A stretch of DNA of 60,136 nt from Amoebophilaceae bacterium (GTDB lineage: Bacteria; Bacteroidota; Bacteroidia; Cytophagales; Amoebophilaceae): contig JALOLY010000001.1 of assembly GCA_025455725.1 (NCBI GenBank), forward strand, positions 1 through 60,136, in the 5' to 3' direction. Within the stretch, counting starts at the first letter, position 1. Each line of letters opens with the position of its first letter. The notes below the pieces were generated by a model. That model did not search any database. It worked only from the letters and a program-made list of their open reading frames with translations, and had not been told where the DNA came from. Below are positions 1 to 60,136 of the stretch, piece after piece. A program made the position numbers and the translations under genes.

Positions 1-873
1 TACCACACCCGCTAAGCCAATCAGCATGAGCGTCAGCTGCAAAGAGGGATCGAAGACTGAGATGATGAGAAATTGATTGCGGAGTTGCTTCGCACTCTTA
101 CCCATTAGCAGACGCTGCATCTCGCAAGGATCCACCATACCCAAGGGTATAATCCAAATGAATATATGAGTGAGGTAGTATATAAACCGGGGATGATCCC
201 ATATTTGTAACTTTTCTTGGGGAACGTGTTCAAAGATGGCTTTCATGCCCCCGGCTTCCTCCACGGTAATGATAGCCAGGATAGGAATACCAATGAGAAG
301 TACTAGAAATTGAAAGCCATCGGCGGTGGTCACCGATCTAATGCCTCCACGGGCAGTGTAGAGCGCAAGGAGTATGCCTCCCAGCACGATGGTATCTTGG
401 CTGTGCCAACCCAACAAGGATTGGCCAACCTTTCCCAGCATGCTCAACTCCATGGTGGCAATGCAAAAGGTGATAAAGAGTCCCAACAAACCAGCCATGA
501 TCTTGCTTGTGGGGCCATAGAGGGTACCCACTAAGTCGCCCATGGTTAGGCACGTTGGGAACTTGGCTGCATGGGGTGCGACGAACAGGGCTCTAAATAA
601 AAAGTTGAACATGAGTATTAGTAGGGCAACGGTGGCGATCACGCCATCGGCAAAAATCACATCAGTGAAGTCAAACACATTGGTTCCTGACATATTCATG
701 GCCAAGTAGGTGAGCACCAGGGCCATTGTACCAAAAGATTTATTGGCTACAATGTATTCACGAACACTTTTGATGCCCTTACCCGACCGAAGCCCTATCA
801 CCAGTGTGATAAGAAAGAAAGCGACTACAATGCCTAAGTCCATATTATTGATATGCATGGTCATAGTGTCCAT
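1..873 (-). CDS. Sodium:solute symporter (SSF) family protein, partial (3' end runs off the window)
   Basis: Reverse-complement translation from ATG at 873: MDTMTMHINNMDLGIVVAFFLITLVIGLRSGKGIKSVREYIVANKSFGTMALVLTYLAMNMSGTNVFDF..., a multi-TM SSF-like N-terminus, open to the window edge and so absent from the ORF track. Confidence 0.8.
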   Translation of the reverse strand, partial: MDTMTMHINNMDLGIVVAFFLITLVIGLRSGKGIKSVREYIVANKSFGTMALVLTYLAMNMSGTNVFDFTDVIFADGVIATVALLILMFNFLFRALFVAPHAAKFPTCLTMGDLVGTLYGPTSKIMAGLLGLFITFCIATMELSMLGKVGQSLLGWHSQDTIVLGGILLALYTARGGIRSVTTADGFQFLVLLIGIPILAIITVEEAGGMKAIFEHVPQEKLQIWDHPRFIYYLTHIFIWIIPLGMVDPCEMQRLLMGKSAKQLRNQFLIISVFDPSLQLTLMLIGLAGVV

Positions 874-1006
874 AATTTTAGAGGATCTTCAATAACGTAT
901 CTTTGCGTTTTTCCCGTTCAGGGCTGAGTCTAATACGCCAGCGGCCCTTTCCTATCTCAATCTGGTAAATGCGCCCAATATAATCATACTCGGTAATGCC
1001 TAAACT

Positions 1007-2524
1007 GTGAACGACATGCCTTCTTTTAAATCATTGCTCAGCAAACCGGTGGCTTCTTGGGTAATCCGTCAACAGTATCGCTGGAGCCAAGATCCCGTGG
1101 TCACCCAATGGCAAGTTTTCAAGCGACTAATCAAGCGTGCTCAGTATACGCTTTTTGGCCGAATACACCATTTTGACACCATTCAGAATTACGAAGATTT
1201 CAAAGCCTGTGTTCCTGTCAGGGATTATGAGGGGTTGATTGTCTACATCGACAAGATAAAAGCAGGTGTAGATAATGTATTATGGCCCGGTAAGCCCATG
1301 TACCTGGCTAAGACCTCCGGAACTACTTCGGGAAGCAAGTACGTTCCCATCACTAAAGACTCCATGCCACACCATCTCCGTGGTGCACGCAATGCTTTGC
1401 TCAACTATATCCACGAAACAGGAAAATTAGACTTTCTAGCCAGTAAAATGGTCTTCTTGTCGGGGAGTCCACAGCTAGACTATGTGGGGGACATTCCTAC
1501 CGGGAGACTTTCAGGGATTGTCAATCACCATGTACCGGCCTATTTACGACGCAACCGGCTGCCTAGCAATGCCACCAACTGTATAGAAGACTGGGAGGCC
1601 AAGGTAGATGCCATAGTTGAGGAGACACTACACACCAGGATAGGCTTGATAGCTGGCATTCCGCCTTGGGTGCAGATGTACTTGGACAAGCTCCAGCAGC
1701 GTAAAGGACAACGCATCAAGGATATTTTCCCAGAACTCTCTTTATTGGTCCATGGGGGCGTTAACTTCGCACCTTATAGTGCTAAGCTCTTTGATACTAT
1801 AGGCTATTCTATTGATACCATCGAGACGTATCCCGCTTCAGAGGGGTTTATTGCTTTTCAGGATTCGCAGCAAGCAGAGGGCTTATTGTTGCAGTTGAAC
1901 AGTGGCATGTTTTTTGAGTTCATCCCTGTCAACGAATACGCTAGACAGCATCCCACCAGATTGTGCATTGAAGAAGTGGCACTAGGCGTTGACTACGTCA
2001 TCATTTTAAGCACTAATGCAGGGTTGTGGGCCTACAATCTGGGCGACACCGTCAAATTCGTGTCAAAGGCTCCTTATAGAATTGTTGTGACCGGGCGCAT
2101 CAAACATTTTATTTCTGCATTTGGAGAGCATGTCATTGCAGAAGAGGTAGAGAAAGCCATGCAGTATGCCCTGGCCAAGTATTCAGAGACTGTGTTGGCG
2201 GAGTTTACAGTAGCGCCACAAGTAAGTAAGCAGCCCGGTATGCCTTCCTATCATGAATGGCTCATTGCTTTTGTCTATCCACCGCGAGACTTGCAAGCTT
2301 TTGCTCAATATTTGGATCAGATGCTGCGTCGGTTGAATGCTTATTACGATGATTTGGTCACAGGAAAAGTCTTGCAGTCCCTCCAAATTACACAGCTTAC
2401 ACAAGATGCTTTTAAGAAACACATGCAAGCACAGGATCAATTGGGTGGACAAAATAAGGTAGTACACCTAGCCAATGACCGTACTCTAGCCGATGCACTA
2501 CTGGTGTATAAGATGGGGGTTTAA
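1007..2524 (+). CDS. GH3 auxin-responsive promoter family protein (acyl-adenylate-forming)
   Basis: 505 aa ORF with GH3-like motifs (LAKTSGTTSGSKYVPIT, YPASEGFIAFQ, YNLGDTVKF). Confidence 0.85.
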   Translation: MNDMPSFKSLLSKPVASWVIRQQYRWSQDPVVTQWQVFKRLIKRAQYTLFGRIHHFDTIQNYEDFKACVPVRDYEGLIVYIDKIKAGVDNVLWPGKPMYLAKTSGTTSGSKYVPITKDSMPHHLRGARNALLNYIHETGKLDFLASKMVFLSGSPQLDYVGDIPTGRLSGIVNHHVPAYLRRNRLPSNATNCIEDWEAKVDAIVEETLHTRIGLIAGIPPWVQMYLDKLQQRKGQRIKDIFPELSLLVHGGVNFAPYSAKLFDTIGYSIDTIETYPASEGFIAFQDSQQAEGLLLQLNSGMFFEFIPVNEYARQHPTRLCIEEVALGVDYVIILSTNAGLWAYNLGDTVKFVSKAPYRIVVTGRIKHFISAFGEHVIAEEVEKAMQYALAKYSETVLAEFTVAPQVSKQPGMPSYHEWLIAFVYPPRDLQAFAQYLDQMLRRLNAYYDDLVTGKVLQSLQITQLTQDAFKKHMQAQDQLGGQNKVVHLANDRTLADALLVYKMGV

Positions 2525-2721
2525 CATTCATGAGGTTCAGCATAGATATGGGAGATTGGTAGGGCATCCGACATTAGTGGGGTAAGGGCTGCACAAGCAC
2601 TCTGACGAGTTTATAGCCGTAGAAAATCCTACGAAACAATAATTAATGTCCTATTTGCGTGGCATAGCCACCGTACAATAACTTGTAGTCGTTTTAAAAA
2701 CCTTTAGACAACAGTAAAGTT

Positions 2722-4035
2722 ATGGGAACTCTAGCTATGATTATTCAGTTTTTGTTGGGGCTCTCTATCATTGTTGGACTGCATGAATTGGGACATTTGC
2801 TCTTTGCGAAGCTCTTTGGTATGCGGGTAAAAAGTTACTCCATTGGATTCCCACCAAAAATTTTCCGGTTCGAATGGGGCGAAACGGAGTATTCTCTTGG
2901 GGCTATTCCCTTGGGTGGAGCAGTGAAGATTGCAGGTATGATCGATGAATTACCCGATTCCACTAATGCTTCCAGTATACCCAGTCCCTGGGAATTCAGA
3001 GCTAAACCTGCTTGGCAACGGCTATTGGTTATACTGGGAGGTATTTTCTTCAACATCGTTAGCGGTATTATCATTTATACGGCCATAAACTTTGCCTTTG
3101 GCGATACATATCTCACCAAAGAAGAAGTCAACAGACATGGCATCGTGCCCAATGCTGTAGGAAAAAGCTTGGGTTTCAGAGAAGGCGATCAGGTCATCGA
3201 CATTGGCGGACGAGACTTCGAGAGGTTTACGGACGTACTGCAACCACGTACCCTGTTGGCAACAGGTAGCTACTACACAGTGCTACGAGAGGGTCGGGCA
3301 GTACGCATCGATATTCCGGCAGATTTGATTGAAAAATTATCAGTATTCAAGGGACAGGGAGGCTTTGTCACTCCTAGGGCGCCTTTTATCGTAGGTCAGG
3401 TCCAACAGCAAAGTGGGGCTGCCCAGGCTGGTCTACAATCTGGTGACCGGATTGTGGCAGTGGCCGGAAAGGATACGATCTACTTGCATCAACTTAAAGA
3501 GGCACTAGAGGCAGAAGCGGGGAAGCAAGTGCTCATACATTACGTGCGAGCAGGCGCCACGCAGGTCACCACAGCCCAAGTGAATGACGAGGGGAAACTA
3601 GGGTTTCAACCCGAGATCCTCCTTGTGTACGAAAAGAAAAGCTATGGTATAGGCCAAGCCGTAGTACTAGGATTTTCACATACTTTTGAGGTAATGAAGA
3701 CCAACGTTGTGGCTTTAGGAAAGCTACTCACTGGGCGGCTTTCACCGATGAAATCTTTGAGTGGTCCTGTTGGCATTGCTCAGATATTTGGTAAGAATTT
3801 TGACTGGATCCGGTTTTGGAATGTCACAGGTTTTTTATCGTTGACCTTAGCTTTTACCAATCTTTTACCCATTCCTGCCCTGGATGGTGGACATACTCTG
3901 TGGATCATCTATGAAATGGTTACGGGCCGTCGCCTCTCGGACAAGTTCTTGGAAACTGCACAAAAGATTGGTATGAGCATCTTACTTTTTTTGATTGGCT
4001 ACGCCGTTCTTAACGATTTGTATAAACTGTTTTGA
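2722..4035 (+). CDS. rseP: RIP metalloprotease RseP (site-2 protease, PDZ domain)
   Basis: HELGH near the N-terminus, PDZ-like segment, C-terminal NLLPIPALDGGH. Confidence 0.93.
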   Translation: MGTLAMIIQFLLGLSIIVGLHELGHLLFAKLFGMRVKSYSIGFPPKIFRFEWGETEYSLGAIPLGGAVKIAGMIDELPDSTNASSIPSPWEFRAKPAWQRLLVILGGIFFNIVSGIIIYTAINFAFGDTYLTKEEVNRHGIVPNAVGKSLGFREGDQVIDIGGRDFERFTDVLQPRTLLATGSYYTVLREGRAVRIDIPADLIEKLSVFKGQGGFVTPRAPFIVGQVQQQSGAAQAGLQSGDRIVAVAGKDTIYLHQLKEALEAEAGKQVLIHYVRAGATQVTTAQVNDEGKLGFQPEILLVYEKKSYGIGQAVVLGFSHTFEVMKTNVVALGKLLTGRLSPMKSLSGPVGIAQIFGKNFDWIRFWNVTGFLSLTLAFTNLLPIPALDGGHTLWIIYEMVTGRRLSDKFLETAQKIGMSILLFLIGYAVLNDLYKLF

Positions 4036-4489
4036 ACCCTACGCTGCTAGTTTGTTCTCATTGTGGGTCTATCTCCGTATCTGTGCTTCCTTTTCGCGTC
4101 CCCGGAAGGGGATCGTGGCCTTTCGCGTACAGGTAAAAGTGAGCCCTCGGTGGTGAGGTGGACGAACGATAAGACAAAAAGTTTTATGGGAGGGAGACCC
4201 TTGGGGTGTATTTTGAACAGCTTTGGAAGGGTGCCCATATCTTTTTCTACAGGTTTTGGGGCGTGAATTACTAATTTCTTGTAAGCTTTGCCGAGCTTTT
4301 GAGCTATTTTTAGGCGGTGAGGGTTGCTCCAAAGGATAATCATGGTTCTGTCAATTTTGGGGACAAGCCGCAGTAGGCGCGTTGGGCTCCATTCATTGCA
4401 GCGTAGATTCACTTTGGCATCCTAATTGTAGCTGTGTTGGTGTGCAAGCAGTTGGTCTGCTATGTTATTATGCCCTAACGCCCTAATTT

Positions 4490-7000
4490 TTGACAACTAT
4501 GCATTTTCAAGTACCCCCTTCCTTCAACAACTCATTGCTATCGGGCCTAGGCAAAGAAAGTACTGATGAAATGATCCAGTTGGTAGTGACAGAAGAAGGT
4601 AGCCAAGAAACAGAAAAGGTAACCCCGGATGCGCTGCCTTTGCTACCACTCAAACAGGTAGTGTTGTTTCCGGGCCTAATCATCCCTTTGACATTACGGC
4701 GCCAGAAACTTATTCAACTGGTCAAGAAAGTACACCAGACAGACGGTTTAATAGGTGTAGTAGCTCAAAAACATGCGCATGTAGAAGATCCTGGAGCCAA
4801 AGACATTTTCCGTGTTGGCACTATAGCCAAGGTGTTGAAGGTGATTGTCTTCCCTGATGGCAACACCACTATCATTTTACAAGGAAAGCAACGATTTAAG
4901 GTGAAAACCATCTTGGCAGAAGTACCACACTTGCTTGCTCAGGTACGTCCCCTGAAGACTAAGGCTTTTAATACGCAGAAGAAAGAGGCCAAAGCCCTGA
5001 TGCATTCCCTCAAAGAAGTGGCCAATAATATCCTTAGCTTAAGTCCAGAGGTGCCACCCGAGGTGCGAATAGTCTTGCACAACATCAAAGATCCAGACTT
5101 CCTTACTTACTTTTTGTCTGCTAATATCAACGTAGACATCGCAAAGAAGCAGCATCTTTTGGAGATTAACGACAGCAGCAAACGTGCCACCTTGTTGTTG
5201 CAGTATTTGCTCAAGGATTTAGAGTTCACACAACTAAAAAGGCAGATCCAAAGTAAGGTACACACAGACATTGACCAGCAGCAGCGCGACCAGTATCTCA
5301 GGCACCAGATTAGAGTATTGCAAGAGGAACTGGGCGACGGTGACGTGGAAGAATTAGAAGAGCTACGGGCCAGGGGGAAAAAAAAGAAGTGGCCCGAGGA
5401 AGTGGCTACCTTCTTTAAGAAAGCCATAGACAAAGCCGAGCGCCTCAGCCCACACAACCCAGACTACCCCACGTTGATTAACCATGCTGAACTGTTATTA
5501 GAGTTGCCTTGGGGCATATTCACCAAAGATAATTTGGACTTGAAGCAGGCTACTAAAATCCTGGACAAAGACCATTTTGGTCTGGAAAAAGTCAAGGAGC
5601 GGATCTTAGAGTACTTGGCTGTACTACACCTCAAGCAAGACATGAAAGGCCCCATCTTGTGCTTGTACGGTCCCCCAGGTGTGGGAAAGACTTCTTTGTG
5701 CAGATCTATTGCCCAGGCATTGCACCGGAAGTATGTCAGAATATCGCTGGGCGGTTTAAACGATGAAGCAGAGATTAGGGGGCATAGAAAGACCTACATT
5801 GGGGCAATGCCTGGCAAGATCATACAGCATATCAAGAAGAGCCAAGCTTCTAATCCTGTTTTTGTGCTCGACGAGATTGATAAAATTAGTGGCATGCGCG
5901 GCGATCCAGCAGCAGCTTTGCTAGAGGTGCTGGATCCTGAGCAAAATGATACGTTTGTGGACAACTTCTTAGAGGTGCCTTATGATTTGTCTAAGGTCTT
6001 ATTCATTGCCACAGCCAATACGCTAGATTCCGTTCCTCCAGCCCTACAAGACAGGATGGAGGTTATTGAATTGAATGGCTATACGGTAGAAGAAAAAGTA
6101 GAGATTGCTAAGAGGCACTTATTTCCCAAACAACGCAGGGCTCATGGCCTAAAGGCTAGTGATGTGGGTATATATGACAATACCATGGCAAAACTGATCG
6201 AAGATTATACCCGAGAGTCGGGTGTCAGAGAGTTGGAACGCAAACTAGGAGGAGTACTTAGAAAAGTAGCTAAAGCAGTGGCTTCAAAAGAAAGCTACCC
6301 TCGAAAGCTTAGAAAAAGTGACCTTGCTCAGCTTTTAGGCGTGGCTCCGTTCGATCAAGAGATTTATCAACACCATACTTTACCGGGAGTGGCTATTGGA
6401 CTGGCCTGGACACCTGTAGGGGGGGAAATCCTTTTCATTGAGGCCAGCTTGAACAAAGGGAAAGGTAAACTGACGCTCTCGGGGCAGCTAGGCGATGTTA
6501 TGAAAGAATCTGCGATAACGGCTCTGTCTTACATCAAGGCCTATGCAGATACTTTAGGTATTGATGACCGCGTTTTTGACCAATACGATTTGCATGTGCA
6601 TGTGCCCGCGGGGGCTGTGCCCAAAGATGGTCCCTCGGCAGGTATTACCTTGCTCACAGCATTGGCCTCTCTTTATACGCAACGCAAAGTCAAAGATAGA
6701 CTGGCCATGACGGGGGAGATCACCTTGCGGGGCAAGGTACTCCCTGTGGGAGGCGTTAAAGAAAAGATATTGGCGGCCAAACGTGTGGGTATCCAAGAGA
6801 TTATCTTGAGCAGTAAAAATCGGAAGGATATTAAGGAAATTAATGCGCGCTATACAAAGAATCTTATCCTACACTATGTGGGACATGTGGAGGAAGTGCT
6901 GCAACAAGCACTCCAACCCCAGAAAGCTAAAAATGCGCGAACCTGGCAGCTGGTCAAGGAAACAACACACCTTCTTACTGCGCAGTCGACTTATTCATGA
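4490..7000 (+). CDS. lon: ATP-dependent protease Lon (ATG at 4499 is an alternative start)
   Basis: [15 protein letters not shown]-domain, GPPGVGKTS Walker [12 protein letters not shown] catalytic Ser motif. Confidence 0.97.
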
Positions 7001-7058
7001 TGTATCACTAGTGAGCCAAGTACTCGATCGGCAAATTACTCGGTAACTCAAAAAACCA

Positions 7059-8441
7059 ATGGACCAGTATCTCACTCCTCAGGAAATTGTAAAAGCACTG
7101 GACAAATACATTATCGGGCAGCGAGCAGCCAAGCGCAATGTGGCTATTGCTTTGCGAAACCGTTGGAGGCGTATGCATGTCTCACCCGCCATGCAGAGCG
7201 ATATTACTCCTAATAACATTTTAATGATCGGGCCCACTGGTGTGGGCAAGACAGAGATTGCCAGGCGATTAGCTAAGCTAGCAGATGCACCTTTTGTTAA
7301 AGTAGAAGCTTCTAAGTTCACAGAAGTGGGTTACGTGGGCCGTGATGTAGAGAGTATGGTTAGGGATTTAGTGGAGCATGCTGTCAATATGGTCAAAGCG
7401 GCTAAAGAAGAAGAAGTTAAAGAAAAAGCAGCCCAGCTTGTAGAAGACTTGATTCTTGATGCACTTATTCCGCCTGTTGCTAAACCCAGCGAAACAAAGA
7501 GAGACACGACGAGCATGCCGACTTCTGAACAGGAGCCCAGTGAACTGAATCAACAAACACGGGAACGGTTTAGGTTGAAGATTAGAAGTGGAGAACTGGA
7601 TGATAGGAAAATTGAAGTGAACGTCAGCAAGCCTGGTGGTGTGGGGGTAGGTATGATTGGTGGTGGAATGATGGACGAGGCAGCTATGATGAATTTGCAG
7701 GATATGCTCAGCAGTATGCTACCCCAAAAAACGAGAAAAAAGAAGCTCACGATTGGGGAAGCCAAGAAACTTCTTTTGGCAGAAGAGGCAAACAAACTCA
7801 TTGACATGGATGTGGTCAAGGAAGAAGCGCTGAGCAAAGCCCGTAATACGGGTATCATTTTTATTGACGAAATCGATAAAATAGCAGCTAAAGCTGGCCA
7901 AGGAGGTGGCGTTGACGTGAGCCGAGAAGGCGTACAACGAGATTTATTGCCCATTGTGGAGGGGAGTGCTGTTAGTACCAAGTATGGAACGGTTCATACC
8001 GATCATATCTTGTTCATTGCTGCCGGTGCTTTTCATGTTTCCAAGCCTTCTGATCTCATTCCTGAACTACAAGGCCGCTTCCCCATTCGTGTAGAACTGG
8101 ATAACCTCACCCAAATAGACTTTGTTAGCATTTTGACGGAGCCCAAAAATGCCCTGACCGCACAGTATAGAGCACTATTTGAAGCGGAGGGCGTAGCAGT
8201 TTCTTTTGACGCCGAGGCCATAGAAGCGATAGCCACTGTGGCTCACCAGATCAATGAGACAGTGGAGAATATTGGTGCCAGAAGGTTGCATACGGTGATG
8301 AGCCACTTACTCAATGACTTTTTGTATGATGTTCCAGACAAGATCAAGCCCAAAGAGCAGATCAAGATTACAAAAGCCTTGGTAACCACTTGTTTGGCTG
8401 AGTTGGCTCAAAGGAAAGACTTGAGTGAGTATATCCTGTAA
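7059..8441 (+). CDS. hslU: ATP-dependent protease ATPase subunit HslU
   Basis: LTPQEIVKALDKYIIGQ, GPTGVGKTEIARRLA, C-terminal DLSEYIL. Confidence 0.96.
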   Translation: MDQYLTPQEIVKALDKYIIGQRAAKRNVAIALRNRWRRMHVSPAMQSDITPNNILMIGPTGVGKTEIARRLAKLADAPFVKVEASKFTEVGYVGRDVESMVRDLVEHAVNMVKAAKEEEVKEKAAQLVEDLILDALIPPVAKPSETKRDTTSMPTSEQEPSELNQQTRERFRLKIRSGELDDRKIEVNVSKPGGVGVGMIGGGMMDEAAMMNLQDMLSSMLPQKTRKKKLTIGEAKKLLLAEEANKLIDMDVVKEEALSKARNTGIIFIDEIDKIAAKAGQGGGVDVSREGVQRDLLPIVEGSAVSTKYGTVHTDHILFIAAGAFHVSKPSDLIPELQGRFPIRVELDNLTQIDFVSILTEPKNALTAQYRALFEAEGVAVSFDAEAIEAIATVAHQINETVENIGARRLHTVMSHLLNDFLYDVPDKIKPKEQIKITKALVTTCLAELAQRKDLSEYIL

Positions 8442-8517
8442 TTTTTCTAAGATATTGTGAATACGACATCATTGTCATACCAAATAGAAAATGAATGAAA
8501 AGTAAGCTGGGTGGGCA

Positions 8518-9027
8518 ATGACGTTGATCTATGTGCTTTTGTCAGGATTGTTGCTGGTAGCCGCCTTGTTCGTCCTCCTTGCGACGCAGGTTTTTTATGC
8601 AGCCCTGGGGTTCTTGTGTGTCTTGTTGGGTATGGCTGCTCTCTATTTTTTGCAAGGAGCCTCTTTTGTAGCTGTTGCATGTGTGATCGTGTACGGAGGG
8701 GGGAGCTTGGTACTGGTCTTGTTCAGCACCTTTCTGCTGCCTCTAGGTACTAAGCCTACGCAGCAGCGGACTAAGTGGATAGCTGTTGGCTCAGTATTAG
8801 GCCTGTGGGGGGGAGGGCTGTGGCCGCTGGCTCATTTTGCGATATGCACCTTGCAGCAGCAAGAGCCGGTTATTCCACTGCAGGCAAATGCCATCACGGG
8901 ACTAGGGCTGCAACTTCTAGGACCGTATGTTTTGGCCTTTGAGTGGGTAGGTGTCTCCCTACTTATAGCATTAGTAGGTGTTGCTGGTGTCATGGGGCAG
9001 CAGTCTTCTTCTCGTCATGTCTCTTAA
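8518..9027 (+). CDS. nuoJ: NADH-quinone oxidoreductase subunit J-like
   Basis: 169 aa, five TM-like segments, VIVYGGGSLVLVLFS resembles the NuoJ VxVYAGAI core. Confidence 0.75.
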   Translation: MTLIYVLLSGLLLVAALFVLLATQVFYAALGFLCVLLGMAALYFLQGASFVAVACVIVYGGGSLVLVLFSTFLLPLGTKPTQQRTKWIAVGSVLGLWGGGLWPLAHFAICTLQQQEPVIPLQANAITGLGLQLLGPYVLAFEWVGVSLLIALVGVAGVMGQQSSSRHVS

Positions 9028-9362
9028 ACCGGCATCTTTGCTCTGGGGCACTCTTGAGGTTACTTGAGTGTGTGCTACTTAAGTATAGAAGCCTTCAATA
9101 TCATGCATGATGCTGGTTGGCTATCAATAAATAAAGACCAGACCCTACGATTGACCGTACTATGTGGCGCTTAAATTAGGATTTTTGTGCGGTTTTCAAT
9201 AAAATTGCGCATTATTGCAATAGGAGACCGTCTTTGTTTAGCAACTTGCTGTTGGTTTTATTTCGTTTCCGGTGAAAAGTAGGGGAAGAAAGGGAAAAAC
9301 GTGGGTTACGTACTGACCGTCAGCATATTAATTGTTGTGTAATTCATACCATACTACGATAC

Positions 9363-9944
9363 ATGAAAAAAAGTATACTTGTCATCTCCTTTATACTGTT
9401 TGCAAGCCTACTTCTAGGTGCCTGTGGTAGCGAACTAGTACTAGCGCCGGCAAAAGAAAAAGCTACAGTAGCAGAGAAAGAAGAGGAAGTAAAAGAGAGT
9501 GCCGCCACTAAAGCCCAGACAACGGTTCAAAAAGAAGGGGAGCATCGGTACAAAGAAGAAAAAGTAGCAGCGGTAGCAAAATCTCAAGAAGGAAGAGGCA
9601 AAGAAAAAGAGGAGAAATCGCCCATCGTAGTAGATGCAACGCCTAATGGCGACATGGCGGATGCTTCATTCGTGTCACCATCCAATAGCGACATAGTAGA
9701 TCTCTCATCCGTGGCACCGTCTGATGGCGACGTGGTCGATTATTCATCTGTGGCAGCGCCTGATGGCGACGTAGTCGATTATTCATCTGTGGCAGCGCCT
9801 GATGGCGACGTAGTCGATTGTTCATCCGCGGTAGCGCCTGATGGCGACGTGGTCGATTGTTCATCCGCGGTAGCGCCTGATGGCGACGTGGTCGATTGTT
9901 CATCCGCGGTAGACGCCACCTTTAACAAAGGTAGAAGTACCTGA
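9363..9944 (+). CDS. Repeat-containing lipoprotein, probably frameshifted near its 3' end
   Basis: Signal peptide with lipobox (LLLGAC), E/K-rich segment, then tandem 13-aa units VDYSSVAAPDGDV / VDCSSAVAPDGDV; the +1 frame stays open to 10053 after the repeat. Confidence 0.7.
   Translation: MKKSILVISFILFASLLLGACGSELVLAPAKEKATVAEKEEEVKESAATKAQTTVQKEGEHRYKEEKVAAVAKSQEGRGKEKEEKSPIVVDATPNGDMADASFVSPSNSDIVDLSSVAPSDGDVVDYSSVAAPDGDVVDYSSVAAPDGDVVDCSSAVAPDGDVVDCSSAVAPDGDVVDCSSAVDATFNKGRST
9660..9912 (+). repeat. Tandem 39-bp coding repeat (about 5 good copies plus degenerate 5' copies)
   Basis: Repeated gcgcctgatggcgacgtggtcgattgttcatccgcggta and variants. Confidence 0.93.
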
Positions 9945-10469
9945 CGTTACGCCTGCTGATGCCACTCTGGAAGAAACAAATTCATCAGATTTTACACGTG
10001 AACATGCGCTAATGGATGATTTGAAAGCTTTTTTTCCTTTCCTTTCCTTTTAAGGTCCGCCTACAGTTTCTACTCGTCGCGCTTCTTAGGGAACAGTTTG
10101 TGCCCTCACTGTTCCTTGGACTTCCACGAGTCCAAGGGGCTACTTTGTCGTAGCTATGACAGCAAGTAGGGACATACGGCTGTGCAGGATATTCAAACTA
10201 GGGGTTTTGTGTATCTCTCAGTGGTCTCAGGACAAAAACTTTCCTTCACTTTTGTATAGAAGCCGTCAAACATTCTTGCTTCCCAAAATACATAGCTAAG
10301 ATATTTTCTTGTGTGCCTTTGGCTTATTATACGCTGAGAGTCTAAAAAATCCGAGACCTTTGCACGTCGCATTGTAAATAGGTGCATTTTTTAGTAAACC
10401 GGGGCTGTTGGCTATCAAGCTTCCGGTGATCAAGGAGCGAGTTTCAGGAAGTGTTGTAGGTGTAGAAGA

Positions 10470-11455
10470 GTAGATGTTAGTGGAAGAACAAGGGAGCGAA
10501 AGTTTTTTCGTCTAACCAACACCTTAATAGGCTGGGCTGTGTTGGCAAAAGAGCTTGATAAGGTTGGTAAGCGCTCTGTTGAGGATGCAGTGGGCAGGCC
10601 TGCCTATTATCCCCTGGTACTACTCAAGATGATGCTCCTACAAACCTGATATCATCTCTCTTCTCTGACATGGAGGTAGAAGACATGGTCCGTGATACTC
10701 TTACCTGCTAGTCCCTTTTGTGGTTTACGCGTAGAAGACGTCGTACCTGACCATAGTACGCTCAGCTGTTGTTAGAAGCGAGCTATCCGGGGGGAGAGCC
10801 ATGCATAAGGTTGCTGTCTCAACTCCATAGACCACCACGTGCGGCGTGGTATCTGTAGTGCCACAAAGTGGTAGCATAATCGGTGCTGCTATCATGCCTA
10901 TGGCCCGCAAAGCCCGGGGAAAGTCCACTTATATACTTGCAGAGTACCCCCAATACCTCTCTCACCAAGAAAGTGCCGTCTAGCGTAGAGCTAGAAGTAC
11001 GTTGGGTCAAAAAGGGAAGTAAGCTCCAGTATGGCCACAAGCGTCATTACCTGGCAGCTGAAGACAAAGACTTAGTCGTAGCGGTACACACTACCGTTGC
11101 CAACGTCCGTGTTGGGCAGTGTATGGCATCCAGTCTTGATCAAGTAACACTCCCTGCAGGTAGTCAGATCTTAGCAGATAAAAAGGGTATGGTTCATCCA
11201 ATAACGGTCAACTATTACGCCAGAGAGGTCGACGTAGTGGTATCCAACGTAAGGCCCACCAGCATAGGCCCTTCTCTGTCTGCGCAAAACGCTACAACAG
11301 GTTGATGGATCGTAGTCGCTATAGAATAGATCGGGTATTTGGTTTGGTAGGCTAGAAGCCAGGTATGTAGGCATGGCCAAGTCCCGTGGGCAGCATGTTC
11401 TGGAGGCTATCACTTACAACTTATACAGATTCCTGGGGATTATCATGTCGAAAGC
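10470..11455 (+). pseudogene. Degenerate IS5-family transposase
   Basis: Pieces in several frames: FFRLTNTLIGWAVLAKELDKVGKRSVEDAVGRPAYYPLVLLKMMLLQT, YHLSDMEVEDMVRDTLT, FCGLRVEDVVPDHSTL, VRWVKKGSKLQYGHKRHYLAAEDKDLVVAVHTTVANV, ILADKKG, GMAKSRGQHVLEAITYNLYRFLGI. Confidence 0.8.
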
Positions 11456-11753
11456 GCGGTAAAAACAGAGAGAAGGTACTTAAGAGGGCACCTGGCTCCC
11501 GCAACATGAGGGGTAGCAAGGGAATTGAACACTTGAGGATAATCCCAAAGAAGCGCAGAGATGACGAAGCCTCTTATACGAAGGCCTCAAGACGTGGGAG
11601 CTGCATCTATGCAAATACTGAGTCCACGTTCACTGGCCACTGATTTGTGTACAATACAGACAGGAGTGAAAGACCGGCTGATACAGGCCACGCTTTTGGT
11701 ATCCATACCACTTTCTTAAGGCGGGGAGGATACTTCACGTCCTTCAAGAAGAC

Positions 11754-11783
11754 ACAAAGCCCTGCCGCGCGGCAGGGCTTTGT
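11754..11783 (-). terminator. Perfect 30-bp palindrome, probable factor-independent terminator of the cold-shock gene
   Basis: acaaagccctgccgc/gcggcagggctttgt; 28 bp past the csp stop codon on the minus strand. Confidence 0.75.
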
Positions 11784-11810
11784 ATGTAATAAAATCAGGG
11801 GGTACAGGAG

Positions 11811-12005
11811 CTATACTAAACTCACATTTACCGCATTTAGTCCCCTTGGAGTCTCCTGTACTTCAAAGGTCACTTCATCTCCTTCTTTTACTTCTTGGCC
11901 ATTGAGGGCTGTGACGTGTACGAAGTACTCCTTGTCTGAAGCAGCGTCTGTAATGAATCCAAAACCTTTGGAATCATTGAAAAACTTGATAGTTCCCGTT
12001 TTCAT
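11811..12005 (-). CDS. Cold-shock domain protein (64 aa)
   Basis: MKTGTIKFFNDSKGFGFITDAASDKEYFVHVTALNG... with RNP-type motifs; ATG at 12005. Confidence 0.93.
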   Translation of the reverse strand: MKTGTIKFFNDSKGFGFITDAASDKEYFVHVTALNGQEVKEGDEVTFEVQETPRGLNAVNVSLV

Positions 12006-12104
12006 TAGTGTATTTAAATAATTGAAGAATACCATGAAGGTAACACAAAGACACAAGAAAAAGAAATAAGCCATCCAAAGAATTAAGCTTATTATGGCAG
12101 GCAT

Positions 12105-12851
12105 CTAGGAATCGGTGATGTCAAGGGGTCTCTCGTTAACCATGTTGTGGAAAGCTCTCTGTACATCGTCGTGGTCTTCCAGGGCATCAATCAACTTCAT
12201 AACTTTGGCAGCATCACTCTCGTTTAAGGTAATAGATGTGTTGGGGACATACTGTAATGAAGCACTATCGATGGCTATTCGTAGTGCTTCTAGTCCTTGC
12301 TGCACCTGTCCAAAATTTCCAAGAGGGCAGGTTATGTGAAAGTAGTCTTCTTCAGGCTCAACAGCCTCTGCACCCGCCTCAATCATAGCCAGGGTCATAG
12401 TTTCCTCGTCGGTCACGGATTCCCTCTTCAGAGTAAACGTACCTTTCTTATCGAATAGAAATGCAAGTGAGCCACTCCTGCCCAAGCAACCACCATATTT
12501 ATTAAAAATAGCACGCACAGCTGCTACGGTACGATTCAGATTATCTGTCATGCATGCCACCATGACGGCTACGCCGTACATGGCATAACCTTCGTAGGTT
12601 ACTTCCGTATAAGCAGCTGACTCTTTGCTACTACCTTTTTTAATAGCACGTTCAATTCTGTCTTTGGGCAGATTAGCGCTCCTTGCATTTTGGATGGCAA
12701 TGCGCAGTCTGGGATTATTTTCAGGCGTGGCACTCCCTTGCTTGGCAGCTATGGCCAATTCCTTGACTAGCTTAGCAAATAGTTTACTTTTTTTGGCATC
12801 ATTCACGCCTTTTCGGTGCTTAATATTAGCCCACTTACTGTGTCCTGACAT
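12105..12851 (-). CDS. yebC: YebC/PmpR-family regulatory protein
   Basis: MSGHSKWANIKHRKGVNDAKKSKLFAKL N-terminus; start placed at 12851 rather than the longer ORF. Confidence 0.95.
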   Translation of the reverse strand: MSGHSKWANIKHRKGVNDAKKSKLFAKLVKELAIAAKQGSATPENNPRLRIAIQNARSANLPKDRIERAIKKGSSKESAAYTEVTYEGYAMYGVAVMVACMTDNLNRTVAAVRAIFNKYGGCLGRSGSLAFLFDKKGTFTLKRESVTDEETMTLAMIEAGAEAVEPEEDYFHITCPLGNFGQVQQGLEALRIAIDSASLQYVPNTSITLNESDAAKVMKLIDALEDHDDVQRAFHNMVNERPLDITDS

Positions 12852-12873
12852 GACGCTACACTTCCGATTGTTA

Positions 12874-13764
12874 CTAAGCAGCTTTCTTGTTTTGATAAAA
12901 AAGATTAAGCAAGACACCCAGTAAAACCAAACATACACCTAGCAATTTGAGATGGGGAAGGGATTCTTCCAAGAAGAGATAGCCAAACAATAAGGCATAG
13001 ACGATGGCGATGTAAGAAGTGGCTGACACAGATGCAGCAGGGCCAAGCTGGTAGGCTTTTACAGTGTAGTAGTGTGCCATGTGTCCCAGAACGCTAATTG
13101 TGCCTATGACAAGCCAGTCTCGTGCTTGCAGCGCTACAAAGTTACGCAACAGGTACGTGCCTGCTAGGGGGATAGTGACCAGGTATGCATAAAAAGTCAC
13201 CACCAGTGGATGTTCTTTGTGTTCTATCTTGCTGACGATTACACTGGCTAGTCCTTTGAAGAACGCACCAGCTAGACCACTGACGATGTACCAAGAAACT
13301 TCCGTTAGTGAAAAGCCGTTGATCAACGTAACTCCCGCAAAAGACAACCCAAAGCAAAGCCACTGTTGTGAGCTTACGGGCTCCTTAAGCATGAAAATCC
13401 CAATGAGGGCAGCGAAGACGGGTGCGGTGTAATGAAGTGTAACAGCACTAGGTAGCGAAGTATGTTGCAGAGTGAAAAAATACAGTGCAACGCTCAATGT
13501 ACCTACAATGCCACGGGCAAGCAGCAGTTTGCGGTGTTTTCCCCAAACGGAGATTCGATGATACCTCAAGGTTGTAAAACTAGCCACTAGAGGCACTAAC
13601 GAATTGAAAAAGAGTATCTCTGTTGTAGGAATATGGCGCAGCAGCCTAACACCCAGGCCAATAAAGGCCACAAAAGAGACACTCAGCAACATGAATTGGC
13701 TACTCTTGGGAATGCGCATGTGAAAAATTGTATGCAAACACACGCTGATTATAGAATTACTCAA
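12874..13764 (-). CDS. DMT-superfamily (EamA) transporter
   Basis: 296 aa, about 10 TM segments, EamA-like repeat structure. Confidence 0.8.
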   Translation of the reverse strand: MSNSIISVCLHTIFHMRIPKSSQFMLLSVSFVAFIGLGVRLLRHIPTTEILFFNSLVPLVASFTTLRYHRISVWGKHRKLLLARGIVGTLSVALYFFTLQHTSLPSAVTLHYTAPVFAALIGIFMLKEPVSSQQWLCFGLSFAGVTLINGFSLTEVSWYIVSGLAGAFFKGLASVIVSKIEHKEHPLVVTFYAYLVTIPLAGTYLLRNFVALQARDWLVIGTISVLGHMAHYYTVKAYQLGPAASVSATSYIAIVYALLFGYLFLEESLPHLKLLGVCLVLLGVLLNLFYQNKKAA

Positions 13765-13824
13765 AATGTGTAAAATTAAACAATAATGCCTATTATTATT
13801 ACATAATATCTTTATGCAATTAAG

Positions 13825-14517
13825 TTATGCCAGCAAGTTTTCGAACTTCTTAATTGCTTCTCTAATCTTATCTTTCGTAAGGTGTGGGTTTTGTGATACC
13901 CTCCTAGTGGTATCACTTTCTTCAGTGCAATGTTGATTATCAGCGAAATATTGTTCGACTGCTTTTCTGATCGTGAGCATAAGAATAGATAGGATGTTAT
14001 GTTGGATCGTGCTCGTCTCCCACTGTCTTATGGCCATCTCCAGGGATGTCATGGTTTGCTCTATTGGATTTTTACTTAAATCTTCGTTAATGTGTTCTCG
14101 GACTTTACTGGGTAGGCTTCTTATGAGAGTTCTTAGCTGTGCCTGGTCTAGCTTTACCGGCTCAGAATCCTCTTGGTTTACTTGAGCATAAGCAGCCGGA
14201 ACTACTACTGCTTCTACTTCTACTTCTCTCTTAGCTTCTGTTTCTTTTTGTTGCTCTACTTTTAGTTCCTCTGCGACTGCAGCCCCTGCCAGTTGATCTG
14301 TTGTTTGCAAATCAGGAGTGGCGCTTTTGCTATCACTGGAGTCTTCTTTCGTATCGTTTGCCGAGCTAACAGAACATTTGTGCATTCTAGGGACAATACT
14401 GCTGTTTGTTCCAGGAACAGTACTACGTAAATACTCTGCGTTCATATTGTCCCTGCAACTCGTTAGCAAGAACAATAGACTATACGGCATCATCTTGTAT
14501 AAGACACGCTTTTTCAT
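13825..14517 (-). CDS. Hypothetical lipoprotein
   Basis: MKKRVLYKMMPYSLLFLLTSC lipobox; no recognised domain. Confidence 0.6.
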   Translation of the reverse strand: MKKRVLYKMMPYSLLFLLTSCRDNMNAEYLRSTVPGTNSSIVPRMHKCSVSSANDTKEDSSDSKSATPDLQTTDQLAGAAVAEELKVEQQKETEAKREVEVEAVVVPAAYAQVNQEDSEPVKLDQAQLRTLIRSLPSKVREHINEDLSKNPIEQTMTSLEMAIRQWETSTIQHNILSILMLTIRKAVEQYFADNQHCTEESDTTRRVSQNPHLTKDKIREAIKKFENLLA

Positions 14518-14554
14518 GGCCTCGTGTTTTTGTTTGACTGGTACATATAGCTCG

Positions 14555-15268
14555 TTAAAGTACTTTTTCCCGGGCGAAAGTCGACTCTGATACTAATTTC
14601 CCGTCTTGGATGAGCAGCTGCCGGTCGGTCATGTCAGCTAGCGCTTGGTCGTGTGTGGCTAATACAAAAGTCTGGCCGGTCTCATCCCGTAGTTTGAAAA
14701 GTAACGCATACAGCGCAGCTGCATTGCGGGAGTCTAGGCTTCCGCTTGGCTCATCTGCAAAAACTATCTTGGGGCTATTGATAAGTGCTCGGGCTACGGC
14801 CACTCGTTGCTGTTCACCACCCGAGAGTTCTGCAGGCTTGTGCTGGCTACGATCAGATAGGTTGAGTAGCGCCAACAGTGACCTCCCTCTATTCTCTACC
14901 TCGTTTTTGACGTCTCCTCGGATATACCCTGGCATACATACATTTTCAAGCGTGGTGAATTCAGGTAACAGATTATAAAGTTGAAACACAAAGCCAATCG
15001 AATGATTTCTAAAAGAAGCCAGCTTCTTTCCGTGAAGTGCCAGAAGGTCTACTCCATCAAGCTGCAACAACCCCCCATCGGGTCTTTCCAGTGTAGCCAG
15101 CACATGTAGCAACGTACTCTTCCCTGCACCAGAAGCGCCTGTAATTGCTACGACCTCACTCTTGTATACAGTTAAATCAATATCTTGTAGTGCCCGGAGG
15201 TTGCCGTAGTGTTTGTTGATTCCTTGTGCTACAAGCATTTTTTTCTTAGTATAGTCCCCCGCGTTCAC
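14555..15268 (-). CDS. lolD: ABC transporter ATP-binding protein, LolD-like
   Basis: GASGAGKST, LSGGEQQRVAVARAL, ADEPSGSLD. Confidence 0.85.
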   Translation of the reverse strand: MNAGDYTKKKMLVAQGINKHYGNLRALQDIDLTVYKSEVVAITGASGAGKSTLLHVLATLERPDGGLLQLDGVDLLALHGKKLASFRNHSIGFVFQLYNLLPEFTTLENVCMPGYIRGDVKNEVENRGRSLLALLNLSDRSQHKPAELSGGEQQRVAVARALINSPKIVFADEPSGSLDSRNAAALYALLFKLRDETGQTFVLATHDQALADMTDRQLLIQDGKLVSESTFAREKVL

Positions 15269-15538
15269 AAACAGTGCCGGCTACACTACCTAACTGGTGC
15301 GGCCGTTGCCGGTAGTGTGGGGATACTCAAGATGCCCAAATATACGCTTTTATCGTTATTTAGAGGGGTTCTTCTGCCAGTGTTGTTATGGGATTTGTTT
15401 TGATAAGTACAAATGTGTAAAGTTCCCTTTTTGATGCACCTGAGTTTCCTGTGTAAAAAAGTCTGGATAGGGATTCTTGTTACGGTTTGGCATAGGGAAA
15501 CGGCCAATTTGCTTAACAAATGCTGCGCAACAGCGTCT

Positions 15539-15612
15539 GCGCTCGTAGTTCAATTGGATAGAACGTCGGATTTCGGCTCCGAAGGTTGAGGGTTCGAGTC
15601 CTTCCGAGCGCA
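15539..15612 (+). tRNA. tRNA-Arg (anticodon TCG)
   Basis: GCGCTCG/CGAGCGC acceptor, D arm, TCGGA-TTTCGGC-TCCGA anticodon arm, GGTTCGAGTCC T arm. Confidence 0.92.
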
Positions 15613-15886
15613 CAGGTTTTATGGTGTTCCACTGGTGACTGGCCATTGTACTGCACTGAGACTATTAGAACATAGGCCTTCAGTTAACTATTAATTCCGA
15701 TACCGCAGTGAGCGTCTCGGTCGCTTTGCAGCGAGCCTTTCCGAGTTGTTACGTATGGGGGAAAGTGTGGTTGATGCCTTCTCGATTCGACGGCTTACTG
15801 AAGCTACGGCATTGAAGAGCTAAACTCGACCTTTTTTACACGTCATCTTTGAAAAGCATTACCATTATACTACATCCGTCTGCCCC

Positions 15887-17245
15887 ATGATAATACCTCC
15901 TCTCAACACCCTATCCCAACAAAGGGGGATCAGCCTATTCTGGTTCCGAAGAGACCTGCGGTTAGAAGATAATCATGGGCTGTATCAGGCACTCAAAAAG
16001 AGTAGCTTCGTACTCCCTCTCTTCATTTTTGACACTAACATTCTAGGTAGGTTAGAAGAGCGGGTTGATCGGCGTGTTCAATTTATTTATGAGCAAATCA
16101 AGCTACTCAAAGTAGCTTTGGAGCAGATAGGGAGCACATTGTTGGTGTGTTACGGTAATCCTTTGGAAGTATATCAGCAATTGGCGAACGACTTGCCAAT
16201 CAAGGCGGTGTATACTAATCACGACTATGAGCCCTATGCCAGGCATCGCGATCAAGTAGTTGCTGAGTGCCTGGACGCACATCAGATAGCCTTCCACAGT
16301 TTTAAAGACCAAGTAATCTTTGAAAAAGAGGAAGTGATGAAGGATAACGGAACGCCATACACGGTTTTTACACCGTATATGAAGAAATGGAAAGCACTTT
16401 TCAATCCAGCGATGGTGCATGCGTTTGACAGTAGTGCTTTGTTACATCATTGCCTTCTCACAAGCCCGTTGCCCCTGCTGTCATTGCAAGACATAGGCTT
16501 TCAGTCTCAGAGTTACGACTTTCCCAGTGAAACAATAGACTTAGTGTGCATCAAACAATACGATCAACAGAGAGATATACCTGCGATTTTAGGTACTAGT
16601 AGGTTAAGTATTCACTTTCGTTTTGGTACGATTAGTATCCGCACTGCGACACGCGTTGCCCTTGAATACAATGAAATATGGTTGAATGAGTTGATTTGGC
16701 GTAACTTCTACATGATGATCTTGTGGCATTTTCCTCATGTGGTCATGCGTTCTTTTAAGCCTGCTTATGATGAGGTGGAATGGGAAAATAATCAGACACA
16801 TTTTCAGGCCTGGTGTACTGGGCAAACGGGCTATCCCATAGTTGATGCAGGTATGCGCGAACTTAACGCCACAGGTTATATGCACAACCGGTTGCGTATG
16901 ATTACGGCTAGTTTTTTGACCAAACATCTGCTGATCGACTGGCGCTGGGGCGAGGCTTACTTTGCTCAAAAGCTCTTGGACTTCGAACTGGCTTCTAATA
17001 ATGGTGGGTGGCAGTGGGCTGCAGGTTCTGGCTGCGATGCAGCACCTTATTTCCGCATCTTCAACCCATACTTTCAAACGCAAAAGTTTGATCCCGCACT
17101 TAAATACGTCAAAGCATGGGTTCCCGAGCTCGAGAGTACGGCATACCCAGAGCCCATCATAGTACATGACGTTGCAAGAGAACGTACTCTTAAAGCCTAT
17201 AAAAAAGCACTAGCCAGTGAGAAGTGGAATCAGAAAGCACCGTAG
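15887..17245 (+). CDS. phrB: Deoxyribodipyrimidine photolyase
   Basis: LFWFRRDLRLEDNHGL, GQTGYPIVDAGMREL, NGGWQWAAGSGCDAAPYFRIFNP. Confidence 0.94.
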   Translation: MIIPPLNTLSQQRGISLFWFRRDLRLEDNHGLYQALKKSSFVLPLFIFDTNILGRLEERVDRRVQFIYEQIKLLKVALEQIGSTLLVCYGNPLEVYQQLANDLPIKAVYTNHDYEPYARHRDQVVAECLDAHQIAFHSFKDQVIFEKEEVMKDNGTPYTVFTPYMKKWKALFNPAMVHAFDSSALLHHCLLTSPLPLLSLQDIGFQSQSYDFPSETIDLVCIKQYDQQRDIPAILGTSRLSIHFRFGTISIRTATRVALEYNEIWLNELIWRNFYMMILWHFPHVVMRSFKPAYDEVEWENNQTHFQAWCTGQTGYPIVDAGMRELNATGYMHNRLRMITASFLTKHLLIDWRWGEAYFAQKLLDFELASNNGGWQWAAGSGCDAAPYFRIFNPYFQTQKFDPALKYVKAWVPELESTAYPEPIIVHDVARERTLKAYKKALASEKWNQKAP

Positions 17246-17280
17246 AAATATTAGCCCATGTGTTGCTGCTTGTCCAGCAG

Positions 17281-18753
17281 CTAAAAAGAAGCATTGCCAG
17301 GTGTCCTCGGAAAGGGGATAACGTCTCGTATGTTCTCCATACCTGTGACAAATTGCAACAACCGTTCTAAGCCTAGCCCGAAGCCGCTGTGGGGCACAGT
17401 GCCGAAGCGGCGCGTATCTAAGTACCATTGTAAGCTGCCTGCATCTACGTGCATTTGTTGCATCCTTGCCACCAGTTTTTCTAAGCGTTCCTCACGCTGT
17501 GAGCCCCCTATCATTTCTCCTACGCCTGGAAATAAGATATCCATGGCAGCTACAGTTCTACCATCCTCATTTTGACGCATGTAAAAAGCCTTGACGTCAC
17601 TTGGGTAGTCCGTAATGACTACAGGCTGCTGAAAGTGCTGCTCTGCTAGATAGCGTTCATGTTCTGCTTGTAAGCCAGCACCCCAGTCCCGAATGGGGTA
17701 AGTAAAGCTTTCTTTTTTGTTGGGTTTAGAATCCTTTAAGATAGTAATAGCCTCAGTATAAGTAATGCGGTGAAAGGGGCGTTCTGCGACCAATTTCAGG
17801 CGTTCAAGCAGAGGAAGTGTCCTCACGGTTGTGTGCTTTTGTGACTGTGCTTCGAGTACCCTTTGATGCAGCAAGTCAAGATCATTTGGACACTGATCAA
17901 TTACAAACCGAACTAAATATTTTAGCAATGATTCTGCCAGTGCTACAGTATCTGTAAGGTCGTAGAATGCCATTTCTGGCTCCACCATCCAAAATTCTGC
18001 CAGATGCCGCGTGGTATGTGAATTTTCGGCCCTGAAAGTAGGCCCAAAGGTATACACCTCTGCTAGGCCCAAGGCTGCAGCCTCCGCTTCTAGCTGTCCC
18101 GAAACCGTTAAGCTAGTTTTCTGACCGAAGAAATCCTGACCAAAATCGATACTGCCATCTATTTGCCGAGGCGGCTTTGCAGTATTTATCGTTGTTACCT
18201 GGAACATTTCTCCAGCTCCCTCTGCATCAATCCCCGTGATGATCGGTGTGTGTAGGTACACAAAGTCTCGTTCATGAAAAAAGTGATGAATGGCATAGCT
18301 GATGGCGTGGCGGATTCTAAAAACGGCGCTAAAGGTACTAGTACGAAATCGCAGGTGTGCTATTTCGCGCAAGAATTCCAAGGAATGCTTTTTGGGTTGT
18401 AATGGATAGTTGATCGCGGTGCCCAGGATAGTAAACTTTTCTCCTTTCAGCTCAATATCCTGTGCTTGGCCTTGAGAAGTAGTAATGACGCCCTCTACGC
18501 ACAAGCTGCTTCCGGGGGAGATGCTTTGTAATGTTGCCTCTGAGAGTTGCGTGGGAGCGGCCACTACTTGCAGGTTACGAATTACGGAACCATCATTGAG
18601 TGCAATAAAAACCATGTTTTTACTGACACGTTTGGTTCTGACCCAGCCTTTCACACAGATCCATTGCCCTATTTGTGCTATGGTTAAAAGTTCCTTTATC
18701 TTTGTTCTTCTCAAGTTTTTTTTTCTAAGTGCAGCCCCAAAATTACCGTACAA
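17281..18753 (-). CDS. asnS: Asparagine--tRNA ligase (exact start uncertain)
   Basis: Class II motifs: FRAENSHTTRHLAEFWMVEPE, GFGLGLERLLQFVTG, C-terminal RDVIPFPRTPGNASF. Confidence 0.94.
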   Translation of the reverse strand: MYGNFGAALRKKNLRRTKIKELLTIAQIGQWICVKGWVRTKRVSKNMVFIALNDGSVIRNLQVVAAPTQLSEATLQSISPGSSLCVEGVITTSQGQAQDIELKGEKFTILGTAINYPLQPKKHSLEFLREIAHLRFRTSTFSAVFRIRHAISYAIHHFFHERDFVYLHTPIITGIDAEGAGEMFQVTTINTAKPPRQIDGSIDFGQDFFGQKTSLTVSGQLEAEAAALGLAEVYTFGPTFRAENSHTTRHLAEFWMVEPEMAFYDLTDTVALAESLLKYLVRFVIDQCPNDLDLLHQRVLEAQSQKHTTVRTLPLLERLKLVAERPFHRITYTEAITILKDSKPNKKESFTYPIRDWGAGLQAEHERYLAEQHFQQPVVITDYPSDVKAFYMRQNEDGRTVAAMDILFPGVGEMIGGSQREERLEKLVARMQQMHVDAGSLQWYLDTRRFGTVPHSGFGLGLERLLQFVTGMENIRDVIPFPRTPGNASF

Positions 18754-18850
18754 TACCGTAATAGAAAAGCGAGTAGGGGCAAGACGGTGTTCACAGTGCT
18801 TCCCCTTGGGGTTTCTTTAGCGCAACAGCCTTACTTTAGTTTGATCGAAC

Positions 18851-20278
18851 ATGCAGAAACTGCGTTTAAAATCTACCCTCACACATCGCCTGTCTCCTCA
18901 AAAGCTACAGCTTATTAAGCTTTTGCAAGTCCCTTCCGTGGCCATGAAAGCTCGCATTGAACAAGAGCTGGCTGTTAATCCAGCCCTGGAAGAGGGTGAT
19001 AATGTGCTGGAAGAGCAAGAGATAAATGAAGAGTATGCCGGAGAAGAAGAGTTGTTGGCAGATGACTTAAACGTTGATGGCTATCAGGCATACCACAAGC
19101 ACCATGAGCCATACCAGAATCGGCTAGCAGCGAAATCTCTTATGCTCACTCATGCTCATTCCTTGGATGAGCAGCTGTTGCGACAGCTTAGTTTCCTTAA
19201 ACTTGATCAACGTCAACACAAGATAGGTATCCATCTTATTGGTAGTATTGAGAGTGATGGTTATATCCGTCGTGATTTGGAGGCCATTGTCAATGACCTA
19301 GCTTTTACACAGTATATCGAGACTAATGTTCAAGAAGTATCAGCTGTGCTCAGCAAAATACAACGGTTTGATCCTCCGGGCATTGGTGCCAGAAGCCTGC
19401 AGGAGTGTTTGTTGATCCAGTTGGAGAAAAGTCAAGAAAGTGGTGCAGCTCGCGAGCTTGCCATACGGGTACTTACGCAGTGTTTTGAGGCATTTTCTAA
19501 AAAGCACTATGAAAAGATCCTTGAAAAACTAGGCCTTACAAGTTCAGCATTACTTAAACAAGCCCTGGCTTTAATAACTAGACTTGATCCCAAACCGGGA
19601 AGTAGGATCAACGAATCTTCCCATAGCGAAGTGTTACATCCCGATTTTGTTGTCACAAAACAAAACGGGCAGCTTCATGTCTCACTCACTGATTACACTA
19701 CGCCAGTGTTGAGGACTCGAAAAGGTTACGTTGCCATGATGGAGCACTATCGCAAGCATTCAAAAAAAGATGAAAGAGTTAAGGAGGTGACGTCTTTTGT
19801 AAGAAAAAAGCTAGAGGCTGCCCAGTGGTTTATCGATGCCGTTCAACAACGTAAGCACACGCTACTCAATACTATGAAAACAATCGTAAACCTGCAGCAT
19901 GCCTTCTTTATGGAAGAAGAAGAGCACAGGCTTAAGCCAATGGTGTTGAAGTGTGTGGCAGCAAGAATTGGTATGGATGTGTCCACTGTAGCAAGGATAG
20001 TCAATAATAAGGCTGTACAGACCGACTTTGGTATTTATCCTCTGAAGTTCTTCTTTACTGAGGCCATTACCACCACTTTGGGAGAGGAAGTAAGCAACAG
20101 AGCTGTTAAAAAAGCTGTTGCAGACATCATCGCGCGTGAAGACAAGCGAGAGCCTTACACCGATGAAAAGATTGCTGTTTTGCTTCAAGAGCGAGGATAC
20201 CCCATAGCTCGAAGAACAGTAGCCAAATACAGGGAACAGTTGAACCTTCCGGTAGCTAGATTGCGTAAGGGGATCTAG
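18851..20278 (+). CDS. rpoN: RNA polymerase sigma-54 factor
   Basis: QKLQLIKLLQ N-terminus, FDPPGIGARSLQECLLIQ, ARRTVAKYREQLNLP (RpoN box). Confidence 0.96.
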   Translation: MQKLRLKSTLTHRLSPQKLQLIKLLQVPSVAMKARIEQELAVNPALEEGDNVLEEQEINEEYAGEEELLADDLNVDGYQAYHKHHEPYQNRLAAKSLMLTHAHSLDEQLLRQLSFLKLDQRQHKIGIHLIGSIESDGYIRRDLEAIVNDLAFTQYIETNVQEVSAVLSKIQRFDPPGIGARSLQECLLIQLEKSQESGAARELAIRVLTQCFEAFSKKHYEKILEKLGLTSSALLKQALALITRLDPKPGSRINESSHSEVLHPDFVVTKQNGQLHVSLTDYTTPVLRTRKGYVAMMEHYRKHSKKDERVKEVTSFVRKKLEAAQWFIDAVQQRKHTLLNTMKTIVNLQHAFFMEEEEHRLKPMVLKCVAARIGMDVSTVARIVNNKAVQTDFGIYPLKFFFTEAITTTLGEEVSNRAVKKAVADIIAREDKREPYTDEKIAVLLQERGYPIARRTVAKYREQLNLPVARLRKGI

Positions 20279-20304
20279 TGTCTCCTTGATGCAAGTTTCT
20301 CTGC

Positions 20305-21111
20305 CTACAAAAGGTCAATAGAAATCCCTATGTGGAAAGGCTTTGCAGTAGTGTTTTCTGGCCCTTTATCCTCTTTGAATAAGTTAGAAAGAATGTGCGT
20401 GTAGCAAAGCCCGAACCTCCCCCAACCGAATCTGGCATGTAAACCGGCGCGCATCCCTTGTAGGTTGAAGCTTTCCACGTTGTGTTGCGTCTTAATCATA
20501 TCGTCTTCTTTGTACTTTATGGTTGTGGAAGCATTCCACCGCAAACCCAGCTTAAGGCCTAAAGCTGCAAAAAAACCCTCCTTCGGACACTCATTATTTG
20601 CGTTAAATCTTGCTTCCAATACGAGAAAATCTAAATAACGCACATCGAGAGACGACGCAACAAACTCTTCCTTCCTTGGAAAGAGTTCATCAGTTTTCTT
20701 GAATATGGTATTACGATCGCCTGTATCGTCGCGCACCAGAGCACTGCTCCCATCTTCAAACTGGTAACCATCAAATGCTAAACCTATACCTGGGCTAATA
20801 GTAAAGCGAGAGCTTCCTAGACGTATGTTGTAGAAGAAATACACATTTATAAACCTAGATTGCCAGAATGACGTACCCATCTTTGAGGGACTGTTCCTTA
20901 AACAATTAAACCCCCAGTCGACTACCAACCCCCCATAGTTGGGGAAAGGTGAGGAGACGGTTTCAACCTGGTCAGAGTGACTCTTGTGTGTATCACTTTC
21001 ACTGGCTGTTGTACTTGAGAAACCGGGCCCATTGTCTTTGCCTGCCTCGGCCCATACATAGATGGGGGCAGTAGATAGAGAGAGTATAAGAAGTAGCTTC
21101 TTCATTATCAT
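20305..21111 (-). CDS. Putative outer-membrane beta-barrel protein
   Basis: Signal peptide, alternating aromatic/glycine strands. Confidence 0.5.
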   Translation of the reverse strand: MIMKKLLLILSLSTAPIYVWAEAGKDNGPGFSSTTASESDTHKSHSDQVETVSSPFPNYGGLVVDWGFNCLRNSPSKMGTSFWQSRFINVYFFYNIRLGSSRFTISPGIGLAFDGYQFEDGSSALVRDDTGDRNTIFKKTDELFPRKEEFVASSLDVRYLDFLVLEARFNANNECPKEGFFAALGLKLGLRWNASTTIKYKEDDMIKTQHNVESFNLQGMRAGLHARFGWGRFGLCYTHILSNLFKEDKGPENTTAKPFHIGISIDLL

Positions 21112-21539
21112 TTGGCTAGAATTGTCGGTTCTTCTTGTTACCGGACAAAGCTAAGATTTTTCCACCGCAGTCAAAACATATGCTTCGGGAGATATGTGAG
21201 TCTAAGCGTGGTTATCAAAAGTAAACCGGGATGTATGATGTCATCGTGTGTGAGTGGCATCTGTTGCAATTGGTAGTCTTAGTATGGCTTCGGTGCAGTG
21301 ATCTTCAAAGGTTCTTTCGGCAATATTTTGTTACATATACGGGTAACTTGCTCACTCGTCTTAGGCACTTCTCATAAGGGTATTCTGCGTGGGGTACGCA
21401 GTGACTAGGATAAACCTGCGGGATCTTGAAAGATAATGACTCCTTTTGCCGGTTGCAGTTCATCGCTCAACTTGCCTAAGTTTTGTCCTTATTGAGTAAT
21501 GAAGATTTATTGCCTAGGTTTGCAGTCCTCTGGTTCATT

Positions 21540-21613
21540 GGACCTGTAGCTTAATTGGATAGAGCACTGCACTACGGATGCAGAGGTTGGGGGTTCGAAT
21601 CCCTCCAGGTTCA
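21540..21613 (+). tRNA. tRNA-Arg (anticodon ACG)
   Basis: GGACCTG/CAGGTTC acceptor (one G-T), CTGCA-CTACGGA-TGCAG anticodon arm, GGTTCGAATCC T arm. Confidence 0.92.
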
Positions 21614-21747
21614 CTGACTATGCGCTTGAGGCTACTGCTTTCATGAGTAGGGGGCAGCGCTTGCTCTTTGATGCATAACACCCTCAAGATACGCCATGCC
21701 CGGATGCATATCCAATGTGTCGACAGCGAGATCGGTAAAGCATACGA

Positions 21748-23673
21748 TCACCAAATAACAATACCCAACTGGTGCGCAATCCTTACTTCTGATTGCTTGA
21801 GGAAGGTATGCACCTGAAGTAGCTGGTCTTCTATCTCGGGCTCGGGGGCATTCTGTAGTCCTGCTCGGTTGTCCTCAATAAGTTGCTGAATGAGTCTGAG
21901 TTTGAGCCTGAGGATATTCTTGAAGGCTGCTTGGTGCAAGTCGTCTTCTTCCTTAGCCGTATAAATCTGATGCCCCTCTTCCCAATAGTCACTTACTTCA
22001 TATGGAGATGCAGCCAGGTCGATAGCTGTTTTTTTCATGTTTTCATCCTGATGTTGGATAAAGTAGGTAGTGTTCACCACATTCCCTTGTGCAAGCTGTT
22101 GCTGAAAATGCTCCATAATTTCCCTATACTCGGGCGTACGAAAGTGCACTTCCTCCAGCTCTTGCAGAAGGTACGTGTACAGTGGCTTATCGCCTTCTAT
22201 AGGGACTGTTCCGTAGTTCAGTAACATGCGTATGCTCTCTCGTTCATACGCTTTGATGCTATCATCTAGCTTGTGAGTCTGTTCAGCGCTAGGGTTCAAT
22301 ACTATAGGGGTTGCGGTTGTGTGTTCACGAAATGAACGTTCACCCCGTCGAAGTTGCTCTTGCTTCCTTTGCAGGATTAGCTTACTCTGCTCGGTGTTGA
22401 GTACTGCTTCATCAATACCCAGAAGCTCACTACACTGCTGTGTCAGCACAGCCCTTTTAACTGCATCTGGGACGACTGCGATGCTTTGAATAATTTCCTT
22501 AATAGCTCCCGCCTTGCGAATAGGGTCTTGCTGGTGTGATTTCAGGAGAAGGGTAGCCTTGAATCTAATAAAATCCTGTTCCTGTGCTTGGAGGTAGTTC
22601 TGAAAAGCTTTTGCCCCTACTTTACGGGTATAGCTGTCTGGGTCTTCGCCCTCGGGTAGTGACACAATCTTAACATCAAGCCCTTTTTCCAATACCATGT
22701 CGACACCTCGCAATGAGGCTCTGATGCCGGCCGGGTCCCCATCAAACACAATGGTGATGTGTTTGGTAAATCTACTAATCAGCTGAATCTGCTCTTCAGT
22801 CAGCGAGGTTCCTGAGGAGGCAACCACATTGGTAATGCCAGCCATGTGTAGACCTATCACATCTGTGTAGCCTTCCACGAGGTAACAGTTGTCTTCTTGT
22901 CTGATTTGATGTTTGGCTTGAAAAATACCGTATAGCGTGCTACCCTTGTGGTAGATAGCTGTTTCTGGTGAGTTAATGTATTTGGATTGCTTGCTATCTG
23001 TTTTGAGTATCCTGGCTCCAATAGCGATCACTTTACCCGAAACGTTGTGAATAGGAAAGATTATTCTACCTCTAAATCGGTCATACGGTTTTTTGTGTTC
23101 ATTCTGAATGATGAGTCCTGCTTTTTCCAAGAGGGCTTCTTTATATCCCTTGTGTTTGGCAAATCGGCAGAAAGCCTCCCAGGCGTCGAGACTATACCCT
23201 AGTTCGAATTTCTTGATAAAATGTTCAGAAAAATGCCGTTCTCTAAAATAACTGAGTCCTACAGTTTGCCCCTCAATGTGTTTCCACAGGGTGTTTACAT
23301 AGTACTCCTTAGCGAGATTGAGTAATATATACAGGCTGTCTTTTTCATGTTGCTGCTGAATTTTCTGTTCATGAGGTTCAGACTCTTGGATGTCAATGCC
23401 GTATTTGTTGGCTAGGTATTTGATGGCTTCTACAAAGCTGATTCCCTCTATCTCTCGTATAAAGGTGATAGCATCGCCGGCAGCATCACATCCAAAGCAC
23501 TTGTAGAAGCCTTTGGCAGGCGAGACAGAAAAAGAGGGAGTTTTTTCGTGGTGAAAAGGACAACATGCCCATAGGTTTTTTCCTTTCTTTTGGAGGGTTA
23601 AAAAGTCAGCAATGACTTCCTCGATATGGACGCTACGTTGTACTTCCTGTATGGTTGCTTGGCTAATGGACAT
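21748..23673 (-). CDS. dnaG: DNA primase
   Basis: CPFHHEKTPSFSVSPAKGFYKCFGC zinc finger, TOPRIM segment CYLVEGYTDVIGLH. Confidence 0.97.
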   Translation of the reverse strand: MSISQATIQEVQRSVHIEEVIADFLTLQKKGKNLWACCPFHHEKTPSFSVSPAKGFYKCFGCDAAGDAITFIREIEGISFVEAIKYLANKYGIDIQESEPHEQKIQQQHEKDSLYILLNLAKEYYVNTLWKHIEGQTVGLSYFRERHFSEHFIKKFELGYSLDAWEAFCRFAKHKGYKEALLEKAGLIIQNEHKKPYDRFRGRIIFPIHNVSGKVIAIGARILKTDSKQSKYINSPETAIYHKGSTLYGIFQAKHQIRQEDNCYLVEGYTDVIGLHMAGITNVVASSGTSLTEEQIQLISRFTKHITIVFDGDPAGIRASLRGVDMVLEKGLDVKIVSLPEGEDPDSYTRKVGAKAFQNYLQAQEQDFIRFKATLLLKSHQQDPIRKAGAIKEIIQSIAVVPDAVKRAVLTQQCSELLGIDEAVLNTEQSKLILQRKQEQLRRGERSFREHTTATPIVLNPSAEQTHKLDDSIKAYERESIRMLLNYGTVPIEGDKPLYTYLLQELEEVHFRTPEYREIMEHFQQQLAQGNVVNTTYFIQHQDENMKKTAIDLAASPYEVSDYWEEGHQIYTAKEEDDLHQAAFKNILRLKLRLIQQLIEDNRAGLQNAPEPEIEDQLLQVHTFLKQSEVRIAHQLGIVIW

Positions 23674-23721
23674 TGTTCATGCTGCTGATTAGGCAAGTGA
23701 TTTATCGTTTGGATAGATTGT

Positions 23722-23767
23722 TAGATCGTGTTACCTATCGTGTTGCCTATCGTGTTACCTATCGTGT
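23722..23767. repeat. Short tandem array (~12-bp unit atcgtgttacct, about 4 copies)
   Basis: agatcgtgttacctatcgtgttgcctatcgtgttacctatcgtgtatc. Confidence 0.85.
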
Positions 23768-23806
23768 ATCATCGTCAGTTCACCATCAGATCGGTCAATT
23801 ATCCCA

Positions 23807-24304
23807 TTACTCAATAGAGATACCATGGTACTGCTGTTGCACTACGTAGTCTTTTCTTAATGGATAGCCCTCCCAATCGGTAGGCAGTAAGATACGCCGA
23901 AGGTCTGGATGTTGTGTAAAATCGATGCCTACCAAATCATATGCCTCACGTTCGTGCCAGTTAGCACTCCTCCAAATATGGCTTACCGAGGGCACTGTGG
24001 GCAATGGTGCACCGGATTTTTCTCTATTTACCAATACCTTGATCATTATTTGTAAATGGTAGGGAATGGAGTACAAATTATAGATTACCTCCAAGGTGCT
24101 TGCTTCGGGCCCATTGTCTAGGGCTGTTATACAGGATAAATAGTCAAAATAAGTCTTCTCATTTTCATGAAGCACTTGCCCTACTTCAGCAATGCGTTGT
24201 GTTGGAACACAGATAGTCGGCGGTGTGGCGTTGGGATCTTGTTCTATAATGATTGATGATCCTAATTTTTGCGTCAGTACTAGAATACTTGCTTCGAAAG
24301 TCAT
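23807..24304 (-). CDS. nuoC: NADH-quinone oxidoreductase subunit C
   Basis: SVSHIWRSANWHEREAYDLVGIDFTQHPDLRRILLPTDWEGYPLRKDY. Confidence 0.93.
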   Translation of the reverse strand: MTFEASILVLTQKLGSSIIIEQDPNATPPTICVPTQRIAEVGQVLHENEKTYFDYLSCITALDNGPEASTLEVIYNLYSIPYHLQIMIKVLVNREKSGAPLPTVPSVSHIWRSANWHEREAYDLVGIDFTQHPDLRRILLPTDWEGYPLRKDYVVQQQYHGISIE

Positions 24305-24323
24305 CAGTTCTCAGTTGGTCTTG

Positions 24324-24833
24324 CTAGATTTTATTCACGGGTTTTTCTGGAATATCAGATGGGGTGCGTCCTTTTTGGCGTATTTTTTCTTGTAGCTTCA
24401 AAATTCCACCAATCAAGGCTTCGGGTCTTGGCGGGCAACCCGGCACGTAGACATCTACAGGAATGATTCTATCTACACCTTTGACCACATGGTATCCGTG
24501 TTGCCAGTAGGGTCCGCCACAATTAGCGCAGGAACCCATCGAAATCACGTAGCGTGGTTCGGCCATCTGCTCGTAGAGCCGCTTAATTCTGTCGGCCATC
24601 TTAAAAGTAACCGTGCCCGATACAATCATCACATCTGCTTGACGAGGAGAGGCCCTAGGAATGACCCCCAAGCGGTCCAGATCGTAGTCACCTGCATAAG
24701 TTCCCATCATTTCAATGGCACAGCATGCTAAGCCAAACGTCATTGGCCACAAAGAGGAGCGCCTCGCCCAGTTGAGGAGCTCTTCTAGTTGGGTCAAGGT
24801 TACTTCGCCGTCTCCTGTTTTTTGTAATCTCAT
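24324..24833 (-). CDS. nuoB: NADH-quinone oxidoreductase subunit B
   Basis: [41 protein letters not shown]. Confidence 0.96.
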
Positions 24834-24842
24834 GGTTTCTTT

Positions 24843-25358
24843 CTATTTAGCTTTTTGGATGTGTTGTAGTCTTCTTGGCGTTGAGGCATAACGATGGTTG
24901 ATTTGCTCATAGTGTGCCTTGGGTACTTTGGAAGCAAAAGTAGGGGGTATAGGACAAGGGTGTGTGCTAGCTAGGTGTCCTTGACGCCACATATAGGCAA
25001 GGCCTATACCCAAAGGAACAATGAATAGTACGATAGACATCGCTGTGTAGCGAGCCCATAAACCCTCTGTTGCTTCATTGAGTGTTGGGTTGGCCCACAC
25101 CATTGCCCAGGGAAAGAGAAGCACTGTTTCTGCCTCAAAAAGCATAAAGATGATTGCGATGACATAAAAACGCGCGTTAAACTTTCCCCAGGAACCCCCG
25201 GTGGGTACCTCACCTGATTCGTAGGTACACAACTTCGCTTCGTTGGGGAGGTTGGGCTGCAGCAAGGCGCTTGTCAATGAGCCCAGGCCCACCAGGAGTA
25301 GCGCGCCTGCTATAAAAGTCAGTATTTCCAGAAAGGCAATCTGTTCAATACCCATCAT
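24843..25358 (-). CDS. nuoA: NADH-quinone oxidoreductase subunit A
   Basis: CTYESGEVPTGGSWGKFNARFYVIAIIFMLFEAETVLLFPWA. Confidence 0.93.
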   Translation of the reverse strand: MMGIEQIAFLEILTFIAGALLLVGLGSLTSALLQPNLPNEAKLCTYESGEVPTGGSWGKFNARFYVIAIIFMLFEAETVLLFPWAMVWANPTLNEATEGLWARYTAMSIVLFIVPLGIGLAYMWRQGHLASTHPCPIPPTFASKVPKAHYEQINHRYASTPRRLQHIQKAK

Positions 25359-25619
25359 TTGTAGTTACGGAATGGTTAGGGATATAAAACCCATGAGGTC
25401 TCCAAGCAGGGAAACACGCAGCAAAGCCGGGACTGCTGCGAACGAACTTATGTTCATTTGCCTATGACCACCCCAATTGTCCAATAAAAAAGGGCCGAAT
25501 CGAGTGGTTGGGTGTCCCTTGAGTTTCCAAGAGTATGGAATATCGGTGTAGGGACATCCCCGTGCTGGGGATCATGGCCACACAACAGCGCCTGGTTCAT
25601 ATATGCATTACGCAGCACA

Positions 25620-26966
25620 TTACTGGGTACCTGCAGGTTTCTCTTGAGGATAGTTGCCCACCTTTTTCTCCAGTTTTTCGAAATGCAGCACCCCAAGTAT
25701 ATACCCCAACGCCACGGGGAACATAACTATAGATATGCCCCAATGGCCAAAATACTTCACTAGATAAACGAGTCCGAAGGGAATAACAACAGACATTGCA
25801 GTGCGCGACAGCGCATATATCAGTCCAGCATAGGTAAAACGCTTAAAAACGGGAAAGTGTCTGAAAAATATTGGCATGGCTGACGTGCAGTTGATCACAA
25901 ACAGCATGACGAATACTTGTATAAGCAATAATCCAAAGGGTGTCTGCAGGTTTGTCAGCAAGTACGGCAAAATCAGTACAAAGGGCAAAAACAATATTCC
26001 TTTGAATCTCAGAATTTTCAGCGGATAGATGCTGTAGCTAAGGTAGGTCAGCACGAGATACCCTACTAGGTTGGCAATAGAAGCAATGAAGTTTTGGCCA
26101 ATTATCTGCTCAGGAGTAAAACCAAAAGTTTGTTTTAAAATATTGCCACAATGAATGTATGTGAAATAGAAGCAGGCTGGCCAACCACACTCCATCAAGA
26201 AATACGCCAAGAGTGTTGCCGTACTGGATCTCTCGTGATAGGCAGGGATGTGGTCTAATTCTTCTGCCAGTTTTCTACCGTCTTCAACATCTTCTTTGAT
26301 TTTCCGTCTGGCATCAACAAATTCTGACGTTTCTCTAAGCTTGGTCCTGGCTACAGAACCAATGACAGCAACTACGGTACCTGTCCAAAAAGCAATGCGC
26401 CAATTGAAGCCCATTGAAGTAGTCAGGTAAGCCACACCCAGGGCGAAGTTGGCCCCTAAAATGGAAAAGACTGAAATTAACGTTACCATTGGATACTGTA
26501 TAGGCGGTTTAGTAGTCTCAGTCATGTAAAGCTCTGCACCCACAATCTCGCCCATAGAGGACATACCTTGTGCAATTCTACATAGTGTCACTATCCAAGA
26601 AGCTGTGACACCTATTTGTGCGTAGGTGGGTAGGTTGGCCATGATCAAGCATGAGATAGCCATAATAAATGTTGTGAGGATAATAGTTGCCTTGCGGCCC
26701 ACCGTGTCTCCTATATAACCAAATACGAGTGCGCCAACGGGCCGCAACAAGTAGGTAGAGCAAAAAGCAAATGCACTACGTAGTGCAGTGGTATGAGGAT
26801 CTATAGTTTTAGAAAAAAATAGCTCATTGAGTAACACTGCCATGTGTACATAAAGCATGAGGTCAAAGTATTCCAAAAACGTCCCCATAGAGAGAAGGCC
26901 CATCGCCTCTTTTTGCTCTCTTTTGAGTGAGGTAAACATTCCGTGTTTTGTATTTGCTGGATGCAT
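25620..26966 (-). CDS. MFS transporter, metabolite:H+ symporter (ProP-like) type
   Basis: GTFLEYFDLMLYVHMAVLLNELFF, RPVGALVFGYIGDTVGRKATI. Confidence 0.87.
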   Translation of the reverse strand: MHPANTKHGMFTSLKREQKEAMGLLSMGTFLEYFDLMLYVHMAVLLNELFFSKTIDPHTTALRSAFAFCSTYLLRPVGALVFGYIGDTVGRKATIILTTFIMAISCLIMANLPTYAQIGVTASWIVTLCRIAQGMSSMGEIVGAELYMTETTKPPIQYPMVTLISVFSILGANFALGVAYLTTSMGFNWRIAFWTGTVVAVIGSVARTKLRETSEFVDARRKIKEDVEDGRKLAEELDHIPAYHERSSTATLLAYFLMECGWPACFYFTYIHCGNILKQTFGFTPEQIIGQNFIASIANLVGYLVLTYLSYSIYPLKILRFKGILFLPFVLILPYLLTNLQTPFGLLLIQVFVMLFVINCTSAMPIFFRHFPVFKRFTYAGLIYALSRTAMSVVIPFGLVYLVKYFGHWGISIVMFPVALGYILGVLHFEKLEKKVGNYPQEKPAGTQ

Positions 26967-27099
26967 GGTCTCTAGGTGTATGTACGCTTATTACCTTACT
27001 AAAATTTACGCCACACTCCCAATTTTAATTACAAAATAGTTTAATGCAAATATAAAGGCGCAAAAATTGTTAATACAAGATGAATAAACACCAGTATCT

Positions 27100-27790
27100 C
27101 TACTTTTCCCTACACTCCGTTTTCAGTGTGCTATGCCGCATAGGTAAATTCCGTGTTGCTCACGGGTAGTGTTCTTGCTAGTGCGTTAACAATGACGATG
27201 CTTGTATGCATCCAAAGTTCAATACGCCAGTTAAAGCCTTGTGTTGTTATCAGCGAGGTAACGCCCATCACCACTGCAGGAGCCAATGTGACCTAAGCAG
27301 CCATAGCGGCTAATCGAGCGTAATGTATAGGAGGTCCAGTCACTTTTGTGATGCAGCGTTAGATTTCCACTATTTCGCCCACAGAAGACATTTCTTGCGC
27401 GATGTGGCACGGGGTATTATCCCTAAGAGGAGACAAGTAAGCTGGCTATGGTATGAGGTACGGCATGGAATCTATCAGTGCTGTTACAGCCACGATGGCT
27501 TTGCGACCTATGGCGCATCACGATATAGGTGAATAAAAACGTATTGGAGAGTAGTAAGATGCACGAAGTGAAAAAAGCAGGTGTGGGACGTAATTTTTCT
27601 TTATTTGGATCGATGTCTGGCGAAAAGGCTCACTGAGCAGTGCGGCCACGCGCGTACATAGAGCATGAGGTTTAAAGTATCCCCAGAATACGCTTATGGA
27701 TGGAGAGAAGGCTTACCGCCTCTTTCTACTTTTTGAGCAGGGTGTCTTGTATTTTTTGTCTCTCCGGGTGCCTACTGTTTTGTTAAGATA
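27100..27790 (-). pseudogene. Decayed, 3'-truncated paralogue of the adjacent MFS transporter
   Basis: Colinear DNA matches, e.g. acatagagcatgaggtttaaagtatccccagaatacgc...gagagaaggc (27657) vs acataaagcatgaggtcaaagtattccaaaaacgtc...gagagaaggc (26846); ttcaatacgccagttaaagcc (27218) vs gcaatgcgccaattgaagcc (26391). Confidence 0.82.
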
Positions 27791-28445
27791 TCCTCTACGC
27801 TTCCAATCTCAGCTTCCAATCTCACCAAGAAACCACACCTTGCAAACGCTAAAGCACAAAAAACTTGAACAATTAGGGGACCATTACAACATAATTTTTG
27901 AGTGTCTTGTGCCCTCTGTTTGAGTGCGGTTATTCTTTCCCCTCTTGTTTCCGATGGGGGGGGCTCCTGCGAGCAGCCTATGTCCGCTTATAGTGTGCAT
28001 TTCCCTTCTTTTATGACGCAATAGACGATGAAAACCCAGAATAGGTGGGGATACATTGTAGGCTGTGATAAAAATCAAAGACTACTCACGTTCTCGTGCC
28101 ACCTTTTTTTATTTGTCTACGTCTGATAGCAGATAAAAATGCTTTTTGCAATATCTGTTATCCTGCATTCCTGATGTTGTGGCTTAGTCCCTTGATTCCG
28201 AAAAAAATCAAATAAGTGAATGATGTACCCAAGTCCTTCTGTAGGCTCTTGGCATTGATACCGACCTGACTGTTGCTTTATCTGACTTGTGCGGTTATCT
28301 CCTCTATGGGACTTGCTCGGGCCCCTAATGGAGCCAGCCTATCAAGATGAACAGAAGACATCCTGCCAGTTTGAAAGCACGTGTACAGACTAGTAAGTCG
28401 AGTTAGGATGATTGCATACTAGTCAAGCACTAGTCATTTGTATAG

Positions 28446-28465
28446 GCCCCTGTGTTGGCAGGGGC
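28446..28465 (-). terminator. Hairpin downstream of clpB
   Basis: gcccctg-tgttgg-caggggc just past the clpB stop codon. Confidence 0.5.
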
Positions 28466-28480
28466 TGCCGTCAGGCCCAC

Positions 28481-31081
28481 CTATTTCACATTGCCGAACA
28501 TCACTTGATTTTGGTCTGTAAGCGTTACTTGAATAGGTATTTCTTTGTGGACATCGCCTGTGAGGAGTGCCCTGGAAAGTGTGTTAAGGATCACACGTTG
28601 TATAAGCCGTTTTAATGGTCTGGCACCAAACTGTGGGTTGTACCCTTCTTGACTCAGGTACGCAATCACTGGTGCATCGATGATAAGCATGATACCGCTG
28701 TGTTTCAGGCGCTGCTGTAGCTGTTGTAGCTGTATATTGACTATTTGTTTGACCACCGCTTTAGAGAGTGGTTTAAACATGATGATTTCGTCAACGCGAT
28801 TTAAGAACTCAGGACGCATGACTTTGCTAAGTAGTTCAAACACTTGACTTTTAGTTTGCTCGAGTGTAGTCTGCGCGTTTTTCTCATCCAATCCTGCCAG
28901 ATTTTCTTGGATCAACTGTGCCCCTAGATTGGTTGTCATAATAATGATAGTGTTTTTAAAATTGGCTACTCTCCCTTTGTTATCTGTGAGTCTACCATCA
29001 TCTAGTACCTGCAATAAAATATTGAATACATCAGGGTGTGCCTTTTCTATTTCATCGAGTAGTACAACAGCGTACGGACTTCGTCTGACAGCTTCTGTCA
29101 GTTGCCCGCCTTCATCATAGCCCACATACCCTGGGGGGGCACCGATGAGTCTACTGACGGCGTGTCTTTCTTGGTATTCTGACATATCAATGCGTACCAT
29201 AGCATTCTCGTCGTTGAACAAAAAATCAGCGAGCGCTTTACCCAATGCCGTTTTACCCACTCCCGTGGTGCCCAGAAAGATGAAAGAGCCAATCGGTCGC
29301 TTGGGGTCTTGTAGGCCTGCCCTACTTCTGCGTACGGCATGGGCAATGGCATTGATGGCCTCTTCCTGGCCCGCTACGTTTTTGCCTAACTCTTCCTCTA
29401 AGTGAAGCAGCTTCTCCTTTTCACCTTGAAGCATTCTGGAAACGGGGATACCGGTCCACTTGGCTACTACTTCTGCAATGTCTTCTTGATCGATCTCTTC
29501 TTTAAGTATGGATCCCCCATCTTTATTGCCATAACCTTGTTGTTGTAGCGTCGCTAGTTCTTTTTCTATTGCCGTAATTTTTCCATATCTAATCTCAGCC
29601 ACTTTGCCATAATCAAAGTCACGTTCTGCTTGTTCTGCCTCCAGTCTAAGCTGCTCAAGCTGTTCTTTCTTCTGCCGAATATTTTGGATAAAGAACTTCT
29701 CTTGCTTCCATTGAGCGTTGAGGGTATTTCGTCTTTCACTGAGTTCGGCAATGCTCTTAGAGAGTGTTTCTTCTTTCTGCGTGTCCTCTTCCCTGCGGAT
29801 GGCCTCGCGCTCAATTTCTAGTTGCATGATCCTCCGTTGCAGTTCGTCCAGTGCTTCTGGCATAGAGTCGATTTCTATACGGAGTTTGGCAGCTGCTTCA
29901 TCCACCAGGTCAATGGCTTTGTCCGGTAAACAGCGGTCTGGTAAATAGCGGTGTGAGAGTTGTACGGCCGCGATGATGGCATCGTCTTTGACCCTAACGC
30001 CATGGTGTAGTTCGTATTTGTCTTTGATACCCCGCAAGATCGAGATAGCATCCTCGGGCGTGGGCTCGTCAACCATCACGCTTTGAAATCTCCTTTCTAG
30101 GGCCTTGTCTTTCTCAATATACTTTTGATACTCCTTGAGTGTAGTGGCCCCAATGGCATGCAGTTCTCCACGTGCTAGAGCAGGCTTCAGCAGGTTGGCT
30201 GCATCCATTGCTCCTTCTCCACTAGCCCCCGCACCAATCAGCGTATGGATTTCATCGATAAAAAGGATAATTTCTCCGGCCGAGTTGGTTACTTCTTTGA
30301 TCACCGATTTAAGGCGTTCTTCAAACTCGCCCTTGTACTTGGCTCCTGCCACCAAGAGCCCCATATCGAGTGCGATAATGGTTTTAGTCTTAATACTTTC
30401 CGGTACGTCGCCATCAATAATCCTTTGGGCTAGCCCCTCTACTATGGCTGTCTTACCTACCCCAGGTTCTCCGAGTAGTAGTGGGTTGTTTTTAGTTCTC
30501 CTAGAAAGAATCTGTAGTATGCGTCTGATTTCCTCATCTCTGCCAACGACAGGATCTATTTTCCCCGCTTTAGCTAAAGAGTTTAGGTTGTTAGAATATC
30601 GTTCTAAAGACCTATACTTGGTTTCTGCGTTTTGATCGGTTGCCCTGTTCGTTCCCCGAAGTTCTTGAATGGCTTTGGTGAGTGCTCGTTCTTCAAAGCC
30701 TACTTCTTTCATAAGGCTACCTACTTTTTCATTGCCTGCTGCTAGTCCCAGGAGCAGGTGCTCTATGGTAATAAATTCATCCTTGAAGTGCTTCAGGTAA
30801 GTTTCGGCCTTTCTTAAGACAGTATTACTATCGCTTGTCAGGTAGGGTTGTTGTCCAGAAGCCTTGGGATAGCTATCAACAATGTCACCGAGTTTGTGCA
30901 TGAGCAATGCCCGATTGATGTTGAGTGCTTTTAACAAGAAGTCAATGCTGTGCTCCTCTGTTTGTAGTATTGCTTGAAGTAGATGACCTGGTTCTATGGA
31001 AAGTTGTTGGTGGTCTTCAGCAATTCTCAAAGCGTTTTGAATGGCTTCTTGCGTTTTGATGGTATAATGATTGTTGTTCAT
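28481..31081 (-). CDS. clpB: ATP-dependent chaperone ClpB
   Basis: Two AAA modules (GEPGVGKTAIVEGLAQRI; LGTTGVGKTALGKALA), Clp_N repeats, coiled middle domain. Confidence 0.97.
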   Translation of the reverse strand: MNNNHYTIKTQEAIQNALRIAEDHQQLSIEPGHLLQAILQTEEHSIDFLLKALNINRALLMHKLGDIVDSYPKASGQQPYLTSDSNTVLRKAETYLKHFKDEFITIEHLLLGLAAGNEKVGSLMKEVGFEERALTKAIQELRGTNRATDQNAETKYRSLERYSNNLNSLAKAGKIDPVVGRDEEIRRILQILSRRTKNNPLLLGEPGVGKTAIVEGLAQRIIDGDVPESIKTKTIIALDMGLLVAGAKYKGEFEERLKSVIKEVTNSAGEIILFIDEIHTLIGAGASGEGAMDAANLLKPALARGELHAIGATTLKEYQKYIEKDKALERRFQSVMVDEPTPEDAISILRGIKDKYELHHGVRVKDDAIIAAVQLSHRYLPDRCLPDKAIDLVDEAAAKLRIEIDSMPEALDELQRRIMQLEIEREAIRREEDTQKEETLSKSIAELSERRNTLNAQWKQEKFFIQNIRQKKEQLEQLRLEAEQAERDFDYGKVAEIRYGKITAIEKELATLQQQGYGNKDGGSILKEEIDQEDIAEVVAKWTGIPVSRMLQGEKEKLLHLEEELGKNVAGQEEAINAIAHAVRRSRAGLQDPKRPIGSFIFLGTTGVGKTALGKALADFLFNDENAMVRIDMSEYQERHAVSRLIGAPPGYVGYDEGGQLTEAVRRSPYAVVLLDEIEKAHPDVFNILLQVLDDGRLTDNKGRVANFKNTIIIMTTNLGAQLIQENLAGLDEKNAQTTLEQTKSQVFELLSKVMRPEFLNRVDEIIMFKPLSKAVVKQIVNIQLQQLQQRLKHSGIMLIIDAPVIAYLSQEGYNPQFGARPLKRLIQRVILNTLSRALLTGDVHKEIPIQVTLTDQNQVMFGNVK

Positions 31082-31367
31082 AGCAGCAGCTTTTGGGTTA
31101 TTGGCTCCTCAATAAGTCATTGCATTCGTGATGGCAAAAGTTGTGCCACGCATGTGTAGCAAAGGAGTGATTTACCGCAATGGTAATTTTTAGAAGATAA
31201 GCGAGCCGCACGCTTGGCGATTCTTTTGCGTTTGTCTGTGGCCTCTTGCTCTCAGAAGCACTTGTCTCTCATCTCTAAGCTCATATGAAAGGCTCTTGCA
31301 AGCGACTCATCCGGTAGTGCTACTACGCTGCGTAGGTTGTTGCGCATAACCACTACATGACGCATCG

Positions 31368-32126
31368 TCAAATGGTTCTTTGTAAGAATTGATCGAGTAG
31401 GGCATTGAATTTTTGAGGATGCTCCATCATGGGTGCATGACAGCACTTGTCTATAAAGCGTAGTGTGGCATGGGGCAGCAAGGCGTTAAATTCGTGGCCC
31501 ACCAGGGGGGGGGTAATAGTATCGTTGAGCCCCCAGACCAGGAGTGTCATCGGTTGTATATTTGGAAGTTCATGGGCCATGTTGTTGCGTTGGGCAGATT
31601 TGGCAATGGAGACCACACGCATTGCTTTGGGGATGTTGCTGGTAACGTTAAATACTTCATCTATGTACGCTTTGGTGACCGTTTTGGGATCGAAAAAGGT
31701 GTAAGCAACTCGATCTGCTATGTACGCATAGTCGCCTCTTTTGGGAAAAGACCCACCCAAGGTATTTTCGAACAGGCCTGAACTTCCTGTAAGCACTAAT
31801 TTTTGGACTTGATTTGGGTGGTGGAGGGTATACATGAGGGCTAGGTGCCCCCCTAGTGAGTTCCCGATGAGGATAAATCGTTCAAGCTTCTGTTGTTGAA
31901 TAAAGGCCGTGACAAATGCTAAGAGACCCTCTAGGTTGGCCTGCCTGATGGGCATCTCGTAGATGGGAAGCATGGGGATGACTACTCGGTACTTCTGAGA
32001 GAATTGTGCCAAGACATGTTCCCAGTTACTCAATGCACCAAAGAGACCATGAAGTAACAAAAGTACTTCTCCGGCGCCTTCTTCGATGTATTTAAATCCT
32101 TGTGCTTCCTTGATAGTAGGGTCCAT
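31368..32126 (-). CDS. Alpha/beta hydrolase
   Basis: LLLLHGLFGALSNW, LIGNSLGGHLAL nucleophile elbow, CCHAPMMEHP His motif. Confidence 0.88.
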   Translation of the reverse strand: MDPTIKEAQGFKYIEEGAGEVLLLLHGLFGALSNWEHVLAQFSQKYRVVIPMLPIYEMPIRQANLEGLLAFVTAFIQQQKLERFILIGNSLGGHLALMYTLHHPNQVQKLVLTGSSGLFENTLGGSFPKRGDYAYIADRVAYTFFDPKTVTKAYIDEVFNVTSNIPKAMRVVSIAKSAQRNNMAHELPNIQPMTLLVWGLNDTITPPLVGHEFNALLPHATLRFIDKCCHAPMMEHPQKFNALLDQFLQRTI

Positions 32127-32286
32127 TACGGGTGTCTTTATCGATTTTTAGGGTGTTGCGTTTGGTAGTCTTTGCAAAGAAGATGAATCTACAGGACATC
32201 TAGAGATGATAGAGGATACACGAGGCATGGTACTTCAAGACGAGAAAATAATGGGCAGCTTTGAAGGCGTAGTTTGGGTTTTGCAA

Positions 32287-32811
32287 TTAATGGTGCTGGA
32301 TTGTGTCTGTCGCCGTGAGCCATCCTTGTATCCATGGTATCCATGAAGTCCCCCAGGCTAAGAGCCGAGGGCATAGCAGCTCAACGATGGGGAAAAAAAA
32401 TGTACCCTCCGTGTATACTTCGGGTATGTGCAGTTGGACCAAGTGCCCTAGCCACAGGAGGGTGCTACTGCATATGCCCCATTTGAGGATACCTACCACA
32501 CCACCTAATAGTTTATCAAGGCTACCTAGCAAGGTCGGTTTGATGAGGGTTTTAAGAAGATTTCCTGTCCACATAATTGTCATAAAGATGACGGTAAAAA
32601 GAAGTACAAATGTTACATAAGGAAGTAATTCATCTTGATCTTGGTACCATTTTGCGCAAAATAAAACTGCTGCGTTCAATAACCTAGTGCTACCTAGCAC
32701 GGCCAGTACTAAGGCGCTGACAGAAAAAACCTCCGCAATCAATCCTTTTCTGAATCCACTATAGCCTCCCCATAAAAGAAGAAGCAGTAAAAGCGTATCA
32801 ACTAGTTTCAA
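32287..32811 (-). CDS. CvpA family protein
   Basis: VDTLLLLLLLWGGYSGFRKGLIAEVFSVSALVLAVLGS. Confidence 0.82.
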   Translation of the reverse strand: MKLVDTLLLLLLLWGGYSGFRKGLIAEVFSVSALVLAVLGSTRLLNAAVLFCAKWYQDQDELLPYVTFVLLFTVIFMTIMWTGNLLKTLIKPTLLGSLDKLLGGVVGILKWGICSSTLLWLGHLVQLHIPEVYTEGTFFFPIVELLCPRLLAWGTSWIPWIQGWLTATDTIQHH

Positions 32812-32863
32812 AATAAATCCTGTGAGGGTTCTTGTGGTTTCTAGCAGCGTTTGGTCAAACTCT

Positions 32864-33062
32864 GAGACCTTTACGTGGCAAGCTTATGCATTAAGGTACG
32901 TTTCAGTGGCTCTATTCCATTGCCCATTGCTTAACGGATGTGTACTACCCCCTGAACTCTCCTTAATTGAAAGAGGGGTAAGCCGACATGACTGTAAAGA
33001 AGCTCCCCTCGTCAACTATGCAAATACCCACCTACGTGCTCTTATGCCCTGCAAGGGCTTTT
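32864..33062. mobile_element. MITE-like element, copy A
   Basis: Starts gagacctttacgtggca, ends gccctgcaagggcttttt; colinear diverged similarity to 41233-41427. Confidence 0.6.
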
Positions 33063-33064
33063 TC
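33046..33064 (+). terminator. Terminator-like hairpin at the right end of MITE copy A
   Basis: gccct-gca-agggc followed by ttttt. Confidence 0.45.
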
Positions 33065-33196
33065 TGCCGAAGGTAAGCAACTTTACCTAAGCAAGGCAAG
33101 GGGCACCTTTGCAAGGTTTTAGAGCTTCAGATGACAGATTATACCAACTACAGGGTTGTCAGCATATTCACTCCATTCAACAAAATACCAAGGTTT

Positions 33197-33742
33197 CTAA
33201 GTTAAATCGGGAGGAAGAGACGTGGCAGAAATTCCTGTCTCTTTGACGGTAGCTGTGATGAAAAACGATTTGATGTGCTGGATACCCTCTATTGCACTGA
33301 GTCGATGCATGACCAAATGCTGATAGGCTGCCATGTCTGTCGTGATTGCTTTGGCTAAAAAATCGGCATCACCCACTACCTGATGGCATGCAACTATCTC
33401 TGGTATGTTTGTTATAGTTGCCTGGAAAGCTGCCACACTTGTTGCGGTCAAGCGTTGCAGTTTTACCTGCATGATCACGCATGTGTATAAAGCAAGTTTT
33501 TTAGGGTCTAGTTGGGCATGGTAACTCTTGATGATGCCTTGTTGTTCTAGTTTTCTGACCCGCTCTAGGGTTGAAGCTGGCGATAGGCCCACATACTGGG
33601 CGAGTTTCGCATTAGTTAGCTTAGCCTGCGCCTGTAAGTAATCGAGTATAGCCCGATCAATCTGATCGAGCTGCGGCAGCGTATTCATGGTTTGTAAGAG
33701 TATCAGTAATCCTGCATCATGGTCAAATTCTTGGGGTTGCAA
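33197..33742 (-). CDS. Lrp/AsnC family transcriptional regulator (start probably the internal Met of MNTLPQLDQIDRAIL)
   Basis: LDQIDRAILDYLQAQAKLTNAKLAQYVGLSPASTLERVRKLEQQGII plus RAM-like C-terminus. Confidence 0.92.
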   Translation of the reverse strand: MQPQEFDHDAGLLILLQTMNTLPQLDQIDRAILDYLQAQAKLTNAKLAQYVGLSPASTLERVRKLEQQGIIKSYHAQLDPKKLALYTCVIMQVKLQRLTATSVAAFQATITNIPEIVACHQVVGDADFLAKAITTDMAAYQHLVMHRLSAIEGIQHIKSFFITATVKETGISATSLPPDLT

Positions 33743-33759
33743 TGATGCCGCAGCTGTTG

Positions 33760-34840
33760 TTATGAGGCGCGCATCAAATAGGCTTTTATGAAATCTCCAA
33801 TATCCCCGTCCAGTACACGTTGTACGTCTTTGCTCTCGACGCCTGTGCGGGTATCTTTTACGAGCTTATAGGGGTGTAGCACGTAGTTTCTGATTTGGGA
33901 GCCAAAGTCGATTTTTTGCTTAGAGCTTTCCACTTTTGCTTTTTCAGCGTTTCTCTTCTCAAGTTCCAGTTGATACAGCCTGGACTTGAGCATGTGCATG
34001 GCTTTGTCTTTATTCTGAAGCTGTGATCTCTCTTGCTGGCATTCTACAACGACGCCTGAGGGTGTGTGTTTGAGCCTAACAGCTGTTTCTACCTTGTTAA
34101 CATTTTGTCCTCCTGCGCCTCCTGAACGAAAAGTTTCCCACGTAATATCTGCAGGGTTGATTTCTATCTGAATACTGTCGTCCACAACTGGATAAGCATA
34201 TACCGAAGCAAAGGAGGTATGCCTCCTTCCTCCAGCGTCAAACGGTGAAATACGTACTAGTCGGTGAATACCGATTTCTGCTTTTAGATATCCATACGCG
34301 AATGCACCACTCAACTCTAGCGCAGCCGACTTGATTCCAGCAGCATCCCCTCTTTGGCAGTTGAGCTGCTTGATTTTATAACCCTGCTTTTCTCCCCACA
34401 TGATGTACATACGCATAAGCATCTCAGCCCAGTCTTGGCTTTCTGTGCCTCCTGCACCTGGATTGATTTCCAAGATTGCATCTAGCTGGTCTTCTTCATT
34501 GCGAAGCATCTTTTTAAACTCTAGCGCTTCTAGTTTATGCATGAGGGCCTGGTAGGTTGCTTCTACCTCTTCAGTAGTTGCTTCACCGGTTTCATGAAAT
34601 TGATACAACACTCCCAGGTCGTCTAAAAGCACTTGCACGCTCCCGAAGCTGTCCACCCACGTCTTATTGGTTTTGACTGTCTTCAGTACCTGGGAAGCCT
34701 CTCGGGTATTGTCCCAGAAATTGGGGGCCATTTGTGCTTCTTGACCCTCCTGGAGCGCCTGCAGCTTGCTTTCGTAGTCAAAGATATTCTCTCAAGGCAG
34801 TGACTCTTTCTTGGGCTTCTTTGTATGCTTCTTGCTTCAT
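33760..34840 (-). CDS. prfB: Peptide chain release factor 2, expressed by +1 programmed frameshift
   Basis: Zero frame from ATG at 34840: [27 protein letters not shown] at 34777-34783; +1 frame continues [25 protein letters not shown]... into the RF2 ORF with [10 protein letters not shown]. Confidence 0.95.
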
Positions 34841-34913
34841 AGTTATGTCAATAGGTAGTCGTCTTAGTTACTCGACGGTATAGTATGTGCGCGTGAATAT
34901 TGTGTGAGATATC

Positions 34914-35642
34914 CTAAAAGCTTATTGTGTTACTCAAAGAAAGCTCGTTTTCTTGTGCACTCGCAAGCGATTGCGTCAGCAAGACTGTCTTGCGATCTGC
35001 AGAAATGCTAGCAAGCGCATGCGTAGCTTTTTTTATCTCTTTGTCGAAGCTGTAGGCGAGGTGGTAGGTCACAACGCTCAAAAAAGTTTTTGAGATCAAA
35101 TTTGCGATGTATGGATCGGTCTTTGCGTAGTAGTGTGCTAACAGCTGTGCAACATCTTTAGTATCTGTTCTTGCGAATGACCGACGATCCATTTTGAAGG
35201 AAGTACATCCTGGATGGTTTACATGTGTGTAAAGTTTACGTACGGCCTCGTTTAAGGCCTTGATGCTGTCGAACTGAAAACTTAGCTTAAAGCGTGACAT
35301 CTTGGCGTTGTGTTCTGAAGTTACGTTGCTGACGCCTGCCACACACTTTAAGTTATCAGCCGCCTCCGAAAATGCTTCTTTCACACCCTTCCTAACAATA
35401 TCGGGTGTACTTTTAGTCAGTAGACTTGCAACTTGGATGAGCTGCTCTGCGTTTGTTAAATCCGCCACAAGCTCGAGCTGGCCAGAGCCATTGTCATGAA
35501 TGCGGCCAGTCTCATATATATCGAGGCCGACGTCAAGGAATTTGTTGGAAGAGAATACCAGTAGACACAGTAGGTAGGTTAGATATTGTATTTTTTTCAC
35601 GAAGGATTTAATCACGAAAAGCGATGTAATACACATAAGCAC
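34914..35642 (-). CDS. Hypothetical secreted/lipoprotein-like protein
   Basis: Hydrophobic N-terminus, 242 aa, no recognised domain. Confidence 0.45.
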   Translation of the reverse strand: MLMCITSLFVIKSFVKKIQYLTYLLCLLVFSSNKFLDVGLDIYETGRIHDNGSGQLELVADLTNAEQLIQVASLLTKSTPDIVRKGVKEAFSEAADNLKCVAGVSNVTSEHNAKMSRFKLSFQFDSIKALNEAVRKLYTHVNHPGCTSFKMDRRSFARTDTKDVAQLLAHYYAKTDPYIANLISKTFLSVVTYHLAYSFDKEIKKATHALASISADRKTVLLTQSLASAQENELSLSNTISF

Positions 35643-35751
35643 TTGGTCCGGTAAAATGGTACATGGCTACTTTATTATCAAGGAGTACCTGGTACGAGGA
35701 TCGGTTGGTGCACAAGTGCCAACGCCCTAGCTGCTCTAGGCTATTCGTAAC

Positions 35752-36518
35752 TCAGGGTCCCTGCAACCCCCGTTTGTAGCTGTGGTATATTCCCCTTGCC
35801 TCCCGTAAGAGAGATGCGTTTTGGGGGTCATTGCAGTATGCTACAACGTCTAGAGCAAGTGTTGAAGGAATTTCTGCACTATCTCTCAACACAAACATTT
35901 CTGCTATCCTGCGTTTTAGAAGTCCCCTGTAATACGGATGCTCAGCCCCTCCTTTCGTGAACTTGGGAAACTCTAGAGCAGCTGCCTCATATCGCGAGGC
36001 GCTGAGTAATGGTATCATATCGATTTGCTGTCCGCTATTTCGGATGTCTTTGGTGGGATCACGCAAGACTTTTGCTCCCATACTGTAGTTTAAGGAGACT
36101 AACGCATCAAACTCCCTCTGGTAGAGTGGCACTCTCACTAAGTTTTGTATGTCTGGTGCATACGTATCAGCTATCTTTGAACGTAGCAGTGTTTCTGCTT
36201 GTGCTTTTGATATGTCACCCTCCTGGTCTTCTGGGATAGTTTGCCCGTAACCTACTGTCCACGCTCCAACGGAACGGCGTATGGATGACTACTAAAGCCC
36301 TCAAATTTCTTTATTAGCGCTATTCCAGCCGGGGATACTTCACAATCTTCTACGTTGCTTCTTCTTTCTGAACGCACCGCACTCTCCTCCCATGTGTTCA
36401 ACACCAACCCAGCTTTGCAGCTGGAGCTAATCGTCACGAGGAAGAGCAAGCTGCGTACCAGCGCAGTATGAGAGGCGGATATTGCAAGAAGGAGCTGTCG
36501 TATCTTGTACATAGTCAT
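35752..36518 (-). pseudogene. GH24 (T4-type) lysozyme split by one frameshift
   Basis: Upstream frame ends ...SPAGIALIKKFEGFSSHPYA; shifted frame continues SVGAWTVGYGQTIPEDQEGDISKAQAETLLRSKIADTYAPDIQNLVRVPLYQREFDALVSLNYSMGAKVL...GLLKRRIAEMFV. Confidence 0.8.
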
Positions 36519-36682
36519 CCCTTGCTGGCACGCCCGCCCAGCTTGCCAATGTTACCACCATATTTACGATTAGTCAACACTTTTACGTTGATACTTTTGC
36601 AGTGACGGGTCTTTTTACCGCCACGGACCAATACAAGCATCTATTTTCGTGATAAAAAATATGTGTTAACACATCGCTGCAT

Positions 36683-37900
36683 ATGGCCAACAAGATCCAG
36701 TATATATCGAAAAAAGAACATCATATGCGAGCTGTGCCCACCAAGTACCGCCCAGAAGATTTGAAGGCAGAGGAAGTACTTATTAACATGGGCCCGCAGC
36801 ATCCTGCTACCCACGGAATTTTGCGTTTAGAGGTGATCCTAGACGGCGAGCTGGTGGTGGATGTAGTACCTCATTTGGGCTATCTGCATCGTTGTTTTGA
36901 GAAGCATGCGGAGGCTTTACCATACAACCAAATTATCCCTTATGTAGATCGAATAGATTACCTGTCTGCCATGAACTCAGAGCATGCTTTTGTCATGGGG
37001 GTAGAACGGATGTTGGGTATTACAGGCCGGTTGTCTCCTAGGGTAGAGTACATCAGGGTGTTGGTGGCAGAGCTCAATCGACTGGCTTCTCATTTTCTGG
37101 CTATTGGCACGTATGGGGTAGACTTGGGGGCTTTTACTGCATTTTTGTGGTTGATGCGTGATAGAGAGCACATCTTACGACTCTTTGAGTGGGTCTGCGG
37201 TGCGCGTATGCTTTATAACTACATTTGGATTGGCGGCCTATACTACGACTTACCCGTAGGATTTGAAGATAGATGCAGCGAATTTATGCACTATCTGCAA
37301 CCCAAACTCGCGGAGATCGACCAACTGATCATCGAAAACAAAATTTTTATAGCAAGAACAGCCAATGTGGGAGTTTTGCCTTTGGATTTGGCTATTAACT
37401 ACGGCGTCTCAGGGCCGGCGCTCAGAGCTTCTGGTCTGCGGCTAGATTTGCGTAGGGTAGATGGTTATTCGGTGTATCCAGAATTAGAGTTTGAAATACC
37501 CATCGGGCAAGGTAAGATGGGTCAAGTGGGGGATTGTTGGGATAGGACGTGGGTTCGGATGCAAGAGTGTCGAGAGTCGGTGAAAATCATTGAACAATGT
37601 CTCTTGCGCCTTACGCGTGACTTTAAGCGTACCCCTTCGTTTGATCCTCAAAAACTGGTGCCTAAAAAAATTAGGACTCCGGACCAGGACCTATACGTGC
37701 GGTCAGAGAACCCACGGGGTGAGGTCGGCTTCTTCTTTCGTGCTACAAAGCGGGGTGACTGTCCTTTTCGTTGCAAAGCCCGTACGCCAAGTTTTAGCAA
37801 TCTCTCCGTCTTGCCAGAAATTGCCAGAGGACACTTGTTGCCTGACTTAGTTGCTATAGTGGGGTCTGTAGATATTGTGTTGGGAGAGATAGACCGTTAG
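36683..37900 (+). CDS. nuoD: NADH-quinone oxidoreductase subunit D (start may be ATG 36725)
   Basis: NMGPQHPATHGILRLEVILDGE, YLHRCFEKHAE, DIVLGEIDR C-terminus. Confidence 0.96.
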   Translation: MANKIQYISKKEHHMRAVPTKYRPEDLKAEEVLINMGPQHPATHGILRLEVILDGELVVDVVPHLGYLHRCFEKHAEALPYNQIIPYVDRIDYLSAMNSEHAFVMGVERMLGITGRLSPRVEYIRVLVAELNRLASHFLAIGTYGVDLGAFTAFLWLMRDREHILRLFEWVCGARMLYNYIWIGGLYYDLPVGFEDRCSEFMHYLQPKLAEIDQLIIENKIFIARTANVGVLPLDLAINYGVSGPALRASGLRLDLRRVDGYSVYPELEFEIPIGQGKMGQVGDCWDRTWVRMQECRESVKIIEQCLLRLTRDFKRTPSFDPQKLVPKKIRTPDQDLYVRSENPRGEVGFFFRATKRGDCPFRCKARTPSFSNLSVLPEIARGHLLPDLVAIVGSVDIVLGEIDR

Positions 37901-38464
37901 AAAATTTTCAGCTTGTTGATCGCCAAAATTCACTCGATTAGGTAAGTGCATGAACTAAGTGGCGACCATAACTAGACTATCGCAGAGCCTGATCTTGATC
38001 ACCCTGGATGTCGTCTAGTCTGAAGCAAGACTAGGCTTGCAGCAAGCAGAGGGGGGCAATAGTCCCCTCTTATGAATGCGATCAATGTCCTGGCGTGAAG
38101 AGTCTGCTCTGTTACGGGACCGAAAGCTAGTAAGGCAAATATACTGTTACGAAAGTGCCTCAAGCTTGCATAGGCGCAATACGGTGGGGTAAAGAGGGGG
38201 TAGTTACTGAAGTTCAGAAAAAGTTTGTTTCATTCCTCGGCCGTCCATATAAACCATGCACTAAGCGGAGTGCGATATTCAGGAGAACAAGTTGCTGTAC
38301 AGCGGTGTAATGTGGTATATCGGTATTGTGTGAGTGATGGTTGGAGGTTGCCCAAGATTTATCAAGAAGGTGGCTCTTTTGTCGAGACTGCCGACTCGTA
38401 GTGCTAGCGAAGACAGGATGCGTCAAGTGCTCATTGGGCGTGCCCAATGAGGGTTGATATATGG

Positions 38465-39637
38465 CTAGGGCTTAAAAGTATCACCAATCTTCAGAGATAG
38501 ATCTAGGTATAGTATTCTTGGATTTACGTGCCTTTCTATGTATTGGTGTGCTTGACTCAACCAGGTAATCCATTTTTTAATTTTTTGGTGTGTCAATACT
38601 TGTCCCAACTTTTTAGTAAACTCTCGCTCTTCGTCTGTAGCTCTTGTGAGTCTTGTTTGTGTGAAAGAGAGTAGCAATGCCTCTCGTAGCATGTGCAGGG
38701 CGTAGGCCAAGAAGTCCCTCTGGTTTGTTTTGGACATTTCCTGAAAAGTTCCCGACTGAGCCACCAGTTGTGTCAAGTCGCGGGCATAGCACAGCCGCAT
38801 CCAGCTTTTGAATCGCTCAAAATAGCCTCTCGTTGCGTTTTCGACAAGTTTGAATGCCTTATTGAGGTTGCCATCTGCCAACAGTGTAACCTGTGCTAGT
38901 TGTGTCCGATCTAGTGGATACCGTTGCGAGAGCATATTTGAAAGTGCTGCATCCGTAAAGGCGGGAATGTGTATCTGCTGTGTGCGCGAGCGGATCGTAC
39001 TCAGTACCCTGTCTGGATTTACACTTACGAGCATGAAAAGTGTATGAGGCGGAGGCTCTTCTATAACCTTGAGTAGCGCATTGGCAGCTGTCACGTGGAG
39101 GTACTCTGGAAGCCAGACGAGTACAATTTTATACGCTCCCTCAAAGGCTTTAAAGCTTACGGCCTGGATGATCTCTTTGGCTTCTTCTCTTGAAATACTA
39201 AGCTGTTTATTCTCGTTGTTCAAGTGGATGCTCCAGTCGCTGGCATTTCCGTAAGGATGTTCATGGAGAAAAGTACGCCAAGGCTTCAGAAAATTGATGC
39301 TGACGACTTCCTTTCCCACGAATTTTTTGGTAGCGCTGGTAGGGAAAACGTACTTCACGTCCGGGTGGACCAGCTTCTGCGCCCTCAGGCAAGAAACACA
39401 TCGGCCACAAGCGTCGTCCTCAAGTCTGTGATGACAGTTGAGGTAAGCTATGAAGGCCAATGCTAAGGGTAAGCTAGCGCTACCTTCAGGGCCCCAAAAT
39501 AGCTGTGCGTGTGGAACCTGGCGTGTTTGTGCTACATGAATGAGGCGCTGTTTGATAGATGTGTAGCCTTGGATTGCCGCAAAGTACATGGTTTTCCGTT
39601 TCCTAGCTGCGATGGATAGCTGTAGCAAGAAACACAT
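38465..39637 (-). CDS. holB: DNA polymerase III delta' subunit
   Basis: GYTSIKQRLIHVAQTRQVPHAQLFWGPEG, CGRCVSCLRAQKLVHPDVKYVFP, NALLKVIEEPPPHTLFMLVS. Confidence 0.9.
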   Translation of the reverse strand: MCFLLQLSIAARKRKTMYFAAIQGYTSIKQRLIHVAQTRQVPHAQLFWGPEGSASLPLALAFIAYLNCHHRLEDDACGRCVSCLRAQKLVHPDVKYVFPTSATKKFVGKEVVSINFLKPWRTFLHEHPYGNASDWSIHLNNENKQLSISREEAKEIIQAVSFKAFEGAYKIVLVWLPEYLHVTAANALLKVIEEPPPHTLFMLVSVNPDRVLSTIRSRTQQIHIPAFTDAALSNMLSQRYPLDRTQLAQVTLLADGNLNKAFKLVENATRGYFERFKSWMRLCYARDLTQLVAQSGTFQEMSKTNQRDFLAYALHMLREALLLSFTQTRLTRATDEEREFTKKLGQVLTHQKIKKWITWLSQAHQYIERHVNPRILYLDLSLKIGDTFKP

Positions 39638-40802
39638 GTGCTAGTATCTTCTTGTCCTGTTCTGTCAGTTGCACTTGACGTCTCATCGTCATTCGCTCTG
39701 CTGCCTCCAACGCTTTATCCAGCACGTAGGTTTGTATGCGTTTCCCTTTGGCGCCCCATGTAAAAGAAGGCACTGTTTTGTCATAGTAACCCACTCCGAA
39801 CAGGTTACTGCTCACTCCAACTATAGTCCCCGAGTTAAATACCGTATTGACGGCACATTTGCTGTGGTCACCCATAAAAAGGCCACAAAATTGCAAATTT
39901 TTCGCCTCAAGCTCTTCCCCACGCTCATCCCATACCTTGATTTTACCATAGTCATTCCTCAGGTTGGAGGTACTTGTTCCCGCTCCCAAGTTGCACCACT
40001 CACCGACGACAGAACTACCCAAAAACCCATCGTGAGCTTTGTTGCTGTATCCCAGAATGACCGAATTGCTTATTTCTCCACCCACTTTTGCATAAGGTCC
40101 AACGGTGGTCGCATTGCCTATTCTGGCTCCTGCCTTGACCTGAACCGCCTCACAAATGGCAGTAGGGCCTCTGATGACCGCACCTTCTTGGATAGTCGCG
40201 TTGCTACCGATGTAGATAGGGCCAGATTCAGCATTTAACACTGCCGCCTTGGTCGAGACGCCTTCTTCCATGAAGATACTCGCCTCGTTGTAGGTAATGG
40301 TATGTTGATCCAGAATGCGTTGTGTAGTCTTTCCTTCACAAATCCACTGAAAATCCTTGATGAGTTCCTGTTCATTCAACAGAAATATATCCCAATTGTT
40401 GTTGATTTGTGTAATGGGACTCTCAAAAATTATATTCTTGAAATAAGGAATGTCAAACTCATCCTTCTTGAAATTTTGTAGTTGCTCTCTATCACAGCGC
40501 GTAGCGATCAGCGTATCTCCTTTGACAAGCTTCTGGTTGATTTCCAGCTTCTTGATAGCCTCTACCAGCACTCTATCGGGACAAACTGTACTGTTGATGC
40601 ATAAGCTATCCCTCGACTCCACGCAGGGGAACTTATGCCTGAGGTGGGAATCTGTAAGGAATGAATAGTCCCCTTTCAAGTAGTACTTCCACTTCTCCTC
40701 GATCGTGACAACGCCCACCCTGATCTTAGCCAGCGCCCTTGTATAAGAGAAGGGCCTAAGCAACTTTCTTGCTTGAGGCGTATCAAGTAGTACGATGTTC
40801 AT
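39603..40802 (-). CDS. GlmU-family putative sugar nucleotidyltransferase with C-terminal left-handed beta-helix
   Basis: Hexapeptide repeats GPIYIGSNATIQEGAVIRGPTAICEAVQVKAGARIGNATTVGPYAKVGGEISNSVI. Confidence 0.85.
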   Translation of the reverse strand: MNIVLLDTPQARKLLRPFSYTRALAKIRVGVVTIEEKWKYYLKGDYSFLTDSHLRHKFPCVESRDSLCINSTVCPDRVLVEAIKKLEINQKLVKGDTLIATRCDREQLQNFKKDEFDIPYFKNIIFESPITQINNNWDIFLLNEQELIKDFQWICEGKTTQRILDQHTITYNEASIFMEEGVSTKAAVLNAESGPIYIGSNATIQEGAVIRGPTAICEAVQVKAGARIGNATTVGPYAKVGGEISNSVILGYSNKAHDGFLGSSVVGEWCNLGAGTSTSNLRNDYGKIKVWDERGEELEAKNLQFCGLFMGDHSKCAVNTVFNSGTIVGVSSNLFGVGYYDKTVPSFTWGAKGKRIQTYVLDKALEAAERMTMRRQVQLTEQDKKILAHVFLATAIHRS

Positions 40803-40834
40803 TCGGTGAGCTCTGAGGGCCTTACGGAAAATAC

Positions 40835-41080
40835 CTAGCCCTTCTTGTACTTCTGCTGGAATTTCTCTACTCTCCCTGCCGTATCTACGAACACTTTCTT
40901 CCCTGTGTAGAAGGGATGAGAGGCAGCACTTATCTCAACCTTGACCAGGGGATATTCTCTCCCGTCTGCCCATTGGATGGACTCCTTGGCATGGATTGTG
41001 GAGCGTGTCAAGAACTTGAGATCGCTTGAAGTATCTAAAAAAACCACCTCTCGGTATACTGGGTGTATGCCCTTTTTCAT
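40835..41080 (-). CDS. rpmE2: 50S ribosomal protein L31 type B
   Basis: [28 protein letters not shown]...[30 protein letters not shown]. Confidence 0.97.
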
Positions 41081-41232
41081 GACTGCTACTAGTTTTTGCC
41101 CCTATTGTTCTTTGCTTTCACCCTAAATGTAACAAAAACTTTAGAAAGGTGACCCGTCATGTCCTTGCAAGTTTGTTACGCAAGTATCACAAATAAGCTT
41201 TTTTCACACTAAAACACTTCCATTGCGGAAGC

Positions 41233-41427
41233 AAGACCTTTACATGGACAATCTACGAACTAGGACACCATTCAATAGCTTGATGCCGTTGCCTATGGCT
41301 TAGATAAATACATGCCGCCCTCGAGTTCTCCTTAAAAAAGGGGATAAGCCAACATAATCGTAAGGGAAATTACCTCAGCAACTGTAAAAATGTCCATTTA
41401 TCCGATCCTATGCCATGCAAAGGTTTT
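41233..41427. mobile_element. MITE-like element, copy B, with terminal inverted repeats
   Basis: Left end AAGACCTTTACATGG; right end reverse complement AAAACCTTTGCATGG (13/15 match); 195 bp. Confidence 0.65.
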
Positions 41428-41612
41428 GAAGCATGTGTGCCGTTGTTGCGTATTCATTGCTAGGGACAACCCATTTAGATGTACATGCAAAATGCAGCCT
41501 CCACACGGTACAGATCTTTTAAACGTACGTCTCACGCAGTTGATGGAGTGCCGTTTGCCTCTCCCTCCCTACATTTTTTGGTACGCAAGTGGGCCCTAAA
41601 AAGGCTTGTATT

Positions 41613-44417
41613 TCAGTACTTCTGGTACTCCCTGTTCCTGCTGTAGTTCAAGTCTTTCAATAAAGGTGCTTTGAGGCCTACGAAGAATTTGTAAGTCTGC
41701 TTTTCTCCCAGCGGATTCCAGTTAAAGTTCATTTCCCAACAATGTAAGTCTCTGTGAATGCTGATATCTGTTACGTTGCCTACAAACTCACGTTTGGTGA
41801 TATCGTAGGCGCTTCTACAAGCCACTTGCCATTTTTTGGTTAGGTTTATACGCCACTCAAAACCAAGGCTATTTACCTCTTTTGGCGTATCCCCAGGCTT
41901 CGGACAACTGTAATTCCACTCATAATTCAGATTTAGATGCCAAGGCAATCTAAATTTCACGTATTGTGTCGGATTTTCCTGGACATTGCTTGCTGCTTCG
42001 TTGCCACTTTGGTCGTTATTCAGTGCCTTATTCCGTTTTTCTGTACTCAGTTTGGCACTAATTCCCAGCTGGGCACTCTTCATATGTCCTAGCCCTCTGC
42101 CGTGATGCCAGGCCAACTTATTGCTTCTCGTGGGTTCTTTTTTACCATGCCGATGGGGGCTTTCAGTACCTTCATAGAAATAGGGATCAAAAGTGGCCCG
42201 AAAATTGATTTCGAATAGTTTATCAAATAAACCTGTGCGTGTTTTGAACTGGATATCGCCTAGCGCGTGTTGGGTTGCTAAAAAATCATAGCTCGTACTC
42301 CAGTCAAAATTCTCTAGGATGGAGACTTTTTTAGCTCTCTTTTGGGCGTTTTCCCGGCTTCTCACTTTTACGGCTAGTCGGTTGTTTAGACTGAGTGCTA
42401 GTATTGCCGTAGATTTTTTTCCCGGAGATGGGTGAAAAACTGCTTCTTCAAATCTGTTGAACTTCTCGCCATCTTTTTTCCCCCCTTTTATGGTCTGCCA
42501 GTAGTCATACTCAGGGCCAGAGAAATCAGGTGTGTAGGTAAACGCCAATTCGGGTTTAATCTGGTGTCTGATAGCTTGCACAGCAGCACTGTGCCCAAAG
42601 GCGTGGGTGCCGTAAACGGTAGTTTTTAGACTAGCGCCGAAACTATAGTCATATACCCGCACAAAACCGAGAACTTTTTCTTTTGTTATTTCACCTTCGG
42701 CATTATACCTGTGATCTACTTTTTCCCAATACCAACGCTCCTGGTATTCAATTTTCGGTGTTACATTTAGGTAGCGTAAGATTTTTACATTGGCTTGTAG
42801 TGGGATTGTGTGCCTCATCCCGTATTTCCTTCGCTCCCATATGGCTATCCAGTCCTTTGGTTCAAGGAAGTCTATCCTATCCTTGGCGCTGTATGAAAGT
42901 TCATTTTTGTACTCAAATTTGTGTTGCAAGTAGATATTTGAATACCATTTTGTGCTAACAGCTCCTCTTTTTCGGAAGGGGTACATGTTAGTTGTACTCA
43001 GAGACACTTCAGGCAACGTAGCATAAGTTACGCCGCTCTGTGAGGTCCGAAGGCGTAAACTGCTCCCCAAGGTGTAGGGGAGTGGCAATCCTACGAGGTT
43101 ATTGGTATACCGGATACTAGAATTTCCTTGAGTTTGTAATTTTTCTATGCTCAGCGAGGCGTCCCTCGCGTTGGCACTTCTTCTTTTTTCTAGGTCTACT
43201 TGCGCATGCAAGCTGCTGGACTTACTGTTCTCAGTCCTATGACGCCATTGAAAGTGCCAGGTTGTATTTTTCTCGAATGATGAAGTTTCTGCAGGTTCGA
43301 TATGAATGCTTCGTCTGAAATATAGGCTCCCGCCATATCGGTAGCGCTTCTTGTAGTTAGAGTTTGCTGTAAACTCTGTGGAGCCTTTGGAGTAAATATC
43401 CCCTTGAAGGGCTAGATCAACGTAGTCGTTAAATTTGATGTAGTATCCACCATTCTTGATGCAAAATCCTTTTTCACTTTCTCCGCCATACTTGGGAGGT
43501 ATAATGCCAGCCTCTCGGGGAAGGTAGAAAACGCCGAAAGGCAATCCCAAAGGAGTGGGTACACCATCGAAGTAGAGGTTGAAGGGGCCAGATACTACTT
43601 GATCACCCTGGGTAATTTTTACCTGTCGGGCATGGACGTGGAAGTGAGGTTTCGTAAGATTGCAGGTGGTGTAAGTGACACTGTCTGCATAAAAGGTGGT
43701 CTCTCTGTCCTTTCTTACCTTGTTGGTCCTCAAGATACCGTCTTCTTGTTTAGTAAATAGTTTGCTGGCAGTGGCCTTCTGAGACACAAAGTTACAGCGT
43801 ATGTTTTCTGCGATGAATTCTACGCCATCCTTAGTCAAAACTACTTTTTTTTCTATGATCCCCGCCGTATGTTTTTTGCTAAACGCAGCGATGGTGTGGT
43901 TAATCCAATCTATGAAAACCTCTTCTGCTTCGAGTTTGATGGTATCATGTTCGATGGTGCCTGCACCATACAAACGAATCGTTTGATGCGTTACGTCAAA
44001 AATTATTTCGTCCTCTGCGCCATACTGAATGGTAGATTGTAGAGATTCCTCTGATGCTATGGCGGCTGGATCCTGGTCATTATAGCCTGACAAAGGGATG
44101 GCCGAGGCTGTACCTGCCAACAAAGTGCGCGCTGTACTGGTTGTCCCAAGGGGCACTACCCCCTCTTGCGATGGTGCACCTGCTTCTGTTGGCCTGAGCT
44201 TTACTTTTTGTGAGGGTATGCGCCCAGGTGTTGTGGTATCGACTTGTGGTTTGGTACTGCGGAAGCTGGTGCTTGGATTGGCTGCATGGGTGGTGCCTAA
44301 GAGGCACTGCAACAGCCATGCAAGGCACGCGAGTACATACTTTGATTTGGGCACCTGTACTGTAGCTATTCGGAACTTTGGTCGTAAATTTACCCTATTC
44401 GTGTTGAATAACAGCAT
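41613..44417 (-). CDS. lptD: LPS-assembly protein LptD-like outer-membrane protein (start uncertain)
   Basis: OstA-like N-region (EEVFIDWINHTIAAFSKKHTAGIIEKKVVLTKDGVEFIAENIRCNF), GLPFGVFYLPREAGIIPPKYGGESEKGFCIKNGGYY, long beta-barrel. Confidence 0.87.
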   Translation of the reverse strand: MLLFNTNRVNLRPKFRIATVQVPKSKYVLACLAWLLQCLLGTTHAANPSTSFRSTKPQVDTTTPGRIPSQKVKLRPTEAGAPSQEGVVPLGTTSTARTLLAGTASAIPLSGYNDQDPAAIASEESLQSTIQYGAEDEIIFDVTHQTIRLYGAGTIEHDTIKLEAEEVFIDWINHTIAAFSKKHTAGIIEKKVVLTKDGVEFIAENIRCNFVSQKATASKLFTKQEDGILRTNKVRKDRETTFYADSVTYTTCNLTKPHFHVHARQVKITQGDQVVSGPFNLYFDGVPTPLGLPFGVFYLPREAGIIPPKYGGESEKGFCIKNGGYYIKFNDYVDLALQGDIYSKGSTEFTANSNYKKRYRYGGSLYFRRSIHIEPAETSSFEKNTTWHFQWRHRTENSKSSSLHAQVDLEKRRSANARDASLSIEKLQTQGNSSIRYTNNLVGLPLPYTLGSSLRLRTSQSGVTYATLPEVSLSTTNMYPFRKRGAVSTKWYSNIYLQHKFEYKNELSYSAKDRIDFLEPKDWIAIWERRKYGMRHTIPLQANVKILRYLNVTPKIEYQERWYWEKVDHRYNAEGEITKEKVLGFVRVYDYSFGASLKTTVYGTHAFGHSAAVQAIRHQIKPELAFTYTPDFSGPEYDYWQTIKGGKKDGEKFNRFEEAVFHPSPGKKSTAILALSLNNRLAVKVRSRENAQKRAKKVSILENFDWSTSYDFLATQHALGDIQFKTRTGLFDKLFEINFRATFDPYFYEGTESPHRHGKKEPTRSNKLAWHHGRGLGHMKSAQLGISAKLSTEKRNKALNNDQSGNEAASNVQENPTQYVKFRLPWHLNLNYEWNYSCPKPGDTPKEVNSLGFEWRINLTKKWQVACRSAYDITKREFVGNVTDISIHRDLHCWEMNFNWNPLGEKQTYKFFVGLKAPLLKDLNYSRNREYQKY

Positions 44418-44421
44418 TGCT

Positions 44422-45207
44422 ATGAGAAATATTGTAAGGGCACTGGGCATACTGGCCCTGCTTGTGCTTGGGGCGTTTGATAATGCTGGCATCCCGAAAT
44501 ACAGAATAAAAAAGGTTGTTATTGATGCAGGTCATGGAGGGCGTGACTCGGGTGCTTTGGGCAGCTTTTCAAAAGAAAAGGAGATAACACTCAGGATAGC
44601 TCTGGAGCTTGGCGACATAATTAGGCGGCAGATGAAAGATGTCGAAGTTATCTACACTCGTCAGACGGATACATTTGTAACGCTGCATGACAGGGCCCAG
44701 ATTGCTAATAAGAACAATGCAGATGTATTCATTTCAGTCCATTGCAATGCCACGCCGCAGGACACAAATACCCATGGTACTGAGACGTATACGATGGGCC
44801 TGCATACTTCAAAATATAATTTAGAAGTAGCTAAAAGGGAAAACGGCGTCATCCTTCTGGAGAATGACTATCGAGACAATTATCAGGGTTTCGATCCCAA
44901 GTTGCCTGAGTCGCTTATCTTGTTCTCGTTATGTCAAAATGCCAATAATGACAATAGCCTGAAGCTTGCACAAAATATACAGCACCAGTTCAAAAATAGG
45001 GTAGGGAGGAGAAGCCGCGGCGTTAAACAAGCAGGTCTTTTGGTGCTGTGGCAGACTGCTGCCCCAAGTGTCTTGGTAGAAGTCGGTTTCATCACGCATC
45101 CCAAAGAAGAAAAATATTTGAATAGTCAATCGGGGCAGTCACACATCGCTTCTGGTATTTTTAGAGCTTTTCGAGATTATAAAAATGAGCTAGAGGCCAA
45201 TAGCTAG
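44422..45207 (+). CDS. N-acetylmuramoyl-L-alanine amidase (AmiC-like)
   Basis: KVVIDAGHGGRDSGALG, SVHCNATPQDTNTHGTETY, VLVEVGFITHPKEEKYL; ATG 44422 preferred over the longer ORF. Confidence 0.93.
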   Translation: MRNIVRALGILALLVLGAFDNAGIPKYRIKKVVIDAGHGGRDSGALGSFSKEKEITLRIALELGDIIRRQMKDVEVIYTRQTDTFVTLHDRAQIANKNNADVFISVHCNATPQDTNTHGTETYTMGLHTSKYNLEVAKRENGVILLENDYRDNYQGFDPKLPESLILFSLCQNANNDNSLKLAQNIQHQFKNRVGRRSRGVKQAGLLVLWQTAAPSVLVEVGFITHPKEEKYLNSQSGQSHIASGIFRAFRDYKNELEANS

Positions 45208-45364
45208 CATATTAGATGGAACACCATGGCGTGGGTTGCATGTGTCAAAAAATGAGTAACAAGATTTGAAATTCCTGTCTACAAGGTAGTATCTTTTGCC
45301 GTGGCCGTGGTGTCTGGCTTGTTGTGTTGCATTCAAACTATGGTAACATCGAAACGTTGATCTC

Positions 45365-46300
45365 GTGAAACTAAGCAAGGAAGTAAAAATTGGGCTCTTA
45401 GCCACTGTTGCATTCGCTGTCGTTTACCTAGGCTCCAATTTTTTAAAAGGGAGGGAAATTCTTGCTTCCAGCAACAGCTATTGTACTATTTACGATAATT
45501 GCGTCGGCTTGAGTACTACAAGTCCGGTGCTTGTCAATGGTGTGCCCGTTGGCAGAGTTAAAAGCATACAGATTCTTCCCAATGGGGGGCGAGGTGTTTT
45601 GGTGACATTTGAAACGAAGCGAGAAATTCAACTCACGGATACAACCCACACTCGACTAATTAGTCCCTCCTTGTTGGGTGCAAAGGCAATCAACCTCCTG
45701 ATTGAACCAGGAAATCCACTCGAAAATCATGCGACGGTGCCAGGGAAGGTTGAGCCAAGTCTTGAGGATATCTTTGTTGGACGTATCCTACCTTCTCTAG
45801 AAAGTGCTCAGAATATCTTCTTGTTGACTAACAAGTTTGTGTCGAATCTCATTGATAACACGGATAGAATTAATAGCATATTTTTAAGTCTGGAGGGCGC
45901 AGCCCATCAGTTGAAAGAAACTATCGATAAGAACAAAAGGGAAATTGATGTAGTAAGTCGGGACATATTCGAAGTTACCAACGCCCTTGCTGACAGTGAA
46001 AATGGCGTAAGGCCGCTCCTAGAAAAGTGCAATCAATTGATGGAAGGAAAAGAAGCTAAGGAGATCGCTGAAAAGCTTGGCCACATTCTAAATAGTGTTG
46101 ATAAGGTCTTTGATAGGACAGGTCAAGGAAAGACCAGTTTCAGTCGACTGCTTTACGACGATGACTTCTACAACAATCTCAATCAGACTTTAGGGAATCT
46201 CGATAAGCTTATCATCGATCTCCGGTCTAATCCCTGGCGGTATATCAGCCTTTCCATTTTTGGAAAGAAGCAAGAACAGGGGAAGGCTAAGAATAAATGA
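45365..46300 (+). CDS. MlaD/MCE family protein (GTG start)
   Basis: MKLSKEVKIGLLATVAFAVVYLGSNFLKG, VLVNGVPVGRVKSIQILPNGGRGVLVTFE. Confidence 0.92.
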   Translation: MKLSKEVKIGLLATVAFAVVYLGSNFLKGREILASSNSYCTIYDNCVGLSTTSPVLVNGVPVGRVKSIQILPNGGRGVLVTFETKREIQLTDTTHTRLISPSLLGAKAINLLIEPGNPLENHATVPGKVEPSLEDIFVGRILPSLESAQNIFLLTNKFVSNLIDNTDRINSIFLSLEGAAHQLKETIDKNKREIDVVSRDIFEVTNALADSENGVRPLLEKCNQLMEGKEAKEIAEKLGHILNSVDKVFDRTGQGKTSFSRLLYDDDFYNNLNQTLGNLDKLIIDLRSNPWRYISLSIFGKKQEQGKAKNK

Positions 46301-46340
46301 CTCTTTCACTATCCGTTTGTGAGCTGTCACGCGTCTTCCC

Positions 46341-46976
46341 TTATATGCTCACTTCTTTGCCCCAGGCCAGTACGTGGCCTGTGTAGAATTTGTAGTGAAT
46401 AACAAAAAGTTGGGATCCTATCGCCCCCCATACGACCCCTTGGTTCTTTTTCGTAAACTTGCTGATGCTTATGTCTTGTTTCAAAGACAAGCTCTTGACG
46501 CCGTACACTTTGTAGATGGCCTCTTTGGCGCACCAATAGACGCAAAGTTTTTCCAGATCATTATCACTTTCCCGCACTTCTTGGTGGTTTAAGAATTTTT
46601 CTTTGACATCCTGTAATTTTTTGCAGAGTACCTGGATATCTACACCTATAGCATGCTGCTGATCCACCGCAACAAATGCAAAAGGATAGCAGTGTGCTAT
46701 GCTTAGGTGAAGGCTACTATTGACCAAATACGGTCGTCCTTGAGCATCTTTTTGAAGCCCAGTATACTCGTGGCCTAGTTCGGCAAGCAATTTTTGGAGG
46801 GTAAGTCTAGCCGCTAACCATTCTCTTCTCTTGCGAGGGTGGGTAATCTTCTCGTATTCTGCTTGTGCGGGCATGCTAAGTGTACTATCTCTCCATAGTA
46901 CTTCTTGTGGCTCGTTGATGTGCCATAGGAGATGGGCGCTGTGCTGACTGATTCTAGTAAACCCACAGAGCGGCAT
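46341..46976 (-). CDS. 4'-phosphopantetheinyl transferase superfamily protein
   Basis: LHLSIAHCYPFAFVAVD...IGVDIQ; VYWCAKEAIYKVYG. Confidence 0.9.
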   Translation of the reverse strand: MPLCGFTRISQHSAHLLWHINEPQEVLWRDSTLSMPAQAEYEKITHPRKRREWLAARLTLQKLLAELGHEYTGLQKDAQGRPYLVNSSLHLSIAHCYPFAFVAVDQQHAIGVDIQVLCKKLQDVKEKFLNHQEVRESDNDLEKLCVYWCAKEAIYKVYGVKSLSLKQDISISKFTKKNQGVVWGAIGSQLFVIHYKFYTGHVLAWGKEVSI

Positions 46977-47187
46977 TTGAATACTCTTACTTTAATTTAA
47001 GTTAATCGGCGGGAAAAGTGATATCCACTTGGTACCTGTACGACACCCCCCATATCAGAGTATCGTTGAGAAGTAATTCAAAACGTGTCAAGCGGGCGAA
47101 ACGTCAAAATGTTTTAGCGTGTTTAGTGGGCGACGAATATTCTCTAAATTAGGGCGTTACGAGATAGATACAAAGCCTAAAAGCAGC

Positions 47188-47742
47188 ATGCAGCGTATAA
47201 CGCCTATAGAAATTAGACAAAAAAGCTTCGAAAAAAGCTTTAGAGGGTATCAACCTGATGAGGTCGGTGCTTTTTTGTATGCCCTTTCTTGTGCATGGGA
47301 AGAATTGATAGCTCACCTTGATATGGTTAAGTCCAAGCTGGAAGAAAGCAATAAAGAGGTAACTAGGCTCCAGAGTGTGGAAAATGCGCTCTTGAGAACT
47401 GTCAAGGATGCAGAAATAACAGCTCATGGTCTCATCGAACAGGCCAAAAAGGGCGCCCAACTGTGTGCTAGGGAAACCAAGATTGAGACGGAGCGACTGG
47501 TATACGAAGCACAAGAAAGGGTAAGAGCAATTGAAGAAGAAAGCCAAAGAAAACATCAGCGCTTAGAGGAAAAGATGGCTAGAGAATTAGAAAAAACTAA
47601 TAAGGTGGTTCAAGAGGCCGAGACATACCGAGACACGCTGTTGCAAAAACTCCAGCATCTAGCCGAAGATATCTTGACCAAAATTCGATCTATCGACGGC
47701 AATAGAAAGCTCCATGTTGGTAACGAAGAAGCACCTAACTGA
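47188..47742 (+). CDS. DivIVA domain-containing protein
   Basis: MQRITPIEIRQKSFEKSFRGYQPDEVGAFLYALSCAWEEL followed by coiled coil. Confidence 0.88.
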   Translation: MQRITPIEIRQKSFEKSFRGYQPDEVGAFLYALSCAWEELIAHLDMVKSKLEESNKEVTRLQSVENALLRTVKDAEITAHGLIEQAKKGAQLCARETKIETERLVYEAQERVRAIEEESQRKHQRLEEKMARELEKTNKVVQEAETYRDTLLQKLQHLAEDILTKIRSIDGNRKLHVGNEEAPN

Positions 47743-47857
47743 CAGATACCTGTCACGGCATCGCCACCTGACCAAGATTCAAAGACCTTTACTGTGCCAA
47801 AGCAGCAACTATAAGGCGTGCTTCATAGCATCACCTCATTAAGCCACAAAAGTCACT

Positions 47858-48781
47858 TTGAAATTAGCTGCCATTGATATTGGATCCAATGCTACTCGGT
47901 TACAAGTGAGCCATGTCTCGCTTGTTGGCGGGGAGCCTAAATTCAAAAGAGTAGAATATTTACGCTTCCCTTTGCGTCTTGGGTGTGACGTTTTTAAGCA
48001 GCAGCATATCAGTGCAGAGAACGAGCAGCGTCTTTTGCAGTTGCTTAAAGCTTTCAAGATACTCATAGACCTATATGGCGTTGATTCCTATATGCTTTGC
48101 GCCACCTCTGCTTTTAGAGATGCCGGCAACAAGCACGAAATTGTGCGCCGTACCCAGGAAGCACTCAACATGGCAATCTACATTGTAGAAGGAGAAGAGG
48201 AAGCATTGCTAATCCACAAAGCAATTCGTCACTTGCTGGTTGCAAATAATAACTACTTGCATGTGGACGTGGGTGGTGGCAGTACGGAAGTGAGTATGTA
48301 TAAAGGCCCCGATAAGATTGCCTCGCGTTCTTTTGACTTAGGTGCTATAAGAATGCTAGAACACTACGATGCTATCTCCACTTGGGAAGCAATGTACGCA
48401 TGGATCAGTACCCAGAAGCAACACCTCACAGACACGCCTATAGGTATTGCTACAGGAGGTAACATTCGCAAGTTAGCTCAGTTGGCAAAGAGAGGCGTCA
48501 AAAAACCCCTTTCCCTGAAAAGACTAGAGGCTATCAAAGCACACATTGCCTCTCATAGCCTAACAGCAAGAATTAACACTTTGGACCTTAATCCAGATCG
48601 TGCAGAGGTGATCCTCCCTGCTATAGAAATTTATGGTGCAGCTATGCGATGCGGAGGAGTAGAAAAAATCCTGGTGCCTGATGTAAGCCTAAGGGATGGA
48701 ATTATCCAGGCGTTGTACGAGCGAGCTGTACACGATGGCGTGCTAAAGGGCACACCAGTACGCCGGCTGTCCCTGAGTTAG
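47858..48781 (+). CDS. Ppx/GppA phosphatase family protein (TTG start)
   Basis: LAAIDIGSNATRLQV, VDVGGGSTEVSMY, GIATGGNIRKLAQLA. Confidence 0.91.
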   Translation: MKLAAIDIGSNATRLQVSHVSLVGGEPKFKRVEYLRFPLRLGCDVFKQQHISAENEQRLLQLLKAFKILIDLYGVDSYMLCATSAFRDAGNKHEIVRRTQEALNMAIYIVEGEEEALLIHKAIRHLLVANNNYLHVDVGGGSTEVSMYKGPDKIASRSFDLGAIRMLEHYDAISTWEAMYAWISTQKQHLTDTPIGIATGGNIRKLAQLAKRGVKKPLSLKRLEAIKAHIASHSLTARINTLDLNPDRAEVILPAIEIYGAAMRCGGVEKILVPDVSLRDGIIQALYERAVHDGVLKGTPVRRLSLS

Positions 48782-48786
48782 TGGTG

Positions 48787-48969
48787 CTACTGTGTCCGAG
48801 CTGGGGCGGCCGCCTCCGATTCTTTTGTAACCGAAAGCTCTTTTTTTAGTTGTTCTATGTCCACGTGCTTAATCACCGGTGTAGCTAACAAGCGTTTCAT
48901 GGTTACTTTTCTTTGTGTCGCCCGTGTCCGGTTCTTTTTTACTTTCCTTTTTAGCCTCGTAACTGCCAT
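48787..48969 (-). CDS. Small basic hypothetical protein
   Basis: MAVTRLKRKVKKNRTRATQRKVTMKRLLATPVIKHVDIEQLKKELS; ORF sits between ppx and a tRNA. Confidence 0.6.
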   Translation of the reverse strand: MAVTRLKRKVKKNRTRATQRKVTMKRLLATPVIKHVDIEQLKKELSVTKESEAAAPARTQ

Positions 48970-49041
48970 GATGTGCCTTGTAGGTGGATTGCTGTAGTGG
49001 TAGATTCACGCCGGCGGGAAGACCCCTTTGGCTCTAACTTG

Positions 49042-49116
49042 TGGGCCCTGTAGGATTCGAACCTACGACCCCCTCCTTGTAAGGGAGGTGCTCTCAACCA
49101 ACTGAGCTAAGGGCCC
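49042..49116 (-). tRNA. tRNA-Val (anticodon TAC)
   Basis: Reverse complement GGGCCCTTAGCTCAGTTGGTTGAGAGCACCTCCCTTACAAGGAGGGGGTCGTAGGTTCGAATCCTACAGGGCCC folds as a cloverleaf. Confidence 0.93.
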
Positions 49117-49228
49117 AACAAAGATCCAAATATAGAAAACTTCCTGTTCTTTTCGAAGAGCGAGGATATGTCTTGTGCAAGCCTCTTATTTTTGTGGTTG
49201 TATTCACACTTTTGAACTCTGTTAATCA

Positions 49229-51691
49229 ATGGCTCAAATCCTAAGCGCTAGTCGAAGGATTTTGGCTGCACTATTCCTGCTGTTGGGGCTTGTTGTAGTA
49301 GCCACAGGTGTGTACTGCTATCACTACCAAGACAAGATCATTCAAAGATTTCTTGATGAGACCAACAAGCAGTTACGTAATCCTATACGGATAGGGTCCA
49401 TTCGGTGTACCTTCCTCAAGTCTTTTCCCAACATTACCCTTACACTGCACAATGTGGTGGTCGAAGACCATCTAGCTTCCGATGAAGATGTGCTTACTGC
49501 TTGTAAGATCTACTGTTCCTTTGACCTATGGAGACTCATGCAGGGGCAGTGTGTATTGACTTCCTGCTGCCTAGAAGACGGGAAAATCAACCTAATGGGA
49601 AACTCGGGTTGTCAGCTGGCGTGGGCGGCAGGAGTACAGCATGAGATTCCCTTGGCAGTGGCGTTGCAGAGGATTTATCTCAAGAACATGGAGGTAATGT
49701 ACGGTGGTGAGCGGCAGCATTATGTGATCAGTGCAGAGCAAGTACAAGCCAGCGTAGGGTGGAAGCACTCTAAGCTGGAAATTAATTTGCAGGGCAGGGC
49801 AACAGTGCAGCGTATCCAGCTAAAAGATTTATCATGTGCACGCGAACTACCCATATCGCTGAAGGCTTCTCTGTTATATGACCAGCGGAAACAAATATGG
49901 ACCCTTCGACCTGTACAGATCAGGTGTGAAAACTCATTGCTGACTGTACAAGGCAACTGGGGGATAGAGGCTGCGTCTGCTCTCACAATCCAAGGAAAAA
50001 AGATCAACCTTCAAAGGTTGCTGGATTGCCTGCCTGAGCAGTACTACCCACCAATAAGGTTATACAATCTGTACGGTGAGCTAACTCTGGACTTAAAGGC
50101 GCATAGGCAGCAGGGGCGACTTTTTGCTTTACAAGGTGACTTTGTCTTCAGTAATGGAACCTTTTCTGTGGGGCAATTTCCCATACCTATCAGGCTGTGT
50201 CAGCTCTCAGGGAACTTGAGCATTCCCAATGTACAAGATCTTACAACAGCCACTCTCAGTATTGATAAAATGGCTAGTACCCTTGCCGGTAGTGAGTTAT
50301 CAGGTAATTTGGTCCTACACAATTTTCGTGATCCCCACCTTCAATGTGCTGCCAAAGCTACGCTTGATTTGGCTTCTTTAGACATACCATTGGCCCATGT
50401 TGCCATCACAGATGCTTCAGGGAAGCTAAATGTTCACTGGGAGTTTGCGGTTAACTTGCGACAACTTATGTGTGGCGTGCATACAAAAGAGCACCTACAT
50501 TTTTCAGGGGTACTGCGAGCACAAGCAGCCCGGTTTAAGCTCGGCTCGTCCCAGCTTTTGTGCAAGGACCTGACGGGCAGCTTGATTTTTGACGGCCATG
50601 ACTTGGTCATGAAAGACCTCTCAGCGCATATGGGGCTAAGTAATTTTGTACTGGATGGTACCGTCCACAATCTACTACCCTATTTATTTTCTGGTATCCC
50701 CAAGCCCCGTTTAGATGCCAAACTTTATGTAGACTACCTCGATCTGGATGAACTGCTCCATGAAAAACATACACCTGCTGTCCAAGCCAAACTAAGCTCT
50801 GCAAATTTTGATCTTACCTCTTATTGGGTATTAGACCTCGATTGTGATATTCGGCAATGTCATTTCAGGCGGGTTAAAGCAAAAAATCTACACGGCAAAA
50901 TCCAGGTCAAAGACCAAAAGCTGGTCGTTAGAGACTTACAATTGAACATTTTGGGAGGAAAATCCTTACTAGACGGTGTTTTGGATGCAAGTACCGGTCT
51001 TCTCAATATCCATACGACAGCCAAGCTACAAGGTCTGCAGATAGCTGATTTGTTTTATGCGTTCGAGAATTTTCAACAGAATTTTTTGACAGACAAGCAT
51101 TTAAATGGGGAAGTGTTTTCTGATGTTGACTTAACAATTCAGGCTGATAGACAATGGAATATGAACTGGGAGTCACTGCAAGCTGATATCGGTATTCGAT
51201 TGCACAACGGTATGCTGAAGAACTTCGATCCCGTTCAGCAACTGGCCAAGTATGTAGCCGGGGAAAACCTTACTAGCCTGCACTTCTCAGAACTTAAAAA
51301 TCACATTCTCATCAAAAATAAGAAGATCCATCTGACTCCAATGGAAGTACATTCGAATTTGACGCGTATTCAGCTGTCGGGAACACACACTTTTGATGGT
51401 GAGATAGACTACCATTTTGGCGTATCTTTTGCCGGCCTGCAACACAAAGGTGGCGAAGCACGCTCCGAAGTATTAAATGCTGATACATCAGCGGGCATAA
51501 ACCTGTTCTTCAATTTACGGGGTGATATCAATCGATACAAGATCAGCTACGATGCCGAATCGTCCAGAGCAAGCTTGAAAGGAGCTCTGCGGGAACAGGG
51601 TAAGATTATTGGTACTATCGTACAAGGGGGGTACCAGCCAAAAATACAGCCCCCAGAGCTGGCCCCGGATGATTACTTTGATTTTGATTGA
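49229..51691 (+). CDS. AsmA-like protein
   Basis: N-terminal TM, NPIRIGSIRCTFLKSFPNITLTLHNVVVED, C-terminal AsmA-like repeats. Confidence 0.85.
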   Translation: MAQILSASRRILAALFLLLGLVVVATGVYCYHYQDKIIQRFLDETNKQLRNPIRIGSIRCTFLKSFPNITLTLHNVVVEDHLASDEDVLTACKIYCSFDLWRLMQGQCVLTSCCLEDGKINLMGNSGCQLAWAAGVQHEIPLAVALQRIYLKNMEVMYGGERQHYVISAEQVQASVGWKHSKLEINLQGRATVQRIQLKDLSCARELPISLKASLLYDQRKQIWTLRPVQIRCENSLLTVQGNWGIEAASALTIQGKKINLQRLLDCLPEQYYPPIRLYNLYGELTLDLKAHRQQGRLFALQGDFVFSNGTFSVGQFPIPIRLCQLSGNLSIPNVQDLTTATLSIDKMASTLAGSELSGNLVLHNFRDPHLQCAAKATLDLASLDIPLAHVAITDASGKLNVHWEFAVNLRQLMCGVHTKEHLHFSGVLRAQAARFKLGSSQLLCKDLTGSLIFDGHDLVMKDLSAHMGLSNFVLDGTVHNLLPYLFSGIPKPRLDAKLYVDYLDLDELLHEKHTPAVQAKLSSANFDLTSYWVLDLDCDIRQCHFRRVKAKNLHGKIQVKDQKLVVRDLQLNILGGKSLLDGVLDASTGLLNIHTTAKLQGLQIADLFYAFENFQQNFLTDKHLNGEVFSDVDLTIQADRQWNMNWESLQADIGIRLHNGMLKNFDPVQQLAKYVAGENLTSLHFSELKNHILIKNKKIHLTPMEVHSNLTRIQLSGTHTFDGEIDYHFGVSFAGLQHKGGEARSEVLNADTSAGINLFFNLRGDINRYKISYDAESSRASLKGALREQGKIIGTIVQGGYQPKIQPPELAPDDYFDFD

Positions 51692-51927
51692 TAGAGCTTG
51701 TCTGGCGTTCCGTAGCCGTGTTAATGCCTAGGCGCCTGCCGTGGTCTCAAGTTGTAGTTTTTGATTACTGTAGTTTACAAAGCTTCACGGGATAACATCT
51801 AGCCCGTTGTAAAAAAGTAGAAGACCCTATTAGAGTGCCTGATAGTTGGCTCAATCTCTTCTTCGCGAGTCGATCGATGTATGCCTGTCGTTGAGGTAGC
51901 TTATCTAATCCCTAATTTTTGAATTAG

Positions 51928-53769
51928 TTATTCTTGGAAGATAGTGTCGATAGCCTCGAGTGTCATCACTACAAAAGTTTTGTGGCCCGCTGGTGTGTGA
52001 TGGGGGTGGGTGCAAGCAAAAAGTTGGTCTACTAATGCATCTATTTCCTCCTGCTGCAATTTTTTTCCTGATTGAATACAAGCACGCTTGGCCAACGATC
52101 TGGCTAAATTCTCTTGCGTAGTTAGCGTAAATCGTGCTTGATTCCATTTAAACTGCTCGACCAAACCCTCCAAGAGTTGTTTCAGGTCATGGTCCGCTGC
52201 TTCTACCGGACAGCCGGTTACGATAAGGCTGTCTCTTTCAAAAGTGTCTAGCACAAAGCCTAGAGCGTGCATGTCTGTGGCATGGGCTTGGACGAGGGCT
52301 AGATCGGCAGGATTGAGGTGGATGCGTACGGGGAAGAGGAGTTGTTGAGCACTTTTACCCTTGTTGTGCAGCAGGGGTTGTAAGTACTGTTCATACAGAA
52401 TCCGCTCATGTGCGGCATGCTGGTCTATAAGTAAAATACCTGATTTGAGCTGCGTCAAGATGTACTTATTGTGCAGCTGTACTTTTACGGTGTTTGCTGT
52501 TGCATGTGTAGGCTGCAAGGATGCCGTTTCAGAAGCAGTAGGGGTGCTGGAGGCACCAGCCATCTGCCATGTAATGGTAGTATTGTCAGGGTGTTTATCT
52601 AAGGGTTGAAAAAGCCTCTCCCAGTCTTTGATTTTACCCTGTTGAGGCATTGTGTCCCAACTTTTGAACTGGGCATATCTGCTTTCTTTTACTTTTTCTG
52701 CCGTAGAGGTTGTTGTGGAGGAAGTGGTGGAAAAAGGGTTAAAGTTGTTATTCTGCTCAAAATCAATGGACGGAGTCATATGGTGGGTGGCTAGGGCCCG
52801 TTTGATAGCCGCAGTTAAAATGGAATAGACCATGCGCTCGTCATCGAACTTTATTTCTGTCTTGGTGGGATGTACGTTGACGTCGATGCGGTCAGGTGCT
52901 ATTTCGATGAAAAGTACGTAAAAAGGAAAGGTATTGGGAGACAATAAGCCCTCAAATGCAGTCTTGACCGCATGGTGCAGGTAGAGACTTTTGATAAAGC
53001 GTTGGTTGACAAAAAAGAACTGGTCGCCACGCGTTTTCTTGGCATATTCTGGTTTGCCGATGTAACCCTGAATTTTGAGTACTTCTGTTTCCTCTTGGCA
53101 GGGGATAAGCTGCTTTTTGGAGGCTTCTCCCAACACGTGGACGATACGATGACTGAGTTTGGCAGCAGGTAGTAAGTATGTTTCTAGGCTGTTTTGGTAA
53201 AAAGAGAAGGCAATGTCATGTCGCGCTAAAGCTACCCGCTGAAACTCGTCGATGAGGTGCTTGGTTTCTACGGGGTTAGACTTTAGAAAATTCCTACGCG
53301 CCGGAACATTGAAAAAAAGGTTCTTCACGCTGACTTTGGTGCCTTGGGGAGTCGAGACAGGCGCTTGTGTCTTGAACTGAGCACCTTCAATGATAATTCG
53401 TGTACCTAATGACCCTTTTTTGTGGCAAGTTTCCATCTCTAGCTGGGCCACGGCAGCTATCGAAGCCAATGCTTCACCTCTGAACCCCATAGTCTGGATG
53501 TTAAAAAGGTCTGCTGCGGTCCTAATTTTAGATGTGGCGTGCCTTTCAAAGCTCAACCTAGCATCTACCTCTGACATGCCCGTTCCGTTGTCAATAACTT
53601 GAATGAGGCTCTTCCCGGCGTCTTTGACGATGACCTTGATAGCGGTACTGCCTGCGTCAACGGCATTCTCTAGCAATTCTTTAACCACTGAGGCAGGCCT
53701 TTGCACCACCTCACCAGCAGCAATCTGATTGGCAAGGGCGTCGGGAAGCAGGCGGATGAGATTAGACAT
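51928..53769 (-). CDS. mutL: DNA mismatch repair protein MutL
   Basis: IRLLPDALANQIAAGEVVQRPASVVKELLENAVDAGS, DNGTGM, GFRGEALASIAAV. Confidence 0.97.
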   Translation of the reverse strand: MSNLIRLLPDALANQIAAGEVVQRPASVVKELLENAVDAGSTAIKVIVKDAGKSLIQVIDNGTGMSEVDARLSFERHATSKIRTAADLFNIQTMGFRGEALASIAAVAQLEMETCHKKGSLGTRIIIEGAQFKTQAPVSTPQGTKVSVKNLFFNVPARRNFLKSNPVETKHLIDEFQRVALARHDIAFSFYQNSLETYLLPAAKLSHRIVHVLGEASKKQLIPCQEETEVLKIQGYIGKPEYAKKTRGDQFFFVNQRFIKSLYLHHAVKTAFEGLLSPNTFPFYVLFIEIAPDRIDVNVHPTKTEIKFDDERMVYSILTAAIKRALATHHMTPSIDFEQNNNFNPFSTTSSTTTSTAEKVKESRYAQFKSWDTMPQQGKIKDWERLFQPLDKHPDNTTITWQMAGASSTPTASETASLQPTHATANTVKVQLHNKYILTQLKSGILLIDQHAAHERILYEQYLQPLLHNKGKSAQQLLFPVRIHLNPADLALVQAHATDMHALGFVLDTFERDSLIVTGCPVEAADHDLKQLLEGLVEQFKWNQARFTLTTQENLARSLAKRACIQSGKKLQQEEIDALVDQLFACTHPHHTPAGHKTFVVMTLEAIDTIFQE

Positions 53770-54415
53770 ACTTCAGAGAACGGTGCAAAGGAACGCTTCG
53801 CGAATCTAACATGGATATGAGGAAGAACCAATGTCCATACAATGTCAAAAGTGCTCATTCCCTCCTCGTGATGATTCAGGGGGTTAATTCTGCTTTAAAA
53901 TAGAGAGTGAGTACTACTCCTATATAAATGGGTTACAGGTTGATCATAAGTACCTAAAACATAAGTAAAACGCTCAGGGAAGAAGTACTCGTTGCCCACA
54001 TTGCGGTAGTAGATGTTGTTAATTTTGAGGTTGCCCTAGTACTATTCATTCTCAGTCTGTCGAAAAGGGAGGGATGCATTAGGTACTTCTGAGAGAGTCT
54101 CAACGTGGGGGCACTCAAAAATAATAATCTGTGCAATCGTTCAAGACGGTTATGTGCAGTGCAGATTTGATAGCCCCATACCGAGGTGTAAATGTTGGGG
54201 TGATTGTTAGGCTAATAATGTTTTAGTCCGAGCTACTGCAAGTGCACGGACTCCTGCAAAAAGAATGGCGTTTCTGCCAAAAAACTACTAACTTCATTGC
54301 CTCTCGCAGGAGATGCAGGGGGGTGCTTTAATCGTTTGAAGGAAGTATTATTCAAAAAGATCTCCAGCGTGATTTGAAATACGCATTGTTCTTAACGCTA
54401 AAAGATGCATTGACC

Positions 54416-56188
54416 ATGAAAAATCTCTCTAGATTTGGGGCGCTCGCTTTGATCATACTAGCTGTTTGGCTTTACGCGCGTTCTGTGCGTGTGCCTCAAG
54501 GTCAAAACGAAAAGGTACTAGTAACAACTAGCGAGGTGCAAATCAAGGGCTTCGATCCAGCCCAAATAGATGACTTGTACAGCTCTCGTGAAGCGACCAG
54601 AGTGTATGAGGGACTGTTGACATACCACTATCTCAAGCGACCGCACGAGCTTGTGCCTAACCTAGCGGTTTCTTTGCCCACTGTTTCCGAGGATGGCTGT
54701 GTGTACACTTTTACGCTTCGGGAGGGCGTCAAGTTTCATGACAATGCGTGTTTCCCTTCAGGGCAAGGAAGGGAGCTTACGGCCGAAGATTTTGTCTACG
54801 CGATCAAAAGGGTGGCAGATCCTAAAGTGCGTTCTTCTTGGTTCAGCGTGGTGGCAGGGAAAATTAAAGGGCTAGACGCATGGCGTGATAAGTATACCGA
54901 CACTGCCCACACAGACTACTCCGAGGCAGTGGAAGGTCTGAAAGCGCTGGATAGGTACAGTTTACAATTTACCCTGACACAGCCCTGGCCCCAGTTTTTG
55001 TACATTTTGGCCATGAACTTTTGCTGTGTAGTGCCCCAAGAGGCCGTACAGTACTACGGTGAAGAATTCCTCAATCACCCTGTCGGTACAGGGCCGTTTA
55101 CCATGGAAGCGTTCAATCCCCAACTGAACAAGCTGGTGTACCATAAGAACCCTACTTTCAGGGACAAGCGCTTCCCCAGTGAAGCTTCAGAGGGGTATCA
55201 GCATCTTCTTGCTGATGCTGGCAAGAAACTACCTTTGGTCGACAAGATCATCACCCACATTCTTCCGGAAGAGCAGCCCAGGTGGCTTAAGTTTCAGCAA
55301 GGCGCCATAGATATAGCCGATATCGCCTCTGACAACATCGCTTTAGAAGTTATTAAAGGGAATACTATAGTACCCCAACTGCAGGAAAAAGGGGTTCAGC
55401 TGTGTCTGGAGCAAGCGCCAATGACTAGTTTTTTTGCTATTAACAATGATTGTGAGCCATTCAAAAACAATGCGAAACTACGCCAGGCTTTGTCTTTGGC
55501 GTTCGATGGACAGCGATATAATGAGCTTTTTTTTAATGGCAGTGCCGTGTCGGCGCAATCCATCATACCGCCTGGACTTTCGGGATACCAAAGAGACTAT
55601 GTCAACCCGTACAAACAATATGACCTGGCCAAAGCCAAGCAGCAGCTGGCAGCAGCTGGCTATCCTGAAGGGAAGGGGTTGCCAGTGATTACCTTGGATG
55701 TTAGGGCTAACACTAAACAAAAACAAGAGGGTGAGTTCTTTAAGAAATGCATGGAGGGCATTGGTGTCAAAATCAGGGTCGTGCCCAACATATTCCCTGA
55801 GCTGTTAAAGAAAATGAGCCAAAGGAAGACTATGATGCACGCGATCTCATGGGGGGCTGACTATCCAGATGCAGAAAACTTTTTGCAGCTGTTCTACAAG
55901 TCTCACCAAAGTATGAGCGCCGGGCTAAATTTTAACGATGCCGCTTACAATGCGTTGTACGAACGAGCGACAAACATGCAGCCCTCCGAGGAACGCACCA
56001 TTCTGTACGAACAGCTGAACCGTATGCTTGCGGAATGTGCCCCCGTAGTTTACTCAATACATCAAGCCCATCCTGTGCTCTATCATGGCTGGGTAAAAAA
56101 CTACCTCTGGTCTAATTATTGTGGCGGTCTAGAGCAATATATTAATATCGATCTGGATCAAAAGAAAGCTTTGCAAGCCAGGTTCTGA
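54416..56188 (+). CDS. oppA: Peptide/oligopeptide ABC transporter substrate-binding protein (ORF extends 5' to a TTG at 54374)
   Basis: EVQIKGFDPAQIDDLYSSREATRVYEGLLTY, SBP_bac_5 pattern, first gene of the opp cluster. Confidence 0.9.
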   Translation: MKNLSRFGALALIILAVWLYARSVRVPQGQNEKVLVTTSEVQIKGFDPAQIDDLYSSREATRVYEGLLTYHYLKRPHELVPNLAVSLPTVSEDGCVYTFTLREGVKFHDNACFPSGQGRELTAEDFVYAIKRVADPKVRSSWFSVVAGKIKGLDAWRDKYTDTAHTDYSEAVEGLKALDRYSLQFTLTQPWPQFLYILAMNFCCVVPQEAVQYYGEEFLNHPVGTGPFTMEAFNPQLNKLVYHKNPTFRDKRFPSEASEGYQHLLADAGKKLPLVDKIITHILPEEQPRWLKFQQGAIDIADIASDNIALEVIKGNTIVPQLQEKGVQLCLEQAPMTSFFAINNDCEPFKNNAKLRQALSLAFDGQRYNELFFNGSAVSAQSIIPPGLSGYQRDYVNPYKQYDLAKAKQQLAAAGYPEGKGLPVITLDVRANTKQKQEGEFFKKCMEGIGVKIRVVPNIFPELLKKMSQRKTMMHAISWGADYPDAENFLQLFYKSHQSMSAGLNFNDAAYNALYERATNMQPSEERTILYEQLNRMLAECAPVVYSIHQAHPVLYHGWVKNYLWSNYCGGLEQYINIDLDQKKALQARF

Positions 56189-56204
56189 GAGTACATAGGA
56201 TCTC

Positions 56205-57146
56205 ATGAGTATTTACCATTACACTGTTAGGAGGCTTTTCTATGCTATTCCGATTTTGATCGGGGTGACGCTAGTCATTTTTATCTTATTCAATGTGGTA
56301 GCGGGTGATCCAACCCTGACTTTACTTGGAAGGTATGCGACGCTTCAGCAAATGGCTGAACTGAGACATGAGCTAGGGCTAGATAAGCCTTTGTTGTTAC
56401 AATACCTCGACACACTCAGGTCAACTTTTACATTACAATTTGGTCGTTCCTGGTCCACCAATCAGCCGATCTCACAAATGATTCAAGTAGGGGCCTACGC
56501 CTCGCTCACCCTGTCTGTTCCTGCCTTTGTACTCGCCAGTTTGCTCTCTATTGCTATGGCGTTATTGGCTGCTTTTTTTCGTGACACATTGCTAGACCGA
56601 AGTCTAGTTGTCATTAGCGTTATTATGATGAGTGTTTCGGTACTCGCTTACATCCTCTTTGGGCAGTGGGTATTTGCGTACAAGTTGGGCTGGTTTGAGA
56701 TAGCAGGGTATGAGTATGGCTTTCCGTACTTTATTCCCTATATCATTCTGCCAGCCATGATCTGGATTGTACTCAGCATAGGCCCTGATGTGCGTTTTTA
56801 TAGAACAATCATATTAGACGAGGTGCACCAAGATTATGTCCGCACTGCCCGTGCCAAAGGGCTTGCAAACCGGACGATATTGTTTAAGCACGTACTCAAG
56901 AATGCCATGATCCCCATCATCACCAATCTAGTCACTCAGATTCCTTCACTGATATTGGGCGCTTTGTTGATTGAGAGTTTCTTTGGTATCCCTGGCTTGG
57001 GTAATATCACCCTGCAAGCCATCAACAATTCTGATTTTCCCGTTATCAAGGCCATGACTATTCTGTCTTCCATGTTGTACATCATTTTTAATGTCATCAC
57101 CGATATACTCTACACCTTGGTAGATCCACGTATCAAACTCAATTAG
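56205..57146 (+). CDS. oppB: Oligopeptide ABC transporter permease
   Basis: YTVRRLFYAIPILIGVTLVIFILFNVVAGDP; EVHQDYVRTARAKGL EAA-like loop. Confidence 0.93.
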   Translation: MSIYHYTVRRLFYAIPILIGVTLVIFILFNVVAGDPTLTLLGRYATLQQMAELRHELGLDKPLLLQYLDTLRSTFTLQFGRSWSTNQPISQMIQVGAYASLTLSVPAFVLASLLSIAMALLAAFFRDTLLDRSLVVISVIMMSVSVLAYILFGQWVFAYKLGWFEIAGYEYGFPYFIPYIILPAMIWIVLSIGPDVRFYRTIILDEVHQDYVRTARAKGLANRTILFKHVLKNAMIPIITNLVTQIPSLILGALLIESFFGIPGLGNITLQAINNSDFPVIKAMTILSSMLYIIFNVITDILYTLVDPRIKLN

Positions 57147-57153
57147 CTGCCCT

Positions 57154-58017
57154 ATGATAGTCCACCCTGCTCCCAGGTCGCTCTGGAGAGAGACTCTACG
57201 CCAGCTGTTTCAAAAAAAGCTCACCATAGTAGCCTTGGTGGTTATTTTCACGTACACATCAGTGGCGTTATTAGCCCATTGGGGGCTTATTGCGGGCAGT
57301 TGGAACACCGAGGTGGGTAGCTCTTACGCTGCTCCTAGTATGCAACACTGGTTGGGCACGGACATTTTTGGTAGAAGTGTGCTGGCAAAAGTTATCAAAG
57401 GCACAGAAGTCGCCATGAGCGTTGGTTTTTCTGTCGGCCTCATTTCGATCACCATTGGCGTGGCGTTGGGTGCTTTGGCTGGTTACCTTGGGGGTATTGT
57501 AGACGAATGTATTGTATGGTTTTATACCACAGTAGCTTCTATTCCCAGCATCATGCTACTCATTGCCCTAACTTTTATCCTGGGAAAGGGTATTCTTGCT
57601 GTGTACATTGCTCTGGGCATGACTCACTGGGTGGATTTGTGTCGGTTGATCAGGGGTGAGGTTAAGCGCCACAGAGACCGGGAATATGTACAAGCGGCTG
57701 CTGCCCTAGGGGCAAGCCATCTGCGTAGACTCTGTAGGCATATTCTTCCGAATGTTTTACACATTGTAGTTGTTTGCTTTTCACTTATCTTTCAGTTCGC
57801 GATTAAATCAGAAGTTATCCTCTCTTATCTTGGCTTGGGCATGCAAGATAGCCCTAGCTGGGGTGTGATGATTGATGATGCTAGAGTAGAACTTACCCGA
57901 GGTATATGGTGGCAATTGACTTTTGCTACGTTAGCCATGTTTTTGATTGTGTTGGCCTTTAACATCCTGAGTGATGCCCTCAGAGATGCTTTAGATCCCA
58001 AACTAAAGGGTAAATAG
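57154..58017 (+). CDS. oppC: Oligopeptide ABC transporter permease
   Basis: HWLGTDIFGRSVLAKVIKGTEVAMSVGF; REYVQAAAALGAS; LSYLGLGMQDSPSWGVMI. Confidence 0.94.
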   Translation: MIVHPAPRSLWRETLRQLFQKKLTIVALVVIFTYTSVALLAHWGLIAGSWNTEVGSSYAAPSMQHWLGTDIFGRSVLAKVIKGTEVAMSVGFSVGLISITIGVALGALAGYLGGIVDECIVWFYTTVASIPSIMLLIALTFILGKGILAVYIALGMTHWVDLCRLIRGEVKRHRDREYVQAAAALGASHLRRLCRHILPNVLHIVVVCFSLIFQFAIKSEVILSYLGLGMQDSPSWGVMIDDARVELTRGIWWQLTFATLAMFLIVLAFNILSDALRDALDPKLKGK

Positions 58018-58019
58018 CC

Positions 58020-59027
58020 ATGGCCAAAAAAATTCTGGAAGTAAAGCAACTAGTGACCAGTTTTAGGACTGCACAAGGCACTGTCAAAGCAGTAGATGGG
58101 GTTTCCTTCGATGTGTATCAAGGGAAGACGTTAGGCATTGTTGGCGAATCTGGTTCTGGCAAGTCCACAATCGCCCTTTCCATCATGAGGCTTATTGAGT
58201 CTTCTGTAGGTTGGATAGACCAAGGCTCTGTTTTGTTGCAAGGGCAAGATATTTTGAAGTTGCCGAGGCGTGCCATGCAGCATGTACGTGGTAATCAGAT
58301 CTCGATGATCTTTCAAGAGCCCATGACATCGCTGAATCCTGTCTTTACTGTTGGGAACCAAATTCAGGAAGCTTTACTGCTACACCAAGACATTGCTCCT
58401 AAAGATGCCCAGAGCCGGTGTATAGAGCTACTAGCTTTGGTAGGCATGCCCACACCTGAGAAATGTATGTATGAATACCCCCACCAGCTTTCTGGTGGCA
58501 TGCGGCAGCGTGTCATGATTGCGATGGCACTGGCTTGCCAGCCTGCTGTGCTGATTGCAGACGAACCCACCACAGCCTTAGATGTGACTACGCAGGCACA
58601 GATTCTTGATTTGATGCGTAAGTTGCAGGAGGAAATAGCCATGGGTATTATATTGATCACGCACGACTTGGGCGTGGTGGCAGAGATGTGTGATGAGGTG
58701 GCAGTGATGTACTGTGGCAGAATTGTCGAGCAGGCCGATGTAAGAATGCTCTTCAGTCATCCTGCACATCCCTACACCCAGGGGTTGCTGAACTCAATTC
58801 CGTCTTTGGAGACCTTGCCAGCGGGACAAGAGCAAAGACTACGCACGATTGAGGGCGTCGTTCCCTCGCTCTTGCAGCTACCATCAGGATGTAATTTTCA
58901 AGACCGCTGTTCACGGGTACATGAGGCTTGCAGAGGCTTACATGGGGATCCTTGTCTTCAAGAAGTAGCCCCGCAACATCTGGCTGCTTGTTTTTATCCC
59001 TTGCATGGCCAATCGCAACTATCTTGA
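58020..59027 (+). CDS. oppD: Oligopeptide ABC transporter ATP-binding protein
   Basis: GESGSGKSTIALSIMRL, LSGGMRQRVMIAMALACQPAVLIADEPTTALDVTTQAQIL. Confidence 0.95.
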   Translation: MAKKILEVKQLVTSFRTAQGTVKAVDGVSFDVYQGKTLGIVGESGSGKSTIALSIMRLIESSVGWIDQGSVLLQGQDILKLPRRAMQHVRGNQISMIFQEPMTSLNPVFTVGNQIQEALLLHQDIAPKDAQSRCIELLALVGMPTPEKCMYEYPHQLSGGMRQRVMIAMALACQPAVLIADEPTTALDVTTQAQILDLMRKLQEEIAMGIILITHDLGVVAEMCDEVAVMYCGRIVEQADVRMLFSHPAHPYTQGLLNSIPSLETLPAGQEQRLRTIEGVVPSLLQLPSGCNFQDRCSRVHEACRGLHGDPCLQEVAPQHLAACFYPLHGQSQLS

Positions 59028-59028
59028 C

Positions 59029-59115
59029 ATGGAATCTAACCCACCGCTTTTAGAAGTGCGTAATCTCTCCAAGCGTGGTTCCACGCGTGAGAGAGAAACC
59101 TTTGTGAATTACTAA
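59029..59115 (+). pseudogene. oppF: 5' fragment of a second ABC ATPase (oppF-like), truncated at a junction
   Basis: MESNPPLLEVRNLSK then RGSTRERETFVNY*; ABC similarity stops after LLEVRNLSK. Confidence 0.65.
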
Positions 59116-59180
59116 GTCCTTTAGCAGTTTAGATTGTCGGAGTCGCTGAATACCAGCCACCGCTTTTTTGAGAAATAACT

Positions 59181-60136
59181 ATGGAAGAAAGCCGTCGACC
59201 CGAAAAGATTAATGTGCGTGTACTTCGTCAGGACGGACCGGGCCAACCCAGCTATTGGGAAAGGCACCAAGTTCCCTACGAAGAAAACATGAATATTATC
59301 AGCGTCCTTCAAAGGATCGCTGCTCAAGCCACCTCGGTCGAAGGGAAACCTGTCGCGCCGGTAGCTTGGGATTGCGGTTGCCTTGAAGAGGTCTGCGGTT
59401 CATGCACTATGGTGATCAATGGTCAGGTGCGTCAGAGTTGTTCTGCGTTGGTTGATCGGCTGATGGACGCTGGACATCATGAGATCGAGCTTCGACCGAT
59501 GTCGAAATTCCCAGTTGTTCGAGATTTGATGGTTGACCGTAGTCGTTTGTTCCGCGGTTTGCAACGTGTCAGCGCTTGGGTTCCGGCTGATACTTACGGT
59601 GATTTGGGTCCTGGCCCCAGGATGAACCGCAAGGATCAAGAGCAAGCGTATCCGTTGAGCGAGTGCATGAGCTGCGGTTGTTGCTTGGAAGCCTGTCCGC
59701 AATATCAAAAGGTGGAGGTCTACCGTCGCCCCGGCGAAACCGACGAGCAGTTCGATCAGCGCAAGAAGGATGCATACGATCAAAACTTCATTGGTGCGGC
59801 TGTGATCAGTCAAGCTGTTCTCTTCAACTCGCATCCAGTTGGGAAATCGATGGAAGACGAGCGTATGGAAGCTCTCAAAGGTCCTGGTGGGGTGCATGCA
59901 TGCGGTAACTCGCAAAATTGCGTCGCGGTTTGTCCGAAGAGCATTCCTTTGACCACCTCCATCGGTCGAGCTGGGCGAGCTGTCACAATGCACACGCTGA
60001 AGAAGTTTTTCGACGAAAAGCAGAAACTCGAAGTCAAGGTTGGTGTGTTGGACAAAAAGGTCTTCTCCGCCCAGGAGCTGGCCACCATCGCCGATCTGCC
60101 GCCGTTCGATACGCTGCGCGCCCAGTTCCTCAGCCT
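59181..60136 (+). CDS. sdhB: Succinate dehydrogenase/fumarate reductase iron-sulfur subunit, partial (runs off the window)
   Basis: MEESRRPEKINVRVLRQDGPGQPSYWERHQVPY...VAWDCGCLEEVCGSCTMVINGQVRQSCSALVDRL...PLSECMSCGCCLEACPQY...HACGNSQNCVAVCPKSIPL; open to the window end, so absent from the ORF track. Confidence 0.93.
   Translation, partial: MEESRRPEKINVRVLRQDGPGQPSYWERHQVPYEENMNIISVLQRIAAQATSVEGKPVAPVAWDCGCLEEVCGSCTMVINGQVRQSCSALVDRLMDAGHHEIELRPMSKFPVVRDLMVDRSRLFRGLQRVSAWVPADTYGDLGPGPRMNRKDQEQAYPLSECMSCGCCLEACPQYQKVEVYRRPGETDEQFDQRKKDAYDQNFIGAAVISQAVLFNSHPVGKSMEDERMEALKGPGGVHACGNSQNCVAVCPKSIPLTTSIGRAGRAVTMHTLKKFFDEKQKLEVKVGVLDKKVFSAQELATIADLPPFDTLRAQFLS

Follow-up and report, generated by a model that had tools for sequence, protein, structure and literature searches.

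Wrong extension of contig ends has been discussed as a cause of chimeric contigs (PMC7953547), and the number of chimeras is strongly affected by the k-mer or overlap size (PMC6843070). The locus described here shares with such chimeric ends of short-read metagenome contigs the confinement of the foreign DNA to the end, sources from different phyla, switches between the sources on some 20 bases of shared or homologous sequence, and relatives that give no support for the foreign sequence. There is no difference in kind; three switches per kilobase are merely untidy. The analysed window is the whole contig C41 with 60136 bases, from an assembly of 58 contigs and 896 kb (0.9 Mb MAG) of a member of the Amoebophilaceae, which are intracellular symbionts within the Bacteroidota. 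The mosaic fills the final kilobase of this contig up to its last base, 60136. With a probability of roughly 97%, we consider the right contig end to be an assembly artefact resulting from a small-k mis-join. Accordingly ordered, the contig end comprises the following features:

54374-59027, forward strand: native oppA, oppB, oppC and oppD (NCBIfam oligopeptide transporter subunits), colinear with the relative G001 at 78% DNA identity.
59029-59075, forward strand: native 5' stub of oppF (MESNPPLLEVRNLSKR), resembling the start of OppF in G001; the alignment to G001 stops at 59075.
59056-59075, forward strand: junction 1, a 20-base word (GTGCGTAATCTCTCCAAGCG), exact in the planctomycete locus L003 and fitting both oppF and the sdhA end and spacer of KLAP7.
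59056-59285, forward strand: piece 1, running from the last bases and stop codon of sdhA through the sdhA-sdhB spacer to codon 35 of sdhB, matching L003.
59263-59284, forward strand: junction 2, a 22-base identical run adjoining the change point at 59285 (change-point analysis).
59286-60014, forward strand: piece 2, the rest of sdhB, from a putative second planctomycete, sister to KLAP7 (identity to KLAP7 of 75% for DNA and 84.5% for protein; tree).
59997-60014, forward strand: junction 3, 18 bases (CTGAAGAAGTTTTTCGAC) with overlapping homology to SdhB (alignment to 60014) and L10 (alignment from 59997).
60015-60136, forward strand: piece 3, an internal fragment of rplJ (ribosomal protein L10), cut by the contig end (NF000955, PDB and L10 alignments, GC3).

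Two known types of SdhB are relevant for comparison. With the SdhB of Planctomycetota (NF006391 / PRK08640 type), the window frame shares the DCGCLEEVCGSC motif, the Fer2_3 and 4Fe-4S domains, both of which were found in its product, and an sdhA end just upstream, whereas it differs in being a composite of two lineages, which lacks an own stop codon and runs into L10. The profile score of 378 bits lies above the cut-off of 244, and among the 80 best related loci, 79 carried the motif DCGCLEEVCG[SA]C. With Bacteroidota SdhB from within the same order and family, on the other hand, only the broad protein family is shared, while the context of the cysteine motif differs and the sequences are widely separated in the tree. 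Among the Bacteroidota, loci L201 and L202 showed HDCREGICG.C..YINGRPHGP, and the dhsB of G008 is of this Bacteroidota type (REGICGACSMYINGRPHGP). The original prediction had named a Bacteroidota signature, which was recovered in G008 and G015 but not in two further genomes of the order; its loci L199 and L200 carry another SdhB type with NCKAGKCGSCS.EINGKPRL. Its assignment of the window protein to a type found in Firmicutes, Planctomycetes and Acidobacteria could be narrowed to the Planctomycetota (Pirellulaceae and kin).

On the native side, the blastn alignment with the closest relative, G001, was colinear from 54409 to exactly base 59075. At the equivalent place, G001 comprises MEPNPPLLEVRNLSKRFPIRGG followed by a full, intact OppF. 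In the window, the oppF start at 59029 loses the ABC homology after about 16 codons, close to the 15 codons noted before, and OppA-B-C-D are complete from 54374 to 59027 according to the NCBIfam matches, as had been proposed for an operon intact through oppD. The remaining part of oppF was searched across the contigs of the assembly and was not found. The counterpart of the region after oppF in G001 lies on C47:1574-3732; since C47:1-1573 holds other genes, the oppF gap stays unclosed by this contig. As a separate observation, C47:32-1099 (forward strand) carries a frame of 356 codons with GIPNVGNTCYVNAVLQ and HGHYTAYVKNKAGKWVEYND, which by eye resembles a ubiquitin-specific protease (C19), presumably of a kind known in Amoebophilus. 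It lies directly upstream of a tRNA-like stretch, the right side of which is colinear with the post-oppF region of G001.

The two sources, symbiont and planctomycete, overlap in the word of junction 1. Piece 1 showed an identity of 97.4% over 229-230 bases to the planctomycete MAG KLAP7 (locus L003), and the stop codon of sdhA is located at 59061-59063. Compared to oppF of G001, the 20-base word comprises two base differences, both of them synonymous, and it reads equally as natural oppF coding sequence. Piece 1 can thus be attributed, at the level of sequence identity, to a KLAP7-like planctomycete. A change in the character of the DNA from about 59075 had been recognized before and was borne out, while the foreign start at 59056/59076 had been missed.

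The sharp boundary and the low divergence of the first 230 bases from a known planctomycete would also fit a real recent insertion, in which planctomycete DNA entered the symbiont chromosome by horizontal transfer and broke oppF, an option raised by the original prediction. However, the inserted piece would be a mosaic of two planctomycete lineages followed by the L10 of another organism. Its left edge falls among the final sdhA codons and its right edge coincides with the contig end, no boundary formed by a mobile element or a repeat was seen, and sdhB would lack both its partner subunits and a stop codon. Instead of one coherent or mobile-element-bounded segment within native DNA, several sources and no native right flank were found. 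Relatives do not share the insertion either, as oppF is intact in G001 and no dhsB was found in the same-genus genomes G001, G002 and G003. A real insertion is therefore regarded as extremely improbable, and we give hardly any credence to the variant in which the tail is the start of a longer planctomycete island in oppF extending beyond the contig end.

Within sdhB, the identity to KLAP7 drops at 59285 from 97.4% to 74.9%, and the log-likelihood improves by 37 units when one change point is introduced. After this position, 134 of the 182 mismatches to KLAP7 are located at third codon positions. In an SdhB tree of 54 rows, piece 2 was placed nearest to KLAP7 among the planctomycete rows and apart from the four Bacteroidota rows, so that the window SdhB falls outside the Bacteroidota, as would be expected for a foreign origin. 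A DNA search of 395 Planctomycetota genomes for a closer donor of piece 2 revealed none better than KLAP7 (75%). A non-coding spacer with 97% identity beside coding DNA with 75% is not expected from descent in a single lineage, and the placement in the tree points to a second planctomycete as the source of piece 2.

Since piece 2 is sister to KLAP7 and homologous recombination occurs between sister species, pieces 1 and 2 might also represent one planctomycete genome with an sdhA-sdhB spacer swapped from a KLAP7 relative, in which case only junctions 1 and 3 would be mis-joins. Taken alone, junction 2 could be such a natural recombination between sister planctomycetes. The change point lies, however, right after a 22-base identical run, as for the other two junctions, and within the same kilobase. 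This explanation is considered unlikely, and it leaves the tail foreign to the symbiont.

The third break concerns the end of the sdhB frame. While the planctomycete SdhB relatives terminate with KKxFDR and a stop codon, the window frame does not reach such an end and continues with KKFFDEKQKLEVKVGVLDKKVFSAQELATIADLPPFDTLRAQFLS up to the contig end. For piece 3, NCBIfam NF000955 was matched with an E-value of 1.4e-6, and nine of nine PDB matches were L10, each of them individually weak (best E-value of 0.007). Compared to L10-like proteins from four Planctomycetota genomes, the identity amounted to 38-44%. Pfam, scanned with the L10 piece by itself, gave no match, the fragment being short and below its reach. 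Altogether, the profile and alignment matches identify piece 3 as a fragment of ribosomal protein L10, which would originate from a third bacterium and is fused in frame to sdhB. The complete L10 of the genome itself is located on contig C12. The earlier description of the tail from about 59075 as a single sdhB body holds for the presence of sdhB, but had overlooked both the break at about 59285 and L10 from about 60000.

Two other assignments of this part were considered and rejected. A C-terminal extension of SdhB was discarded, since the tblastn hits up to residue 309 read through the stop codons of the relatives and do not represent SdhB. An origin of the L10 piece from KLAP7 or related planctomycetes is contradicted by an identity of only 34% over 29 residues to the L10 of KLAP7 and by the lack of a DNA match. 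Among 395 Planctomycetota genomes, the best identity to the L10 piece was only 44%.

The composition of the contig end changes in parallel. The GC content increases from 0.44-0.49 in the opp genes to 0.53 in the second segment of sdhB and reaches 0.58 over the final 120 bases, while GC3 rises from 0.48-0.53 via 0.56 to 0.80 in the L10 piece. This agrees with the previous impression by eye that the sdhB body is richer in G/C, especially at third positions near the end. Under a Markov model derived from the genome, the 500-base windows that begin at 59001, 59251 and 59501 fell short of the genome mean by 3.1-3.6 SD. Further contig ends of unusual composition were not counted as added proof, as most of them are native repeats or rRNA. 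Compositional outliers without a second copy in the genome were observed at the ends C18:~7425-7687 (L132) and C29:1-~680 (L143); at the end of C18, a frame for a membrane protein (YIYRIRLL...SVVGGG) gives way to unrelated sequence. Both ends could be additional foreign tails, perhaps of eukaryotic origin as judged by eye.

The last ~1.06 kb of the contig are, judged by their sequence, foreign to the symbiont, and the open frame 59181-60136 is not regarded as one of its genes. The foreign sequence is located at the contig terminus, and four sources are distinguished by homology, namely the symbiont, a KLAP7-like planctomycete, a second planctomycete and the L10 of another bacterium. The sources switch at 59056-59075, at about 59285 and at 59997-60014. 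The word at junction 1 is exact, while those at junctions 2 and 3 are deduced from homology and not read from the DNA of the donors. Mis-assembly is favoured because three foreign pieces occur within 1.06 kb at a contig terminus, the junctions across phyla lie on about 18-20 shared bases, the fusion of sdhB with rplJ makes no biological sense, and dhsB is absent elsewhere: within the genome, matches to the dhsB family were restricted to the tail, and 10 of the 11 other family members lack dhsB, with G008 as the only exception. The mis-assembly of different organisms that had been suspected from the sequence is thereby supported.

Regarding the mechanism, the real symbiont sequence would stop inside oppF at about 59075. 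During the extension of the contig end, an assembler working with a de Bruijn graph at small k (~21) could then have linked unrelated reads of other bacteria from the same sample via short common words, passing from the KLAP7-like planctomycete to the second planctomycete within conserved sdhB sequence, from there to the rplJ of the third organism and finally to the contig end. The assembler mechanism, its k and the origin of all sources from a single sample are what we infer from this arrangement. Between the genome and 0.72 Mb of planctomycete loci, 7 positions with exact common 20-mers were found, compared to 1.1 expected for random sequence. Since 0.72 Mb already contain 7 such positions, a metagenome graph at k ~21 would hold many false edges, and a low-k extension of contig ends would follow some of them.

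Instead of the assembler, laboratory steps such as library ligation or amplification, or template switching primed by short words in common, might have produced chimeric molecules with similar junctions. This origin would require three switches between at least three sources within 1.06 kb, and the molecules carrying them would have to be abundant enough to enter the assembly; the terminal location is better accounted for by the assembler. It is hence judged very improbable.

As an ordinary assembly artefact, the contig tail is not a real feature, and its significance is one of quality control only: 59076-60136 should be trimmed from the MAG, and the symbiont should not be assigned an SdhB or a second L10. 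If left untrimmed, the in-frame fusion could be taken up by databases as a novel SdhB-L10 architecture or be mistaken for a gene transfer from a planctomycete to a symbiont. The estimated contamination of the assembly is 0, so that a tail of this kind escapes the estimates of completeness and contamination.

Further observations concern the contig ends in general. Window positions 1-400 match the left end of contig C58 with 91% identity across all 400 bases, which indicates that the contig also begins in a repeated element. At the ends of C14, C25, C43 and C45, a multi-copy predicted protein family with repeats such as CPFWPGK...TRDVLPGSR was observed, which probably causes assembly breaks. 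Two pairs of contig ends (C13 right with C11 left; C21 right with C37 left) overlap exactly, by 99 and 54 bases, giving a hint of the assembler settings and of joinable contigs. Because two contig ends overlap exactly over 99 bases, the final k would have been large, which suggests that the small-k joins arose in the extension step.
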